NCBI GenBank assembly: GCA_024280885.1
Contig: JAJRPF010000003.1
Coordinates: forward strand, 27,876-91,875
From: Planctomycetota bacterium
GTDB taxonomy: Bacteria > Planctomycetota > JAJSAM01 > JAJVHW01
Length of the DNA: 64,000 nt
Direction: 5' to 3'
Each line of letters begins with the position of its first letter. The first letter of the stretch is position 1. The translations under genes and the position numbers were made by a program. Under the pieces are notes generated by a model that was not told where the DNA came from, did no database searches, and was given only the letters and a program-made list of their open reading frames with translations. Below, piece by piece: positions 1-64,000 of this stretch.

Positions 1-93
1 GGGGTGAGAAAGACGAGCCCGGCACGGTATTCTAGCGTGAGCGCTCGTCGCGCGACAGCGACTCTGTTGATTGAACTCATGTCGGCCTGCCGC

Positions 94-2034
94 TCACGGA
101 GTGTCGATGATCCAGATCCCGCGTCCGCGCGTCCCTGCGTAGACGTGATCGTCCGCCACGGTGACAGACCGCACGTTGTCACTACTCAGCGCGGTACCGA
201 GTTGCACCCACGTGCTTCCACCGTTGGTTGAGTACCGCACGCCGGCATCTGTCGCAGCGTACAAGTGGTGGGGCGTGGACGTCGTGTCGAGGTAAAGATC
301 GTGAATCGTCGCGGTTGTGAGGCCCTTCTGTGACCACGTGGTTCCGCCGTCGACGGACGACCAGACTCCGGCGCCCGCCGTGCCGACGAAGATCGTTGAT
401 CCGCTCGCTCCGTCCAGCTCAAGTGAGATCACCGGCTTGGTGATACTCCCGGCCGCGGTGTCGGACCATGTACTTCCACCGTCGGTCGACAGCGCGACCA
501 TCCCGGTTGTCTCATCGAAGGGGTCCGTCGAACCAGCCGCCCACAGTTCTTCCGGCGTGGCGTCGCGGATCGCCACCGCATGGATGAAATACGAGTCGAC
601 ACCGCGACTGAGCGGCGAGCGCTCCGACCACACGCCGGTCGAAGCATCTCGAACGTAGACGAAGTTGACATCGACGGTCACGCCAACTGGATAGAGCGCA
701 AGCATGGCGCGATCGGCATCGGCGGAACTCGTGACGAAGTCGAAGCACCAGAACGGATTCGGCCAGTCCAACTGAGCACTCGTCCACGTTGAGCCGCCGT
801 CGGCCGTACTCAGAATGTAGGACTTGCGATAGGGCCCTGACGAAACGACGTCGAGGCGATCGCCGTCCGTTGCATCCGGGCTCACATGCTGTGGTTGCCG
901 GTACTCCGGTGATCCCAGGTCGATCGCGCTCCACGTACCGCTCGAGTCGCGCTCTACGACTCGCCAGTTTCCGCCGTGCCCGTCGGTGACGACTCCGTAG
1001 ACGGAGTCAGAACTACCGCCTCCCGGAGCCAGCGAGTGGCAATCGGCCCCGCCGACAGCGGTTGCCGAGTTCCACGTCGCCCCGCCGTCGGTCGACCGGA
1101 TGATCTCGCCGCTCGTCGTCGAAGCAACAAGGCTCCCGCCCGGTTCCGCGAGACTCTTCGAAGGGGTGGCGACAGACTGAGTCCACGTCGCTCCGCTGTC
1201 CGTTGACGCGTAGATCCCTGATGTCGTCACTGCATGGATGCGGCCCGAGGTCTCGACGATCTGGTGTACGAACGTCGCCGGGACGCCGGTAGACGCAGAC
1301 CACGTTTCTCCGGCGTCAGTCGACCGGAACACGCCGTCCCAACAGCCGATCAACACGATCGAGGGGTTCCCGCTTGTGATCTGCGACGCCGTGATCACCG
1401 GGTCGCGTACGTGCGTCATCCCCGTGAGCTTCAGCGAGTAGAGAGTCCCGCCGTTGACCGTCTTGTACGCGCCGAGCTCCGTACCGACGATCAGTTGGTT
1501 GGGGTCCGTCGGGTGCATCGCCAATGAGCGCACAACGGCTGGCCCGACCCCCGCGGTCTGCTGAATCCAAGTGGAGCCACCGTCGACGCTCTTCCACACT
1601 CCGACGTCAGTGCCAAGATACGCATGTCCCAGGGCGCCAGGGTGAAACGCGACGTCGTTGACGATTCCGAAGTTTCCGGCGACGGTCGCCCACGTGGCCC
1701 CGCCATCCGTCGTTCGCAACAACTGGTCCCCGCTGCCAGCAAGTGCACGCAGCGGCATCAGAGAGTCGAACGCGAGTGCGTGGAAATGCTCGATCGCGAA
1801 GCCAGCACTTGCCGATGACCAAGTCGACGCGGCATCCGCGGACTTCTGCAATCCCGCGGATGCCGTCGCCGCCCACAAATCACCCGTCGGCGACACTCGC
1901 AACTCGTTTGCAAGCGACCCCCAAGACGACTCGCGCGTCCAGTCGGTCGCGTGCGCCCACGACGGCAAGATCACGGCTCCGAGCGCAACGCAGGCAATCA
2001 CGCCCCTGTGCCAGCACTTGGCGGTGTACTTCAT
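94..2034 (-). CDS. Secreted Asp-box (BNR/sortilin-type) beta-propeller protein
   Basis: This 646-aa protein is predicted to be exported and to fold as one or two beta-propellers. The start is the ATG at 2034, 79 codons inside the ORF-track entry, because it has a GGAGG Shine-Dalgarno just upstream and opens directly into a Sec signal peptide (MKYTAKCW, hydrophobic core, cut near SWAHA-T). At least nine Asp-box motifs of the form S-x-D-G-G-x-T-W follow through the chain (RTTDGGATW, KSVDGGSTW, RSTDAGETW, LSTDGGSTW, YSTNGGSTW). Such repeats occur in sialidases, sortilin (VPS10) and YCF48-like assembly factors, but no sialidase catalytic signature is evident. It looks like a single-gene unit. Function and ligand are unknown; an extracellular or periplasmic binding or scaffold role is inference. 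Confidence 0.85.
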   Translation of the reverse strand: MKYTAKCWHRGVIACVALGAVILPSWAHATDWTRESSWGSLANELRVSPTGDLWAATASAGLQKSADAASTWSSASAGFAIEHFHALAFDSLMPLRALAGSGDQLLRTTDGGATWATVAGNFGIVNDVAFHPGALGHAYLGTDVGVWKSVDGGSTWIQQTAGVGPAVVRSLAMHPTDPNQLIVGTELGAYKTVNGGTLYSLKLTGMTHVRDPVITASQITSGNPSIVLIGCWDGVFRSTDAGETWSASTGVPATFVHQIVETSGRIHAVTTSGIYASTDSGATWTQSVATPSKSLAEPGGSLVASTTSGEIIRSTDGGATWNSATAVGGADCHSLAPGGGSSDSVYGVVTDGHGGNWRVVERDSSGTWSAIDLGSPEYRQPQHVSPDATDGDRLDVVSSGPYRKSYILSTADGGSTWTSAQLDWPNPFWCFDFVTSSADADRAMLALYPVGVTVDVNFVYVRDASTGVWSERSPLSRGVDSYFIHAVAIRDATPEELWAAGSTDPFDETTGMVALSTDGGSTWSDTAAGSITKPVISLELDGASGSTIFVGTAGAGVWSSVDGGTTWSQKGLTTATIHDLYLDTTSTPHHLYAATDAGVRYSTNGGSTWVQLGTALSSDNVRSVTVADDHVYAGTRGRGIWIIDTP

Positions 2035-2497
2035 TCCGTCCTCCCTGCGAGTGGGTGAGCCACCCGATTGTTCAAGAGGGCATCCAGCAGGCGTTGCGAG
2101 TCTCTCTCGCTGCGTTCGATGGATTCCATCGGCGGCCCGTCGGTCGGCAATCAGGCTCGGACGGACGCTCCAGAACCGAACGCGTTCGTCTTGGGTGAGG
2201 TCTTCGCGGGCGTGCCCCAGTCCCAGTCGCTCCGCAAGCATCTCGAACGCTGCCTCAACCTCTCGGAGCATGCGCCCGGCGACGTGTGGACCGAACGCCG
2301 TGTCAACGTAGTATTGCGAGGATCGTATCGCACGTGGTGTCCATGACGGCCGTCATGGGTTTCCGTTCGCGAGCAACAAGTTCGGTCGGTGGGCGAATGA
2401 GCGGGTGGCCGCCCAGGCGACGTGCGGGTACAGTCTGCGAACGTCGAGCGCCCTGTGGCCTCAGCGCGCTCAGTATCAATCGGGAGGGACACGAACC
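2035..2497. other. Divergent intergenic region, no supported gene
   Basis: This stretch separates the propeller gene (-) from the small membrane gene (+) and should carry both promoters. The minus-strand frame of the propeller stays open upstream of its start for more than 100 codons (for example LREVEAAFEMLAERLG) without a good start or SD. That is either a decayed gene fragment or a chance open frame in GC-rich DNA. No repeat or terminator was recognised. Confidence 0.4.
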
Positions 2498-2638
2498 ATG
2501 GCCCAAGGCGACGAAGTATTCTTCGGTCTGAACAAGAACGGCGTCGTTCTGTTCATCATCCTACTGCTCATTTGCCTGCCGCTGTGCTGGATCCCGTTCA
2601 TCGTGGACTCCATGAAGGCTGCCAACAAGAAGCCGTAG
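2498..2638 (+). CDS. Small single-pass membrane protein (46 aa)
   Basis: The ATG at 2498 has a GGGAGGG SD nine bases upstream; the ORF track carries a false extension of 31 codons. The product is a short polar head (MAQGDEVFFGLNKNG), one hydrophobic helix (VVLFIILLLICLPLCWIPFIV) and a basic tail ending NKKP. It is followed after 7 bp by a DUF2752-like membrane protein on the same strand, so the two probably share a transcript. I do not recognise a named family and no function is assigned. Confidence 0.7.
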   Translation: MAQGDEVFFGLNKNGVVLFIILLLICLPLCWIPFIVDSMKAANKKP

Positions 2639-2645
2639 TTCTCGC

Positions 2646-3059
2646 GTGACTCCTCGTTCGGCGCGATGCGTGGCCCTCCCTCGCGGGTTGGGCAACCGCC
2701 TGCTTGGCGCCGTGGCCGCTTTCGGCGCGTGTTTTTACGTCGCGTGGAACGTCGTGTGGATCACTGGCGGGCACGTGCCGCCTTCGATTCTGCAAGCCTT
2801 CACCGGGTGGCCTGTGGCCACGACCGGCATGACGCGTAGCGTGAAGGCAGCGCTGCGCGGGGACATCGCGGCGAGCATCTCGTGGAACGCATTCACCGTA
2901 CCGGTCTGCGCCCTTCTCTGCGCGACGGCGGTCGTCCTGGCCCGGCGACGCTCGGCTGGCCGCTCGCTCGTGATGCCAGCCTCGCTGGCTCGCATTTGGA
3001 TGCTCGTCCTCGCCGCCGCTTGGGTCGTGAAACTTGCGCAAGGACACCTGTGGTGGTGA
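2646..3059 (+). CDS. DUF2752-like small membrane protein without the family cysteines
   Basis: This is a 137-aa protein with about three membrane segments and a GTG start. The central stretch FTGWPVATTGMTRSVKAALR, followed by GDIAASISWNAF, matches the DUF2752 pattern TGxPCPGCGxTRAxxALxxGDxxxAxxxN, but the CPGCG core is replaced by PVATTG, so the two conserved cysteines are missing. It lies 7 bp after the 46-aa membrane protein. The GTG start has no strong SD and may depend on translational coupling. DUF2752 has no established function. Membership is inferred from the motif alone. Confidence 0.65.
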   Translation: MTPRSARCVALPRGLGNRLLGAVAAFGACFYVAWNVVWITGGHVPPSILQAFTGWPVATTGMTRSVKAALRGDIAASISWNAFTVPVCALLCATAVVLARRRSAGRSLVMPASLARIWMLVLAAAWVVKLAQGHLWW

Positions 3060-3236
3060 GTGCCGAGGCATGCCGTGCCAGGCCTACCGTTCCAGACGCA
3101 ATTCGTCGGTCGCTGGGGTTCAAGGAACTTGTCGGGCTCGTCGGCCCTTGCAGCGAAGTGCCCGATGTCGCCTTCGCTCGTCTCTGCTGACAGCCCCACT
3201 ATCGGCGGTGGGCGGAGCGGTCGGGGAGGAGGAGCA

Positions 3237-4379
3237 TTGGCGAAGGCACGAACTCAGGGTCCACGTCGGGCAGCGTCAGGCGTCCTCTTGTGCGCGTTAC
3301 TGATCGTCAGTGCGTGTGGCGAAGATCCGGATCCGTCCACGCCTCCCGCGGCGGCGGTGGTCGTCGCGGAGAAGGCTGCTCCGGCCGTGACCGGCGCGCT
3401 GGCGGAGAGCCCCGCGGAGAGCCCCGCCGAGGCGCCACCGCAGACATCCGAGGATCGGCAATCGGTGCAATCGGTGCCGCCTTTCGCAACCGTGGACGAG
3501 ATCGCTGGGCGCGTGACGATGGTCCGCACGCTCGAGCAATCCGGAGAGCCCACGGAACTGAAGCCGGGGACCGAACTCCAGGCGCGTGACTTCATCCGCT
3601 TGCGGAGTGACGACGCTCTCGTGTCGCTGACGTTCGCGTCCGGCGCACGCTTGCACATGCGCGGCGTCGGCTCGTTCGGCACGCTTTTCCCTGACGCCGA
3701 ACTGACGCGAGTGTGGCTGGTCGACGGAACACTCGAGGCCGAGGATCCGGGGCGAACAGCGCTCGAGATAGGCACTCCGTACGACGCTGCCCTGACCCTC
3801 CTCGGAGCATCGGCACGAATGAAACTGGTCCCCGGTAAGACGCTCACCATCGAGCGCCGCGCTCCGGGACAGGCAACGGTGACGACCGAAGAGGCGAGTA
3901 TCGAACTCGGCGAAGAGCCGTGGCTCGGCTCGGCGAGGGATCACGCCCGCCTGCGCGAGTGCTCCGGAGACGTGGTCATCCGGCGAGGCGAGCTCACGAA
4001 GCCGGCCAAGACGGGCGACCGACTCGACCAGGGCGACCGCGTCGTAGTCGACGGAGACGATGCACGGGCGCGGGTCGAGTTTCCGGACGGGTGCCGGATG
4101 ACACTCGTCGGTCGAAGCGCGCTGCAACTTGTCCTAGCCGACGTCAACGGTCGCCGAGTTCACCTTCTCGGCGGAGTGCTTGAGCAGATCGCCGCGCGAG
4201 GCGTGGCCCTGGAGATCCAGACCCACGCCGCTTCGCTCGTGCTGCAGCGCGCGCGCGCCACCGCCGAAGTCCGCGCGGACGGCAGTGTGGAGTTCCGGAA
4301 GATCGACGGCCAGTACACGAAGGTGTGGGCGAACGGCAAACAAGGCAGCATCACGGACGGACGCTGGACCTCCGAGTGA
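3237..4379 (+). CDS. FecR-domain lipoprotein
   Basis: A TTG start at 3237 is preferred because a GAGGAGG SD sits a few bases upstream and the product then opens as a lipoprotein signal (basic KARTQGPRR, hydrophobic LLCALLIVSAC, lipobox Cys followed by GED). The mature 380-aa precursor has an Ala/Pro-rich linker and then two FecR-like domains. The first is around AGRVTMVR...LKPGTELQARDFIRLRSDD and the second around SGDVVIRRGE...TGDRLDQGDRVVVDG. FecR domains are periplasmic sensor or anti-sigma modules that often pair with ECF sigma factors. The next gene downstream encodes a membrane-fused ECF sigma factor, which supports a signalling partnership, but direct interaction is inference. The 59 upstream codons in the ORF track look like non-coding read-through. 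Confidence 0.8.
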   Translation: MAKARTQGPRRAASGVLLCALLIVSACGEDPDPSTPPAAAVVVAEKAAPAVTGALAESPAESPAEAPPQTSEDRQSVQSVPPFATVDEIAGRVTMVRTLEQSGEPTELKPGTELQARDFIRLRSDDALVSLTFASGARLHMRGVGSFGTLFPDAELTRVWLVDGTLEAEDPGRTALEIGTPYDAALTLLGASARMKLVPGKTLTIERRAPGQATVTTEEASIELGEEPWLGSARDHARLRECSGDVVIRRGELTKPAKTGDRLDQGDRVVVDGDDARARVEFPDGCRMTLVGRSALQLVLADVNGRRVHLLGGVLEQIAARGVALEIQTHAASLVLQRARATAEVRADGSVEFRKIDGQYTKVWANGKQGSITDGRWTSE

Positions 4380-4620
4380 GTCGCCTGCGGCTCGGCGGGT
4401 GCGCGGCATGCGGCGTAAACGCTACGCATCGAGCCAGACTCCGCGTGTAGCGCCGGAACTGCCCCCGGTGTCAGGGTCGTTGTCCGTTCCGCTCCACGAG
4501 CTCCGGCGTTCCGGGCGGCGGCTCGGATCCAATCCCCGATCCTCGGCCGAGCACGAACGACGACGCTCTTTGAACTCTGCTGCACCCCTCCCGCCGGGTC
4601 GTGGCATTCTGCTGAGTGAA

Positions 4621-6780
4621 GTGACTGCCAGCGACGTCCCCATCCACATCGACGAACTATTGGCCCACCGTCAGTGGGTCGCAGGCCTCGCCGTCGCACT
4701 GACCCGTGACCAATTCGAGGCCGACGATATCGTGCAGCAGACCTGGTTGGCAGCCCTGCGCCATCCGCCTCGCGGAGGCGGCTCAGCACGCGGCTGGCTC
4801 GGAACCGTCGTCCGCAACGCAGTCCGCGAACGCGGACGTGCAGGAAAGCGACGCACGCGGCGCGAAGCGGCGGTCGCCCGGCCTGACGCAATCACGTCGA
4901 ACGATCCCGCAGAACTGACCGCACGCGCCGAACTGCACGCCACCGTGTCGGCGGCGGTGGTCGCACTGGTAGAGCCCTACCGGCGCGCGATCCTGCTGCG
5001 GCATTTCGAGGGACTGCCGGTGGCCGAAGTGGCGCGTCGCATGGACGCTCCACTCGAGACGACACGCGCCCGGCTACGACGCGGTCGCGCGCAGCTCCGC
5101 GAGCGATTGGCGTGCAAACTCCGCGGTGAGCAGTCATTGGCTCTTCTGCTGCTACCCCTGACGAGAGACCATGCGGCTGCGGCGGCGATCCCCACGACGT
5201 CCGCTGTCGCCATCGGAGGTGCATTGATGACGACGAAGACGATGGCGGCGACAGTCGCGGCGGCGCTGTTCCTGCTCGCCCTCTGGTGGGGCAGCGATTC
5301 CGATGGGACGTCGCTACGAGGAACGAATGCGGGCGTCGCAGAGTCGGATGTCGCAACGGCCACGCCGTTGGTCGGCGTTGCGCCAACGAAGCGCGTTGAG
5401 AGACGGCATCATGTTGTGCTGGATCCGCCCCCTGAACCGGAGTCGGTCGCCGAGAGTCCCCCGGACACTCCGCCGGAGATCGTGCGCTACGTCGTCCGCG
5501 ACGTGTTCGACTCGACGCCGGTCTCCGGACTCTCGTTCGCGCTCTCGGCTGAACTCGACGCGCGGACGCGTGAGGCGGCAGGGATCACGGAGCAGACAGC
5601 CGAGGGAGCGTGGGTGCTGACCCCAACGCCGGATGGGAGTCTTCGTATTCCGGCGAGTTCCATCGACGGCGATCTGCACGCGATCGACACGGCGTGGCGT
5701 GTTGCGGAATGCGAACCGCTGGCGTCAGATGAGGAATCGACCCTCTGGGTCTACCGGATGGTTCAGGTCAGCGTGACCGTGCGGGCCGGGACGACGACCA
5801 CGTCTCCTCTGCGGCTGGAGCGCGTGGCGATCACCGCAACAGCACACGGTGCGAACTCGGTGTTCGCGCAGGAAGCCGGCGACGACGCACCCTTGAGCGA
5901 GATTTGGCTTCGTCGCCACGGGCTCTTCGACTTCGGGGTGAAGGGCCATGCGGATGCAGATGGTCGGTTATCGTTCGAGATCCCACGTGTCTCGACGATC
6001 ACCGTGCGCGCACGCGTCGATCCCCTGGGCATGGAGACAGCCAGCGGCTGGCGCGATGCCGCGCAGACGATATCGGATGAGGCGACGGCCGCGGGAAGTG
6101 CGCATCTGGAACTGACTCTTGAGCGCGGCTATGAGATCAGCGGTCGATTGGTGGACGACGAGGGACATCCCGTCGAGGGTGTTCGCGTATCGCTTCACGT
6201 CGTCCATTACATCGACATGGACGAGATCAGTCCTGCGAAGCTCGCGCTGGTTGGCCACAACTACACATTGAACTGGGACCCCTCCATGCCGAAGGCAATC
6301 GTAGACTACAAGGTCTATGGGCGGACGGATGCGGACGGGCGTTTCTCGCTCATCTCGCATACCGATGGCGAGCTGACAATCAGCTTTGTTCCGACGTCCG
6401 ATCAACACATCGAGAACGTCGCAATCGGACGCCTCTCCGGCTTTGATCGTGACGAGGACTTCACGCTGCGTTCGTCACGCGGAGAACCCGCCGTGAAACT
6501 CGTCGGCGCGCATGGCGCGTCGTTCGCCGGGCAGAGGGTCACTCTCACCGACACGTCCTACGGCGACATCCAGCCCAGTTTCTCGCACCGACTGGGCAGC
6601 GATGCAAAGCTGCCGTCGCGGTACTTGGTCAAGGGACACACGTATTGGTTCTTGGTCCACAGCAAGAGGGGGGCGCTTCCGCTAACCGACGCGGTGGTCA
6701 CGTGGAATGGGGAGACCGAACTTGAGATCAAACCGCTGCGCATGGGCGGCAACAGAGCGTCGGAGTCCGCCGACAAGTAA
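4621..6780 (+). CDS. ECF sigma factor fused to a membrane helix and a periplasmic carboxypeptidase-regulatory-like domain
   Basis: The product is 719 aa from a GTG start; about 147 upstream codons of the ORF track are shadow sequence over the FecR gene and the gap. Residues about 20-50 form sigma-70 region 2 (RDQFEADDIVQQTWLAAL), and residues 121-165 form region 4 with its helix-turn-helix (RRAILLRHFEGLPVAEVARR, TRARLRRGRAQLRERL). A hydrophobic helix follows at about 207-222 (AATVAAALFLLALWWG). The rest is a roughly 490-residue domain, presumably periplasmic, with a Pro/Glu linker and a carboxypeptidase-regulatory-like fold (EISGRLVDDEGHPVEGVRVSL at about 505, then YGRTDADGRFSL). ECF factors with long C-terminal extensions are known in Planctomycetes. 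A sigma domain tethered to a periplasmic sensor by one helix would combine sensing and transcription control. It sits 241 bp after a FecR lipoprotein gene. An internal SD plus ATG at 5227 could also yield the membrane part alone. Confidence 0.85.
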   Translation: MTASDVPIHIDELLAHRQWVAGLAVALTRDQFEADDIVQQTWLAALRHPPRGGGSARGWLGTVVRNAVRERGRAGKRRTRREAAVARPDAITSNDPAELTARAELHATVSAAVVALVEPYRRAILLRHFEGLPVAEVARRMDAPLETTRARLRRGRAQLRERLACKLRGEQSLALLLLPLTRDHAAAAAIPTTSAVAIGGALMTTKTMAATVAAALFLLALWWGSDSDGTSLRGTNAGVAESDVATATPLVGVAPTKRVERRHHVVLDPPPEPESVAESPPDTPPEIVRYVVRDVFDSTPVSGLSFALSAELDARTREAAGITEQTAEGAWVLTPTPDGSLRIPASSIDGDLHAIDTAWRVAECEPLASDEESTLWVYRMVQVSVTVRAGTTTTSPLRLERVAITATAHGANSVFAQEAGDDAPLSEIWLRRHGLFDFGVKGHADADGRLSFEIPRVSTITVRARVDPLGMETASGWRDAAQTISDEATAAGSAHLELTLERGYEISGRLVDDEGHPVEGVRVSLHVVHYIDMDEISPAKLALVGHNYTLNWDPSMPKAIVDYKVYGRTDADGRFSLISHTDGELTISFVPTSDQHIENVAIGRLSGFDRDEDFTLRSSRGEPAVKLVGAHGASFAGQRVTLTDTSYGDIQPSFSHRLGSDAKLPSRYLVKGHTYWFLVHSKRGALPLTDAVVTWNGETELEIKPLRMGGNRASESADK
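5215..5229 (+). promoter_or_regulatory. Internal Shine-Dalgarno and ATG inside the sigma fusion gene
   Basis: GGAGG at 5215-5219 lies seven bases before an in-frame ATG at 5227, exactly where the sigma domain ends and the membrane helix begins (GGALMTTKTMAATV). Initiation here would give a 518-aa membrane-anchored product without the sigma domain. The sequence shows the site; its use is inference. Confidence 0.45.
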
Positions 6781-6929
6781 GTGTCCACGCAGGATCACCT
6801 TCCTGGATCACGCCGCATGCGTCGCGAGCGTGTAGCTCCAGCGAGGCAACGGTTCGTACACGGTCACGGGCAGCGCGCGCATCTGCGCGTCGGTGATGGC
6901 GGCATACCGGGCACAGCATGTCGCGGATG

Positions 6930-8102
6930 TCACCGTTCGGCTCTCGCGCGCAGAGCGCGTGCTGTTCGTTCGGCCAGCTTCCGCACGTCCGCGTTGCGCC
7001 CCGGATCCGATGCGATCTCCTCCAGCGCCTGCGCCTGGGCGACGCCGCCGATGAACCGGAGCAGGTCGGTGCCGGAAATCCAGGCCTGCCCCATCTTGCG
7101 GTCTTTCAAGAGCGCAACGACATCGTCGCTCACGCGGGTTCGTTGCTCCCGATCGAGCCCACTCCGCAGTCCGTGGAGCGCCACTTCGACGAGTTCACCC
7201 GAGCCATCTGCGGCGACTCGCGTCAGTGCCTCAGCGACGGCGTCGGACTTGCGTCGAGCCGACGCGAGTCCGAAGCGCACGGCGAAGTCGCGCGCTTCGG
7301 GATCGTCCAGCATCTCGATCACGCGTCGCTCCACCGCCGCGGGGAGCGCATGCCCGGTGACTCCCCGGAGCGCCTCGCGGCGCATGGCGGGCGCTGGATC
7401 GGCGAGAAGTTGAAGCACTGCGGACTCCGCAGCCGCTGAGAGTTCATCACCCGACATCTCGAATATCAGCCGGGTCATGGAGCCACGCATCTCGTCGCGC
7501 GCAGAGTCGACGCGTGAGATCAGTTCGTCGAGATCTCCCGGACGCGGCTCGATGGCAGCGAGCGCGAACCAAGCGCTCCGTTGTCCCGCGGCGTCGGGAT
7601 GATCGATCTGCGCCACGAGCAGTTGGCGCAACCCGGCCAGCGGCACGTCCAGGGTCGCAACTCGCGGCATGGCCAACAGTGCTGCCAAGCTCTCGGTGGG
7701 ATCGTCCGAAGTGAGAGCCTCACGAAGTTCCACCAGAGTCCGTTCGCGCAACGCCGGGTCGTCGGGTTGCAGGATACCGTTGCGCAGTTCCTGCGCCCTT
7801 GTGGCGGCCACGGAGCGGTCAATCGGTTGGACTGTGCCCTGGCTCGATGCGAGAGTCGATTCGGTGGGTCGCGATGGCTCATCGGCGGCGGCGAGTAGCT
7901 CCTCGAGTTCCGCGACGCGTCGCTCTGCTGCGATCAGCCGTCCCCGCAGACCCGCTGCCTCCCGCTCCGATCGCACCGATTCGAGGGGATGCACTGTGGT
8001 CTCACGGCCGACGCCTTTCGACAGGTCGTGGCGCGAAGCGACGAACCACGCTGCGTTGGACAGCACGAGGAGGGCGACCACGATGAGCGCCGGGCCCCTC
8101 AT
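6930..8102 (-). CDS. Membrane-anchored coiled-coil / HEAT-repeat protein
   Basis: The product is 390 aa from the ATG at 8102, which has AAGGA about ten bases upstream; the GTG of the ORF track at 8108 is too close to the SD. An N-terminal membrane anchor (ALIVVALLVLSNAAWFVA) is followed by a short coiled coil (REAAGLRGRLIAAERRVAEL) and about 250 residues of alpha-helical repeats rich in D/E, A and L resembling HEAT-type units (LLADPAPAMRREALRGVTG, IEMLDDPEARDFAVRFG). HEAT solenoids bind proteins; no enzyme signature is present. The gene stands alone, with repeat-rich DNA upstream, and a short sequence near 6806-6834 recurs near 8343-8371 on its other side. Confidence 0.75.
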   Translation of the reverse strand: MRGPALIVVALLVLSNAAWFVASRHDLSKGVGRETTVHPLESVRSEREAAGLRGRLIAAERRVAELEELLAAADEPSRPTESTLASSQGTVQPIDRSVAATRAQELRNGILQPDDPALRERTLVELREALTSDDPTESLAALLAMPRVATLDVPLAGLRQLLVAQIDHPDAAGQRSAWFALAAIEPRPGDLDELISRVDSARDEMRGSMTRLIFEMSGDELSAAAESAVLQLLADPAPAMRREALRGVTGHALPAAVERRVIEMLDDPEARDFAVRFGLASARRKSDAVAEALTRVAADGSGELVEVALHGLRSGLDREQRTRVSDDVVALLKDRKMGQAWISGTDLLRFIGGVAQAQALEEIASDPGRNADVRKLAERTARALRARAER

Positions 8103-8844
8103 GCGCACACCGTCCTTCTCTGCAAGCGCCGAGCGACGCAGCGTGTCGATTGTGGCGTCGTGGTCATGAGCCCTCCATCGACTGGCTCTGCATTCGCAGG
8201 CCAGTCTTCATCCAACTGTCTGAGAGCATAGGGACCGTTATCGTCGCCGCACAAGACGGGCATCGCTGAACGTCACGAATGGAGATGGGTTGGGTGACGA
8301 CAGTCACGCGAAGTAACGGTTCGCGCAGGCGGAGCTCCCGGTATCACGCCGCACGCGTCGCGAGCGCGTAGTTCCTACCGCCGACGTACTGGAAGGCACC
8401 GAGACCAGTGAAGAGTCTCACCCGGTGTCGTCAGTCCAGGCGGCCTGGAGTTCGGCGGCACCCGCACATGACGTTCGGCCGTAGCGCGGGTTGACAGCGC
8501 GACTTGGTCGCTCGGAGTCCGGTGCCTTCCGGCGTGTCCGTGCGCTCGCATCTGATCACCGACGTTGCGGTCGATGCGCTCGTGGACGCCGTGGACGCGG
8601 ACAGTCCCGCCGTGGGCGCATCGGAGGCGGTCATCAGCCGAGCGTCCGCGCGCCCCACGATCGCGGCGGCCTGCGGCGGCGCGGTGTGACGATCTTCACC
8701 TGTCTCGGTACCTCAGGGATACCCACGCCCCGAGTCTTCGGCATTACTCTATAGACGCGCCGTCGAGCAAGCGAAGCGGACCTCGTCGGGGTGGCGAACC
8801 CGCAGAATGACATCCTGCACGCTCCGACGTGCGATCGTCTGGCG
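8103..8844. other. Repeat-bearing gene-poor region
   Basis: No ORF here has a convincing start, SD or domain; the overlapping plus and minus ORFs at 8431-8754 look like GC shadows. The region holds a short sequence shared with 6806-6834 (ATCACGCCGCA-GCGTCGCGAGCG) and an 87-bp degenerate repeat that recurs at 9315-9401. Confidence 0.5.
8399..8485 (+). repeat. Degenerate dispersed repeat, copy 1
   Basis: About 87 bp starting near CCGAGACCAGTGAAGAG and ending TTCGGCCGTAG align with 9315-9401 in the same orientation at roughly 80 percent identity by eye. It has no coding capacity and may be a relic of a mobile or REP-like element. Confidence 0.6.
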
Positions 8845-9105
8845 ATGAAGCGCGAGTGTGGAGCACCGAAGAGGTCGAGATACCGCCGCAGGATCGCTCT
8901 CTTCGTCGCGGCGGTTGTCACCCTCGCACCCTGGGTTGTCGGGGCGCTGGCGGTCTTCGGCCCGGCGCTCTTCCCGTTCACTTGGCCATCCGACTGGCTG
9001 CAATCCGCGAAGAACGAAGCGTGGGAGCATCGCGTACTGCTCTACGCGATGCTCCCCGTCACGAGTCTTGGCCTGCTCGTGTTCTGCGCGCTCCTGGACG
9101 AATAG
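8845..9105 (+). CDS. Small two-helix membrane protein
   Basis: From the ATG at 8845 this is an 86-aa protein with a very basic head (MKRECGAPKRSRYRRR) and two hydrophobic segments (IALFVAAVVTLAPWVVGALAVF and YAMLPVTSLGLLVFCALL). An in-frame GTG at 8791 would add 18 residues. Neither start has a clear SD. It lies between two copies of a degenerate repeat and has no operon partners. No family recognised. Confidence 0.5.
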   Translation: MKRECGAPKRSRYRRRIALFVAAVVTLAPWVVGALAVFGPALFPFTWPSDWLQSAKNEAWEHRVLLYAMLPVTSLGLLVFCALLDE

Positions 9106-9457
9106 CGATCGCCAGCCGCGTCCCCGCCCGGCTTGCCGCCGGTGCGCCGACGGCGCTCGGGTGCGGGGCGACCCTCCTAACAGTAGTCCCCGCCAGACAG
9201 CTGTCCCTGCAGACATCGCTGGAGTGCCGTGCGGTGATGCTGCTCACGGAGCGTGCTGCGAAGACGGCTGCGCGTTCGGTCTGATGCAGACGACTCGGTC
9301 TTCAGAAGTGCCGGTACCGAGACCGGTGAAGATCACCACACAGTGTCGTCAATCCAGCCGGCCCGGAACTCGGCGGCACCCGAACGTGAACTTTGGCCGT
9401 AGCCCCCCGGTGTCAGGATAGTTGTCGCGTCGTCTGCAAGCGCGCGGGAGAGAAGTG
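9106..9457. other. Intergenic region with a dispersed repeat
   Basis: No supported gene. It holds the second copy of the degenerate repeat, followed at 9402-9426 by GCCCCCCGGTGTCAGGATAG, which resembles 4461-4484 (GCCCCCGGTGTCAGGGTCG) upstream of the sigma fusion gene. Confidence 0.5.
9315..9401 (+). repeat. Degenerate dispersed repeat, copy 2
   Basis: Begins ACCGAGACCGGTGAAGATC and ends TTTGGCCGTAG, and aligns along its whole length with 8399-8485. A shorter match (CACCGAGACCGGCGAAGATC) occurs near 15451-15472. Confidence 0.6.
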
Positions 9458-10378
9458 TCAGCGAGCGATCATCGTGAGGCCGCCCAGCATGTCGCGCCGC
9501 AAGAACTGCGAGCGCTCGCGAGAGGGGTCTGTCGCGGCCAACTCGTGGTGCCAACGGACGCACTCGTAGATCACACGCAGCGAGAGAACGCGCTGGAACG
9601 ACGCGCGGAGCCGCTCGGCACGAGCCACGCCGTCGAGAGCGGTGAGATACGCGTCGATGACGGCGGTCTTTCGCTCGGAATCGGTCCAACACGAGTCGAG
9701 CAGCCGGTCGAACCCGAAGAACGGGTGCCCTACCACGGTGTCGCTCCAGTCGATGAAGACCGGTTCGTCGCCTGAGGCGATGATGTTCACGGGAACGAAG
9801 TCCTGGTGAACGAGCGTTGCCGGGATACCGTCCGCAGCGAGATCGGCGCACGCTACCGCGATCTGCTCACGTCGCGCTTGCAGTCGTGTGCGTACCCCTG
9901 CTTCGAGATCGGGCGCGGCGCTCTCAAGCATCGCGTCGACCTCGACCTGGAACGCTGGCCCGCGGAAGTCCCGGCAACCGATCGCTACCCACTCGTCGGC
10001 GGTCAGTCCGGTATCGATCTGGACACGCGCAAAGCGATCGACGACGCGGCACCACACTGCGGTCGAAGCGTCGTCGAGGCCAGCCTGGCCGGCGTCCCGT
10101 GTCAGACTCCAACCGTGCTCCGCGTGCACTGCGACCAGCGGCGCGATGTGTTCGGGCCACCGCTCCGAGAGACGTCGGGCGACGACGCCTTCGGGTGGCG
10201 GCAGGATCTTGTCGGACTTGAAGAAGAGGACGCCACGCGTGGTCGTCATGCGAACGACCAACGATCGCGGCGTCGAGGCGACCGTTTCCATCGTCCGCAC
10301 CGCTCCCGGCGCGTGGGCGTGGACCCACGTTCGCATCGCGTCGGTCATGTCAGGCAGCGGGTACGACGGGTCGCTCAT
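9458..10378 (-). CDS. Aminoglycoside phosphotransferase (APH)-family kinase
   Basis: This 306-aa protein has the APH/choline-kinase fold signature: catalytic loop LVHQDFVPVN (HxDxxxxN) and the metal-binding FIDWSDTVVGHPFFGFDRLL segment at the position of the DxD/DFG-like motif. It would transfer phosphate from ATP to a small hydroxylated substrate. The family also includes homoserine and choline kinases and many enzymes of unknown substrate, so antibiotic resistance should not be assumed. The ATG at 10378 was chosen. A GTG at 10399, one base past the stop of the upstream symporter gene, is an alternative. The gene follows the GltS-type gene on the same strand with about 22 bp between, so co-transcription is likely. 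Confidence 0.8.
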   Translation of the reverse strand: MSDPSYPLPDMTDAMRTWVHAHAPGAVRTMETVASTPRSLVVRMTTTRGVLFFKSDKILPPPEGVVARRLSERWPEHIAPLVAVHAEHGWSLTRDAGQAGLDDASTAVWCRVVDRFARVQIDTGLTADEWVAIGCRDFRGPAFQVEVDAMLESAAPDLEAGVRTRLQARREQIAVACADLAADGIPATLVHQDFVPVNIIASGDEPVFIDWSDTVVGHPFFGFDRLLDSCWTDSERKTAVIDAYLTALDGVARAERLRASFQRVLSLRVIYECVRWHHELAATDPSRERSQFLRRDMLGGLTMIAR

Positions 10379-10400
10379 CGGCCGGGCGCGGCTGGCCACG

Positions 10401-11609
10401 CTACCCCGGCGGCGCCATCATCGGGAGCGCGATGAAGAGCTTGATGATGAGCGCGTTAAGGATGTCGATGAAAAAGGCCCCTACCAGGGGGATCACGAGG
10501 AACGCCTTCGGCGACGGGCCGAACTTCGCCGTGACCGCGTGCATGTTCGCGATGGCAACGGGGGTGGCGCCGAGGCCCAGCCCGGCGAAGCCTCCGGCGA
10601 TCACCGCCGCGTCGTAGTCGCGGCCGAGAACTCGGAACACCACGAACACCGTGAACACGGTGATGAGCAACGCCTGGCAGGCCAGCACGATCAGGACCGG
10701 GCTCGCGGCCGCCCCGAGTGACGAGAGGTCCATACTCATCAGGCTCATCGCCAGAAAGAGCTGCAGCGCGATGTCACCGGTCGTCGACACGGTCTCCTCC
10801 CGCAGTGGCGCACCGCGTAGATCGCGCGAATTCGTGATGACGATCCCAACGAGCATCGACGTGAGAAAGCCGGGGAGCAGCACGCCCGTCTCGAAGAGCC
10901 AGCGGTTGACGCTGTCACCGATGCCGACGCAGAGCGCCAGCGACAGGATCGTCCCCAGCAGTTCGCGCGTCGTGATCTTCCCTGCGTGAGTCACCGTGTC
11001 CGGCGCGGACGTCGTAACGCCGGACGGCTCCTCTGACGGCTGCAGGTCGTTGCGTCGTACGAGCCATCCGGCGATCGGGCCGCCGACGAGTCCTCCGACG
11101 ATGAGCCCGAACGTCGCGAATGCGATGCCGATCGCCGAGCCGTTGACAAGACCCGCGCGCTCGGCCTCCGAGCCCCAGGCGATCGCCGTTCCATGACCGC
11201 CTGCGAACGAGATGCTGCCACCGAGTAGCCCGTAGCCGGGGTGCGCGCCCATCGCCGTGGCGAGTCCGACACCGATCAGATTCTGCAGTACGAGGAATAC
11301 GGCGGAGACGACGACGAGGATACCGAGCGACTTTCCTCCGGCACCCAGCGTCTTGAGCTTCGCGCCGAGCCCGATCGTGCTGAAGAAGATGAGCAGGAGG
11401 AGATCCCGCATCCGCATGTCGAACGCGATCGGGCGCCTGGAGACGTGCGAGTACACCGCAGCCCCGATGCTGAAGAGCAGTCCGCCCGTGACGGCGATCG
11501 GGATGTTGTTCGCGTCGAGAAAGCGGACGCGTTTCGTCAGCAAATCGCCGACCCAGAGCACAAGGATGCTCAGGACGAGGAAGTCCACGACGGTCAGCTC
11601 GAGCGGCAT
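10401..11609 (-). CDS. gltS: Sodium/glutamate symporter (GltS family)
   Basis: A 402-aa polytopic inner-membrane protein with an AGGAG SD five bases before the ATG. It has about ten to twelve hydrophobic segments and two inverted halves. The hallmark pore-loop sequence GGSISFAGGHGTAIAWG in the first half, and the related GGFAGLGLGATPVAIANM in the second, identify the ESS/GltS family, which moves glutamate with Na+. Length matches family members (about 400 aa). Substrate could differ from glutamate. An APH-like kinase gene follows. Together with the Na+/Pi symporter near 52 kb it suggests use of a sodium gradient. Confidence 0.88.
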   Translation of the reverse strand: MPLELTVVDFLVLSILVLWVGDLLTKRVRFLDANNIPIAVTGGLLFSIGAAVYSHVSRRPIAFDMRMRDLLLLIFFSTIGLGAKLKTLGAGGKSLGILVVVSAVFLVLQNLIGVGLATAMGAHPGYGLLGGSISFAGGHGTAIAWGSEAERAGLVNGSAIGIAFATFGLIVGGLVGGPIAGWLVRRNDLQPSEEPSGVTTSAPDTVTHAGKITTRELLGTILSLALCVGIGDSVNRWLFETGVLLPGFLTSMLVGIVITNSRDLRGAPLREETVSTTGDIALQLFLAMSLMSMDLSSLGAAASPVLIVLACQALLITVFTVFVVFRVLGRDYDAAVIAGGFAGLGLGATPVAIANMHAVTAKFGPSPKAFLVIPLVGAFFIDILNALIIKLFIALPMMAPPG

Positions 11610-11661
11610 GCACTCTCCTTATCGCGCGCTCCGACGCGGGCGGCACACGGTCTACAGGCTG

Positions 11662-11721
11662 CTACCAGCCAGTCGGAGTAATCCGTCGAGCGCCGGTATG
11701 GACCAGGCTCGTCAGCCTGCC
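11662..11721 (+). repeat. Degraded copy of the CTAG/GTCGGAGTA mobile-element end
   Basis: CTACCAGCCAGTCGGAGTAA followed by TCCGTCGAGCGCCGG matches, with substitutions, the terminus of the element at 55817-56022 and 63865-64000, and similarity seems to continue for about 60 bp. The opposite end was not found, so this looks like an old decayed remnant between gltS and the next gene. Confidence 0.6.
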
Positions 11722-11858
11722 TCCTCACCGCGCTCTCGTGTCACAGCTGCACGCGATCCCTTGAGGTGATTCGAGTGCTCGCCGATCGCAGGATTGTCGA
11801 TGCCATCCTGCGATACACGAATGCGATCGATCGACCGATGCGCGCGCAGGCGCGCGAT

Positions 11859-13085
11859 CTAGCCTGCGACGGGCCAGGCGGCGTGCACGCGCGCCGCGCA
11901 GCGTGGGCACGCGGTGTGGGTCAGGTCGAGGCTGCCCTCGCGCGGGATGTAATGACCGATGGGCAGCCAGCGTCCGTCGGACGGACGCACACTCTCGCAC
12001 CAGGCGCAAATCGCGACCATGCCTGCGGGCGCCGAACGAGCAAGAAGCGCCTGCACGTAGTCGTCGCCACGCGACGTGAGGAGGTTGGCCACGCGCCGCA
12101 GGAGCTGGCGCTGCTCAACGAGGAACCGCTGGCGGAAATGCGCGAGTACCGCAGCACTCTCGTCGTCGTCGAGACCGAGTTCCGGCAGCGCGCGTGTGCA
12201 TTCGTCGACCTGGCGCAGACGGATCAGAACGGCCGCCGCCACAAGGTCGTACACGCGTGTCGCGAGTTCGAGTTCCCCGAGCTGTTCGAGGCTGCCAGCG
12301 AGGAGAGAGCCTTCGTGGATCCGGCCAGATGCCAGTCCACTCTGCTCGCGCACTGACTCGAGGATCGTGACGGCCTCGTGCGCGGCGGCGCGCGCCTCGT
12401 TCGTCTGCCCGAGCTTCGCGAAGATCCCGACGGAAAGGGACAGTTCCTTCAGGCGATGGAACATCGGCGTCGTGTCACCATCGCCCAACTCCGCGAGGTG
12501 TCGGCGCGCTCGGGCATGGTCGCCTTCGTGAAAGGCGAGCTGCGCCTGTCCCATCAGCAGGGACCAGCGGAACACGTCTTCCACGTCCGCGTCTTCTACG
12601 AGCCGCCGGTACGCGGACTGATGAGTGCGCGCTCGTTCGAAGTCCCCGCAGCCGCGCGCATGCGTGCCCGCCGCTGCGTGATACATGAGTTCTGTTTGGA
12701 GGCGCGACGTCGGCGCCCGGTCCAGCACAGCTCGCAGGTCGGCGAGCGCCGCGCCGAGCGCCTCGAAGAGTTCGAGTTGGCTGAGCGCTCCACATATCGC
12801 GCCGAGGGCGAAGGACAGCTCGACATCAGCTTCCTGCCCAATCTCCCGGGCACGGCGGGCGATGCCCTGCGCCAGCACGTGCGCCTCGAGGTAGCGCCCG
12901 CTCCGCCCGAAGAGCGTGATCAGCGACTGCATCGCGAGGACGTGGTTTCCGGCGTGGCGGCCGCGCGTCTCGTCCAGCAGCATGCGGAAGTGTCCCTCCG
13001 CCGCCTGGAAGTCGCCGGACTCCGCCATGCGACGCCCCTCCAGGACGCGTTCCCGGAAGTCGTCCGTCGGCGCTTGCGCGCTCAT
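11859..13085 (-). CDS. TPR-repeat protein with C-terminal zinc-finger-like CxxC module
   Basis: From the ATG at 13085, which has a GAGGAGG SD and removes 41 spurious codons, this is a 408-aa soluble protein. Residues 1-340 are helical TPR-like repeats (AESGDFQAAEGHFRMLL, FHEGDHARARRHLAEL, AKLGQTNEARAAAHEAV). The last 60 residues carry ICAWCESVRPSDGRWLPI ... HTACPRC, a CxxC-x(n)-CPxC module often found at the C-terminus of bacterial response regulators and PAS proteins. No membrane segment or signal peptide is seen. The combination suggests a cytoplasmic regulatory adaptor. It is divergent from the WD40-like gene at 13630. Confidence 0.8.
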   Translation of the reverse strand: MSAQAPTDDFRERVLEGRRMAESGDFQAAEGHFRMLLDETRGRHAGNHVLAMQSLITLFGRSGRYLEAHVLAQGIARRAREIGQEADVELSFALGAICGALSQLELFEALGAALADLRAVLDRAPTSRLQTELMYHAAAGTHARGCGDFERARTHQSAYRRLVEDADVEDVFRWSLLMGQAQLAFHEGDHARARRHLAELGDGDTTPMFHRLKELSLSVGIFAKLGQTNEARAAAHEAVTILESVREQSGLASGRIHEGSLLAGSLEQLGELELATRVYDLVAAAVLIRLRQVDECTRALPELGLDDDESAAVLAHFRQRFLVEQRQLLRRVANLLTSRGDDYVQALLARSAPAGMVAICAWCESVRPSDGRWLPIGHYIPREGSLDLTHTACPRCAARVHAAWPVAG

Positions 13086-13629
13086 GCGAATCCCTCCTCG
13101 GGGTGGAGCGCACCGAAGCCGGTGAGCTCGTCCATCGTTCACGTCCAAGTCGGCGTCAGCAGCAGCTGCGGCTTCCCTTGCCACGGTTCTGCCAGGCCAT
13201 GTCCACATCGGCGTTTCAGCGGCTTCACATTCACCCGCGACATGCGGAGCCGGATCCAGGGCGTCGGTCTGCGCGCGTCGAGCGAAACCGGGCGTACCGT
13301 GATGCGGACGGCTTGCCGACTGCGCGGTCGAGTGTCGCTTCGGGCCGCGCGCAGGGGCGGCCCAGCGGCGGGCTTCGCAACCGACGAGAGCGTTCGGTCG
13401 GGCGCGTTCGTTGTCGCCAGCCGCGGCTGCGGCGCCACTGGTCGAGCAGAAGAGCGTGGCCGTCGAGATTGGTCGGGATAGCGCAGTCGTTGCCCGATCG
13501 CGTCCGCTACCATTTGCGGGCGTGGGCCACCTCGATAACCGCTGACTGAGATTGACGAATGAGAGCGAGAGGAGCCGTTGGCGCGCCGCGGGTTAGAACT
13601 CCCGAGAACGAGAGGAGGTAGGTGCTTGC
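13086..13629. other. Divergent intergenic region, nothing recognised
   Basis: This region lies between the TPR gene (-) and the WD40-like gene (+) and should carry both promoters. Plus and minus ORFs crossing it lack SDs and domains. No repeat or hairpin of note was seen beyond the SD of each flanking gene. Confidence 0.4.
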
Positions 13630-14820
13630 ATGCGTGGAATTTCGCTCCTATTGACCGCTTGCGCCACGTTGGCGCTCGCTGCATTCGCGGGGACGTTCGA
13701 TGCTCGGGCTGAGGAGGAAACGCTCGAGGAGTTGAGAGCGCGCGTGGAAGAGCTGCGGCGCAAGACGCAACTCATGTCAGCCGCGATGAAGGTCCGCCTG
13801 AAGTGGGCGAGAGCCAGAATCGACTACGATCGACAGGCGCGCGCTTCCGACGACCGCTGGCCGTGGGCGACCAACTCCGACGGAAGCCGTATCGTGGCCG
13901 GGCGGGCAGACGGCGCGATTGAGGTGTGGACGGCAGACGGAGGTGCTGCGGCGCTTGTCCTTGAGGGCCACGAGAAGCGACCGTGGCGGTTCGCGTTTCA
14001 CCCGAGCAAGCCGCTGCTCTATTCGTCGGCGCGCCCTGGATCACTCCGGATCTGGAACCTCGACACCGGCAAGCAGCAGGCCGTGTTCGGACCGACGACG
14101 TCGTCGAAATTGAAACCGCTGATGGGCCTGAGCCTCTCCGAGGACGGGAGGTTCCTGGCGGTCGGGATGCAGACGATCGGGGTCGCCGTCATGGACACGC
14201 GTTCGAACTCGTGGCGACCGGGAACGATCGCGACGCGTGACGGCGACGGGGTCGCCGTTCACTTCCTCCCGATCGGACGCCGCGCGCTCGTCCAGTCGTT
14301 TGACGGGTTGCGTGTGATTGACCTCATCGAGGCGTCGCGGCAGAAGGGCGCGAAGGCGAAGGCTCTCTGGAAGTTGAACTCCTTGCGCGAGGCGGAGATC
14401 TACGGCGACGCGCGGGGCAAAGCGGCGCGAAAGCTGCCGCTCCAAGACGGTCTCGAAGCGGTCGTTCCGTTCTTCGCGAAAGGGCTCGTACTCACGTCCT
14501 GCCGTGCGAATCACGACAGCGAGAAGCGCATGATGACCATTGCCGCGTGGGATCTCTCGACGGGGAAACGGAAGTTCCGCTCGACCACCGAACTGCCCTT
14601 CGGACGCTGGGCCCGGTCACCGGCAGCGGAGACCGCGTTGCGGCTCACCGACGACGACGTACGCATGTACTCCCTCCGCAACGGAAAGCGCATCCGCACC
14701 TTCCAGCATCCCTCGGCGGACGCGCGACCGCAGGGTTTCTCCACCGACGGAAAACGGTCGTATCGCGCCGATCCAGACGGCGTACTCACGATCGAGGCGT
14801 TCCCCCCGAGCCGGAAGTAG
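13630..14820 (+). CDS. Exported WD40-like beta-propeller protein with N-terminal coiled coil
   Basis: A 396-aa protein with an AGGAGGT SD upstream of the ATG and a Sec signal peptide (MRGISLLLTACATLALAAFAG, cleavage near ARA-EE). Residues 28-60 form a coiled coil (EEETLEELRARVEELRRKTQ). The remainder is propeller-like with WD40-type blades (AVGMQTIGVAVMDTRS, LRIWNLDTGKQQAVF, IAAWDLSTGKRKF). No catalytic motif is visible. It is probably a periplasmic or surface protein-binding module. It is followed by a gap with the repeated string GGGCAATAC but no convincing terminator. Confidence 0.78.
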   Translation: MRGISLLLTACATLALAAFAGTFDARAEEETLEELRARVEELRRKTQLMSAAMKVRLKWARARIDYDRQARASDDRWPWATNSDGSRIVAGRADGAIEVWTADGGAAALVLEGHEKRPWRFAFHPSKPLLYSSARPGSLRIWNLDTGKQQAVFGPTTSSKLKPLMGLSLSEDGRFLAVGMQTIGVAVMDTRSNSWRPGTIATRDGDGVAVHFLPIGRRALVQSFDGLRVIDLIEASRQKGAKAKALWKLNSLREAEIYGDARGKAARKLPLQDGLEAVVPFFAKGLVLTSCRANHDSEKRMMTIAAWDLSTGKRKFRSTTELPFGRWARSPAAETALRLTDDDVRMYSLRNGKRIRTFQHPSADARPQGFSTDGKRSYRADPDGVLTIEAFPPSRK

Positions 14821-14987
14821 ACGGGCAATACTGCGGGCAATACCCGTGCCGGGGAGGACTTCCTCCGACGTCGAGCGGATCGTCTTCGACAGCGTTCGCG
14901 TCGTTCTGTCGGGTTCCGTCCCTGACGTCGAAGCCTGCTGACAGAGTCCTGAGACCGTGGTCACCGCGCCGTAGTCAGGGCGCCGTG

Positions 14988-15413
14988 TTACTCGGTGCTG
15001 GCAGGAGGCGCTCCGCTCTGATTCTCGTAGTTGCGCCGCACCATGGCGCCGCAGGCGCGGAGACCGAGTTGCTCGTAGAACGGGCGGACGTTGTCATCGC
15101 AGACGACGTCGATGGCGTAGAGGTGGTCCAGTGTTGTGAGCATTCGTTGCACGAGTTCTCGGCCGATGCCGCGGCTGCGGAATACCGGGCGTACCTCGAG
15201 TAACGGGATGAACGCCACCAACACGCCGTCGCTGATCGCCGTCACAAACCCCACGACGCGTCCGGACTCGTCGTCGCGCGCCAACCAGACGTGCGCACTG
15301 GACCGCAGCAAGTCGAGATGGCGCGCCGGCGAAGGAGGGTTCGGCCACCTCTCGAAGAAACCCACGAGATCGCTGGACGCGACGCCGTCAGCGGAATTGC
15401 GGTACGTGATCAT
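14988..15413 (-). CDS. GNAT-family N-acetyltransferase
   Basis: This 141-aa protein carries the acetyl-CoA-binding motif A (RSRGIGRELVQRML) after the beta-4 strand (VLVAFIPLLEVRPVF) and the motif-B-like FYEQLGLRACGAMV near the end. It is a single-domain GNAT of usual length that would acetylate an amine of unknown identity. The gene stands alone, with no strong SD before its ATG. Confidence 0.85.
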   Translation of the reverse strand: MITYRNSADGVASSDLVGFFERWPNPPSPARHLDLLRSSAHVWLARDDESGRVVGFVTAISDGVLVAFIPLLEVRPVFRSRGIGRELVQRMLTTLDHLYAIDVVCDDNVRPFYEQLGLRACGAMVRRNYENQSGAPPASTE

Positions 15414-15863
15414 CGTCTGACGCTACGCACGTGCGTAGCGCGGTCGAAGTCTCCAGCACCGAGACCGGCGAAGATCAAATCTTGCGCCCGCGTGACGAGA
15501 ACGGTGGCGACCGAGAGAGAGCCGTCGACCACGGTCGGGCTTCGAAGATCAGGCTGAGTCGTGTCGTGCTCGCAACGCGGAAGTTCGTGAACCAGCCTTC
15601 ACGAGTGACCGCGTTCGCGCGCCTGGGGCCTGCCTGCGCACCCAGCGCGAAACCACCTCCTGACGGAGCGCGGCGGGCGCGCAAATCGTCATCGAGAGGG
15701 AGTGGCTGAGGCGCCCGAGCGGGTTCAGGTTCTTCAGGAGTTCGTCCGAACTTGCCCTGATGCTCTGCCCATTTCCTATAGAAGTGCGTCGTTGGGAGGG
15801 CTCCGGCGGCCACGGTGTGGCGGTTCGGACCCGAGCTGATCATGGACTTCAGGAGGGATATCG
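15414..15863. other. Intergenic region, no supported gene
   Basis: The overlapping plus and minus ORFs here lack starts with SDs. A short match to the dispersed repeat (CACCGAGACCGGCGAAGATC) lies near 15451. The right part should hold the promoter of the small lipoprotein gene. Confidence 0.4.
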
Positions 15864-16064
15864 ATGCGTAAGGGAATCACATTTGCGGCGCTGTTTGCCG
15901 CGGCCGGGCTGTTCGCACTCACCGGTTGCGGAGAGAAGAGCACCGGCGACAAGGTGGATGACGCCGTTGAAGACGCGGGCGACCACGGCGATCACGCCGA
16001 CGACGCGAGCGAAGCGGTAGACCACGCGGCGGACGACGCCAAGAAGGCGCTCGAGGGGAAGTAA
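15864..16064 (+). CDS. Small acidic lipoprotein (66 aa)
   Basis: A strong AGGAGGGA SD precedes the ATG. The product has a lipoprotein signal (MRKGITFAALFAAAGLFALTGC) with lipobox LTGC, and a short mature part that is highly acidic and His-rich (DDAVEDAGDHGDHADDASEA, then VDHAADDAKKALEGK). It is probably an abundant small outer- or inner-membrane lipoprotein that is amphipathic-helical and possibly metal- or stress-related; function is not known. A strong rho-independent terminator follows 31 bp after the stop, marking a monocistronic unit. Confidence 0.85.
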   Translation: MRKGITFAALFAAAGLFALTGCGEKSTGDKVDDAVEDAGDHGDHADDASEAVDHAADDAKKALEGK

Positions 16065-16095
16065 GCTCCGGCAACCTGCTGGATGCAAGCTCCTG

Positions 16096-16134
16096 GGCTG
16101 CGCGAATGACCATTCGCGCAGCCTCTCTCATTTT
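16096..16134 (+). terminator. Rho-independent terminator of the small lipoprotein gene
   Basis: A perfect 12-bp stem, GGCTGCGCGAAT and its complement, with a GACC loop is followed by TCTCTCATTTT. It is the cleanest terminator in the window. Confidence 0.9.
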
Positions 16135-16139
16135 GAACG

Positions 16140-16160
16140 CTAGCAGCCTGTCGGAGTAGT
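16140..16160 (+). repeat. Solo end of the CTAG mobile element
   Basis: CTAGCAGCCTGTCGGAGTAG is identical to the terminus of the copy at 63865. The following bases do not match the element, so this is a solo end or a decayed copy. It begins 17 bp after the terminator stem. Confidence 0.65.
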
Positions 16161-16635
16161 CGCGACCTCCTCGCGGAGGGAGTACCAGCACCCGGCGGCG
16201 CGCGGCGTCATCGGTCCACTGCGCCAAAGAGCGGCACGCCGGTGGCGACGGGGACGTTCAGGGAACTCGTCCCGGGGTCATGGGGATCGAGACCGTGAAG
16301 TCACACACTCTGCGTTCGGCGCGCCCGCCCACCAGGTAAGACTGTGCACGAAAGCCGCGACCCTCAAGCCGCTCATTTCGGTGCTGTGGATCGGTCGGCT
16401 CGATCGCGTCCCGATCGCCGAGGTCCCCTCTCATGATTCGATCCTTAGCGTGAAGCCGCGACGTCGCGTCGCCAGCAGCGCCGAGCGGTCTGTTGTCGCC
16501 GGCCATGACGTCCGACGGACACGTACGACAGACGCCGCCACTCCGGTCGATCGCACGAGCCCGCGCCACGAGTCGACACCGCGGCGGCGTTGAGAATCGT
16601 GTGGCGGTCTCACTGCGTCGGTGTACGAAGACGTC
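16161..16635. other. Intergenic region, no supported gene
   Basis: This is the sequence after the solo element end. The minus-strand ORF 16258-17181 runs antisense through the next gene and is low-complexity R/D/H-rich, so it is treated as a shadow. The segment near 16290 weakly resembles the dispersed repeat (ATCGAGACCGTGAAGTCAC). Confidence 0.4.
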
Positions 16636-17112
16636 ATGAAGGTCAGCAGTCGTCGAAACGCGGTGTGCGTTGTGTGGAGCGCGGTGGGAGTCATGCTCAT
16701 CTGGCGCGGATTGCCGTACGTCGGACTGATTGCGGATCCGGATGTGGTGGGGCTCGAAGGAGCCAACTCGTGGGGCGCGCTTGTCGCCGCGGGCGGCGTC
16801 GGTGTCGCGAAGGGTTTCACGGCGCTGCGCAAGGCGGGACGTCGCGCGGTCACGCACCTGATCGCAATGGGGGAGGACGCCCCGTTCTGGACGCTGTTTG
16901 CACCGCGGATGTTGCCGCTTGTCGGCCTGATGATCGGCCTCGGGTTGGTGCTGCGACTCGCTCCCTACAATCCGATGACGAAGGCGTGGATTGTCGGCAT
17001 CCTCTATCCCGCCATCGGCGTCGCGCTCTTGATCGGCGGACAGCTCGTGCGGAGCGCCGCGCCCCTCGTCGCGACGCCTGCCGAAGCGGAGGTCGTCGGC
17101 GACCGCGCGTGA
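16636..17112 (+). CDS. Polytopic membrane protein of unknown function
   Basis: From the ATG at 16636 (an in-frame GTG at 16621 is possible) this is a 158-aa protein with about three to four hydrophobic segments (AVCVVWSAVGVMLIW, SWGALVAAGGVGVAKGF, MLPLVGLMIGLGLVLRL, GILYPAIGVALLIGGQL). No family recognised. It precedes the zinc-ribbon/TerB gene by about 330 bp on the same strand. Confidence 0.65.
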   Translation: MKVSSRRNAVCVVWSAVGVMLIWRGLPYVGLIADPDVVGLEGANSWGALVAAGGVGVAKGFTALRKAGRRAVTHLIAMGEDAPFWTLFAPRMLPLVGLMIGLGLVLRLAPYNPMTKAWIVGILYPAIGVALLIGGQLVRSAAPLVATPAEAEVVGDRA

Positions 17113-17444
17113 ATCGTCCAAGCGGATCGCTCTCCGTGCAGATGACGAACAGGCGCGCCGCATCGGAGCCGCCTGTGGCAATCGCCGTCGGTCTGCGTCT
17201 CGGCTCGCCGTACTTCTCTCGCATGGAAGGGCTCCACATCGAACTCCAGACGGCGGTCTCCATGGCTACGGACCCGCCGCGACTCCGGAGCCGTGGGGGC
17301 GTCGGGAGCCGTCGGCGTGCCGGGTGGGGCGGACGACGCGATCCTCGAACAGACGCCGGCCTGCATTCCCATGTCGCTCGCGTTAGAGTCGAGGGGCGCC
17401 GCCACGACCGAGGGAGTCGCCGCGGCTCGAAGTGGGGGTGCTTC
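17113..17444. other. Intergenic region, no supported gene
   Basis: The frame of the next gene stays open through this stretch in the ORF track, but the translation is Arg-rich shadow sequence lacking a start with an SD. It presumably carries the promoter of the zinc-ribbon gene. Confidence 0.4.
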
Positions 17445-18059
17445 ATGATCATCTTTGGAACGCGTGGTGTGACCTACAACAAGGAGAAGGGACAGTTCCA
17501 ATGTCCCGAGTGCGGCCCGCGTCGATACGCTCACAAGCGGGTGCGACGCTTCTTCACGCTCTACTTCATCCCGATCGTGCCGCTGGACCTTCTGGGTGAG
17601 TACGTCGAGTGCCAGGCGTGCCAGGGCACGTATCAGCCGTCCGTGCTGAGCTACGACCCTGGCGCGGAGAAGCAGGCTTTCGAAGCCGAGTTTCACCGCG
17701 CGATCCGTCGCGTGATGGTGGCGATGATGCTGGCGGACGGAGTCGTCGATGACGACGAGATCCGGGCGATCCGGAGCGTCTACGAGAAGATGGCCGGAAC
17801 CACGCTCAGCGACGCGGATGTCCAACGCGACATTCAGCGAGTTCGCAACGACAGATCGGACGTCGAGGGAGTGCTGGCGGAGTTTCGTGGCGCGCTGAAC
17901 GACGCCGGAAAGGAGATGGTGATCAAGGCGGCCTACTTCGTGGCCTCTGCGGATGGCGATTTCTCGCGCGACGAGCAGGAGTTGCTGACTCGCATCGCGA
18001 ACGCTCTGGAGATGAGTTCCGCGCACGCCGCCGGAGTGATCCAGGAGGTCTCGATGTGA
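17445..18059 (+). CDS. Zinc-ribbon plus TerB-like domain protein
   Basis: The true start is the ATG at 17445 (204 aa), well inside the 489-aa ORF-track entry. Residues 1-65 form a zinc-ribbon of the type FGTRGVTYNK...CPECG...RRFFTLYFIPIVPLDLLGEY...CQACQGTY, with four cysteines in two CxxC pairs. Residues 75-200 resemble TerB/DjlA-N helical domains (VAMMLADGVVDDDEIRAIRS and AAYFVASADGDFSRDEQELL), each with an acidic DG-x-x-D/E loop that may bind metal. Such zinc-ribbon/TerB proteins are widespread but uncharacterised. The stop overlaps the start of the ICMT-like gene, so the two are translationally coupled. Confidence 0.85.
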   Translation: MIIFGTRGVTYNKEKGQFQCPECGPRRYAHKRVRRFFTLYFIPIVPLDLLGEYVECQACQGTYQPSVLSYDPGAEKQAFEAEFHRAIRRVMVAMMLADGVVDDDEIRAIRSVYEKMAGTTLSDADVQRDIQRVRNDRSDVEGVLAEFRGALNDAGKEMVIKAAYFVASADGDFSRDEQELLTRIANALEMSSAHAAGVIQEVSM

Positions 18060-18829
18060 AGCCCGCTCGACGCGATTGCGTTGCGACGGTCATTGGCGTG
18101 GTCGCCCACGCGGTGCTGCTCATGCCACTGTGGTGGGCGGGCGGTGCGGGATCGGCGGGCGGGGGACTCGTCGTGGCCATGCTGTTCGTCGGGCTCGTCG
18201 AGTCGCTGATCCAGCCGGCCGAGAACCGGTCGGTCGGCGGATGCAAGCTCCTCCCGACTCTGGAAGGGCTGGCGCTGCTGGCCGTCGTCGCCGCAGGTCT
18301 TGTTGCGCCGGGCGCGGGAACGATGGGCGGCAACGTTCTCATCGCTGCCGTACTCATGGTTGTCGGTATCACCCTGCGCGCTGCGGCGATCGCGACGCTG
18401 GGACGCTGGTTCCTCGACGAGGTGCGACTCCTCGCGGGCCAACCGCTCGTGATGGTGGGGCCGTACCACCTCGCCCGCCACCCGGCGTCTCTCGGAACGC
18501 TCGCGATCGGGTGCGGAGCGGCATGGTTGACAGAAAGCGCGATCGCATTCGCCCTCGGCATCATCGCTCTGTTCCCGATCGTCGTCTGGCGCACACGGCG
18601 CGAAGATGCGCTGCTGGCCGAAGCATTCACGACGGAGTGGGGCCGATGGTCTCAGCGCGTCGGCGCGTTCGGTCCGACGTGGCGATACTTGCGATCGGTT
18701 GCGACACACTCCGAGCGAGCCTCTTCGCGGGACTCCGCCATGACGAGAGTCTCCGCCGCGAATGTTGGCGCGCATCATCCAACGTGTTCATCGGTCTTGG
18801 ATGGCGTCCGGCACGCTCGATCCGGCTGA
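18056..18829 (+). CDS. Isoprenylcysteine carboxyl methyltransferase (ICMT/PEMT)-like membrane protein
   Basis: A GTG start overlaps the upstream stop (GTGA) with an AGGAGG SD seven bases ahead. The 257-aa protein has about five to six membrane helices and the C-terminal SAM-binding signature of the family: GPYHLARHPASLG, then REDALLAEAFTTEWGRWSQRV. Bacterial members methylate unknown small or lipid substrates. The last 40 residues after the domain (SERASSRDSAM onward) look unstructured. Coupling with the zinc-ribbon/TerB gene suggests a shared membrane-related role; this is inference. Confidence 0.8.
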   Translation: MKPARRDCVATVIGVVAHAVLLMPLWWAGGAGSAGGGLVVAMLFVGLVESLIQPAENRSVGGCKLLPTLEGLALLAVVAAGLVAPGAGTMGGNVLIAAVLMVVGITLRAAAIATLGRWFLDEVRLLAGQPLVMVGPYHLARHPASLGTLAIGCGAAWLTESAIAFALGIIALFPIVVWRTRREDALLAEAFTTEWGRWSQRVGAFGPTWRYLRSVATHSERASSRDSAMTRVSAANVGAHHPTCSSVLDGVRHARSG

Positions 18830-18905
18830 CCTCGGCTGCCACGCGCTCGACACGTGGCGCAAGTCTTCACCAGACTCGATACGCCGTATTCGGTAGCTTG
18901 GGCAG

Positions 18906-20411
18906 ATGAGTGCAGACGCTCCCGAAGTCCCCGATCGTCGGCGCCGCTGGCTGCGCTTGTGGGTACGTTGGACGTTGCGCCTGGCCGTTGTGGGCGTGCT
19001 GCTCGTTGTCACGGGCCTCTTTGCGTGGGCGTGGCGCGATCGCGGTCTGCCGGATGTCGAAGCGTGGCATCGTGCAGCGCCCGAGGGGGAGTTCTCCGCC
19101 GACATGGCGGACGAAGAATTCTCGTTCGACGACTACCTGGCGCTCGAAGAACGCATGTTCGGCGAACTGTCGGATTGGATGATCCCCGCCGAGCGCGCGT
19201 CTCGCTATCTCCGCCATAGTCGATTCCAACGGGGTGGGCCGAGCGACCCGGCTGGGTTCGAGCGCAACTGGAACCGTTCTGTGGAACTCGTCCCGGAGAC
19301 GATCCGCGGCGGCGCGCTGCTCATCCATGGGCTCTCCGACAGTCCGTATAGCTTTCGAACGTTGGCAGAGCTGCTCCGCGACCGCGGGATCTATGTACTC
19401 GCCATTCGACTCCCGGGCCACGGCACGGTTCCGGCTGGGCTATTGGACGTGACGTACGAAGATTGGCGCGCGGCAGTGGACGTTGCCGCGCGGCATGTGG
19501 TGAAGCGCATCGGAGAGGACCGTCCGTTCTACGTCGCCGGCTTCTCCTGCGGCGGAGCACTTGCGACGCAACTCGTCGTGGACGCGGTTGCCGACCCCAC
19601 GCTCCCGGTGCCGGAGCATGTCTTTCTCTTCTCTCCCGCGATCGGGATCACTGCGTTCGCGCGTACTTCGAACTGGCACAAACTATTCAGCTGGATGCCG
19701 CTCTTCGAGAAGAGCAAATGGCTCTCGATCCAGCCGGAGTACGACCCATTCAAGTACAACTCGTTCACGAAGAACGCGGGCGCGCAGATGTGGCGGTTGA
19801 CGCAAGCCGTGAAGGCGGACCTTGCGCGTGTCGAACGCGCCGGACTCGCCGATCGACTCCCGCCCGTCCTCGCGTTCCAGTCGGTCGCCGACGCGACCAT
19901 CGTCGCGCGCGACGTCGTCGATCATCTCTTCGCGCGCCTCCCAGCGAACGGCAGCGAGCTGGTCCTCTTCGACGTGAACGACGACATCTTCATGGGCGGG
20001 CTCTACTCGCGGGATCCGCGCGCCGAGATCGACCGGTTAGAGAGAATGGCGGGGAGCAGTTACAGCACCACCGTCATCACGAATCACGACACTCCGGGCG
20101 ACGTCGTCGTCGCGCGCACGACCGCTCCGGGGGCCGCGTCGCCCACGACGACTGAAGTCGGACTCGCCTGGCCCGTCGACGTCTATTCTCTCAGCCACGT
20201 CGCCATTCCGCTCCCGCCGGACGACGAGCTCTATGGGTATCTCTCCGTACGCGAACGCGCGTCTCGCCGTCTCCCCATCGGTCGACTCGCCCTGCGCGGC
20301 GAGAAGGACGTACTCCGGATAGCTCCCGCGCAACTCCTGCGCCTGCGGGCGAACCCCTTTCACGCCTATATGCTCGGCCGCATCGAAGAAGCCCTCGACG
20401 CGGTGCGCTGA
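18906..20411 (+). CDS. Membrane-anchored alpha/beta hydrolase
   Basis: A 501-aa protein with a basic N-terminus, one hydrophobic helix at about 21-42 (TLRLAVVGVLLVVTGLFAWAW) and a large alpha/beta-hydrolase domain. The oxyanion HGLSDSPYSF, the nucleophile elbow AGFSCGG with Ser214, a probable Asp in VADATIVARD and a probable catalytic His in SLSHVAIPLP are present in order. Lipase, esterase or lysophospholipase-type activity at the periplasmic face is likely; the substrate is unknown. Length is greater than typical monoacylglycerol lipases because of the N-terminal anchor and insertions. It appears monocistronic. Confidence 0.83.
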   Translation: MSADAPEVPDRRRRWLRLWVRWTLRLAVVGVLLVVTGLFAWAWRDRGLPDVEAWHRAAPEGEFSADMADEEFSFDDYLALEERMFGELSDWMIPAERASRYLRHSRFQRGGPSDPAGFERNWNRSVELVPETIRGGALLIHGLSDSPYSFRTLAELLRDRGIYVLAIRLPGHGTVPAGLLDVTYEDWRAAVDVAARHVVKRIGEDRPFYVAGFSCGGALATQLVVDAVADPTLPVPEHVFLFSPAIGITAFARTSNWHKLFSWMPLFEKSKWLSIQPEYDPFKYNSFTKNAGAQMWRLTQAVKADLARVERAGLADRLPPVLAFQSVADATIVARDVVDHLFARLPANGSELVLFDVNDDIFMGGLYSRDPRAEIDRLERMAGSSYSTTVITNHDTPGDVVVARTTAPGAASPTTTEVGLAWPVDVYSLSHVAIPLPPDDELYGYLSVRERASRRLPIGRLALRGEKDVLRIAPAQLLRLRANPFHAYMLGRIEEALDAVR

Positions 20412-20558
20412 GAGGTCACGACCTCCGGCCGGACCTGCGCTCCGATCTCGGCGTCGCACTCCTCGTCGCATCCCACGTCGTGTCCACTCGCTGACGTGAC
20501 CACGTCGCCCGCTCTCGCCCACGTCGCGCGATCCGTTCACGGGATGGCACAAATGCGC

Positions 20559-20573
20559 TTCTCAATTTGAGAA
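20559..20573. promoter_or_regulatory. Palindromic operator-like site 1
   Basis: TTCTCAATTTGAGAA has perfect 7-bp arms around one central base, extended by one more pair (C/G). Its size and spacing fit a dimeric helix-turn-helix repressor site. A near-identical site lies 101 bp downstream. Confidence 0.5.
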
Positions 20574-20659
20574 GGCGCTCCGCGTCCGTCGACTCGCCTG
20601 GGGCGCTGCTCGCGGTCGCGCAGGCTGCGTTGTTTGGATGGCCATGCTGGTGCTGCGTC

Positions 20660-20674
20660 TTCTCAGTTTGAGAA
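20660..20674. promoter_or_regulatory. Palindromic operator-like site 2
   Basis: TTCTCAGTTTGAGAA repeats site 1 with one change (6 of 7 arm pairs kept). The two sites bracket the likely promoter region, and site 2 ends 83 bp before the start codon of the TPR gene. Confidence 0.5.
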
Positions 20675-20756
20675 TCGCGGACGACGCGTTCGCCCGGCAC
20701 GCGCTTTGAGCAGGGATGACGCGCAACCGTGGGGCACGCGGAGGGATGGCGAGATC

Positions 20757-22616
20757 ATGGCCGAAGTGCGGAATCAGCACGTGAGTCGAGAGGTGGAGGC
20801 GCCGGATGGTCCCCTTTCGGTTCGCGCCGTCGTCGCCGACGTCACGTCCGTCGTCGGCTACCGCGCGCGCACGCTTCGGCTCTCCACCCATCGGCCCTCG
20901 TTCGGCGGCGATCTGGTCTCCGAGTTCCGAGCGCGGGCGCAGACCGAGATCGGTCGCGATCCGCGCGAGGCCGAGGACATCGCGAGACTCGGCGCCCGAC
21001 TCGCCACGACGATTCGCGATGCACCGGGACGCCATGCGTGTCTCAGCACGCGCGTGGAGGCGGCGCTCGTCGGTGGACGCTCTCTCGCGGCATTGCGCTA
21101 CGTCGACATGCTCGAGACCGCTCCGTTCGCGCGCAGCAACGAACTGCAGGCTGCGCGGCTCGATGCCCTCCGTGTGGACGCGCTCTTCGAGCTTGAGCGC
21201 GACGACGAGGCGTGCGAAATCGGCGCCGCTGCGCTCGCCGTCTTCGAGGGCGCATGTGACGTGCCCGGGGCGATCGCGATGCGCATGCGCCTTGCCGCGC
21301 TCGCGCATCGTCTGGAGCGACCGCGCGAGGCGTTGCGCCACTATGCAAGCGTCGATCGACGGCTCCAGGATGATGCACCGCTCGTCGCGCGCGGCGCCCT
21401 GGCTGCCGGCCGCGCGAACGCGCTCGTTGCATGCCATCGGTTTCGGGCGGCGGAACGTCAGTTTGCCCGGGCGCGGGCGATTCTCGATGACGCCGGCTGC
21501 GAGCGCGAGGTCGCCAACGTAGACCGTGACCATGCACACGCCGACGCGTTGCGTGGTCGGTACGGAGACGCGCTTCGGCGTTACTCCCGCGCGCATGCAA
21601 CCTTCGAGCGCTTGCATGACGAACGCAGCCTGGGGCTCATCCTCCTCGACCGTGCGGAGATCCACCTCCATCTCAACTTGCCCGCCGACGCGTTCGACCT
21701 GGCCGGCCAAGCCGAAGCGCACTTCAGGGGCGCGGGACTGGAGCGGGAGCGCGCCTGGGCGGCCGACGTCGGTGCAGACGCCGCGACGCTCTGTGGAAGG
21801 TTGCGCGAGGCGTGGACACTTCTCGTTCGGGCCGAGAGCATCTACGAACGGCTCGGTTTGTCCGAACTACGGGCGCGTGCGTTGGTGCGGCGCGCGGGCC
21901 TCGCCGAGGGTGAACAGCGCGTCGAGACCGCGCGCACACTGGTCGACGAGGCGGAGTCGCTACTGCCAGCGGAGCCACTCCCGCTCGCGACCGTCGGCGT
22001 CCGTCTCGTGCGGGCGCGTCTCGATCTGTCGGAAGGGAATACCGCGACCGCGATCGAGCGCGTACGCGCGGTGCTCCGGGACTGCCAACACGTCCATGCA
22101 CCCTGGATCTCCGTCGAGTCGCAGCGCATCATGGCTGGCGCATTTGCACGGAGCGGTGAAGTCGCGAAGGCGATCCGCGCCTACGAGAGCGCTGTCGATC
22201 ATCTCGCGTGCCACGGCGGTGGCATTCCGCCCGACGAATTCATGGCGGCGTTCATCGCGAGCCGCGCAGCCGTGTACGCTGAGTTTGGCGAGTTGTTGCT
22301 CTCCGAGGGGCGCGTCCAACGGGCGTTCCAGATCGCGGAGCACGCGCAGTGCGGGGCCGGTGTCGACGTGCTCGCGCGTCTCCCCGCGATCGATACGGTG
22401 AATGGCGAGGGACACGCGACCGCGGCGCGGCTCCGGCACCTACACGAGCGTTTGAACGCGGCGTACTGGCGTGTTGCGCGGCGGAGCCGGGACGCCGACT
22501 TGCGTGGCGTCCGCGTCGTCTGCGCCGCACGCGGTCAGGCAGCGGAGCTCGAGAAAGAGATGACGCGTCTCTGCGCCGGGGAGAACCCGGCGCCACGTCG
22601 CGCAGTTGGGCGCTGA
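20757..22616 (+). CDS. Large TPR protein resembling the N-terminal part of a CHAT-domain protein
   Basis: The start is set at the ATG 20757 with GGAGGG about eleven bases upstream, giving 619 aa. Nearly the whole chain consists of TPR-like helical pairs (GRYGDALRRYSRAHATFERL, GEVAKAIRAYESAVDHL). The C-terminal section, RVQRAFQIAEHAQCGAGVDV followed by LRHLHERLNAAYWRVARRS and a final Glu/Lys helix, has the layout that normally leads into a CHAT caspase-like protease domain. Here the chain stops (...NPAPRRAVGR) and no His/Cys CHAT core follows in any frame before the convergent neighbour. It may be a partner that works with a CHAT protein encoded elsewhere or a truncated relic. Two palindromes upstream suggest specific regulation. 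Confidence 0.75.
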   Translation: MAEVRNQHVSREVEAPDGPLSVRAVVADVTSVVGYRARTLRLSTHRPSFGGDLVSEFRARAQTEIGRDPREAEDIARLGARLATTIRDAPGRHACLSTRVEAALVGGRSLAALRYVDMLETAPFARSNELQAARLDALRVDALFELERDDEACEIGAAALAVFEGACDVPGAIAMRMRLAALAHRLERPREALRHYASVDRRLQDDAPLVARGALAAGRANALVACHRFRAAERQFARARAILDDAGCEREVANVDRDHAHADALRGRYGDALRRYSRAHATFERLHDERSLGLILLDRAEIHLHLNLPADAFDLAGQAEAHFRGAGLERERAWAADVGADAATLCGRLREAWTLLVRAESIYERLGLSELRARALVRRAGLAEGEQRVETARTLVDEAESLLPAEPLPLATVGVRLVRARLDLSEGNTATAIERVRAVLRDCQHVHAPWISVESQRIMAGAFARSGEVAKAIRAYESAVDHLACHGGGIPPDEFMAAFIASRAAVYAEFGELLLSEGRVQRAFQIAEHAQCGAGVDVLARLPAIDTVNGEGHATAARLRHLHERLNAAYWRVARRSRDADLRGVRVVCAARGQAAELEKEMTRLCAGENPAPRRAVGR

Positions 22617-22626
22617 GACGCTGGCG

Positions 22627-22656
22627 CGCCGCTCTTGCGCACGCCGCTCTTGCGCA
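22627..22656. repeat. Perfect tandem duplication of 15 bp
   Basis: CGCCGCTCTTGCGCA is present twice in a row in the 42-bp gap between the convergent TPR gene and lipoprotein gene. It may mark a recent slip or a rearrangement scar. Confidence 0.8.
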
Positions 22657-22658
22657 CG

Positions 22659-23447
22659 TCAACGGCGGCGCCGAGAGAGAACCGACGGGGCGACGCCCTC
22701 GGTGAGTTCGAGTCGGACGCCGGGATCGGCCGAGGTCGCGACGAGCCGTCCGATGACAGCGTCGTTCAGCATGACCTCCACGCCGCCGTCGGCCGCGTTG
22801 CCGACGGCCATATCCGACATCTGGAAGCACGCTTCAGGCGCAACGTGCTCGACGAGGGTAGCGCCTGTCAGGTCGGCGTAGGCCACACGGGAGCGGTGGA
22901 TGCCGGAGCCCCACGAGAAGCTGTAGGCCAGATCGGGCTGCCCGTCGCCGCTGATGTCAGCGACACAGAATGAGACCAGTCCGAAGCCGCCCACGGCGAC
23001 ACCGATTCGTTCGACGCGACTCCCCCGGATCACGAAGCCCTGGTATTGCCGCGGCCCCTCTGTGACCTGCACGAGTTGTGCGCCGAGCTGCTCCCACACC
23101 GCGTCGGTTGTCAGCTCTCGAATGGGAAACACGGCCTCGGGGTTCATCGTCGGGGTGCTCGCGAAGATCGCCTCCCGAACGCGGCGCCGCAATTCGTCGA
23201 GCGATTGGTGCTGAGGCAGTTCCGACCGTTGCGCCGTGGCTGTCGTGGAGACGGAGGGCGCGTTCGACGCGGCGCCGATCGCGACAGAGTCGCTTGTCGC
23301 GCTCGGTTCGGTCAGGCGGGGCGCCTCGCCCTCCGTTGTGCTCACAGGTGCCGGTGCTGGTGCGCGTGCGCACCCGTCTGTTCTCGGAGCGCATGCTCCG
23401 ACGAGGAGCGTCAAGGCCGTGAGTGCGAGGCAGCGAATGGGCAGCAT
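22659..23447 (-). CDS. Lipoprotein of unknown function with FG-GAP-like strand
   Basis: A 262-aa precursor with AAGGAG seven bases before the ATG and a lipoprotein signal ending LLVGAC. A Thr/Ser/Ala-rich linker (about residues 25-75) leads to a folded domain with the segment VADISGDGQPDLAYSFSWGSG followed by IHRSRVAY. This recalls FG-GAP/EF-hand-like D-x-SGDG loops that bind Ca2+. No enzyme signature is visible. It is convergent with the TPR gene and divergent from the hydrolase lipoprotein. Confidence 0.8.
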   Translation of the reverse strand: MLPIRCLALTALTLLVGACAPRTDGCARAPAPAPVSTTEGEAPRLTEPSATSDSVAIGAASNAPSVSTTATAQRSELPQHQSLDELRRRVREAIFASTPTMNPEAVFPIRELTTDAVWEQLGAQLVQVTEGPRQYQGFVIRGSRVERIGVAVGGFGLVSFCVADISGDGQPDLAYSFSWGSGIHRSRVAYADLTGATLVEHVAPEACFQMSDMAVGNAADGGVEVMLNDAVIGRLVATSADPGVRLELTEGVAPSVLSRRRR

Positions 23448-23562
23448 GGGATATCTCCTTTCAAGACGTTAGTCGCGCGCGCCAGCCCGGCGAGTAACGC
23501 CTGTGCAACACGGTACTGGGCAGTCGACGGAAGCTCTCTGTCGCGTTGCGTGTTCCTCCGGC

Positions 23563-25077
23563 ATGCAACATCGACGGCCCTCGGTCGCTCTGCTTTGCCT
23601 GCCAGTCCTCGCTCTTCTCGCGGGCTGCATCACGCCGCCCGCCGTGCTCTCTGGTGGAACGGATCACGTCCCGTTCGACGAACTCCCGCCGGACGCCGAG
23701 TCAGTCGCGGTCGTGGTGGGCGAGGACTCCCAACTTCGGGGCATCTTCGTGCCGTCTGACCCGGGCGCGCCCGTTGTCCTGCATCTACTCGAGTCGGGGG
23801 GATCGGCGACGCACGGCACGCGGGGGATCGGTGCGTACCCGTATCTTGAGCGGTTGGCCGATCGCGGCTTCGCGTCGCTGATACTCGACTACCGCGGCGT
23901 CGGCATGTCCGACGGCGACCGCTCTCCGCATCATCTGCGGGAGGACGCTCTCGCTGCATGGGACGAGGCCGTCCGACGCGCGGGATCACCCTCCCGCGTG
24001 GTTGTTCGCGGGATGTCGATCGGAGCGCTTGCTGCTGCGTCTCTCTTGGAAGACGGCGTCGAACCTGGCGCCGTGATCCTGATTGCGCCCGTCCGAGCGG
24101 AGACGGTCGCCGGGCACTTTGCGCGGGCGTCGTACGGCGGTTTCCTCGGCGGCGCCATCTCGCTCTTCCTGGGCGACGCCGGGGATTCGGATCTGGTGGC
24201 CGCGATCGAGATGTGTCCGTCACCGCTGCTCGTCCTAGCGGCTGCGAGCGACGACGCTCTCCCCGCCGACGAGCGCGCTCTCGTGGAAGTGTCCGTGGCT
24301 TCCGTCGGGGGACGGTTCGAGCTGATTTCGAACGAGACTCATCTCGGGCTGATCCTGCGCACGAACGAGCTCGACGCCCTCGAACTTGCGTTCTTGCAAG
24401 CCCGCTTTCCGGGGCTGCCTCCCGAGCAGAGGCAGAGCGCCGTTCCGCGAGATGCAGAGGGGATCGAGCGGGTCGACGCGTTCGTGCGGCGTCGCCGGAC
24501 CGGTCGCGCGCTGGCGCTGGCAGCAGGCAGACCTGACTTCCCGCAGGAACCATGGGACGAAGAACTCCTCGTTCGCTGGTGGCGGGATCTGACGTGGTCG
24601 CGCGACGTCGCGTTCACGCCGGAACAGGAAGACGCGCTGCTCACGTTCTCCGATCCATCGGGCGTCGCATTGGACCCTCGCGAATTGCCGACCCTGCGAC
24701 GCTTCGCGACGCAGGTGCGCGAAGGGCTCACCGACGATGGGCCCGCGTTCGTCGAGAGCCTACTTGCGGTCGCCCGTGAGCGCGACATCGGCGAACATGC
24801 GTATTACGATCGGCGGCCGCCAGGCGGTGTCTTCGATCCGCTCCTGCAACTCATCGAGGGACTTGCCGAGGCCAATCGCGGAGCCGCGGACAATCCGGAC
24901 GATGCGCCGCAGCGAATGCGGCTCTCGGAGCGAGCGTCATTCCGTGTCGGTCTGCGGCTGTTGCTGAAGGCCGCGGGCATCCCCGAACGCGTGCGTGGAG
25001 ACGCAGCGTCCGGCTGGCTTGTAGAGGTCGACGTCGGCGATGGCTGGAACCCTCTCGATCTCGACATCACGAGATAG
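23563..25077 (+). CDS. Alpha/beta-hydrolase lipoprotein with an extra C-terminal domain
   Basis: The ATG at 23563 starts a lipoprotein signal (LCLPVLALLAGC, then ITPPA); the 20 codons before it in the ORF track are discarded. The 504-aa product has a compact alpha/beta-hydrolase domain to about residue 280. It includes LDYRGVGMSDGDRSP, the nucleophile elbow RGMSIGALAA (Ser152), a probable Asp in ASDDALPAD and the His of SNETHLGLI. Residues about 290-500 form an unrecognised, helix-rich domain (FTPEQEDALLTFSDPSG, RLLLKAAGIPERVRG). It is probably tethered to a membrane facing the periplasm, acting on esters or peptides. The fused C-terminal domain is the unusual part. Confidence 0.8.
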   Translation: MQHRRPSVALLCLPVLALLAGCITPPAVLSGGTDHVPFDELPPDAESVAVVVGEDSQLRGIFVPSDPGAPVVLHLLESGGSATHGTRGIGAYPYLERLADRGFASLILDYRGVGMSDGDRSPHHLREDALAAWDEAVRRAGSPSRVVVRGMSIGALAAASLLEDGVEPGAVILIAPVRAETVAGHFARASYGGFLGGAISLFLGDAGDSDLVAAIEMCPSPLLVLAAASDDALPADERALVEVSVASVGGRFELISNETHLGLILRTNELDALELAFLQARFPGLPPEQRQSAVPRDAEGIERVDAFVRRRRTGRALALAAGRPDFPQEPWDEELLVRWWRDLTWSRDVAFTPEQEDALLTFSDPSGVALDPRELPTLRRFATQVREGLTDDGPAFVESLLAVARERDIGEHAYYDRRPPGGVFDPLLQLIEGLAEANRGAADNPDDAPQRMRLSERASFRVGLRLLLKAAGIPERVRGDAASGWLVEVDVGDGWNPLDLDITR

Positions 25078-25175
25078 GGAATCCGGCGCCATGACGACGA
25101 GAGGATGCGTCATCGATGCACGACGGTGTCACAACAGTTGGAGCTCCTGTTCACACGTCGTCTAACGTTGTCTCC

Positions 25176-25682
25176 ATGAGACCAGAGGACGTCGCTGCGT
25201 TGCTCTTCGAACCGCCCCCGATGGTGGACGGGGAACTGCGCGTGGTGCTCGCCGCGCGTGTCCCCGGCGATCCAGCGCAAGATTGGGTTCCGGCGTACCA
25301 CTTCGAGCTCTACGTTGAGCGACCCGTCGAGGGGCGCGTCGGGCCGATCGGCCACGTCAATCTGCGGATCGGAGACACGGAGCATGTCCTCATGCACGCG
25401 GGACACATCGGCTACTCGGTCGACCCCGCGTGGCGCGGGCAGCGGTTCGCGGCGCGTGCAGCGATGATGGTGATCGCGTTCGCGCACGCCATCGGCAGGC
25501 AGACGCTCTGGATCACGTGCAACCCCGACAACGCCGCGTCGCTGCGGACGCTCGAGATCCTCGGCGCGGAGCGCGTCGAAGAAGTGGCTGTCCCCCCAGG
25601 CACGGAGATGTATGCGCGGGGAGAACGCCGCAAGATCCGTTTCCGTCTCCGGAGATCGCGCGCTTGCGACGGATCGAAGTGA
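25176..25682 (+). CDS. GNAT-family N-acetyltransferase
   Basis: The 168-aa product from the ATG at 25176 (an upstream ATG at 25116 would add 20 residues) shows the GNAT core AGHIGYSVDPAWRGQRFAAR and the C-terminal NPDNAASLRTLEILGAERVE, typical of acetyltransferases of the RimJ/RimL-like group. It lies 98 bp after the hydrolase lipoprotein and converges with the aldolase-like gene. The substrate is unknown. Confidence 0.83.
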   Translation: MRPEDVAALLFEPPPMVDGELRVVLAARVPGDPAQDWVPAYHFELYVERPVEGRVGPIGHVNLRIGDTEHVLMHAGHIGYSVDPAWRGQRFAARAAMMVIAFAHAIGRQTLWITCNPDNAASLRTLEILGAERVEEVAVPPGTEMYARGERRKIRFRLRRSRACDGSK

Positions 25683-25694
25683 AGCGACTGCGAC

Positions 25695-26780
25695 CTATTC
25701 CGAGAGAAGCGACTCGAACGCTCGCCGGATCTCGGCGTCCTCGATGTCCATGAGTGCGTTGCCGACGTAGAGCTCGAACGAAGATTGCCCGGGTAGGCTG
25801 CGTGGACGCACTCCGCCGAAGAGCCAGAGTCCCGTCTCTTCAGCGACGCGGTCGCGTGCGGAGAGCGCGGCGTCCGGATCGAGGTCGAGCACGACGTGCA
25901 TCATATTGACGTGTGGCGGATCCGGGATGATGTGCAGACCGGGCGTTCCGTCGAGCGTTGCGGCAAGCCGGCGCGCACGTTCGAGATACGCCGGGAAACG
26001 CTCCAGTTGCGCGTCCAGGCGGCTCGCTGCCGAAGCGACGTTAGGGAGCAGTGTGTAGAGGTTGCCGCCCATCCGACGCTGCCAGAGACGTGCCTCGTCG
26101 ATGAAGTCGCGCGGGCCGAGCAGGAGTGCGCCTGGAAGCGCTCCGATGCCCTTGTAGAACGAGACGTAGATCGAGTCGAAGAGAGCCGCAATCTCGCCGA
26201 ACGGGCGCTCGTAGGCCGCTTGCGCTTCCCAGACACGCGCACCGTCAAGGTGGACCTTCATTCCTCGCGCTCGGGCCAGACCGGAGAGTTCGGAGAGCTC
26301 GCCCCACGACGGGAGCTGTCCACCGTTCTCGCGTGTGGGTAGCTCCACGACGAGTGCCGAGAGTGGCTCCGCGACCGCGGCGAGATCCCGAGGGAGAAGG
26401 ACGCGGTGCGCGGCCCCGACAAGCGTTGCGCGCAGTCCAAAGAGATGGCTGTAGCCGCGCTGCTCATGCAACTCCAAGTGACTGGTCGGGTGCATGCCGA
26501 AGTGGCCATCGGCCCCGCCCCAGATCCGCATGGCGATCCCCTGCGCCATGGTTCCACTCGGAAGGAAACGCGCTGCCGGTAGGTCGAAGAGCGTCGCGAG
26601 TCGCGCTTCGAAGCTCTCGATGAACGCGCCTGCGCCGTAGACGTCCGCATCGACGCCCTGGTCGTGGCACCAGGCCGCGACACGCGCCAACTCGGCGGCT
26701 GCGTCGGGGACCCCGTGACCGTGAAGGACGCGCGAGCGTCGACGCAGTTCGCGGCGCTGCATGGCAAGATCCGTGTCCAT
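25695..26780 (-). CDS. Threonine-aldolase-like / beta-eliminating lyase PLP enzyme
   Basis: The start is the ATG at 26780, with GGAGGAG about seven bases upstream; the TTG of the ORF track lies inside that SD. The 361-aa product is a fold-type I PLP enzyme. It has the glycine-rich FLPSGTMAQGIAMRIW that binds the cofactor phosphate, HLDGARVWEA with the Asp that pairs with the pyridine nitrogen, and SFYKGIGALPGALLLG with the Schiff-base Lys. This is the threonine aldolase / allo-threonine aldolase layout, which splits beta-hydroxy amino acids to glycine and an aldehyde. The N-terminal region diverges from classical LtaE, so the substrate may differ. Confidence 0.82.
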   Translation of the reverse strand: MDTDLAMQRRELRRRSRVLHGHGVPDAAAELARVAAWCHDQGVDADVYGAGAFIESFEARLATLFDLPAARFLPSGTMAQGIAMRIWGGADGHFGMHPTSHLELHEQRGYSHLFGLRATLVGAAHRVLLPRDLAAVAEPLSALVVELPTRENGGQLPSWGELSELSGLARARGMKVHLDGARVWEAQAAYERPFGEIAALFDSIYVSFYKGIGALPGALLLGPRDFIDEARLWQRRMGGNLYTLLPNVASAASRLDAQLERFPAYLERARRLAATLDGTPGLHIIPDPPHVNMMHVVLDLDPDAALSARDRVAEETGLWLFGGVRPRSLPGQSSFELYVGNALMDIEDAEIRRAFESLLSE

Positions 26781-26914
26781 CGCTGTCTCCTCCAAGGACC
26801 GAGCAGAGGCCGCTGCTCCATCAGACTAGAGCCCTCAGGTGGATGCTAACCCGCGCTACTCACCGACGATCCCCGTTGCCGGTGCCGCACAAGCCCCGGG
26901 CGTCTACCCTGCGG

Positions 26915-28063
26915 CTACTCGGTCTTGCCTGCGACGGTCACCTTGCCCGAGTAGTTGACGCCGACCAGGACGACGCCCTTCCAACCCGGAAGTTCTCCGG
27001 CGGTGAGGTGGTGGAAGCGATCGGTGTCGCGCGCGACGACGTCTTCGTTCCACTGAGAAGCGATACGGGTGAAGACGCGGATCGTCCCGTCGTATCCAGC
27101 GGTCGCGGCCTCCAGCCCGGGTGCGGTCGGGTCCAGGTCGGCCAGCACCGCACCGCGCAGTTTGTCGGGGCCCCGATGGAGGACAACGCGCCCATCCGCG
27201 CGATGATCGTCCGCTCCATCGTCGCTCGTCGTCAGAAACGTCAAGGTGCCGTCGTCGTCGGCCGCCAGCACGTCTCGTCCGGCGGCGGCAATGCGCGCGC
27301 GTCCGGCGTCGCGCTTGTCGCGCGGAATCGGGACCGGGCCGAGCACTCCGCTCAGCGAGATGTCGATGACCGACCCGTCGCGGCACGCGACGACAACTCC
27401 GCCTGATGTGGGCGCGATCGAACGTCCGGGACCGGGCAGTGGCGCAGAGTGGGCGGGCCACGGTGCGGCTGCCTGACGACCGAGCAGGTGGATCTTGTTG
27501 CTGTAACCGGTGACCCAGACGCCGCTCGGGCGGATGCAGACGCCGTGCAGCAGCGCGTTGTCCTCGTATACCTGCGTCGCCGTCCATTCATCGCCGTCGC
27601 GCCTGACGTAGACGACGGCGCCCTTCGCGCCGGCATCGTCTTCGCCGCCGGACGTCACACCGACGGCGACGATCTCGTCTCCCGGTCGATTGGCGTCCAC
27701 GTCGCCGACATCGACCTGGATCATCTCACCGGGCGTTCTGGCGATGATCTCGTCGCGCCACTCGGTTCCATCACGCCAGATCAATCGCAGCGTGTGATCC
27801 GTGCCGACCACGACGATCTCGTTGCCCGGGACGTCGGGCAGAACGTCGCCGACGGCGACACCGCTCAGTCGGCTCCCCGTTTCGAGCAGGACCTGCGACC
27901 ACCACCCGGTTGCCATGGCTTTGGAGCCCGGCTCGCGGGGCCGGGCGCCGGCGGGATCTGAGTCGACGTCGGGGCCGCTCTCAGCTGGACGCGGCGGGTT
28001 GCCGCAACTCGCGAGAGCGATCAGTGAGACCAGCAGAGCGATCGTCGCCGACGGACGGTTCAT
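26915..28063 (-). CDS. VCBS/FG-GAP-type beta-propeller lipoprotein
   Basis: GGAGG precedes the ATG, and a lipoprotein signal (SATIALLVSLIALASC, then GNPP) begins the 382-aa precursor. The body consists of propeller blades with repeated GDVLPDVPGNEIVVVG, VGDVDANRPGDEIVAVG and ADLDPTAPGLEAATAGYDG units, the FG-GAP/VCBS pattern with Asp-rich Ca2+-like loops. A surface or periplasmic binding protein is likely; the ligand is unknown. The upstream exported gene on the same strand ends about 92 bp before this start. Confidence 0.8.
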   Translation of the reverse strand: MNRPSATIALLVSLIALASCGNPPRPAESGPDVDSDPAGARPREPGSKAMATGWWSQVLLETGSRLSGVAVGDVLPDVPGNEIVVVGTDHTLRLIWRDGTEWRDEIIARTPGEMIQVDVGDVDANRPGDEIVAVGVTSGGEDDAGAKGAVVYVRRDGDEWTATQVYEDNALLHGVCIRPSGVWVTGYSNKIHLLGRQAAAPWPAHSAPLPGPGRSIAPTSGGVVVACRDGSVIDISLSGVLGPVPIPRDKRDAGRARIAAAGRDVLAADDDGTLTFLTTSDDGADDHRADGRVVLHRGPDKLRGAVLADLDPTAPGLEAATAGYDGTIRVFTRIASQWNEDVVARDTDRFHHLTAGELPGWKGVVLVGVNYSGKVTVAGKTE

Positions 28064-28155
28064 AGAGTCCTCCGGCGCGCGATCCTACCAGTACTGCGGG
28101 AGATCCGCGCCGGCACTCCGGCCTCGGTCGCCAGTGGAACCAGCCAAGTTGCGTC

Positions 28156-29283
28156 TCAGCGGGCCGGGAAGGGGCCGACGGTCTCGACGCCGAGAGTCTC
28201 CAGGGCCGACTCGTCGCCGTTTGTGGTCCAGACGTCGCCCTTGCCCTTCGAGCCGTCGAAGCGACTCCCCGGTCCGGCGCTTACGTCGACAGTTTCGAGG
28301 AGGTCGTTGCCCGGACCCGAGCGCACGTCGAGTGCACCGAACGTGCAGCCCGTGATCTGGAACCAATCGTCGCTCTTGCCGGTCGAGAAGGTCGCCGTGC
28401 GGTCGAAGATCGTGTCGGTCAGTGTGACGAGTTGCACGTCCGGAGATGCTGTGAGCTTCACTCCCCCGCGGAAGCGAGATCCGGTCGTCTCGACGTCGAT
28501 GTCGCCGCGCAGGTTCACGTCACCCGACGCAGTCGAGTCGAAGAAGCGCAGAGCGCCGTTGGCGCGGACGACGGTCACTTTCACCGAGCCGAAGTCGCAA
28601 CGCCTCGCGAAGATCCCGGCCGCGACGTCGCTCGGGCGATTCGGAGAACGCGCCAGGACGGATGTCGCGCCGGTGATCGTGCTGTCGGTGGCGACGAGCT
28701 GTGTTCTGTGCGAGGAACCCGCCATCTTGAGCACGCCACCGACGGACGTGTTCACAAGCGTGGCGACGGCGACACGACTGGCCTGCGTGCGACGCATATT
28801 GATCTTGAGATTGCCGGAGATCTCGACGGTATCGAGGCCGAATTCGCTGCGCAGTCCACCTGTGAAGACGACGTTGCGTGGACGCGGCGTGGCGACGCCG
28901 TCGGCGCCTCGCTCTACGGCGATCTCGGAGGCGCGCGATCGTCCGAACTTCAACTTCCAGTCGCGCGTCACGCCCACGGCATCGAAGAAGCTCCCACCGT
29001 TGATCTGTGTCTCGCCACGGCCGGCGATCCGGAGTCCGGTCTCGGTCGGTGTGATCGTGAGCAGCGCGGGTCCGCTCGGACCCGTGAGGATGAGGTCGCC
29101 GTTGCGCACCTTCACCTTGACGTTCGGAGGGGGCGGCGCCTTGGTTCCGCCACCACCGCCACCTCGGTGGTAGTCCGCATGAGCAACCGGTGCGGCCACG
29201 AGCATCAGGGCAGAGAGCAATGTGAGTGCTGCCACAGCGGGCAGCAGACGTACGGCGTGCGTCTTCGAGACCGAGTTCTTCAT
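28156..29283 (-). CDS. Exported protein with polymer-like beta repeats
   Basis: A GGGGAG SD, an ATG and a clear Sec signal peptide (LLPAVAALTLLSALMLVAAPVAHA) start this 375-aa protein. After a Gly-rich and Pro-rich spacer (GGGGGGTKAPPPPNVKV), the mature chain is a long series of short beta segments (GLDTVEISGNLKINMRR, GDVNLRGDIDVETTGSRFRG, FGALDVRSGPGNDLLETVDV). This suggests a right-handed beta-helix or adhesin-like stalk. No catalytic residues stand out. It may be transcribed with the downstream propeller lipoprotein. Confidence 0.75.
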   Translation of the reverse strand: MKNSVSKTHAVRLLPAVAALTLLSALMLVAAPVAHADYHRGGGGGGTKAPPPPNVKVKVRNGDLILTGPSGPALLTITPTETGLRIAGRGETQINGGSFFDAVGVTRDWKLKFGRSRASEIAVERGADGVATPRPRNVVFTGGLRSEFGLDTVEISGNLKINMRRTQASRVAVATLVNTSVGGVLKMAGSSHRTQLVATDSTITGATSVLARSPNRPSDVAAGIFARRCDFGSVKVTVVRANGALRFFDSTASGDVNLRGDIDVETTGSRFRGGVKLTASPDVQLVTLTDTIFDRTATFSTGKSDDWFQITGCTFGALDVRSGPGNDLLETVDVSAGPGSRFDGSKGKGDVWTTNGDESALETLGVETVGPFPAR

Positions 29284-29504
29284 CGTATTCTCCCCTTCGG
29301 TGGTTCACGGGATGTGACCGCCGTCACGAGCCCCTCAGTGTAGGGGGCGATGGCGTTACGAGAATCCGAGTCAATTCACGGCTAGCGCGGTTGATCCGGA
29401 ATTCTCGGGATTGTGCGACCCCCGAGATCTGCGGCCGGTTCCACCTCTTGTGCCGCCACGCACGGCGTGGGCCGCGACCTCGACGGCGCAAAGAGGAGGT
29501 TGCT

Positions 29505-31601
29505 GTGCTCGTGGTACTGACGTCCGTCTGGACATACGTGTTTCTTGTTCTGGTTCTTGGTGGAGTGTTCGCGTTTTTCTCGCTCCATGTGATCGGCCCG
29601 GCGGAAGTCGGATTGGTCATGCGCTGCGCTGGTCCGCGACTGCCCGACGACAACCCGATCGCGTTCCGCGGAGAGGCCGGCTATCAGGCCGAGCTTCTCA
29701 TGCCCGGTTTGCGCTTCCGTCCGTGGCCGCTCTTCCGCGTCGAGAAGCACCCGTGGGTGCAGGTCCCGGCGCGCGAGATCGGCGTGATCATCGCCCAGGT
29801 CGGGCGTGCGCTCGAACCCGGCGCGAAGTCGGGCGTCTACAAGCCGGAATTCGGCGACTACACAGATCTGCGGGCGTTCGTTCGTGGCGGCGGACAGAAG
29901 GGGGTGCAGCGCCGTGTTCTGGCGCCCGGAGCACTCGTTCCCCTGCACCCGGTCGCGTTCCTCGCGATCACGAAGCGGCGTGTCTACGGACTCGCGATCT
30001 CGCCCGAGTTGCAGGGCCGACGGAGCGAAGGGACGCTCAAGCCCGAGTCGTTCAACCTGAAGCCACAGCAACTGAACGTCGTGCGGATTGCTCCGCGCAA
30101 CGACGAGCGCGGGACATCGGACGTAGTCGGCGTCGTGACGACACTCGAGGGGCGCCCACTGGCATCGGGCTACATCGCCAGCCGTCTCGGCGGCTTCGAT
30201 GATGTCGCGGCAATCGAGAGCGACAATCCGCGTGACGACTCGCTGCTGATCGACGCGCTACTGGGCGATCGCAACGACGTGCACGAGAACTACCAGGACT
30301 TCCAGGCGTTCCTCGACGCTGGGGGCGAGATGGGGCTGCAACACGATGTGCTGCGCTACGGCGCGTACAACCTCAACCCGTTCCTGGTCCGTGTGGAGAT
30401 CGTCCCCATGCTGGTCGTGCAGCAGGGCGAGGCTGCCGCCGTCAAGGCCTACGTCGGGCTCTCGACGCAGGATACGTCGGGCGCGAGTTTCAAGTTCGGA
30501 TCGCTGGTCCGGCCCGGGCACCGTGGTCTCTGGCGCGAGCCACTACGGACTGGCAAGTACGCGATCAACCCGCGCATCTACCAGGCCGAGATCGTCCCGA
30601 CCGCGATCCTCAATCTCAATTGGGCGCGCGCGGTCTCGACCGCGCACAGCCTGGACGCGAAGCTCGAGCCGATCATCGCGAAGAGCAAGGAGGGCTTTGT
30701 CTTCAGCATCGATCTGCAGGTATTGATCCACGTTCCGGATGCGCATGCACCGCGCGTGATCTCGATGGTCGGCACCATGCAGAACCTCGTAACCGAGGTC
30801 TTGCAGGCGGCGGTCGGCAACCTCTTCCGCGACAAGCTCGGATCGATGGAGGCCATTGCATTCATCGAGAGCCGACAACTCGTGCAGGCCGAGGCGTTCG
30901 AGCACATCCGCACCCAGCTCGCGCACTACGAGGTCGAGACACGTGGCGTCTACATACAGGACGTGACGTTGCCGGTGGACATCGTGAACGTGCTGAAGCA
31001 GCGCGAGATCGCCAATCAGGAGATCGCCACGTATCAGATGCAGCAGAGTGCGCAGACCGAGCGGGTCAACATGGAGAAGGCGAAGGGAACCGCGGACATG
31101 CAGGCGGAACTCGCGCGCTCTGCTGTGGGTGTTGACGTCAAGACCAACGACGCTCTGGCCCGCGAGCGCGAGGGGCGCGGCGAGGCCGCGTACATCGAAC
31201 AGACAGGACAGGCGGCTGGCGCCGAGGTGCGCGCGATCGGTCTGGCGCGCGCCGAAGCGTATGAACGCCAGGTCGCAGCGCTCGGCGCGGCGAGCACTGC
31301 GATGGTGAACGCTGTCGAAGCGCTCTCGCGCGGGAACATGCCCTTCGTTCCGGAGGTGCTCGTGACGGGCGGAGGAGGAGCGTTCGAGGCGTTGGCGGCA
31401 ACGCTGACGACGTCTCTGCGCGCACACGTCGCACATGGTCCGGATGAAACAGCCGTGGACGAGACGCGTGTCCCGGGGCAGGTCTGGCAGTGCGACATCG
31501 ATGATGATGCGAGTGAGGCGACCGAGAGCGATCCGGAGCTCCGCGCTGAGATCGTCGAGGATGCGTCCTCGGGTCCACTCCCGATCGACGAGTCTCTGTA
31601 A
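29505..31601 (+). CDS. SPFH/band-7 (flotillin-like) membrane protein
   Basis: The GTG at 29505 with GAGGAGG five bases ahead gives 698 aa, 93 codons shorter than the ORF-track entry. A membrane helix (TYVFLVLVLGGVFAFFSL) is followed by the start of the SPFH domain (GPAEVGLVMRCAG), an unusually long middle region of about 300 residues, and the second SPFH part (INPRIYQAEIVPTAILNLNW to DVTLPVDIVNVLKQREIANQ). A flotillin-type coiled coil of Ala/Glu repeats comes next (MQAELARSAVGVDVKTNDAL) and an acidic tail. Flotillins form membrane microdomain scaffolds. Family members are usually 300-500 aa, so the insertion is notable. It precedes a rhodanese/DUF2892 gene. Confidence 0.83.
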   Translation: MLVVLTSVWTYVFLVLVLGGVFAFFSLHVIGPAEVGLVMRCAGPRLPDDNPIAFRGEAGYQAELLMPGLRFRPWPLFRVEKHPWVQVPAREIGVIIAQVGRALEPGAKSGVYKPEFGDYTDLRAFVRGGGQKGVQRRVLAPGALVPLHPVAFLAITKRRVYGLAISPELQGRRSEGTLKPESFNLKPQQLNVVRIAPRNDERGTSDVVGVVTTLEGRPLASGYIASRLGGFDDVAAIESDNPRDDSLLIDALLGDRNDVHENYQDFQAFLDAGGEMGLQHDVLRYGAYNLNPFLVRVEIVPMLVVQQGEAAAVKAYVGLSTQDTSGASFKFGSLVRPGHRGLWREPLRTGKYAINPRIYQAEIVPTAILNLNWARAVSTAHSLDAKLEPIIAKSKEGFVFSIDLQVLIHVPDAHAPRVISMVGTMQNLVTEVLQAAVGNLFRDKLGSMEAIAFIESRQLVQAEAFEHIRTQLAHYEVETRGVYIQDVTLPVDIVNVLKQREIANQEIATYQMQQSAQTERVNMEKAKGTADMQAELARSAVGVDVKTNDALAREREGRGEAAYIEQTGQAAGAEVRAIGLARAEAYERQVAALGAASTAMVNAVEALSRGNMPFVPEVLVTGGGGAFEALAATLTTSLRAHVAHGPDETAVDETRVPGQVWQCDIDDDASEATESDPELRAEIVEDASSGPLPIDESL

Positions 31602-31653
31602 TCAGACGCCACGCAATCGGACACCACGCTGTGAGATAGCTCGCCACGCGCAG

Positions 31654-31683
31654 GTCCTCCGCTCCAAACTCGGGGCGGAGGAC
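31654..31683 (+). promoter_or_regulatory. Hairpin that buries the Shine-Dalgarno of the rhodanese gene
   Basis: GTCCTCCGC pairs perfectly with GCGGAGGAC across a 12-base loop. The 3' arm contains the GGAGGA SD of the gene starting at 31689, so the folded RNA would hide it. There is no T-tract, which argues against a plain terminator. Control of translation is inference. Confidence 0.6.
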
Positions 31684-31688
31684 TCAAC

Positions 31689-32213
31689 ATGAAGAGCGTG
31701 GCCCCCGACCGACTCCGCAACAAGCGGATCGATCTCATCGACGTCCGAACAGCACCGGAGTTCGAGGCGCTGCACGCGACCGGCGCGCGGAATATTCCCC
31801 TCCACCAATTCGATGCGCGAGCGGTCCTCGTGACGTCGCGTGGGGATTCCGAGGCGCCCATCTACCTGATCTGCAAGTCGGGGCAGCGGGCGGCCCAGGC
31901 CGCCGAGAAACTGCGCGCCGCGGGCTGTGAGGCGGCGGTGTCCGTCGACGGCGGGATCGTCGCCTGGGAGCGCGCCGGCCTGCCTGTGACTCGGGGCAAG
32001 AGCAGTGTGATCTCACTCGAACGCCAGGTCCGCATCGCTGCTGGCTCCATCGTGTTGATCGGGGCCATTCTGGCACTGACAGTTCATCCGAACTTTGCCG
32101 CGATCTCCGCATTCGTCGGTGCCGGGCTCGTGTTCGCCGGGATCACGGATACGTGTGGAATGGGAATGGCGCTGGCACGGATGCCGTGGAATCGGGCGAC
32201 GACGTCGGACTGA
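31689..32213 (+). CDS. Rhodanese fused to DUF2892 membrane domain (YgaP-like)
   Basis: A 174-aa protein. Residues 5-100 form a rhodanese domain (IDVRTAPEFEALHATGARNI, active-site loop LICKSGQRA with the sulfur-carrying Cys, and GGIVAWERAGLPV). Residues 110-165 form a two-helix DUF2892 hairpin (QVRIAAGSIVLIGAILALTV; VGAGLVFAGITDTCGMGMAL). This matches E. coli YgaP in order and length. It would carry persulfide sulfur at the membrane. The SD lies inside a stable hairpin. Confidence 0.9.
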   Translation: MKSVAPDRLRNKRIDLIDVRTAPEFEALHATGARNIPLHQFDARAVLVTSRGDSEAPIYLICKSGQRAAQAAEKLRAAGCEAAVSVDGGIVAWERAGLPVTRGKSSVISLERQVRIAAGSIVLIGAILALTVHPNFAAISAFVGAGLVFAGITDTCGMGMALARMPWNRATTSD

Positions 32214-32358
32214 GCGGTGTCGGAGATCCTTGGCGTGCGGAGTAACACGACGCCTCTTGCTGCGACCGACGTCACTGATTCAACGCACCGACTCGCGTAA
32301 GCTGGTCTCCACATGAAAGAAGGTGGGGCGGTGTGCCACCCGTCCTGCGGAGGCCGAA

Positions 32359-32793
32359 ATGCACGTTTTGAAACTCGCTCGTACACCCGCCCCGTCGATC
32401 CAGGTCGGCGCCACGATCCGCGAGGCCGTCGCCGCGATGGCCGAGGCCAACAGCGGTGCTCTCGCAGTCCTCGATGGGGAGCGGGTCGCCGGAATCGTCT
32501 CGGAGCGCGATGTCGTGTTGCGTGCGGTGGGGACCGGAATGAACCCGGAGACGACGCTCGTGACCGAGATCATGAGTAGCCCGGTCGAGAGCGTGACGGC
32601 TGACACGCCGACCGCGCGCGCCGTGGACATGATGTCGCGCCACCGTTTCCGGCACCTCGCGGTAGTCGGCGACGATGGCCAGCTCGCGGGGCTGCTCTCA
32701 AGTCGCGACGCCTTCCAGGAGCACCTGGCGTATCTCCTCGACCAACTGCTCTCACTCGAGTCGTTCGTCTGCGCCGACGGCCCCGGCGGATAG
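32359..32793 (+). CDS. CBS-domain pair protein
   Basis: From the ATG at 32359 with GGAGG six bases upstream, this is a 144-aa protein with two CBS motifs (VGATIREAVAAMAEANSGAL...VSERDVVLRAV and VTADTPTARAVDMMSRHRFRHLAVV...LLSSRDAFQEHL). Stand-alone CBS pairs bind adenine nucleotides and regulate partner proteins. It follows the rhodanese gene on the same strand by 145 bp. The partner is unknown. Confidence 0.88.
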   Translation: MHVLKLARTPAPSIQVGATIREAVAAMAEANSGALAVLDGERVAGIVSERDVVLRAVGTGMNPETTLVTEIMSSPVESVTADTPTARAVDMMSRHRFRHLAVVGDDGQLAGLLSSRDAFQEHLAYLLDQLLSLESFVCADGPGG

Positions 32794-33031
32794 TCTGCGA
32801 CAGTAGGACCGGGCCGGGAGCGTGAGGTGCGTGACCGCGCGGTGCCGCTGTCCCGAACTGTCCGCGAGGTCGCACGTGTCGATCGACGATCAGTCCTGCA
32901 ACTCGCCGTCGCGGAACTCCGGAGCGTGGATCGCGCCGGTGTGCGCCGCGCGTGAGGCGTGGCCGTGCGCGTGGCGCCCGCTGCTTCCCCCGGAGCCCTC
33001 ATCTCTCCAGATCGTCTCGGGCAGGCGCTGA

Positions 33032-36000
33032 GTGGGCGTGGCGATCCTGCGACAGTGGCGCTGGTGGTTTGCCGTGCTTCTGGCGGTGACGGTAGCCTTC
33101 AGCGCGTGGGCGTGGCGTTCGGAGCAGATACCGCAGGCATGGCGCACTTGGGAGCGCCTTACGAACCCCCATGTCGCGGACTGGCGCGCCGTCGCCCTCG
33201 ACTGGGAAGCGGTGATGCCAACGGTCAGGCGCGCGTAAGGGCTCGCCGCGCGTGGCGAGCACGCTCGCGCATTCGAGGTCCTCGACGCCGGGATCGCGTC
33301 GCGAGTCAGTGGCTCCGGGCACGTGGCCGCGTTGGAGACCTTCCGGCTTCGATGGGCGCGCTGGGTGCTCTCCGGCGAGGACGAGCCGCCCTTTCCGATG
33401 CCGGAGTCGCTCTCGATCCTCTACGACGATCGGAAAGTGGGCGGTCGGGGAGCCGTGGATACGCGCGCTGCATTCGACGCACTCGCCGTCGAGGCCGCGG
33501 CCGCTCTCGTCGATCCGCGCGATCCGAGACGCGCGCTCGCGCTGCGCCAGGTGAAGGCGATCGGAGTCTGTCGAGGAGACTGGGAAGAAGAGGGCGTTGC
33601 TTTCATCGCGGCGCAGGGGGTGGCGACGGTCGAGGCGATCGTCGCGCTCTGCTCGGTGCGGCCCGTCCACATCGGTTCCGACAGGCTCGACGCGTGGGTG
33701 GGGAGGGACCGCGTCGTCGCGGCGGAGCAGTTTGCGTCGATCGTGCGCGATGGGATACGGCCTGAAGGCGAGCGTGTCGTCGCCGCGTGGTGCTTGCGAC
33801 AAATCGCCAATCTCCCGCTCGCGTTGACCGGCGAAAAACCGTATGACGCGGAGAACCTGCGCGGCGAAGGACTCACTCGAATCGCCGCGGCGTACGAACG
33901 AATCCGCGATCTGGAGCCCGCAGCCGCGTTCCGCGAGCGTCTCAAGATCGCCCGCGACGAGCTGGAGGCCGCGCTGGCTCCGTCGGGCGAGGCCGCGCCG
34001 GACCGGCCCGCGATCTCGCTTCTCCTGCGATGGTTCGACGCACACATGGGGCGCTCGTGGGGCGCGGAGGGGAGCGCCGTCGTGCGCGTGGACGACATCG
34101 AGCGGACCATCGCGACGTTCGATCCACGCGAGTTCTCCGCGTGGCTCGCGACGCGCGCCGGTGTGCCGCCCGGCGCCTCCGCCGCGGACCTCGTCTTCGC
34201 CATGCACGAGCGCGGCGCCGAACGCGGCCTGCTCCACCAACTGCTCCTTCTGCGCACTCGTCAGGACGTGATCCCGCCGACGTGGGATGTCGTCGAACGA
34301 GACTGGAGAATCCGGGAACGCTGGCGGGTGGCGCTCGGCCTCACACGCGAACGGCGCGTCGTCAACGTCGCCTGGCTGGTTCTGCGCGGCACCGAGTGGG
34401 TCGAGCAGGCCCGTTTCTCGCAGTCACTCGCAGAAGGCGAGCGCGTGCAGGTGCTGTTGGCAGAGGAATTGCCGTGGGACGGGCGCAGCCAGGTCGGTAC
34501 GCGGCTTCCGGGCCTGCCCGCGCAACATGGGGACGTGCCAGCCGACGAGGCACGGGGACACCTGAGCTTCGAGATTGCGAATGGGAGCGTGCACGTCGAG
34601 TTGTCGCCCTGGTCGTTCATCCGCCGCGAGACGTGGCGGCACGAATCCGCGAAACTCGCCTTCGTCGGGCGTGTTCCGTTCGTGCGTTCCGCACGAGCTT
34701 TCGAACGAGATTCCGGAGTGGACCATCCTCGTGTGGACCGACCGTCCGGACGATGCGGGGAGTGGACCGACGCCGTGGCGAGCCGTCCTCCCGGACGCCG
34801 CAGAGCGGATGTCAGACGCCGTGGACGACGATCGAGAGCCGTGGCGCGCCGCTCTCCCGATCGTCGAAGCGATGAACGTGCTGCCCACGCCAGCGGCGGC
34901 ACCAGCGCTCCGGCGAATTCTCCATCATGCGGAGCGTGACGTCGATCCGCCCGCTGCGGAGGCTGGCTCTGGCCGTCACGCTGCGCGCGACATCCGGTCG
35001 GCGCTACCGCTTGCGGGAGACACGAGCGTGCTGGATGCCGACGCCGACGGGCGGCAGGCGCAGGCCGATCTCTTCGTCCGTGCCGATCCGCTCTACTGGG
35101 CACAGGTCGCCGTTCGCGTGGACGATGAACGCGCGCTCCAGGCCGCCGCTCTGTGTCTTCCATCGCACGTCATAGGGGATGCAGCAGCAGGTGTCCTGCA
35201 CGCCGCCGAGGCCGCGCGCAGCGGGACCGTTCCGACGGAGCTCCTGCACCGCGCCGGTCCGCCGCGCGACTCCCCGTCGAGGCTCTCCCGACTCGACGGG
35301 AGGGCATGGCGCGCGGTGTCGGCGAGCATCGTCGCCTTGCTCCTCGCGATATGGTTGTTGCGTCGCTCCTGGCGCATGTGGCGTCGTCGCACCACGACCG
35401 ATCTGGCGGCGTACTGGGCGCTCGTGATCGGCCTGGTCATCGCCGCGGTCGATGTCCGTTTCGGATACATCGACCTGCTCCCCGACGCGCTCGGGCTCGC
35501 CATCGCCGCGGCGGCGACGTGGGTTCTCGCCGCGGCCGCCGCCAGTCGCGCGGCCCGGTGGGGGAGTCGCGCATTCGCCGCCGCGGCAGTCGTCGCGCTC
35601 GTCACCGACGTGCTCCACGGTGCCAGCGTTCTCCATCATGCTCGCATCGTGTACGGACGGAGTGCATTTCAGGCATCCGGCGCAATGGACGTCGCTGTTG
35701 CGTTGCTCACAGTCGCCGGCGTCATGACGCTTGCGCCGCTCGCCGCCGATCTCGTGCGTGGTCTCGTTCCTGAGACCCGAGCGGCGCCGTGGCGTGCTGT
35801 GATGCGGAGCGGGCTCCGTGAGTGGGGAACGACCATCGCCGCCGCCGTCCTCGTGGTCTGGATCTTGCGCCGTACGTGGGGGGGCCTCGCCGTGGGCCTG
35901 CTCTTCTCCGAGATCCCGATCCGTACGTCGGAGGTCCCGATCGGTGATGTGCTTCTGTACCTCCTCGCGCTCGCCGTACGTCCTGCGATCGTCGGCGCCG

Positions 36001-36284
36001 TTGCCGTGGGATTGATCCTCGGTCGCGCGAGGCTGCGGCGCGGCGGCGACATGACGGCGCTCCCGATACTCTTTGTTCTCGGTTTCGTTCCGCCGATCGC
36101 GTTTCACATGGGCAGTTGGCTCGCCGATAGCGGCGAGGACCTCATCGGGCCGCTCTGGGGCACGCCGTCGTTCTTCAATACGTGCGTCCTCGCGGCGGTC
36201 GTGTGGTGTGTGCTTCGGCTCCTCGACGCCGTCCGCGTCCGAGGTCACGCCGATCGGAATGCGACGCCGCGCCCGGTGCTTTAG
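33032..36284 (+). pseudogene. Large membrane protein gene interrupted by a stop and a frameshift
   Basis: Three ORF-track pieces form one gene. Piece 1 (33032-33238) encodes an N-terminal membrane helix (WRWWFAVLLAVTVAFSAWAW) and ends at an in-frame TAA. The same frame continues at once as coding-like sequence (GLAARGEHARAFEVLDAGI) into piece 2, which runs to about 34690. There the sense reading moves by one base into the frame of piece 3 (VPHELSNEIPEWTILVWTD), which continues to 36284 with about eight membrane helices (VSASIVALLLAIWLL, TTIAAAVLVVWIL). Restored, it would be about 1080 aa with a TPR-like or alpha-helical middle and a polytopic C-terminus. No family recognised. The long intact stretches imply recent decay or assembly errors; programmed recoding is less likely. 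Confidence 0.7.
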
Positions 36285-36325
36285 TAGTTCGGTACGTCAC
36301 GGCTTGAGCTGGCGCGATCAGCGGT

Positions 36326-37315
36326 CTACGCTCGGGAGACGACTCGCGCGCCGGTTCCGCGGAGTAGCGCGTCGGCGTTCGAACCGGCGCGCATGCCGAA
36401 GAGCGCGGTGGCCGCTGCGTCGGCCGTCAGGCAATCCGCTGCGACGACTGTCAGACTGTGCGTGCCCTCCGATGTCTCGCGGGGCGCGGCCGTTCGTGGG
36501 TCAAGGATGTGGTGGATCAAGCGCCCGCCGCGTCGCGTGGCCGTCTCGTAGTCGCCGCTGGTCGCCACCGCTGCGTCGCTGAGATCCAGCGTGTCACTGA
36601 GCTTGGTGGGGTCGTGCGGATCGCGCACGCCGACGCGCCAGGAGTCACCGTCGGCGCTGCGTCCGGCCGTCGCGAGGTCGCCGCCCGCGTTGACGATGGC
36701 GTCGCGGATGCCGCGGGCGCGGATCGCGGCGAGCGCACGATCCACCGCGTGTCCCTTCGCGATGCCACCGAGGTCGAGGGCGGCGTCGGGGCGGGTGATC
36801 CGGACGATGTCGCGTCCGCGATGGCGGTCCACGTCGAGGGCGCGGAATAGGTGTGCGTCGGCGAAGCGTGCGACGTCGGCGGAGTCGGACTCCTCGGAGT
36901 TCTCGGACTTCCACGCGTCCGAGAGGCGCCCCAGGCAGGGGTCGAAACGTCCTCGTGAGCGCTCCGCCCAGTGCAGCGCCTCGCGTACCACGAGAGCGGT
37001 CGCGGGTGCCACCGCGACGGGCTCGGCGCCCACGGCCAGGTTGATCCGCCCGACGTCGCTGTCCGGGCGGAAGCGCGACATGAACGCATCGACATGACGC
37101 AGTTCCGCGACGGCATCATCGAGTGCCGCGCGTGCGCGCAGCGCGTCGTCATCGATGACGACGAGATCGGCGATCGTGCCCATCACCGGCACGGTCCGGC
37201 GGAACGCCCGACGACGATCGCGCGCCGAGAGGGGGATCGCGGCGACGACGAACGCACCGATGCCGAGCGTGAGGACGTCGCGCCTGTTCAACGTGGGGAA
37301 CGAGAGTTCACGCAT
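36326..37315 (-). CDS. apbE: FAD:protein FMN transferase (ApbE), Tat-exported
   Basis: The ATG at 37315 has GGAGG six bases upstream and gives 329 aa. A twin-arginine-like signal (LNRRDVLTLGIGAFVVAAIPLSA) leads to the ApbE domain, with MGTIADLVV, FMSRFRPDSDVGRIN, LDLGGIAKGHAVDRAL, VNAGGDL and the Mg2+-site region AVATSGDYE...HHILDPRTA. ApbE covalently attaches FMN to Thr in S/T-G-A-T motifs of exported proteins, including RnfG and RnfD. It is the last gene of the kor-por-rnf operon and overlaps the 52-aa gene by 8 bp, which fits maturation of the Rnf flavoproteins encoded just upstream. Confidence 0.93.
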   Translation of the reverse strand: MRELSFPTLNRRDVLTLGIGAFVVAAIPLSARDRRRAFRRTVPVMGTIADLVVIDDDALRARAALDDAVAELRHVDAFMSRFRPDSDVGRINLAVGAEPVAVAPATALVVREALHWAERSRGRFDPCLGRLSDAWKSENSEESDSADVARFADAHLFRALDVDRHRGRDIVRITRPDAALDLGGIAKGHAVDRALAAIRARGIRDAIVNAGGDLATAGRSADGDSWRVGVRDPHDPTKLSDTLDLSDAAVATSGDYETATRRGGRLIHHILDPRTAAPRETSEGTHSLTVVAADCLTADAAATALFGMRAGSNADALLRGTGARVVSRA

Positions 37316-37466
37316 GGTGATCCTCCGGAGCGGAAGGGGCGTTCGGGCAGGCACCGCAACGGGCGTGCGTGCCGCAGTCGGGGTCGTGGCAGCCGCGCCG
37401 CGAGAGCGACGCGAATGCGGCGAAGAGGAGCGCTGTGGCGACGGCGGCGATGACGTAGGTACTCAT
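37308..37466 (-). CDS. 52-aa Cys-rich single-pass membrane protein in the rnf operon
   Basis: This gene is absent from the ORF track because it is too short. It starts 12 bp after the rnfA stop and overlaps apbE by 8 bp. The product has one helix (MSTYVIAAVATALLFAAFASL), a basic SRRG stop-transfer, and a tail with four cysteines (CHDPDCGTHARCGAC). In size and layout it resembles the FeoB-associated Cys-rich membrane proteins. A metal or Fe-S/thiol role next to Rnf is plausible. Membership is my inference from layout, not from a search. Confidence 0.72.
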   Translation of the reverse strand: MSTYVIAAVATALLFAAFASLSRRGCHDPDCGTHARCGACPNAPSAPEDHHA

Positions 37467-37478
37467 GGGTGGATGCGT

Positions 37479-38057
37479 TCATGCAGCAGAGAGCAGCCCT
37501 GCGAAGCCCATGAAGGCGAGACTGAGTGTGCCCGCGATGATGAGGACGAGGCCGGTACCACGGGTGACCTCGGGTACGTCGGAGAGCTCGGTGGACTCGC
37601 GGATCGACGCCATCAAGACGAGTGCGAGTGTGAGCCCAAGTCCTGCGCCGACGGCGAAGAAGAGCCCCTCGAAGAGGCCGTAGCCGCGGTTGGTCTGGAA
37701 GATGGCGAGGCCGAGGATCGCGCAGTTGGTGGTGATCAGAGGGAGGAAGATCCCCAGTTGTCGGAAGAGCGCGGGGCTGAGCTTCTTCACGGCCATCTCG
37801 ACGATCTGCACGAGCGAAGCGATGACGACGATGAACGAGATCAGTCGGAGGTACGGCGCGTAGGGCAGGACGAATGTGTTGAGCGTCCACGCCGAGAGCG
37901 ATGTGAGGACCAGGACGAAGACGTTGGCGAGTCCCATGCGCAGCGCGGTATCGACCCGCGACGAGACGCCCATGAAGGGGCAGAGCCCGAGGAAGAGCGC
38001 GAGTGTGAAGTTGTTCACGACCATCGCGCTGAGGAGGATCCAGAAGAGGTCTGACAT
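37479..38057 (-). CDS. rnfA: Rnf complex integral membrane subunit RnfA
   Basis: A 192-aa polytopic protein starting at the ATG 38057, overlapping the rnfE stop by one base (TGATG). Six membrane helices include the conserved NNFTLALFLGLCPFMGVS and LITTNCAILGLAIF with the paired Cys residues that ligate the membrane [2Fe-2S] cluster shared with RnfE. RnfA and RnfE are inverted-topology homologues that carry electrons across the membrane. The 27 extra N-terminal codons in the ORF track lie within rnfE. Confidence 0.95.
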   Translation of the reverse strand: MSDLFWILLSAMVVNNFTLALFLGLCPFMGVSSRVDTALRMGLANVFVLVLTSLSAWTLNTFVLPYAPYLRLISFIVVIASLVQIVEMAVKKLSPALFRQLGIFLPLITTNCAILGLAIFQTNRGYGLFEGLFFAVGAGLGLTLALVLMASIRESTELSDVPEVTRGTGLVLIIAGTLSLAFMGFAGLLSAA

Positions 38058-38716
38058 CAGGCCACGCTCCCTTCTTGGACTGCGCCGTTCTTCGCCGTTC
38101 CGCCGTCCGCCGCTTCCTTGCGCCGCCGCTGGAACCACGACAATCCGATGAGCAGAGTTCCGAGTGTCAGGAAGCCGCCGGGCGGCAGGATCATGACGAC
38201 CCAGGGCTCGTAGCCGTCGCCGAAGAGCGGTATCCCGAGGAACGACCCCATCCCGACGATCTCGCGGAACGCGCCCATGAGGAAGAGTGCGATGACGAAG
38301 CCTGTGCCCGAGCCGATGGCGTCGAGGAGTGAGCGCACGACGGACCGCTTCGACGCGAACGCTTCTTGCCGACCGAGGATCATGCAGTTCACGACGATGA
38401 GCGCGATGAACGCGCCGAGCGCCTTGTGCACGTCGGGGACGAGCGCCTCGAGGCCCATGTCCGCGATCGTCACGAACGTCGCGATGATGAGGATGTAGGC
38501 GCTGATGCGGATCTCGTTCGGGATGAAGCGCTTCAGCAGCGCGACGAGCAGACTGGAGCCGAGCAGGACGAAGAACGTGGCGATGCCCATCGCTAGACTG
38601 TTCTCAACGGTATTCGTTACGGCGAGTGCGGGGCAGAGCCCGAGCATCTGCACGAGTACCGGGTTCTCGCGCCAGACGCCGCGCAGCAGGTCTTGCGAGG
38701 GAGTTGTGGCCTTCAT
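38057..38716 (-). CDS. rnfE: Rnf complex integral membrane subunit RnfE
   Basis: This 219-aa, six-helix homologue of RnfA begins with NPVLVQMLGLCPALAVTNTV, the first Cys half-site, and carries IALIVVNCMILGRQEAFAS, the second. Its ATG overlaps the rnfG stop (ATGA). Together with RnfA it forms the central transmembrane electron path of the ferredoxin:NAD+ oxidoreductase. Length is as expected (about 200-230 aa). Confidence 0.95.
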   Translation of the reverse strand: MKATTPSQDLLRGVWRENPVLVQMLGLCPALAVTNTVENSLAMGIATFFVLLGSSLLVALLKRFIPNEIRISAYILIIATFVTIADMGLEALVPDVHKALGAFIALIVVNCMILGRQEAFASKRSVVRSLLDAIGSGTGFVIALFLMGAFREIVGMGSFLGIPLFGDGYEPWVVMILPPGGFLTLGTLLIGLSWFQRRRKEAADGGTAKNGAVQEGSVA

Positions 38717-39414
38717 CGCGCTGCCTCCGCCTCTCTTGCATTGACGTACGCGTCGAGCAACGGGCGCACCCGGTCGAGCGCCTCGTTGATCGCGACGATG
38801 ACCGTGCGCGATGAGATCGTCGCGCCGGTGATCGTGTCGATCTCTCCGTCTGCGCCGCTGCCCCGGCCCGGTTTCACTCCGATCAGAGGCACGGCCGTAC
38901 CGTCGAATTGTGCGGTGAACGCAGTGTCCTTCTCGATCCGATCGCCCAGCCCCGGGGTCTCCTTGTTCCCGAGCACCTTCATGCCGCGCAGCGTGCCCGT
39001 GGCGGCGTCGTAGCCGAAAATGAGGGAGACGACATCCTGGAACCCCGGCCTCGCCGCGGGGACGGCGAAACCGTCGAGCGCGCCGTCGGGTCCGACGCCG
39101 GCATAGACGGCCTCGAGCGTGCGCACGTCGGTGCCGTCAGGAACGGTCGCGGTCAACGCGCCGTCGATGACGTAGAGCGTCTCGTACGTCTCGGGGCCGC
39201 CGAGGACTTCGAGCACCGCCGTGCGCAGGACCTCGGCCTTGTGCGCCTGGATGGCCGGCTGTGTCCACTGGTGCACCGAAACGAGCATGAGACCCGAGAG
39301 GGCTCCGGCCAGCGCCAGAGTTGCCACGAGACGCCACGACGAAACTTCCGGTCTCGCTTGCACGTTCTCGGGTGCATTCGTCGGCGCGTTGGGCGGCGAA
39401 GTCGCGGCGCTCAC
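38713..39414 (-). CDS. rnfG: Rnf complex flavoprotein subunit RnfG
   Basis: From the GTG at 39414, overlapping the rnfD stop by four bases (GTGA) with GGAGGA upstream, the product is 233 aa. One membrane helix (WRLVATLALAGALSGLMLVS) anchors a periplasmic FMN-binding domain (KVLGNKETPGLGDRIEKD). It ends in the flavinylation motif DTITGATISSRTV, where ApbE attaches FMN to the Thr. The ORF track places the start too early, inside rnfD. It is the partner of the ApbE encoded at the end of the operon. Confidence 0.95.
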   Translation of the reverse strand: MSAATSPPNAPTNAPENVQARPEVSSWRLVATLALAGALSGLMLVSVHQWTQPAIQAHKAEVLRTAVLEVLGGPETYETLYVIDGALTATVPDGTDVRTLEAVYAGVGPDGALDGFAVPAARPGFQDVVSLIFGYDAATGTLRGMKVLGNKETPGLGDRIEKDTAFTAQFDGTAVPLIGVKPGRGSGADGEIDTITGATISSRTVIVAINEALDRVRPLLDAYVNAREAEAAR

Positions 39415-40412
39415 GACGCATCCTCCTTCGGACGCTGCCCGAAGACGCGCGGCTGCGTGACGCGGTTGATGAAGGGCACGAGCGCGTTCATCAACAGGAT
39501 CGCGTACATCACGCCTTCGGCCAGTCCACCCCAGACGCGGATCACCACGACGAGGAAACCGATTCCCGCTCCGAAGATCCACGCGCCCTTTGTCGTGACG
39601 GGGGAGGTCACCATGTCGGTCGCCATGAAGATCGCGCCCAGCACGAGTCCGCCCGAGAAGAGCATGAAGAGTGGCCCCGGATACTCCGGGTTGAGAAGGT
39701 GCAGCGCGCCCGCGAAGACCGCTGTCGTCAAGAAGACCGAAACCGGAATGCGCCAGTCGAGGTAGCGCTTCAGTGCGAGATACGCGCCGCAGACCAGGAT
39801 CAGGAGCGCCGACGTCTCACCGATCGAGCCGCCCGTCTGGCCGAAGAAGAGCTCCAGCACCTCGGTGCCAGTGCCCTCGAATTTCATCAGGCCGAGCGGA
39901 GTGGCGGCGGTGACGGTATCGGCCGCCGCGCTCATCAACGGCGTCGCAAAGAGATCGCCGCGAAGCGTCATCCACTCCTCGGTCGCTGCGGGCCACGTCG
40001 TGATGGCGACCGGGAATGCCGCCTGCAAGAACGCGCGTCCGACGAGTGCCGGATTGAAGACATTCTGTCCGAGGCCGCCGAAGACGAGCTTCCCGAAGGC
40101 AATGCCGAATGCACCGCCTACAAACGCCATCCAGAGTGGAAGACCGGGCGGCAACGTCAGTCCGAGAAGCAACCCGGTGATGGCGGCGGAACCGTCACCG
40201 AGTGCGCCACGCCGACCGAAGAAATGCTCCGGAAGCACTGCTCCTGCGACGGCCGCCGCCACGACGAGCAGCACACCGGGGCCGAAGAACCAGGTGCCGG
40301 CTGCGAGCAACGGCAAGAGGGTCGCGACGACGGTCCACATGATGCGCGGCGTCGAGTCCGTACTCCCGACATGGGGCGCGGCCGTGACGAGCAGACGCGA
40401 CTCGGCGCTCAC
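39411..40412 (-). CDS. rnfD: Rnf complex membrane flavoprotein subunit RnfD
   Basis: The GTG at 40412 overlaps the rnfC stop by four bases; the first 136 codons of the ORF-track entry are spurious. The 333-aa product is polytopic with the RnfD/NqrB signatures GLGQNVFNPALVGRAFLQAA and PLFMLFSGGLVLGAIFMATD. The segment ADTVTAATPLGL corresponds to the site where FMN is covalently bound to Thr in homologues (usually SGATPL, here TAATPL). It contributes to ion translocation. Confidence 0.94.
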   Translation of the reverse strand: MSAESRLLVTAAPHVGSTDSTPRIMWTVVATLLPLLAAGTWFFGPGVLLVVAAAVAGAVLPEHFFGRRGALGDGSAAITGLLLGLTLPPGLPLWMAFVGGAFGIAFGKLVFGGLGQNVFNPALVGRAFLQAAFPVAITTWPAATEEWMTLRGDLFATPLMSAAADTVTAATPLGLMKFEGTGTEVLELFFGQTGGSIGETSALLILVCGAYLALKRYLDWRIPVSVFLTTAVFAGALHLLNPEYPGPLFMLFSGGLVLGAIFMATDMVTSPVTTKGAWIFGAGIGFLVVVIRVWGGLAEGVMYAILLMNALVPFINRVTQPRVFGQRPKEDAS

Positions 40413-41773
40413 GCGTTGGCCCCCGCTGCATCGCCCCGCAGAGTCTCGCGCTGCGCCTTGCGACGCAGGTCTGTCTTCGCCGCGCCGAACATCTGACTCA
40501 GAGGGATATTCGACGGACAGACGTACGAGCAGCAGCCGCACACCATGCAGAGTCCGAGGTGGTTGTCCCCCATTGCGTCGAGCCGACCCTTGCCCGCGAG
40601 GCTGCCTAGGAGTTGTGGGTTGAGGAAGACCGGGCACGCTTCGAGACAGCGCCCACAGCGGATGCAGGGATGTGTCACGCGACCGCGTACGTCCGCCTCG
40701 GTGAGTACGACAACGCCGGTCGTGCCCTTCATGACGGGCGCGTCGAGATCTCCGAGCGCCGTGCCCATCATCGGCCCGCCGAGAACGACCTCGGCCGCGT
40801 CGTCGGTCAGTCCGCCACATGCGTCGATCAGATGACGGATTCGCGTTCCGACGGGGACGATGAGGTTCTCCGGGCGGCGGATACCCGGACCGGTGACCGT
40901 GACGATGCGCTCGATCAGCGGCAATCCGGTCTCGAAGACCTCGGCGATGGTGGCGACCGACGCGACGTTCTGCACGACGACGCCGACATCGAGTGGCAAC
41001 CCGCCCTCGGGGACCTCTCGGTCGATCAATGCTTTGATGAGCATCTTCTCGGCGCCCTGCGGGTACTTCACCGTCAGGCCGAGGATCTCGACCTCGAGGT
41101 CATCCGGCTTCGTGCGCCGCAGGGCCTCGATCGCGTCGGGCTTGTTGTTCTCGACACCGATCAGCGCGCGCTTCGCACCGAGACATCGCATCATGATCCG
41201 CAACCCGAGATGCACGCGCTCCGGGTACTCGACCATTGTGCGGTGATCGGTCGTCAGATACGGCTCGCATTCGCAGCCATTCAGGACGAGCCGTTCGATC
41301 GCGCGCCCCTCGGGCGGTTTCAGCTTTACATGCGTCGGGAACGCCGCACCGCCGAGCCCCACGACGCCGCCTTGTCGGACGGCTTCGATCAATTCGTCGC
41401 CCGACAGTCCGTGCCAATCAGGGATGACACGTGGGCGCGGGATCTGCGCGGAGTGGGGCTCGACCGCGATGCGGATGGCCGTCTTGTAGCTCCCTGATGA
41501 ATGCGGTTGTAGTTCGATATCAACGACGGTTCCGGCCGCCGACGCGTGCACGGGGGAGGAGACCCAGCCGTCGGCATCTGCGATCTTGTCGCCGCGCTCC
41601 ACGCGATCGCCCGGCTTCACGATCGCACGTGCCGGCTGCCCCGCGTGCTGCGAGAGCGGCAGCACCAACTCGTCCGGGAAGGGCAGGCGCCGGATGGCCT
41701 TCGCCGCCGTGAGGTGCTTGCTCTCCGGCGGGTGGACCCCGTGGAGGAACGATCGGAGGAAGGCTGTGTTCAC
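40409..41773 (-). CDS. rnfC: Rnf complex NADH-interacting subunit RnfC
   Basis: This 454-aa soluble subunit starts with GTG nine bases after the por stop. It has the NqrA-like N-terminal barrel (VKPGDRVERGDKIADADGWV), the NADH/FMN-binding Rossmann-like region (RQGGVVGLGGAAFPTHVKL; LNGCECEPYLTTDHR), a SLBB-like segment and two [4Fe-4S] motifs (CIRCGRCLEACP and CMVCGCCSYVCP). It passes electrons to NAD+ at the cytoplasmic face. The C-terminal extension after the clusters is short compared with RnfC of gammaproteobacteria. Confidence 0.95.
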   Translation of the reverse strand: MNTAFLRSFLHGVHPPESKHLTAAKAIRRLPFPDELVLPLSQHAGQPARAIVKPGDRVERGDKIADADGWVSSPVHASAAGTVVDIELQPHSSGSYKTAIRIAVEPHSAQIPRPRVIPDWHGLSGDELIEAVRQGGVVGLGGAAFPTHVKLKPPEGRAIERLVLNGCECEPYLTTDHRTMVEYPERVHLGLRIMMRCLGAKRALIGVENNKPDAIEALRRTKPDDLEVEILGLTVKYPQGAEKMLIKALIDREVPEGGLPLDVGVVVQNVASVATIAEVFETGLPLIERIVTVTGPGIRRPENLIVPVGTRIRHLIDACGGLTDDAAEVVLGGPMMGTALGDLDAPVMKGTTGVVVLTEADVRGRVTHPCIRCGRCLEACPVFLNPQLLGSLAGKGRLDAMGDNHLGLCMVCGCCSYVCPSNIPLSQMFGAAKTDLRRKAQRETLRGDAAGANA

Positions 41774-41782
41774 TTCAGCCTC

Positions 41783-46849
<5,067 letters not shown>

Positions 46850-46885
46850 GGCAGGCGCCTCGAGGGGGATGGGAGTCTTGGGGTG

Positions 46886-47755
46886 CTACGCGTGAACGGG
46901 GGTTCCCGGTGCAGCGCCCGTGAGGGACGTGAGGGTCTGTGCGCCCTCCACCCAGACGATGGCATTCGTCGGACAGCGCAGCGTTGCGTCGGGACTGGTC
47001 TCGTGGTTATGCGAGTAGTCGATGACGGCGAGCCCGTCGCGCATCGCGATTACGCCCTCGGGCGCGTCCTGTGCGCAGCGTCCGCACGCAGTGCATGCGA
47101 CCTGGCAGATCGCCTCGGCCGCGTCGCCTTCGAGCAGACTCTTGCACTGAACGATCAGGTGTTGGTCCACCGGCATGAGCGTGAAGAGGTCCTTGGGGCA
47201 GGCCTCCACGCAATCGCCGCAGGCCGTGCAGAGTTCTGGGTCCACGACCGGCAGATCGACGGCGTTCATGTGGATCGCATCGAAGTCGCAGGCGACGTCG
47301 CAGTCGGCGAGTCCCAGGCAGCCCCATGTGCAGCCCTTGCCACCGCCAGCCACGGATGCCGCGGCGGAGCACGTGTCGAGACCTCGGTACTCGGCGCGCT
47401 GAAGCGCAACGTGCGATCCCCCGGCACAGAGCAGGCGCGCAACGCGTTGCACGGCTTCGCCAGCAGCGACGCCCAGGAACGTGGCGACATCTTCGACTTC
47501 GTCCGGACCGGAGACCGTGCAGCCAACCGGCTCGGCCGCGCCACCCACAAGACCCTCGGCAAACGCGCGACAGCCCGCGAACCCGCATGCTCCGCAGTTC
47601 GTGCCGGGAAGCAGATCGGCGACAGCCTCGATGCGCGGGTCTTCCCAGACCTGCAGATAGCGATGCGCGACTGCGATGAGCGATCCGAACACCAACCCCA
47701 CGCCGCCGAGTATCCCGGCGGGGACGAGCAGAGCGGCGGGGTCGAACGCACTCAT
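46886..47755 (-). CDS. rnfB: Rnf complex Fe-S subunit RnfB with one ferredoxin-type cluster apparently lost
   Basis: The ATG at 47755 overlaps the upstream stop by four bases and gives 289 aa. An N-terminal membrane helix (PAGILGGVGLVFGSLIAVA) is followed by the ASC/4Fe-4S domain (TNCGACGFAGC, Cys54/57/62/79). Next come Cys142/146/152/156, a canonical CTACGDCVEACP at 176-187, and CTACGRCAQDAP at 221-232. In the last motif the fourth Cys (231) is Ala. The expected following CxxCxxC is replaced by HNHETSPDATLR, while the final Cys261 of CPTNAI remains. Because clusters in two-cluster ferredoxin folds swap their fourth ligand, this pattern removes one cluster cleanly and keeps the other. RnfB accepts electrons from ferredoxin. 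Confidence 0.93.
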   Translation of the reverse strand: MSAFDPAALLVPAGILGGVGLVFGSLIAVAHRYLQVWEDPRIEAVADLLPGTNCGACGFAGCRAFAEGLVGGAAEPVGCTVSGPDEVEDVATFLGVAAGEAVQRVARLLCAGGSHVALQRAEYRGLDTCSAAASVAGGGKGCTWGCLGLADCDVACDFDAIHMNAVDLPVVDPELCTACGDCVEACPKDLFTLMPVDQHLIVQCKSLLEGDAAEAICQVACTACGRCAQDAPEGVIAMRDGLAVIDYSHNHETSPDATLRCPTNAIVWVEGAQTLTSLTGAAPGTPVHA

Positions 47756-48762
47756 GCGGGCGGCGCTCCTCCGGGCCGCGCGTCCAGGCCGGCCTGGGCC
47801 AAGAGCCACACGGCGAGTTGCTCCGTCGGGGCGGGACGCGCGCTCTCTTCGTCGGCCTCCGGGGCGGGAAACGTCGGCTCCGACGCGAGTTCGGCCAACA
47901 ACGCGAGGTCCTCGCCTTGCTGGAACGCACTCATCCCGTCGAGCGCGCGTCGCGGTGCTCGCGGAATCACGGTGACGGAGAACCGCTCCCATGAGCGCGT
48001 GCCGCGTCGAGGGTCATGTGTGAAGAGTGCCGCGCCGTCGGGGACCATTGCCGCGACCGCCGGTCCGTCGAACGACATGCAATCGTCGAGCCCAGATCGT
48101 GATGCGACCTGCGCGACGTAGACGCCCGGCGTCGCCAAGCGCGCAAGTGCAGCGGGTGGGCACGCGCCATCGATTTTCAGGACGAGCTTCAGGCCGCCGT
48201 CCAGGAAGTCCGCCAGCCCGGCGACCTGCAGCTCCGAGCCGCGCACCTTCACGCGAATCGCCGGCGTGACAGCGCGCTCGGCAGGGCTCCACATCGCAAA
48301 CGGGAGACCGCGCAGGTAACGACCGTGTTCTGACTCGACCAAGCGCTCCGTTCGTGCGAGCTCGATGATACGCGCGGCTCCGAAGACGTAGCCGATCTCG
48401 CGCAAGGCGCGCGCTACGGCGGCGTGCAGACTCTCACGCGGTGCCACTTCGATCTTGGTCAGATCCTCGACGCGGTCGGAGAGTGTGACCAGCATCGCGG
48501 CAGCTTCATCGACACGCGCGAGAGTCGTCGGGTCGGTGCGGTGACCGGCGGTGTGCAGTCCTGCGAAGCGGCCCGCGTCGATGCGTCCGCCAGCGAACGC
48601 TCCGAGACGCTCACTGGCGAGACTTGCCTTCTCCGCATCGGTCGAGCGGTTCTCGTGCAAGAACGTCTCGGCGAGTTGGATCTGCGCCGCGATCCGTGCC
48701 CGGAACTCCTTCTGGGGGCCGGCGATCGGACACCCGGGCTGCGAAGCGTGTTCACACGGCAT
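47752..48762 (-). CDS. Unknown conserved-looking protein inside the kor-rnf operon
   Basis: The 336-aa product starts at ATG 48762 (11-bp overlap with korB), and its stop overlaps the rnfB start by four bases. It is soluble, without signal or membrane helices. The N-terminus has a CEHASQPGC cysteine pair. A helical region (FRARIAAQIQLAETFLHENR; ARVDEAAAMLVTLSDRVEDL) leads into a mixed alpha/beta part (LDGGLKLVLKIDGACPPAAL; FDGPAVAAMVPDGAALFTHD). I recognise no family. Its tight coupling between a 2-oxoacid oxidoreductase and RnfB suggests an assembly factor, an electron-transfer adaptor or a regulatory subunit; this is inference. Confidence 0.8.
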   Translation of the reverse strand: MPCEHASQPGCPIAGPQKEFRARIAAQIQLAETFLHENRSTDAEKASLASERLGAFAGGRIDAGRFAGLHTAGHRTDPTTLARVDEAAAMLVTLSDRVEDLTKIEVAPRESLHAAVARALREIGYVFGAARIIELARTERLVESEHGRYLRGLPFAMWSPAERAVTPAIRVKVRGSELQVAGLADFLDGGLKLVLKIDGACPPAALARLATPGVYVAQVASRSGLDDCMSFDGPAVAAMVPDGAALFTHDPRRGTRSWERFSVTVIPRAPRRALDGMSAFQQGEDLALLAELASEPTFPAPEADEESARPAPTEQLAVWLLAQAGLDARPGGAPPA

Positions 48763-49699
48763 GGCGATCCAACTCCCTCTTGAGGATGGCGATCCGATCC
48801 TCTGGCGTGTAGCCCGGCACGCGGCGTGTCTCGTCGTAGCACGCGTTCGTCGGGTCGTGGAAGAAGAGCCCCAATCGCATTCCTCCCTCCTCGGCAAGGG
48901 CGCGTGCGGCGTTCAGATCGCTCGGGTCGTGATCCAGATGGTTCGTGTGGATCGCCTCGGTGGTCGCGTCGTGAATGCCCTTCTCGTGGACGAGTACCTC
49001 GACTTTCGCTGGATCTTGCACGGCGTCCCGGAAGAGCGATGCAGTCCAGATCGGACAGCGCTGCAGGATGCGGACGAACGCGAAACCCCTGTGGCGATAC
49101 GCCGCGTCGAGCGTCGCGTAGAGATGCTGTGGCGCCCAGTCCGCTGTCTGCGCAACGAAGGACGCGTTGGTGACGCCGAGCGTTACCGAGAGCGGATTCA
49201 TCGGGGGCAAGATGCTGCCGCGCGGTTGCGTGTTGCTGGGGAAGCCCTGCGGCGTGGTCGGAGACGTCTGTTTCTTCGTCAGTCCGTAGATGTTGTTGTC
49301 CAGGAGGAGCGCGACCATGTTGACGTTGTAGCGTACGGCGTGGATCCAGTGGGCGGCGCCGATCGAGCAGCAGTCGCCATCGCCCATGACCGCGAAGACG
49401 TCGAGGTCGGGACGCGCGAGCTTGACACCGGTAGAGATGGGCAGCGCGCGTCCGTGGATGCCATGGAAGCCGTACGTGCGCAGGTAGTGGGGGAAGCGAC
49501 TGGAGCAGCCGATCCCCGACACGAAGACCGTTTTCTCGGGGGCCATCTGATGCGTTGCGAGCAGTCGCTGGGCGGCGCTCAGAACCGAGTGGTCGCCGCA
49601 GCCGGGGCACCAACGTGCGACGGGTCCGGCATAGTCGTCCATCGAGTACTCGACGTCCGGCGCCGCGCCGCAGTCGGTGAGCGTGCAAGTGGCGGTCAC
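48752..49699 (-). CDS. korB: 2-oxoglutarate (2-oxoacid):ferredoxin oxidoreductase, beta (TPP) subunit
   Basis: The GTG at 49699 overlaps the korA stop (GTGA) and has a GGAG SD; the first 35 ORF-track codons lie in korA. The 315-aa product carries the cluster cysteines of the beta subunit (WCPGCGDHSVL; SGIGCSSRFP) and the TPP/Mg motif GDGDCCSIGAAHW ... DNNIYGLTKKQTSPTT. Size and motifs match KorB of two-subunit KorAB enzymes. It catalyses oxidative decarboxylation of a 2-oxoacid with ferredoxin as acceptor. 2-Oxoglutarate is the most common substrate for this subgroup but is not proven by sequence. Confidence 0.93.
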   Translation of the reverse strand: MTATCTLTDCGAAPDVEYSMDDYAGPVARWCPGCGDHSVLSAAQRLLATHQMAPEKTVFVSGIGCSSRFPHYLRTYGFHGIHGRALPISTGVKLARPDLDVFAVMGDGDCCSIGAAHWIHAVRYNVNMVALLLDNNIYGLTKKQTSPTTPQGFPSNTQPRGSILPPMNPLSVTLGVTNASFVAQTADWAPQHLYATLDAAYRHRGFAFVRILQRCPIWTASLFRDAVQDPAKVEVLVHEKGIHDATTEAIHTNHLDHDPSDLNAARALAEEGGMRLGLFFHDPTNACYDETRRVPGYTPEDRIAILKRELDRHAV

Positions 49700-51621
49700 G
49701 ACGGATCTCCGTTCGCGTCTGCTGTGACGCTTCTGACGTTGGCGCGGATCGCATCTGCGACGTCCGCGGGCCGCAGCGGTTGCCCCGGAACACGCGTCCA
49801 GCAATCGATGTCCACGAGCGTCTGCGCGCGGAGGAGCGTGCAGAGTTGGCCGCGCCGCCGGTTCTCGTCGGTGATGTACGGGGCGTCCTTCTCGTCGCTG
49901 AAGTTGACCTCGACGGTCATGACCGACCTGAAGCGCGCGAACAGGTCCTTCAATCCGGGTTCCAGTGGAGAGAGGAACGTCAGGTTCGCCGACGACACCG
50001 CGTGGCCCTCGCTGACGAGGCGGTCCACCGCCTCTTCGATCGTGCCCCGCGTGCTGCCCCAGCCAACGACCAAGACGTCACCGTGACTCTCGCCATGCGT
50101 CTTCGGCGGCTGCAACGTGCTCTGGAGCACCGCAATCTTGCGGCTGCGCATGTCGCAGCCGCGTTGGTTCACTCCGGTCGCGTAGCGGACCTTGCTGTCC
50201 TCGTCGTGAACCAGACCGGTCAGCGTGTACATGCCGCCCGCCTGCCCCGGGATGAAGCGTCGCGAGAGGCCTGTGCGATCGTCCCAGTCGTAGGGACGCG
50301 CTCCCTCCGGCACCGGGTCCTGATCTGGTGGCCCGGCCATCCAATTCGAGTCCGGTTTGGGGCGTGGGAATGGCTGCACGCCCGTTGCGAGATTCGCGTC
50401 CGTGAGGACGTACACGACGCAGCGGAACGCCTCGGCGATGCGGCGTGCTGTGATCAGAACGTGGAAGCACTCCTCGATCGTCGAGGGCGCAATGACGACC
50501 TTGGGTGCGTCGCCCGGCTGTCCGTAGAGCACCGCCAGAAGATCCGACTGCTCCACCTTCGTGGGGAGCCCGGTGGATGGCCCGCCGCGTTGAACATCCA
50601 CAACCACGAGCGGCACCTCGGTCATGGCCGCGAGCCCGAGGAACTCGGTCTTGAGGGCGAGTCCGGGCCCGGAGGTGACCGTGAACGCGACCTTCCCGGC
50701 GAACGATGCCCCGATTGCGACACCCACCGCGGCGATCTCGTCCTCGGCTTGGTGCACGATGCCGCCCGCGTCCTCGAAGACCTCGCTCAGGTAGTGCGAG
50801 ACGGATGTGGCCGGTGTGATGGGGTACATCGAGCAGAGGTCCATCCCCGCCGCGATTGCGCTCATGCCGAGGGCCGTGTTGCCGTTCATCACGACCATGT
50901 CGTCCGTGTAGGGCTCGGTCGCGACCTCCACGCGGAAGGGCAGGTTCTCGCGTGCCCATGCGCAGCCCAGATCGAAGAGCTCGGCGTTGCGCTCGTAGAT
51001 CTCCGGCTTCTTCTTGCGGAACGCGTAGGCGATCTGCGCCTTGCAGCGCTCCGTGTCGCGACCGTAGATCGCGGCCAGGAGCCCGAACACGAACATGTTC
51101 TTGCCGCGCCTCGGGTCGTCCACCACGGTCAGGCAGCGCTCCTCCATCGGCACGAGGATGATGCGGTAGTTCCGCGCCGAGAGTTCCTCCATCGCAGCGT
51201 TCCAGGCGGCGCGGATCGAGTCGTTGTCGTGTTCGGCCCACATCGACTCGATCAGGATGACGGCATCGTCGGCGAGGGCCTCCTGGCGGTGTCGGGAGAG
51301 CAGCACCTGCTCGTTGAAGGCGACCACCAGTTCGGCGTGGTCGCCCCAGTTAGTGATCGCCTGCGTGCCGAGACGGATACGCACACCGCTCGCGCTGGCT
51401 GGTGTCCGCGCCGGAGGTTGGATCTCGGCGGGGATGATCTCGACTGTCCAGACCCCGTTGCCCATCTTGGCGGAGACGGCGCCGAACGACTGGCCGCACT
51501 TCTGCGCGCCCTCCCCCGAGTCCGAGACCACCTCGACGCAGTGCTCGCGCACGTGGAGGACTTGGGTGGACTCCGGCGCGAGAACGCCGGCCGCGACGGG
51601 CGCGGAAGTAGGGGTCGTCAT
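49696..51621 (-). CDS. korA: 2-oxoglutarate (2-oxoacid):ferredoxin oxidoreductase, fused gamma-alpha subunit
   Basis: This 641-aa protein from ATG 51621 (an in-frame GTG lies at 51630) is the first gene of the operon. Residues about 40-215 form the gamma domain (KCGQSFGAVSAKMGNGVW, where canonical members have a G-G-G loop; NMFVFGLLAAIYG). Residues 245-640 form the alpha domain (NGNTALGMSAIAAGMDLCSM, YPITPATSVSHYL, SGPGLALKTEFLGLAAMTEV, RGGPSTGLPTKVEQSDLL). The arrangement is like KorA of two-subunit enzymes of about 600-650 aa. It pairs with KorB. Confidence 0.93.
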   Translation of the reverse strand: MTTPTSAPVAAGVLAPESTQVLHVREHCVEVVSDSGEGAQKCGQSFGAVSAKMGNGVWTVEIIPAEIQPPARTPASASGVRIRLGTQAITNWGDHAELVVAFNEQVLLSRHRQEALADDAVILIESMWAEHDNDSIRAAWNAAMEELSARNYRIILVPMEERCLTVVDDPRRGKNMFVFGLLAAIYGRDTERCKAQIAYAFRKKKPEIYERNAELFDLGCAWARENLPFRVEVATEPYTDDMVVMNGNTALGMSAIAAGMDLCSMYPITPATSVSHYLSEVFEDAGGIVHQAEDEIAAVGVAIGASFAGKVAFTVTSGPGLALKTEFLGLAAMTEVPLVVVDVQRGGPSTGLPTKVEQSDLLAVLYGQPGDAPKVVIAPSTIEECFHVLITARRIAEAFRCVVYVLTDANLATGVQPFPRPKPDSNWMAGPPDQDPVPEGARPYDWDDRTGLSRRFIPGQAGGMYTLTGLVHDEDSKVRYATGVNQRGCDMRSRKIAVLQSTLQPPKTHGESHGDVLVVGWGSTRGTIEEAVDRLVSEGHAVSSANLTFLSPLEPGLKDLFARFRSVMTVEVNFSDEKDAPYITDENRRRGQLCTLLRAQTLVDIDCWTRVPGQPLRPADVADAIRANVRSVTADANGDPS

Positions 51622-51905
51622 GGCACTCACCCATGCCCCGGGCCTGCGACAGCGCGGGGCCTTGCAGCCGGGCCGTATCCATCTCGCGGCTTCGTACGCA
51701 CGAAGCCCGCGCGAGGCGGGCGACTCGGTCGATCACGTCGCGTCCAAGGCTAGGTGCGCGGCGCGTGAACGACGGTGACCGAGGTCACGCGCCAAGGTCA
51801 CGCAGCCGTCGCTCGCAGCGACGAAAAACGCGGATCCCACCCGCCTGGCGCACTTCGCGGTGGGGCATTCGGGGACGTGGGGGGGGGCGGCAGTAGCCTG
51901 TCGCC
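51622..51905. promoter_or_regulatory. Divergent promoter region of the kor-por-rnf operon and the Na+/Pi symporter gene, with a G9 tract
   Basis: This 284-bp gap holds the promoters of both transcription units. A run of nine G (51879-51887) lies 19 bp upstream of the symporter ATG. No clear operator, terminator or riboswitch was recognised. Confidence 0.5.
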
Positions 51906-53114
51906 ATGAATCGCGAAGGAGCCCCCGCCGGCCCGGGCCGGGAAATGCATCCCGCGGCGCGATTCCTGCTCTTTCTGATCCTGCTCTTCCTCTTTCTAGT
52001 CTCGATCAAGCTCCTGGGGGGCACGATCAAGGCGTTCGGCAAGGAAACCGCCGAAGGGCTCTTCCAAGGGGTCAGCAATCCCTTCGCCGGCCTCGCGGTC
52101 GGCATCCTGGCGACCGTGCTGGTGCAGTCGTCGTCGGTGACCACGGCCACGATCGTGGCGATGGTCGGGAGCGGCGAACTCCCGGTGGTCTCGGCCGTCC
52201 CGATGATCATGGGCGCGAATATCGGTACGTCGATCACGAACACGGTCGTGGCGATGGGGCACGCGCGGCAGTCGCGGGAATTCGAGCTCGCCTTCGCTGG
52301 CGCTACGATGCACGACTTCTTCAATCTGATCGCCGTGGCGGTGATTCTCCCGATCGAGATCATGACCTCCGGCGGGTTTGCGCTGCACACCGGTGGATGG
52401 CTGACCGAGGCCGCGGTCCAGGCGGCGCAGATCATCAGCCCGGGCATCGAGCTGACTGCGGGGGCGATCTCCGAGGCGACTGCGAGTTCCGGCAGTTGGA
52501 AGAGCCCGATCAAGATTGCCGTCGGGTGGCTGACGAAACTGATCGAGGGCGTGCTCTCCGGCGACCCGAAGAACCCCACGCACTTCGAACTCGGCATGTG
52601 GTTCGTGGCGGCGCTCGGCGGCATCTTCACGACGCTCGTTTTCATCACGCGCAACATGAAGAAGTTGATCGCGGGGCGCGCGGAGCGGGCTCTGAACGGC
52701 GCGCTCGAGAAGAGCGGCGTCATCGGCATCGTGGTCGGGATCATGATGACGGTCGCCGTGCAGAGCTCGAGTATCACGACATCGCTCTTGGTACCCATGA
52801 TCGCCGCGGGGGTGTTGACGCTGCGGAACGCCTTCCCCATTACGCTCGGCGCCAACATCGGGACGACCGTCACGGCGCTCCTGGCTGCGATCGTGGCGGG
52901 CTCGTGGGGGCTCGTGATTGCCCTCGTCCACCTGATCTTCAACCTGACGGCGACGGCGCTGATCTATCCGATCCCTGCCGTGCGCGACGTTCCGGTTAAC
53001 ATGGCGCGGTGGTTGGCGCGGTTGACGATCGCGAACCGGCTCTACGCCGGGCTCTACATCCTCGTCACGTTCATCCTCATTCCGATCGCCGGGATGCTGA
53101 TCTTCAAGGACTGA
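51906..53114 (+). CDS. nptA: Na+/phosphate symporter (NptA/SLC34-type)
   Basis: A 402-aa polytopic protein with the two inverted QSSS repeats of the family, TVLVQSSSVTTATIVAMV and TVAVQSSSITTSLLVPM, each followed by the GANIGTS/T loop (MIMGANIGTSITNTVVAMG; LGANIGTTVTALLAA). These form the substrate and Na+ sites. It moves phosphate (or a similar anion) with sodium at the inner membrane. A PhoU-domain gene follows after 4 bp, as a separate polypeptide rather than the NptA-PhoU fusion common elsewhere. Confidence 0.93.
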   Translation: MNREGAPAGPGREMHPAARFLLFLILLFLFLVSIKLLGGTIKAFGKETAEGLFQGVSNPFAGLAVGILATVLVQSSSVTTATIVAMVGSGELPVVSAVPMIMGANIGTSITNTVVAMGHARQSREFELAFAGATMHDFFNLIAVAVILPIEIMTSGGFALHTGGWLTEAAVQAAQIISPGIELTAGAISEATASSGSWKSPIKIAVGWLTKLIEGVLSGDPKNPTHFELGMWFVAALGGIFTTLVFITRNMKKLIAGRAERALNGALEKSGVIGIVVGIMMTVAVQSSSITTSLLVPMIAAGVLTLRNAFPITLGANIGTTVTALLAAIVAGSWGLVIALVHLIFNLTATALIYPIPAVRDVPVNMARWLARLTIANRLYAGLYILVTFILIPIAGMLIFKD

Positions 53115-53118
53115 ACCC

Positions 53119-53799
53119 ATGTTCGAATGGCTCAAGCAGATTGCCGGCGGCGGACCGGCCGGTCTCCCGAAGATGACGCGCGACCTGGAACGCATGATCC
53201 AGGAAGGGCGCCACGCCTTCGATGCGGCGTGCAGTGCGCTCATTGGTGGAGCCGACCCGGCGACCGTGCGCGACGATCTGCTCGAGACCGATCTGCGGAT
53301 CGACGGTCTCGAACAGTCCATTCGCCGCCAGATCCTCGTGAACGGTGCGGTGCGCGGATCGCAGCAACTACCGGAGCTCATGATCCTGATGTCCGTCGCG
53401 AAGGACGCGGAGCGGATCGGCGACTACGCAAAGAACCTGTTCGCGATCACCGGCCAGCACTCGTTCGCGACGGGGGCGAGGCACCACGAGGCGTTGCAGT
53501 CGTTGCGGGTCGAGGCGTCCAGTCTCCTGGGTGCGGCGCCGCAACTCTGGGAGTCGCAGGATCGCGAGGAGGCCGCCAAGTTCATCACGCGCGCCCAGTC
53601 GGTCGTGGATGCGAGCGAAGCGCACATGATCGCGATTTTCGCGATGCAGGAGTGTTCCGGAGCGGACGCCGCGGCCGCACTCGCTTTCCGCCACATCCGT
53701 CGCGTCGCTGGCCACATCCAGAATGTCGTCTCGGGGATCGTCAATCCTGTGGACCGCCTGGATTTCACCGACGAGCCATCGGTCCCCGACGCCAAGTAG
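53119..53799 (+). CDS. PhoU-domain protein
   Basis: A 226-aa alpha-helical protein with PhoU signatures (ELMILMSVAKDAERIGDYAKNL, the E/D-x-x-R-x-x-D metal motif in EAERIGD-like form, and FRHIRRVAGHIQNVVSGIV). It lies 4 bp after the Na+/Pi symporter, so it probably gates or reports on that transporter rather than on a Pst ABC system. It has no membrane segment. Confidence 0.9.
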   Translation: MFEWLKQIAGGGPAGLPKMTRDLERMIQEGRHAFDAACSALIGGADPATVRDDLLETDLRIDGLEQSIRRQILVNGAVRGSQQLPELMILMSVAKDAERIGDYAKNLFAITGQHSFATGARHHEALQSLRVEASSLLGAAPQLWESQDREEAAKFITRAQSVVDASEAHMIAIFAMQECSGADAAAALAFRHIRRVAGHIQNVVSGIVNPVDRLDFTDEPSVPDAK

Positions 53800-53823
53800 C
53801 GCCGCGCCGCGCTCGACTCCGGC

Positions 53824-55584
53824 GTGACGCGAGCCCCCGCACGTCGCGTTGGACTTTCCCTCTCGGTCCGAACTCCACCCTTGCCCTCCACCGCCCCTGC
53901 TGCCTCGCGTCGCTGGCTCTTCGGGCCGGTCCCCGATCTCGCGTTCGGCTGCGGACTGGCGTATGCACTCATCTTTCTGGCGATGTCGTTCGCCGGTGAG
54001 TCGTTCCGCTCGCTCTTGCCCTACGCCTTCGCAATCCTGCCGATCAACCTGATCTCGAGTGCGCACTACGGAGCGACCGCGTTGCGCGCGTACGGTCGTT
54101 CAGAGGATCGTCGCGCGTGGGCGCTCTACAGCGTCTGGACGACGCTGCTGCTCGGTGTCGGATTCGTCGGCGGTCTGCACTGGGAGATGGTCGGCTCGTG
54201 GTACATCACGCTCTACCTGACCTGGAGCCCGTGGCATTACGCCGGCCAGAACTACGGCGTGGCGATGACGTTCCTCCGACGGCGCGGTGTCGAGGTCTCG
54301 CCTCGCGCACGATGGCTCCTGCAGCGTTCGTTCGTGCTCTCCTTCGTCCTCGCGCTGCTCGCCTTGCACGGACAGAGTCCCCTGGCCAGTTACGCGCCGA
54401 GCCAACTCGAGAACGGCGCGTTCGGATTCGTCCCGCTCGGACCGCTCCTCGGCGTGTCAGCGAACATCTCGAATGTCCTCTTTGGCATCACGGCGGTCTT
54501 CTACGTGGGGACCACCGTCGGCGGAGTCGCACTCATTGCGCGCGGGCGGCGCCTTCGCGATCTCGTCCCGACGCTGCTCCTGATCGGTACGCAGGCACTC
54601 TGGTTCTCGGTCCCGGCGCTCGCCCGTCACTTCAGCGTACTTGCCGGTGTGGATCCGCTCTCGGTCGCCCACGCGCACTACGCATTCCTGTGGATCGGGG
54701 CCGGTCACGCCGCGCAGTACCTGTGGATCACGGCGTATTTCGCGCGGTCGCAAGGGCGCTCGCGGAGTCACGTCGGGTTCGTCTTCAAGGCGCTCCTGGC
54801 GGGCTGCGCCCTCTGGGTCATTCCGGCGCTGCTCTTTGCGCCGTCGATGCTCGGGCGACTCCCCTACGACGCCGGCCTCGCGGCCATGGTGGCGGCGCTC
54901 GTGAACCTGCACCATTTCACGCTGGACGGCGTGATCTGGAAGCTGCGAGAGGGGCGCATTGCGCGATTCCTGATCGGCCAACGCCAGCCGATTGGAGAGC
55001 ATCCGTCCGGCGCGGTGACCGGGCAGCGCGGCTTGATCGGAGCGGGATTCTGGTTAGGTGGGATCGCGTGCCTCGCGCTCGCGACGTTCTCTGCGTTCGC
55101 ACCGGAGTATCGTTTTCGACGCCCACTTGAGCGCGGTGATCTCGACCTGGCCGAACGTGGCGATGCGGCTCTCGAATGGATCGGTCAAGCGAGTGCCGAC
55201 AGGCAGCTTCAGCTCGGGCACGAGGCTCTCTCGCGCAACGAACTCGTGCGCGCGGAGCGGCACCTACAGCGCAGTGTTGATTTACTCCCGAGCGCGTGGG
55301 CGTGGTCCGGAATTGGCGACGTGAACGCGCGGCGCGAACGGTGGGGCGCAGCGGCCGACGCCTACGAGAGCGCATTGGAGATCGACCCCGAGCATGCCGT
55401 CGCGACATTTCATCTCGGCGTCATCGAACTCCGCCGCAACCAACCGGAGCGCGGCCGCGAACTCCTGCTGCGCGCGCGGAAACTCGCGGTTGCCGCATAT
55501 GCGTCTCACGACGAGGATCACCATCCGCCGCCGGGACTGGTCGAGGCCATCGACGGCGTGCTTGCACAGTTCTCGGCGCGCTGA
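53824..55584 (+). CDS. Polytopic His-rich membrane protein with C-terminal TPRs
   Basis: The GTG start gives 586 aa. About ten hydrophobic segments span residues 30-440, with conserved-looking His clusters at membrane borders (LTWSPWHYAGQNYG, VAHAHYAFLWIGAGHAAQYL, LVNLHHFTLDGVIWKLREG). These are reminiscent of integral-membrane metal-dependent oxygenases or desaturase-like proteins. The last 130 residues carry TPR repeats (NELVRAERHLQRSVDLLP; WGAAADAYESALEIDPEHAV). I do not recognise a named family. It is on the same strand as the PhoU gene with 24 bp between and may be co-transcribed. Confidence 0.72.
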   Translation: MTRAPARRVGLSLSVRTPPLPSTAPAASRRWLFGPVPDLAFGCGLAYALIFLAMSFAGESFRSLLPYAFAILPINLISSAHYGATALRAYGRSEDRRAWALYSVWTTLLLGVGFVGGLHWEMVGSWYITLYLTWSPWHYAGQNYGVAMTFLRRRGVEVSPRARWLLQRSFVLSFVLALLALHGQSPLASYAPSQLENGAFGFVPLGPLLGVSANISNVLFGITAVFYVGTTVGGVALIARGRRLRDLVPTLLLIGTQALWFSVPALARHFSVLAGVDPLSVAHAHYAFLWIGAGHAAQYLWITAYFARSQGRSRSHVGFVFKALLAGCALWVIPALLFAPSMLGRLPYDAGLAAMVAALVNLHHFTLDGVIWKLREGRIARFLIGQRQPIGEHPSGAVTGQRGLIGAGFWLGGIACLALATFSAFAPEYRFRRPLERGDLDLAERGDAALEWIGQASADRQLQLGHEALSRNELVRAERHLQRSVDLLPSAWAWSGIGDVNARRERWGAAADAYESALEIDPEHAVATFHLGVIELRRNQPERGRELLLRARKLAVAAYASHDEDHHPPPGLVEAIDGVLAQFSAR

Positions 55585-55816
55585 CGCCCCGTTCGTTCGC
55601 CGTACGATCTCGTCGCTAGGGGTGCGGCCAGAGACCCCCGTGGATAGCCGGACGTGTCCGGGTGGGACGGCTGTCGTGGGTGACAGGCGACTCGACTCCG
55701 GAGAGTCTCCGAGCCTGGCAGCCGCGGCAGACGGCCCGCCCGGGCGCGGTGGATGCTCCGCACGTCGTTCGGCGATCACCCTTTCACCGGTGCCGCGGGG
55801 GGTTCTGGCCGGGCCC

Positions 55817-56022
55817 CTAGCAGCCCGTCGGAGTAGTCCATCGGAACCGGCGAATGGGCCGTAGCAATTCGTGCTTGCGAACCGTCAACTCCGCCCAGGA
55901 ACGCCATCCGCCGCACTTGCCAGGCTCGATGTTGCTTCGGCAGGGACTTCGCCCGTCAAGCACGACGGACGACGCCCCTGGACGAATCCGGTCCTCGACG
56001 GACTACTCCGACAGACTGCTAG
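55817..56022. mobile_element. 206-bp MITE-like element with terminal inverted repeats
   Basis: The element begins CTAGCAGCCCGTCGGAGTAG and ends with the inverted complement GACTACTCCGACAGACTGCT followed by AG. That gives inverted repeats of 23 bp with two mismatches, bounded by CTAG on both sides. It has no coding capacity. About 136 bp of its right part reappear inverted at 63865-64000 at about 95 percent identity by eye, so it is a mobilised family. CTAG may be part of the repeat or a duplicated target. The parent transposase is not in the window. Confidence 0.85.
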
Positions 56023-56813
56023 GCGCTCGTGCGGCGCGCCTGAAGCTCCGCGGCAACGAGCGTCAACAGGACGCCGACTGTCGCGAGCCCGACGGCGTTC
56101 GCGATCCACGGCGTGCTGCCGAGAATCACGTGATCAGGGCGGTAGTAGCCGTACGGCGTGAACTTCGCCATCCACTCCACGCCGGTCGCGATCCGCGCAA
56201 TGCTGTCGATGAGAAAGGCCGTCGTGACGAATGCGGCATACGTGAGCGTGGCCGACGCGCGATTGCGTGCGCGCACCGAGACGATCAACGCCGCTCCGGT
56301 CCACGTCGCAATGAGCGCGCCAGCGGGGGGAGCCGCGAGCGCGAAACGCGCCACGTCGATGCGTTCCAACTCGCCCGCGATGAGCGCGGCCAACATCGAT
56401 CCCGCGAAGCAGAACGCGATCACGATCGGAATGCCGAGCAGCACGAAGAGCGCCAGCGCGTGGACGAGCGCTCGTCGGTCCAATGGCGCCGCAAGCAGCA
56501 TGTCGAGACCGCCGCGTCCGCGTTCTCCTGCGGGGAGTGCGAGGATCGGGATCGCGGGGAAGACGGCGTAGAGAAGGAGCACGAGCGGGTGTCGGAACGG
56601 GAACGAGAGCAACGTCACATTCGAGAACGCCGAGGCGGCATTGCTGCCCAGGAAACGCGCCAGAAAGGGGAGTGACGCGAACGCCTCGCGCTGCTGTTGG
56701 AGTTGCGGCGCCATGAGTCCGACGCCGGTCCCGACGAGCAGCGGAATGAAGAGGCAGAGCCCCATCGACAGACGATGCCGACGCCAGAGAAACGCAAGGA
56801 GCGCGCGCCTCAT
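56019..56813 (-). CDS. ABC-2-type transporter permease
   Basis: A 264-aa protein with about six membrane helices (LSMGLCLFIPLLVGTGVGLM, LVLLLYAVFPAIPILALPAG, VGLATVGVLLTLVAAELQ). Its ATG overlaps the stop of the ATPase gene by four bases. The charged loop AGERGRGGLDMLLAAPLDRR is typical of ABC-2 exporters after helix 2. Its TAG stop is formed by the CTAG edge of the MITE-like element, so the insertion lies exactly at the end of this gene. Natural length seems preserved. The transported substrate is unknown. Confidence 0.85.
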   Translation of the reverse strand: MRRALLAFLWRRHRLSMGLCLFIPLLVGTGVGLMAPQLQQQREAFASLPFLARFLGSNAASAFSNVTLLSFPFRHPLVLLLYAVFPAIPILALPAGERGRGGLDMLLAAPLDRRALVHALALFVLLGIPIVIAFCFAGSMLAALIAGELERIDVARFALAAPPAGALIATWTGAALIVSVRARNRASATLTYAAFVTTAFLIDSIARIATGVEWMAKFTPYGYYRPDHVILGSTPWIANAVGLATVGVLLTLVAAELQARRTSA

Positions 56814-57655
56814 CGCTCGCTCCCGTGCTGCAACGCAGCCTTGACGGTGTCTTCGAGCCCAGCGGGACGGATCTCGACGTCGATCAGCCGGGTAGTGTCG
56901 ATCGTGGCGAGCAATGCTGCGGGATCACCGGCGTGGGTGCGCCGTTCCTCGCGACCGTCCGCGTAGCGCAAGATCACATGTCGGGGACGGTCGCGGCGCA
57001 TCGCGTCGATCGATTCCAGCAGACGCAATTCGCCACCATCGACGAGCGCGATGCGATCCGCGCAGCTCTCGACTTCGGCGAGCACATGGCTCGACAGGAA
57101 CACGGTCGCGCCGCGTTTGGGCGCCTCGCGCACCAGACCGAGGAAGGCCTCGCGGACGAAGGGATCGAGTCCCGATGTCGGCTCGTCGAGGATCAGGAGT
57201 TGCGGGTCGTGCTGGAACGCGATCGTGATCCCGATCTTCTGCCGCATACCGGTGGAGTACGTCGAGACCTTGCGTCCCAACGCCTCGTCAGCGAGGCCCA
57301 GACGATCGAGGACGGCCTCGCGCGAGCGGGGTGGGCGCCGTTGCAGGCGCGCGAAGAACGCGAGCGTCTCGCGGCCGGTGAGCCCAGGGAAGAGCGCCAG
57401 GTCGCCCGGCAGAAATCCGATGGCAGCGCGTTGCTCGGCCGCGCCACCGCGCACGTCACGACCGAGTACGCGCACGTTCCCGGATGTTGGCCGCAGGAGA
57501 TCGACGAGCGTGCGGATCGTCGTCGTCTTTCCCGCTCCGTTCGGTCCGAGGAAGCCGAAGATCTCGCCGGACTCCACGCTCAGGTTCAGCCCGGCGACGG
57601 CCGTGACGTCGCCGAAGCGGACGGTCAGATCGGTGATCTCGATGACGGCGCTCAC
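56810..57655 (-). CDS. ABC transporter ATP-binding protein
   Basis: The GTG at 57655 gives 281 aa; an ATG at 57712 would add an atypical basic stretch. Walker A GPNGAGKTTT, Q-loop region FLPGDLALF, signature YSTGMRQKIGI (a common degenerate form of LSGGQ in CcmA/DRA exporters), Walker B LLILDEPTSGLDP and H-loop SSH are all present. The C-terminal domain (residues 215-281) is typical of ABC-2 exporter ATPases. Its partner is the permease gene that overlaps its stop. Confidence 0.92.
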   Translation of the reverse strand: MSAVIEITDLTVRFGDVTAVAGLNLSVESGEIFGFLGPNGAGKTTTIRTLVDLLRPTSGNVRVLGRDVRGGAAEQRAAIGFLPGDLALFPGLTGRETLAFFARLQRRPPRSREAVLDRLGLADEALGRKVSTYSTGMRQKIGITIAFQHDPQLLILDEPTSGLDPFVREAFLGLVREAPKRGATVFLSSHVLAEVESCADRIALVDGGELRLLESIDAMRRDRPRHVILRYADGREERRTHAGDPAALLATIDTTRLIDVEIRPAGLEDTVKAALQHGSER

Positions 57656-57764
57656 CGGAGAACGATACCGGACGCTCGTGCGGATCCCCTTCCGTTCATA
57701 CCCGGTCCTCATGAATGCGTCGGGTTGGCTGTAGCTTCTCACGCCATTGGACAGGAGGTGATCG

Positions 57765-58865
57765 ATGACAGATTCGACGCAGCAATCGGACGGGCACGTG
57801 GCCGCGGGACGGACGTTCGAGATCATCGTGCGAGTCGTGGTGGGGTTGGGGCTCCTCGGGTGGTGCCTCTACATCTTGGCGCCGTTCTTCCACGCGGTGG
57901 TCTGGGGTGTCCTGCTCGCAGTTGCGTTCTTCCCCGTCTTCCGCAAGGGCGCCGAGCGGATGGGGGGCCGAACGAAGACGGCGGCGGTCGTCTTCGCTGT
58001 CATCGGGCTTGCCTCCGTACTCCTGCCCGCGGTCCTGCTCTCCGCGAGCCTGGTCGGCGGCGCACAGGAGATTGCCGAGGACTTCCAGGCCGGGCGCATC
58101 GATGTCCCACCACCCTCGCCGTCCGTCGCGGAGTGGCCGGTGATCGGCGCGGCCGTGCACGACCTCTGGACGAAGGCAGCATCCGACCTTGGTCTGCTCG
58201 CGGAGCCGATCGCTCCCTACTTGAAGCAGGCGGGAGGGTGGACACTCTCTGTCGCCGGGTCTCTCGGCGGCGCGATCCTGCAGGCGATCTTCGCGATCCT
58301 GATCGCTGCGGCGTTCCTGGCCCAGGCGGATTGGGCCGACCGTTTCTCGCGATCGCTCGCGACGAAGCTCGTGGGACGCCGCGGGGCCGATCTCGCGCGC
58401 ATCTCGACCGTCACGGTGCGTGGTGTCGCGCGTGGAATTCTCGGCGTCGCGCTGATCCAATCGACACTCGCCGGTCTCGGCTTCGCGGTCGTCGGCATCC
58501 CCGGTGCTGGTCTCTGGGCACTTGTGTGTCTCGTGCTCTGTGTCGTTCAGGTCCCGGCAGCGGTCGTGATCCTGCCGACCATCATTTACGTCTTCTCGGT
58601 CGAGCCGACGTTGACGGCTGTGATCTACACCGTGTGGGCAGTTCTCGTGATGCTGAGCGACAACGTCCTCAAGCCGTTCCTCTTCGGCAAGGAGGTCGAG
58701 ACGCCGGCGCTCGTGCTGCTCATCGGCTCGATCGGCGGGATGCTCACGTCCGGGATCATCGGGCTCTTTACGGGGGCGGTCATCCTGGCGCTCGGATATG
58801 AGTTGCTTCGGGCATGGCTCGCGGGCGCGGAAGCGAGACTCGTGGGCGACGCTCCGCCGGAGTGA
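57765..58865 (+). CDS. AI-2E family transporter (PerM/YdiK/TqsA-type)
   Basis: A textbook SD (AGGAGGTGATCG before ATG) starts a 366-aa protein with about seven to eight helices. The family signatures are AVVWGVLLAVAFFPVF, RGVARGILGVALIQSTLAGL, VVGIPGAGLWALVCLVLCVV and the C-terminal LIGSIGGMLTSGIIGLFTGA. Members include the Na+/H+ antiporter-like and AI-2 exporter groups, so the substrate cannot be set from sequence. It is divergent from the ABC ATPase gene. Confidence 0.88.
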   Translation: MTDSTQQSDGHVAAGRTFEIIVRVVVGLGLLGWCLYILAPFFHAVVWGVLLAVAFFPVFRKGAERMGGRTKTAAVVFAVIGLASVLLPAVLLSASLVGGAQEIAEDFQAGRIDVPPPSPSVAEWPVIGAAVHDLWTKAASDLGLLAEPIAPYLKQAGGWTLSVAGSLGGAILQAIFAILIAAAFLAQADWADRFSRSLATKLVGRRGADLARISTVTVRGVARGILGVALIQSTLAGLGFAVVGIPGAGLWALVCLVLCVVQVPAAVVILPTIIYVFSVEPTLTAVIYTVWAVLVMLSDNVLKPFLFGKEVETPALVLLIGSIGGMLTSGIIGLFTGAVILALGYELLRAWLAGAEARLVGDAPPE

Positions 58866-58972
58866 GCGGCGCGGGTGTCGCGGACGCTGCGCAACGCCGC
58901 GCCGCAGAGCGTCTCTCCGAACAACCTCTCGGTGGCGTGCGCGGAATGCCGCTCACCGTGTAGAACGGGCCC

Positions 58973-59566
58973 ATGCCGCTGCTCTCTGCCGCAGGACTGA
59001 TCAACGGCCCGCTCGGCCCGATCGACGTCGCGGTGGATGCCAGCGAGTGCGTCGCCGTGCAAGGCCCGTCCGGTTCAGGGAAGACGCTTCTCCTGCGTGC
59101 GCTGGCGGATCTCGATCCGGCTGCCGGTGACGTGCGTCTCGAAGGCGTATCACGGGCGGCGATCCCTGGCCCGGAGTGGCGGCGGCGCGTGGGCTATGTG
59201 CCCGCCGAACCGGGGTGGTGGAGTGACGATCCGGCCGCGCATCTCGCCGACGTCTCCGCCGCGCTGGTGGAGTTCTCACGACTGGGTCTCGAAGACGCTG
59301 TGCTGCGGCGTCCCGTTGCGCAGCTCTCGACCGGAGAGCGGCAGCGCCTTGCGCTCATTCGGGCTCTTCAGCGCGACCCGCGCGTGCTCTTGCTCGACGA
59401 GCCGACGGCGGCCCTCGATCCGGAGGCCACACGCGCCGTCGAGCGCCTGATCGCGGAGCGCCAGGCCACCGGGACCAGTGTTCTGTGGGTGACGCACGAC
59501 CGTTCGCAGACGGAGCGCGTCGCATCGCGGGTCGTCTCGCTCCGCGGCGGGCGGTTGGAGTCGTAG
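58973..59566 (+). CDS. ABC ATPase, FetA (YbbL)-like
   Basis: A compact 197-aa ATPase with Walker A GPSGSGKT, signature LSTGERQRLALIRAL, Walker B VLLLDEPTAALDP and H-loop VTHD. The short length and the immediate downstream FetB/YbbM-like permease (3-bp gap) indicate a FetAB-type pair, implicated in iron export and peroxide resistance in E. coli. Confidence 0.87.
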   Translation: MPLLSAAGLINGPLGPIDVAVDASECVAVQGPSGSGKTLLLRALADLDPAAGDVRLEGVSRAAIPGPEWRRRVGYVPAEPGWWSDDPAAHLADVSAALVEFSRLGLEDAVLRRPVAQLSTGERQRLALIRALQRDPRVLLLDEPTAALDPEATRAVERLIAERQATGTSVLWVTHDRSQTERVASRVVSLRGGRLES

Positions 59567-59568
59567 CG

Positions 59569-60411
59569 ATGCATGTCATGCTCGCAGTCGACGTCACCAC
59601 CATCATCCCCATCGGTGCGGGCGATATCGCGATCGCCGCGGCGTTGCTTCTTGTTCACGGGGGACTCTCTCTGGCCCTCGGATTGGGCGTCGGCCGACAG
59701 GTGCTCGTCGCCGCGGCGCGGATGGTGATCCAGCTCCTGGCGGTCGGCTTCGTGCTCGTCGCACTCTTCGAGCGCATGTCGCCTTGGCTGACAGGAGTCA
59801 CGGCGCTCGTCATGATCCTCTTTGCCGGGCGCGAAGTCTCGGCGCGCCAGGATCGGCGCCTGGCGGGGCCGTGGGCGTACGCTCTCGGCACCGGGGCGAT
59901 GCTCTTCGCTGCGTTCGCCGTGACGCTCCTTGCCCTGACTACAGCGGTTCGTCCGCAACCGTGGTACGACGCGCGGTACGCCATCCCTCTGCTCGGCATG
60001 GTGCTGGGCAACACGCTGAACGGGATCAGTCTTGGTCTTCATGCCCTGACGGTGGGGCTCGTGCGCGAGCGGTCATCCGTCGAAGCTCTGCTCTGCCTCG
60101 GCGCCACGCGCTGGGAGGCCACGCGTCCGGTCGTGGTCGATGCTCTGCGAACCGGCCTCATGCCGATCGTGAATGCGATGGCCGCGACCGGGCTCGTGGC
60201 TCTACCGGGGATGATTACGGGGCAGATCCTGGCCGGTGCCGAGCCTCTGATGGCCGTGCGCTACCAGATGCTCATCATGTTCCTCATCGCGGGCGGTACG
60301 GCGCTCGGCGCCACGGCCGCCGTTTTCGGCGGGGTCCTCCGGCTCACGGATGGGCGGCACCGACTGCGCCTCGACCGTCTCACGCCGTCGCGCGCGGCAA
60401 GTCCCCGCTGA
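59569..60411 (+). CDS. FetB (YbbM/UPF0014)-like ABC permease
   Basis: The ATG at 59569, 3 bp after the ATPase stop, gives 280 aa. About seven helices and the conserved YAIPLLGMVLGNTLNGISLG, LCLGATRWEATRPVV and MAATGLVALPGMITGQILAG segments identify the UPF0014/FetB family. It pairs with the upstream ATPase. Export of iron or another metal is inferred from the family. Confidence 0.9.
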   Translation: MHVMLAVDVTTIIPIGAGDIAIAAALLLVHGGLSLALGLGVGRQVLVAAARMVIQLLAVGFVLVALFERMSPWLTGVTALVMILFAGREVSARQDRRLAGPWAYALGTGAMLFAAFAVTLLALTTAVRPQPWYDARYAIPLLGMVLGNTLNGISLGLHALTVGLVRERSSVEALLCLGATRWEATRPVVVDALRTGLMPIVNAMAATGLVALPGMITGQILAGAEPLMAVRYQMLIMFLIAGGTALGATAAVFGGVLRLTDGRHRLRLDRLTPSRAASPR

Positions 60412-60560
60412 GTGCGTCCTTCACGGCGTCACCGCGATCCCCGTGACCACGGTCACAGCCTGGCTTGCGGCGGAAACGCGGTCAGCGCCCCGCTCGCCTC
60501 GGAATTCGGGTACGATCACGATCGGAAGAACGGAGCCAGACATCGACCGAAGGGGTGCAT

Positions 60561-61184
60561 ATGACGCGCTTGAAGAACGTTTCTTCTCTGTTACTGCTCA
60601 TCGGGATGCTCGTCGTGCTGCCGACATGCAATGGGATCTCCGACGCGCTGAGTGGTCTTGGCTCGTCCGGAGCCGCGGTGAACTCGGCCATCGATGCCGC
60701 GAACGGACGCGTCTCGCTGCTGAGCTCGGAGAGCAACCCCTCGAGCGCCCAGAGACGCGAGCTCAAGTTCATGCGCAAGGCCGTCGATGCGGCACGCGTC
60801 ATGACGAGCCCAGCCGAGGACGTTCCGGTCGCCAAGGGCGTGGCGGCTGCGAAGCGCTTTCTCAAGTTCCTCCGCAAGGCAGGCAATCGTGAGATCTTGG
60901 ATCCTCTCGAGAGCAGCCTCCCGTCGATCCTCATCTCCGGCAACGCCCGGGCGCGCTCCGACGCGCGCGAATTCCTGAGCGCTCTCTCGCAGAACCCCAG
61001 CTCGAACGAAGGCAGGGTCGCGAAGAAGATCGACAAGCGGATCAAGCAGGGCGAAAAGCTCGAGGCAAAGGCGTCGAAGGCTTCCGAGAGGAGCGCACGC
61101 AAGGCCGAGAAGTTCCGCTGCGCGGCGTTGAAGAAGTATGCCCAGGCGATCGACCTCGGCCGCAAGGTGCTCGACACGCAGTAG
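60561..61184 (+). CDS. Small basic lipoprotein, helical
   Basis: The ATG at 60561 (not 60465) starts a lipoprotein-like signal (VSSLLLLIGMLVVLPTC, then NGIS). The 207-aa product is rich in Ala, Lys and Ser, with a long predicted coiled coil near the C-terminus (KKIDKRIKQGEKLEAKASKA). No family recognised. It is followed after about 150 bp by a large exported protein on the same strand. Confidence 0.75.
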   Translation: MTRLKNVSSLLLLIGMLVVLPTCNGISDALSGLGSSGAAVNSAIDAANGRVSLLSSESNPSSAQRRELKFMRKAVDAARVMTSPAEDVPVAKGVAAAKRFLKFLRKAGNREILDPLESSLPSILISGNARARSDAREFLSALSQNPSSNEGRVAKKIDKRIKQGEKLEAKASKASERSARKAEKFRCAALKKYAQAIDLGRKVLDTQ

Positions 61185-61332
61185 ACGTGCTCCGGGAGAA
61201 CACCGCTCCCCCGTCGGAGCCGCAAGTGCGACTTCGGTCGCAGACCCGTGCTACGGATCCACCCTGACTCTGGCCGATGAGTGCCTGCTGCCAGTGTGTT
61301 CGGCGAGCCTTTCGCCGGAAGGGATCAGGATC

Positions 61333-63801
61333 ATGCGCACCCGTCTGTTAGGCCCCCTTGCGGGTGCCGTCGCGCTGTCCGCCGTGGCATGCCTCTCCGC
61401 TCGCGCAGGCGTGAACGTCGAGATCAACCCGAATGCGAAGGTGGCGGGCACGCTCGACGGCGATGGCGACACCGATACGTTCCGTTTCGACGCGACGGCG
61501 GGTGCCACCCTCTCGATCGCCGTCAAGGCGAAGAAGAAGGCCAAGCTCGACTTCACTCTGGAACTGACTCTCAAGGGCGGCGATCCGATCGACCTGACCG
61601 GTGCGTCCGCGTTTCAGGATAAGGACAAGTCCATCAAGGTGAAGGGCCTGCTCCTCGCGCAGAACGGACGTTACGTCCTGCGTGTCGGCGGTGTGGGCGA
61701 AGGCGAGTACGCACTAAAGGTGAAGGCCAAGCCGCAGAAGGCGTTCAAGGCGCGTCGCATGGTGGCCGGATCCGCGCTTGTGCCGTTCGCGTTTTCGGCG
61801 CCGCGCGGCGCGAAGGTCGTGATCAAGACCAAGCAGTCCAAGGGCAGCGCGGCCCTGCCGATGCTCGACGGCGGGTCGGTCAAGGGCACGTCGAGTTCGC
61901 TGACTCTTCTCTCGCTCGCGGCGAGCGGTCTGCAGGAGATCAACGTCAACAACACGTCTGACACGGATGGTGACCTCGACATCTCTGTGAAGGTGACCCC
62001 GAAGAAGGCCAAAGCGGAGAAGGTGGATGTCCGCGCCCGCGCACTCGGAGGAGCCGACGGCGGTGGCACTGCCTTCTCTGCGACCGTGCGTGCGACGGAT
62101 GGCGGCGAGGTGGCGATCCCGTTCACCGATCCGCTGATCGGCGGCGCGGGCGTACTCGTTCCGGCAGGGGCGCTTGCGGTGGACGCGCGCATCAGCGTGA
62201 CTTCGGCAGCCGTTCTGGTGGCGCCCGACCCCGAGACGCAGCAGTCATCGGGCCCGGCGATCCGCTTCGGCCCCGACGGCCTGCAGTTCAGCGAGAACGC
62301 GACGGTGACGATCCCGTGGGATCCGTCCGCGTTCCCGATCGGTGTCGATCCGGTCACAGCTCTGCGCGTGATCCGCGTCCAGTCCGACGGCACCGAGACG
62401 GTGATCATCCCGACGTTCGTTGACGTCGAGAACGGGCTCTGCACCGTGCCGACGAGCGGCTTCTCGACGTTCATGGCGTTCTCGCCGCGCGGTACACCGG
62501 ATCTCGAGGGCGTCCCGTTTTGGGTGACCAGCTTGAAACTCTGCGTGAACGAGGACGATCTCTTCAACGCGGACAGTCGCGAGCGCCAGATCACCTTCTT
62601 CGCCGGCACCCTGGACTTCGGCGCACCGGATACGCCGGGTGGCATCGCCCTGGCCGGTGTCGAGTCGACCGTCACGTTCAGTCATGACTCTTTCGGCGGA
62701 GCCATCGTCAGCCCCGTCGAACTGCCGCCGATGGGAGCGAGCGGATCGTGGTTCTACTTCCCGGACGGCCAGTCGATCGGCGCAGACTTCCAGGCCGGAC
62801 CAGAAACGGATTTAGTGGACTTCTACCTTGCCGAGGACGGCTCCGCTCTCGTCTCACGCGAACAGGGCGACTCCGGTGATCCGTGCGTCTCCATGGATGT
62901 GGCGATCCGGCGTTCCGCGACGCCGCTTACCGCCGCGGACGTGGCGGGCGACTACTTCCTCGGCGGTTCCGAGGTGCGAGGGACCGAGCAGGAGGGCGTC
63001 CTCGGCCCCGTCATCCTCGACCTCGCCTCGACGTTCGGTTCTCTCACGTTGCGCCAGAACGGAACCTGGACCGTGAGCCTCGACACCAACTCGCAGCGCT
63101 TCGATCCCGCACGCGGTATTGAGACGGGCTCGTTCAAGACGAACGGGTCTGGCACGTTTCGCTTCGCCGGCGCGGGTGATCCGGCGGTCTTCGCTGGCTC
63201 GCTTGTCCTGGCAAGCGAGGAAGATGGCGATTTCCTGCGGGTCTTTCCCTCGGCGGATGGGCAGACGCTGCTCGCCGTCTCGGAACAGGCCGACATCGGT
63301 GGTCAGTTCTACGTCGGAACACGCATGGCGAAGGGGCTGACCACGCAGAAGGCAGCGGGCGACTTCGCCGTACGGGTCCTGCTGCCCGAGGACCTCGTGA
63401 CCTACACCGTCTTCGACGGGCTGAACAACATCGATATCCCCGATTTCGGCGCGCTTGGATCGGTCGACCAGTTGTCCACGCTCGCGCCGAACGGGGACGC
63501 CAACTTCTTCAACGGTATCGCCAAATTCGTCGCGCGCGATCCGGCTGCCGGTCCCGGCGGCGTCAGCAACAACAACTTCTTCGGGTTCACGTTCGAGGAC
63601 CGTCTGGCGATTGCAGCGAACGGTCGCGTGACCACCAATGGCGAGGACGCGATCACGGGGGCGTTCCGTGGCGACGGTCGGTTCGCATTCTGGGTCGAGG
63701 ACCTCCAGCGTGGCGGAGGCCCGTCGTTGAACGTCGCCCTGCGTCTGCCGCCCTCTTCCGGCATCGGTGAGGAGACGTTCCCGCCGCTCGGGAAGAGGTA
63801 G
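61333..63801 (+). CDS. Large exported PPC-like / ZU5-like protein
   Basis: From the ATG at 61333 this is an 822-aa precursor with a Sec signal (LLGPLAGAVALSAVACLSARA-G). Residues 25-115 resemble a bacterial pre-peptidase C-terminal (PPC) domain (GTLDGDGDTDTFRFDATAGA). A second similar domain covers about 125-235. Residues about 270-375 carry a ZU5-like strand pattern (VLVPAGALAVDARISVTSAA; GPAIRFGPDGLQFSENATVT). The C-terminal half is beta-rich with unit pairs such as ADVAGDYFLGGSEVRG and KAAGDFAVRVLLPEDL. It is probably a surface or periplasmic structural protein. Its terminator follows 22 bp after the stop. Confidence 0.78.
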   Translation: MRTRLLGPLAGAVALSAVACLSARAGVNVEINPNAKVAGTLDGDGDTDTFRFDATAGATLSIAVKAKKKAKLDFTLELTLKGGDPIDLTGASAFQDKDKSIKVKGLLLAQNGRYVLRVGGVGEGEYALKVKAKPQKAFKARRMVAGSALVPFAFSAPRGAKVVIKTKQSKGSAALPMLDGGSVKGTSSSLTLLSLAASGLQEINVNNTSDTDGDLDISVKVTPKKAKAEKVDVRARALGGADGGGTAFSATVRATDGGEVAIPFTDPLIGGAGVLVPAGALAVDARISVTSAAVLVAPDPETQQSSGPAIRFGPDGLQFSENATVTIPWDPSAFPIGVDPVTALRVIRVQSDGTETVIIPTFVDVENGLCTVPTSGFSTFMAFSPRGTPDLEGVPFWVTSLKLCVNEDDLFNADSRERQITFFAGTLDFGAPDTPGGIALAGVESTVTFSHDSFGGAIVSPVELPPMGASGSWFYFPDGQSIGADFQAGPETDLVDFYLAEDGSALVSREQGDSGDPCVSMDVAIRRSATPLTAADVAGDYFLGGSEVRGTEQEGVLGPVILDLASTFGSLTLRQNGTWTVSLDTNSQRFDPARGIETGSFKTNGSGTFRFAGAGDPAVFAGSLVLASEEDGDFLRVFPSADGQTLLAVSEQADIGGQFYVGTRMAKGLTTQKAAGDFAVRVLLPEDLVTYTVFDGLNNIDIPDFGALGSVDQLSTLAPNGDANFFNGIAKFVARDPAAGPGGVSNNNFFGFTFEDRLAIAANGRVTTNGEDAITGAFRGDGRFAFWVEDLQRGGGPSLNVALRLPPSSGIGEETFPPLGKR

Positions 63802-63823
63802 TTCACGACTCTCCACTTGTCGC

Positions 63824-63860
63824 GAAGCCCGGTGCTCTACGCGCCGGGCTTCGGTCATTC
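63824..63860 (+). terminator. Terminator of the exported PPC/ZU5-like gene
   Basis: GAAGCCCGG and CCGGGCTTC form a perfect 9-bp stem around an 11-base loop, followed by GGTCATTCT. The T-tract is weak, but the position right after the stop codon supports the call. Confidence 0.7.
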
Positions 63861-63864
63861 TCGG

Positions 63865-64000
63865 CTAGCAGCCTGTCGGAGTAGTCCGTCGAGGACCGGG
63901 TTCGTCCAGGGGCGTCGTCCGTCGTGCTTGAGAGGCGAAGTCCCTGCCGAAGCAACATCGAGCCTGGCAAGTGCGACGGACGGCGTTCCTGGGCGGAGTC
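63865..64000 (+). mobile_element. Second copy of the CTAG element, cut by the window edge
   Basis: It starts CTAGCAGCCTGTCGGAGTAG and matches the reverse complement of 55887-56022 along 136 bp with about seven differences by eye. It begins 13 bp after the terminator stem. Whether it is another 206-bp MITE or the end of a full insertion sequence cannot be seen here. Confidence 0.85.

Follow-up and report, generated by a model that had tools for sequence, protein, structure and literature searches.

The gene at 4621-6780 of the window (the whole 64,000-nucleotide stretch of planctomycete DNA analysed here) is likely to encode an autoregulated, membrane-tethered ECF sigma receptor, from which sigma would be released by proteolysis, and to yield in addition a receptor that lacks sigma. 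An earlier sequence-only reading had described a sensor that carries its own sigma domain and needs a release step. Release remains the best reading of the locus, with a precedent in IutY (PMC8999054, PMC5411451), but because that account overlooked an internal start, the single fused product probably accounts for just half of the gene's output. The features of the locus, all on the plus strand, are:

3237..4379, +: FecR-domain lipoprotein, a neighbour judged to lie outside the system (start TTG 3237, Shine-Dalgarno ggaggagga, lipobox LLIVSAC)
4581..4607, +: ECF-type promoter-like site TGCACCC-N15-GGCAT, ending 13 nt (~14 bases) ahead of the GTG; predicted leader <10 nt
4621..6780, +: full-length product, ECF sigma, linker, single transmembrane (TM) helix and beta-sandwich extension (719 aa, GTG start, open frame)
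4663..4851, +: sigma region 2 (PF04542)
4954..5097, +: sigma region 4, helix-turn-helix (PF08281)
5137..5181, +: conserved post-sigma segment, predicted helix (alignment A1, AlphaFold)
5215..5219, +: internal Shine-Dalgarno GGAGG, 7 nt ahead of the internal ATG and complementary to the 16S tail CCTCC
5227..6780, +: predicted second product, a sigma-free signal-anchor receptor beginning MTTKTMAATVAAALFLLALWWGS (517 aa, internal in-frame ATG)
5239..5295, +: single transmembrane helix (hydropathy; helix in the AlphaFold model)
5356..6777, +: extension module (89% identical sigma-free copy at G000:C32:129657-131084)
5479..6738, +: ordered tandem beta-sandwiches, CarboxypepD_reg or pilin CNA-B-like (AlphaFold, Foldseek, Pfam)

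The fused sigma factor and its family

The coordinates and anatomy first assigned to this gene were correct. Both sigma regions that had been claimed exceed the curated Pfam cut-offs, region 2 at residues 15-77 (Sigma70_r2, E 6e-11, 42.4 bits) and region 4 at residues 112-159 (Sigma70_r4_2, E 2e-9, 37.4 bits); the product also matches TIGR02937 (55.9 bits) and, having regions 2 and 4 only, is an ECF sigma factor. Directly after region 4, nearly all fusions share the consensus GDRRAWxxALLPL (alignment columns 173-196, window 5137-5181). A linker of ~43 residues then leads to the one membrane helix of the earlier description, which we recovered as the only hydrophobic segment of the protein (~5239-5295, Kyte-Doolittle only) and as an AlphaFold helix at the same place; both the TM assignment and the orientation are based on hydropathy and a low-depth AlphaFold model.

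The remaining ~500 residues form the extension. CarboxypepD_reg is sub-threshold in the window sequence alone (Pfam, E 0.008); it is matched by all 14 proteins in the family to which the extension itself belongs (best E 1e-15) and by 33 of the 46 extensions of paralogous fusions in the same genome. The AlphaFold model of the extension, built from an alignment of 14 sequences, consists of tandem beta-sandwiches (pLDDT 81.5), and together with the family matches it bears out the carboxypeptidase-regulatory-like fold named by the sequence-only reading. Foldseek searches with the model returned Gram-positive pilin and adhesin modules, at the low TM-scores expected of multi-domain chains. The locus is adjoined on the minus strand (94-2271) by a gene for a Sortilin/BNR-repeat beta-propeller protein.

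The fusion belongs to a large family. The genome from which the window comes (G000; 6.3 Mb, 74 contigs) holds 84 matches to sigma region 2, and ~46 of these, selected by open frame, are sigma-TM-extension paralogs laid out as sigma, a linker of ~30-80 residues, one TM helix and an extension of 357-1246 residues. A survey of relatives for the same fusion, which had been suggested as a check, found the same domain order in >90 genes of related genomes; with this order in so many genes, the fusion is not due to chance. Split versions, in which sigma and the TM part are encoded by two consecutive genes, were absent among the family's few stand-alone sigmas, and a first scan of the genome contigs with the window protein alone as query gave no match. 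Genes of this architecture are also present elsewhere in the phylum, in other families and in two complete genomes (Planctomycetes bacteria Pla86 and Poly30), and they occur rarely in Myxococcota. Two myxococcal genes (L181 4578-8243 and L176 4968-6224), possibly transferred, carry the internal Shine-Dalgarno start described below as well. With 78 Pkinase (PF00069) matches besides its 84 region 2 matches in 6.3 Mb, the genome bears a very heavy signalling load. Few of the known sigma factors with attached membrane parts have been studied; this lineage has made the membrane-tethered design its main ECF type, with receptors that resemble pilin and adhesin modules.

Relatives of the extension also exist without sigma. 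The near-copy at G000:C32:129657-131084 (L075 1498-3042, minus strand) shares 89% protein and ~92% DNA identity with the window module, the homology beginning at window 5356, directly past the helix. The near-copy gene begins MKLSSHPVRRYVYGG-TM and has a Shine-Dalgarno sequence; its N-terminus and helix differ from those of the window protein, which is evidence for module exchange at the boundary between helix and extension. The closest relative of the extension in a genome of the same family (G004, 48%) is likewise sigma-free, as are most of the extension's distant homologs. In another sigma-free relative (31%; G000:C55:89441-90826, L092 and L238), a TGA interrupts the frame near the end. Since sigma-free homologs with a single TM helix exist, a sigma-free receptor is a natural form of this protein, and it is this form that a start at 5227 would produce.

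An internal start site selected at the DNA level

Just upstream of the helix, the linkers carry a recurrent motif, G-x-x-x-M-x-x-K, which reads in DNA as GGAG, 7-8 bases and ATG; the corresponding anti-Shine-Dalgarno CCTCC is present in the 16S tail. This internal start site is found in 80 of 139 family members and is absent in the other 59, and so is not essential to the design. We compared its frequency with that in linkers recoded with their amino acids unchanged and with family codon usage (500 runs). The site occurs in 24 of 46 fusions in this genome, from which the hypothesis was drawn, against 7.6 ± 2.3 after recoding (maximum 14). In two replicate sets, with identical sigma cores removed, it occurs in 29 of 48 genes of related genomes (recoded, 8.1 ± 2.4) and in 24 of 45 named public loci (recoded, 4.8 ± 2.0); the paralogs in these counts are related and not fully independent. 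The observed count was reached in 0 of 500 runs.

These results bear on the reading that the gene makes the fused protein only and that a motif at the protein level, located at the membrane boundary, accounts for the GGAG-ATG signature. A peptide motif, G[AGV]x[AVL]M..K, does recur in the alignment of the fusions, and the members without the site evidently work. However, the signal was lost on amino-acid-preserving recoding in all three gene sets, on which ground we rejected the peptide motif as its cause. Codon choice tells the same way: the glycine of GxxxM is encoded by GGA in 54 of 63 cases (GGG 7, GGT 2, GGC 0), although GGA makes up 16% of glycine codons overall (p 2e-33) and GGC is the commonest. 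In 75 of 80 genes, moreover, the mRNA around the internal start (48-base window) is less folded than after recoding, an effect that is not seen 60 codons downstream. We therefore regard the protein-motif reading as improbable. The position of the site at the membrane boundary would also suit a ribosome-pausing signal that aids helix insertion, but pausing would require neither a start codon nor an unfolded site, and an in-frame GGAG is followed by a start codon at initiation spacing in 53 of 116 cases in linkers (40 ATG, 13 GTG) versus 28 of 374 in extensions (4 ATG, 24 GTG). In addition, kinases of the same genome with a cytoplasmic domain followed by a TM helix do not carry the site (0/15, only 15 being usable). 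A pausing signal thus seems highly improbable, and the same small control led us to reject a general effect of Shine-Dalgarno sequences ahead of TM helices.

GGAG stands 5-11 nt upstream of 63 of 150 ATGs in linkers, 34 of 859 in extensions and 6 of 215 in sigma domains, and in the first gene set 40 cases have a GGAG-to-ATG spacing of 8. The positive charge flanking the site differs as well: genes that have the internal start favor lysine, with its A-rich codons (K97:R17), and genes that lack it favor arginine (K27:R72). Taken together, the recoding test, the GGA bias, the spacing, the open mRNA, the lysine flank, the kinase control and the CCTCC of the 16S tail are best explained by an active internal start. 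The gene has an in-frame Shine-Dalgarno sequence and start codon that are selected beyond the amino-acid sequence, and probably makes both the tethered sigma receptor and the predicted sigma-free receptor. From the second start we predict, for dozens of genes per genome, a protein that standard annotation overlooks.

Promoter, FecR neighbour and proposed mechanism

Only 18 of 134 genes have a Shine-Dalgarno sequence at the start of sigma itself, and in the window the predicted leader of <10 bases leaves no room for one. Many sigma starts are preceded by an ECF-type promoter, with a -35 of TGAACC or TGCACC, ~15-16 bases and a GGCAT- or GGGAT-like -10. In a quick tree, the window sigma clusters with L024, L025, L046 and the G004 gene L076 (SH-aLRT 95), and the TGCACCC version precedes each of these five genes. 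A scan of the 6.3-Mb genome for TGCACCC-N14-15-GGSAT gave 7 matches, against 1 in the backward control; 4 of the 7 precede the window sigma and its three closest paralogs. The pattern was derived from these very genes, so that finding it there is not independent evidence, whereas its scarcity in the rest of the genome is informative. The three further matches have no convincing target gene. Both boxes are kept while the spacer drifts in ortholog-like pairs such as L025/L076 and L028/L102; the footprint is preserved in L076. The shared promoter and the conserved boxes point to autoregulation, which is probable for the window sigma.

The sequence-only reading had also noted a FecR lipoprotein gene just upstream and suggested FecR as the input partner. 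The gene is there, with its TTG start, Shine-Dalgarno sequence, lipobox and a stop at 4379, and it lies next to the fusion on the same strand, as a classical FecR-type signalling pair would. The partnership did not hold up. The window FecR is a lipoprotein and has no anti-sigma part in the cytoplasm, the genome has 5 FecR genes against ~46 fusions, and the promoter-like site of the sigma gene, 200 bases downstream of the FecR gene, is separate from it. The proposed check for adjacent FecR genes found FecR at 1 of ~139 fusion loci, with no relative of the window protein at any other locus fetched. The conserved adjacent FecR with a cytoplasmic anti-sigma part that marks a FecI-FecR pair is thus missing here. 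Given so few FecR genes and no related one at other fusion loci, we rejected FecR as a conserved partner and treat it as a neighbour; we give a signalling pair hardly any credence. A different reading keeps sigma active at the membrane, by a membrane-bound holoenzyme or a conformational switch, with no proteolysis and with the short form a structural surface protein only. It fits the resemblance of the extensions to pilin and adhesin modules, and we found no protease site; however, the closest studied sigma-TM hybrid requires cleavage by Prc and RseP (PMC5411451), and we consider activity at the membrane rather unlikely.

We favor a tethered sigma that is released by proteolysis. The ECF-type promoter would yield a nearly leaderless mRNA whose translation from GTG 4621 would give sigma, the TM helix and a periplasmic or surface array of beta-sandwiches. 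Sigma would be kept at the membrane until the extension meets a ligand or is perturbed, whereupon regulated proteolysis, by analogy with IutY, would free it; the freed sigma would then transcribe its own gene, as promoter sharing suggests. From the internal Shine-Dalgarno and ATG 5227 would come the same receptor without sigma. Since both forms would have a common ligand and fold, the sigma-free form could compete with its sigma-bearing counterpart, dilute it or space it out, and we infer that the result may be negative feedback. Site-2 protease genes are present in the genome, including an RseP homolog (G000:C8:143683-145425), and are, to our knowledge, near universal in bacteria.

More tentatively, there may be a class of planctomycete sigma-receptor genes in which two translation modes on each mRNA, a near-leaderless start for the sigma-bearing receptor and a Shine-Dalgarno start for the sigma-free one, set how much transducer is made relative to inert receptor, a generalization that we hold possible without yet expecting it. 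If true, ratio control and autoregulation would together make a self-limiting surface sensor, present in dozens of copies per genome. In one-component signalling, the second start offers a concrete and inexpensive way to test whether the receptor-to-transducer ratio is controlled.

Relation to known systems

Sigma-TM hybrids are already known. In the literature searched, which was mostly open-access, we found neither CarboxypepD_reg receptors on sigma in such number nor a selected internal start, and the architecture may already be listed in the main ECF classification paper. The closest comparison is IutY of Pseudomonas putida, an ECF243 sigma/anti-sigma hybrid activated by Prc and RseP (PMC5411451, PMC8999054). 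Like IutY, whose sigma must be released, the window gene joins an N-terminal ECF sigma, a single TM helix and a periplasmic domain in one frame. The periplasmic part of IutY is an anti-sigma domain that answers a TonB-dependent receptor, whereas that of the window protein is a CarboxypepD_reg-like beta-sandwich array and not a FecR-type anti-sigma domain. The window family also differs in its ~46 paralogs per genome, its predicted self-promoter and its internal start, a feature on which the IutY paper gave no match (PMC5411451).

ECF48, ECF52 and ECF53 (e.g. SCO4117) similarly have fused C-terminal TM extensions, for which proteolytic activation has been proposed (PMC8999054, PMC5826349). Their anti-sigma domain is a zinc finger and they have 1-2 TM helices, whereas the window protein has a single TM helix and its extension has no Pfam match to such a domain. 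ECF57, the planctomycete ECFs with WD40 extensions (PMC8999054, PMC8567305), shares with the window family the phylum, large C-terminal extensions and many young paralogs; its extension consists of WD40 repeats, in contrast to one TM helix and an extracytoplasmic beta-sandwich extension here. For the internal start, the parallel lies in phage endolysins, in which an in-frame internal ribosome-binding site gives full-length and C-terminal products that in one endolysin assemble together (PMC9430671). Two in-frame products are predicted for the window gene as well; endolysins are not regulators, whereas here the shorter predicted product would lack the sigma output domain and be membrane-anchored.
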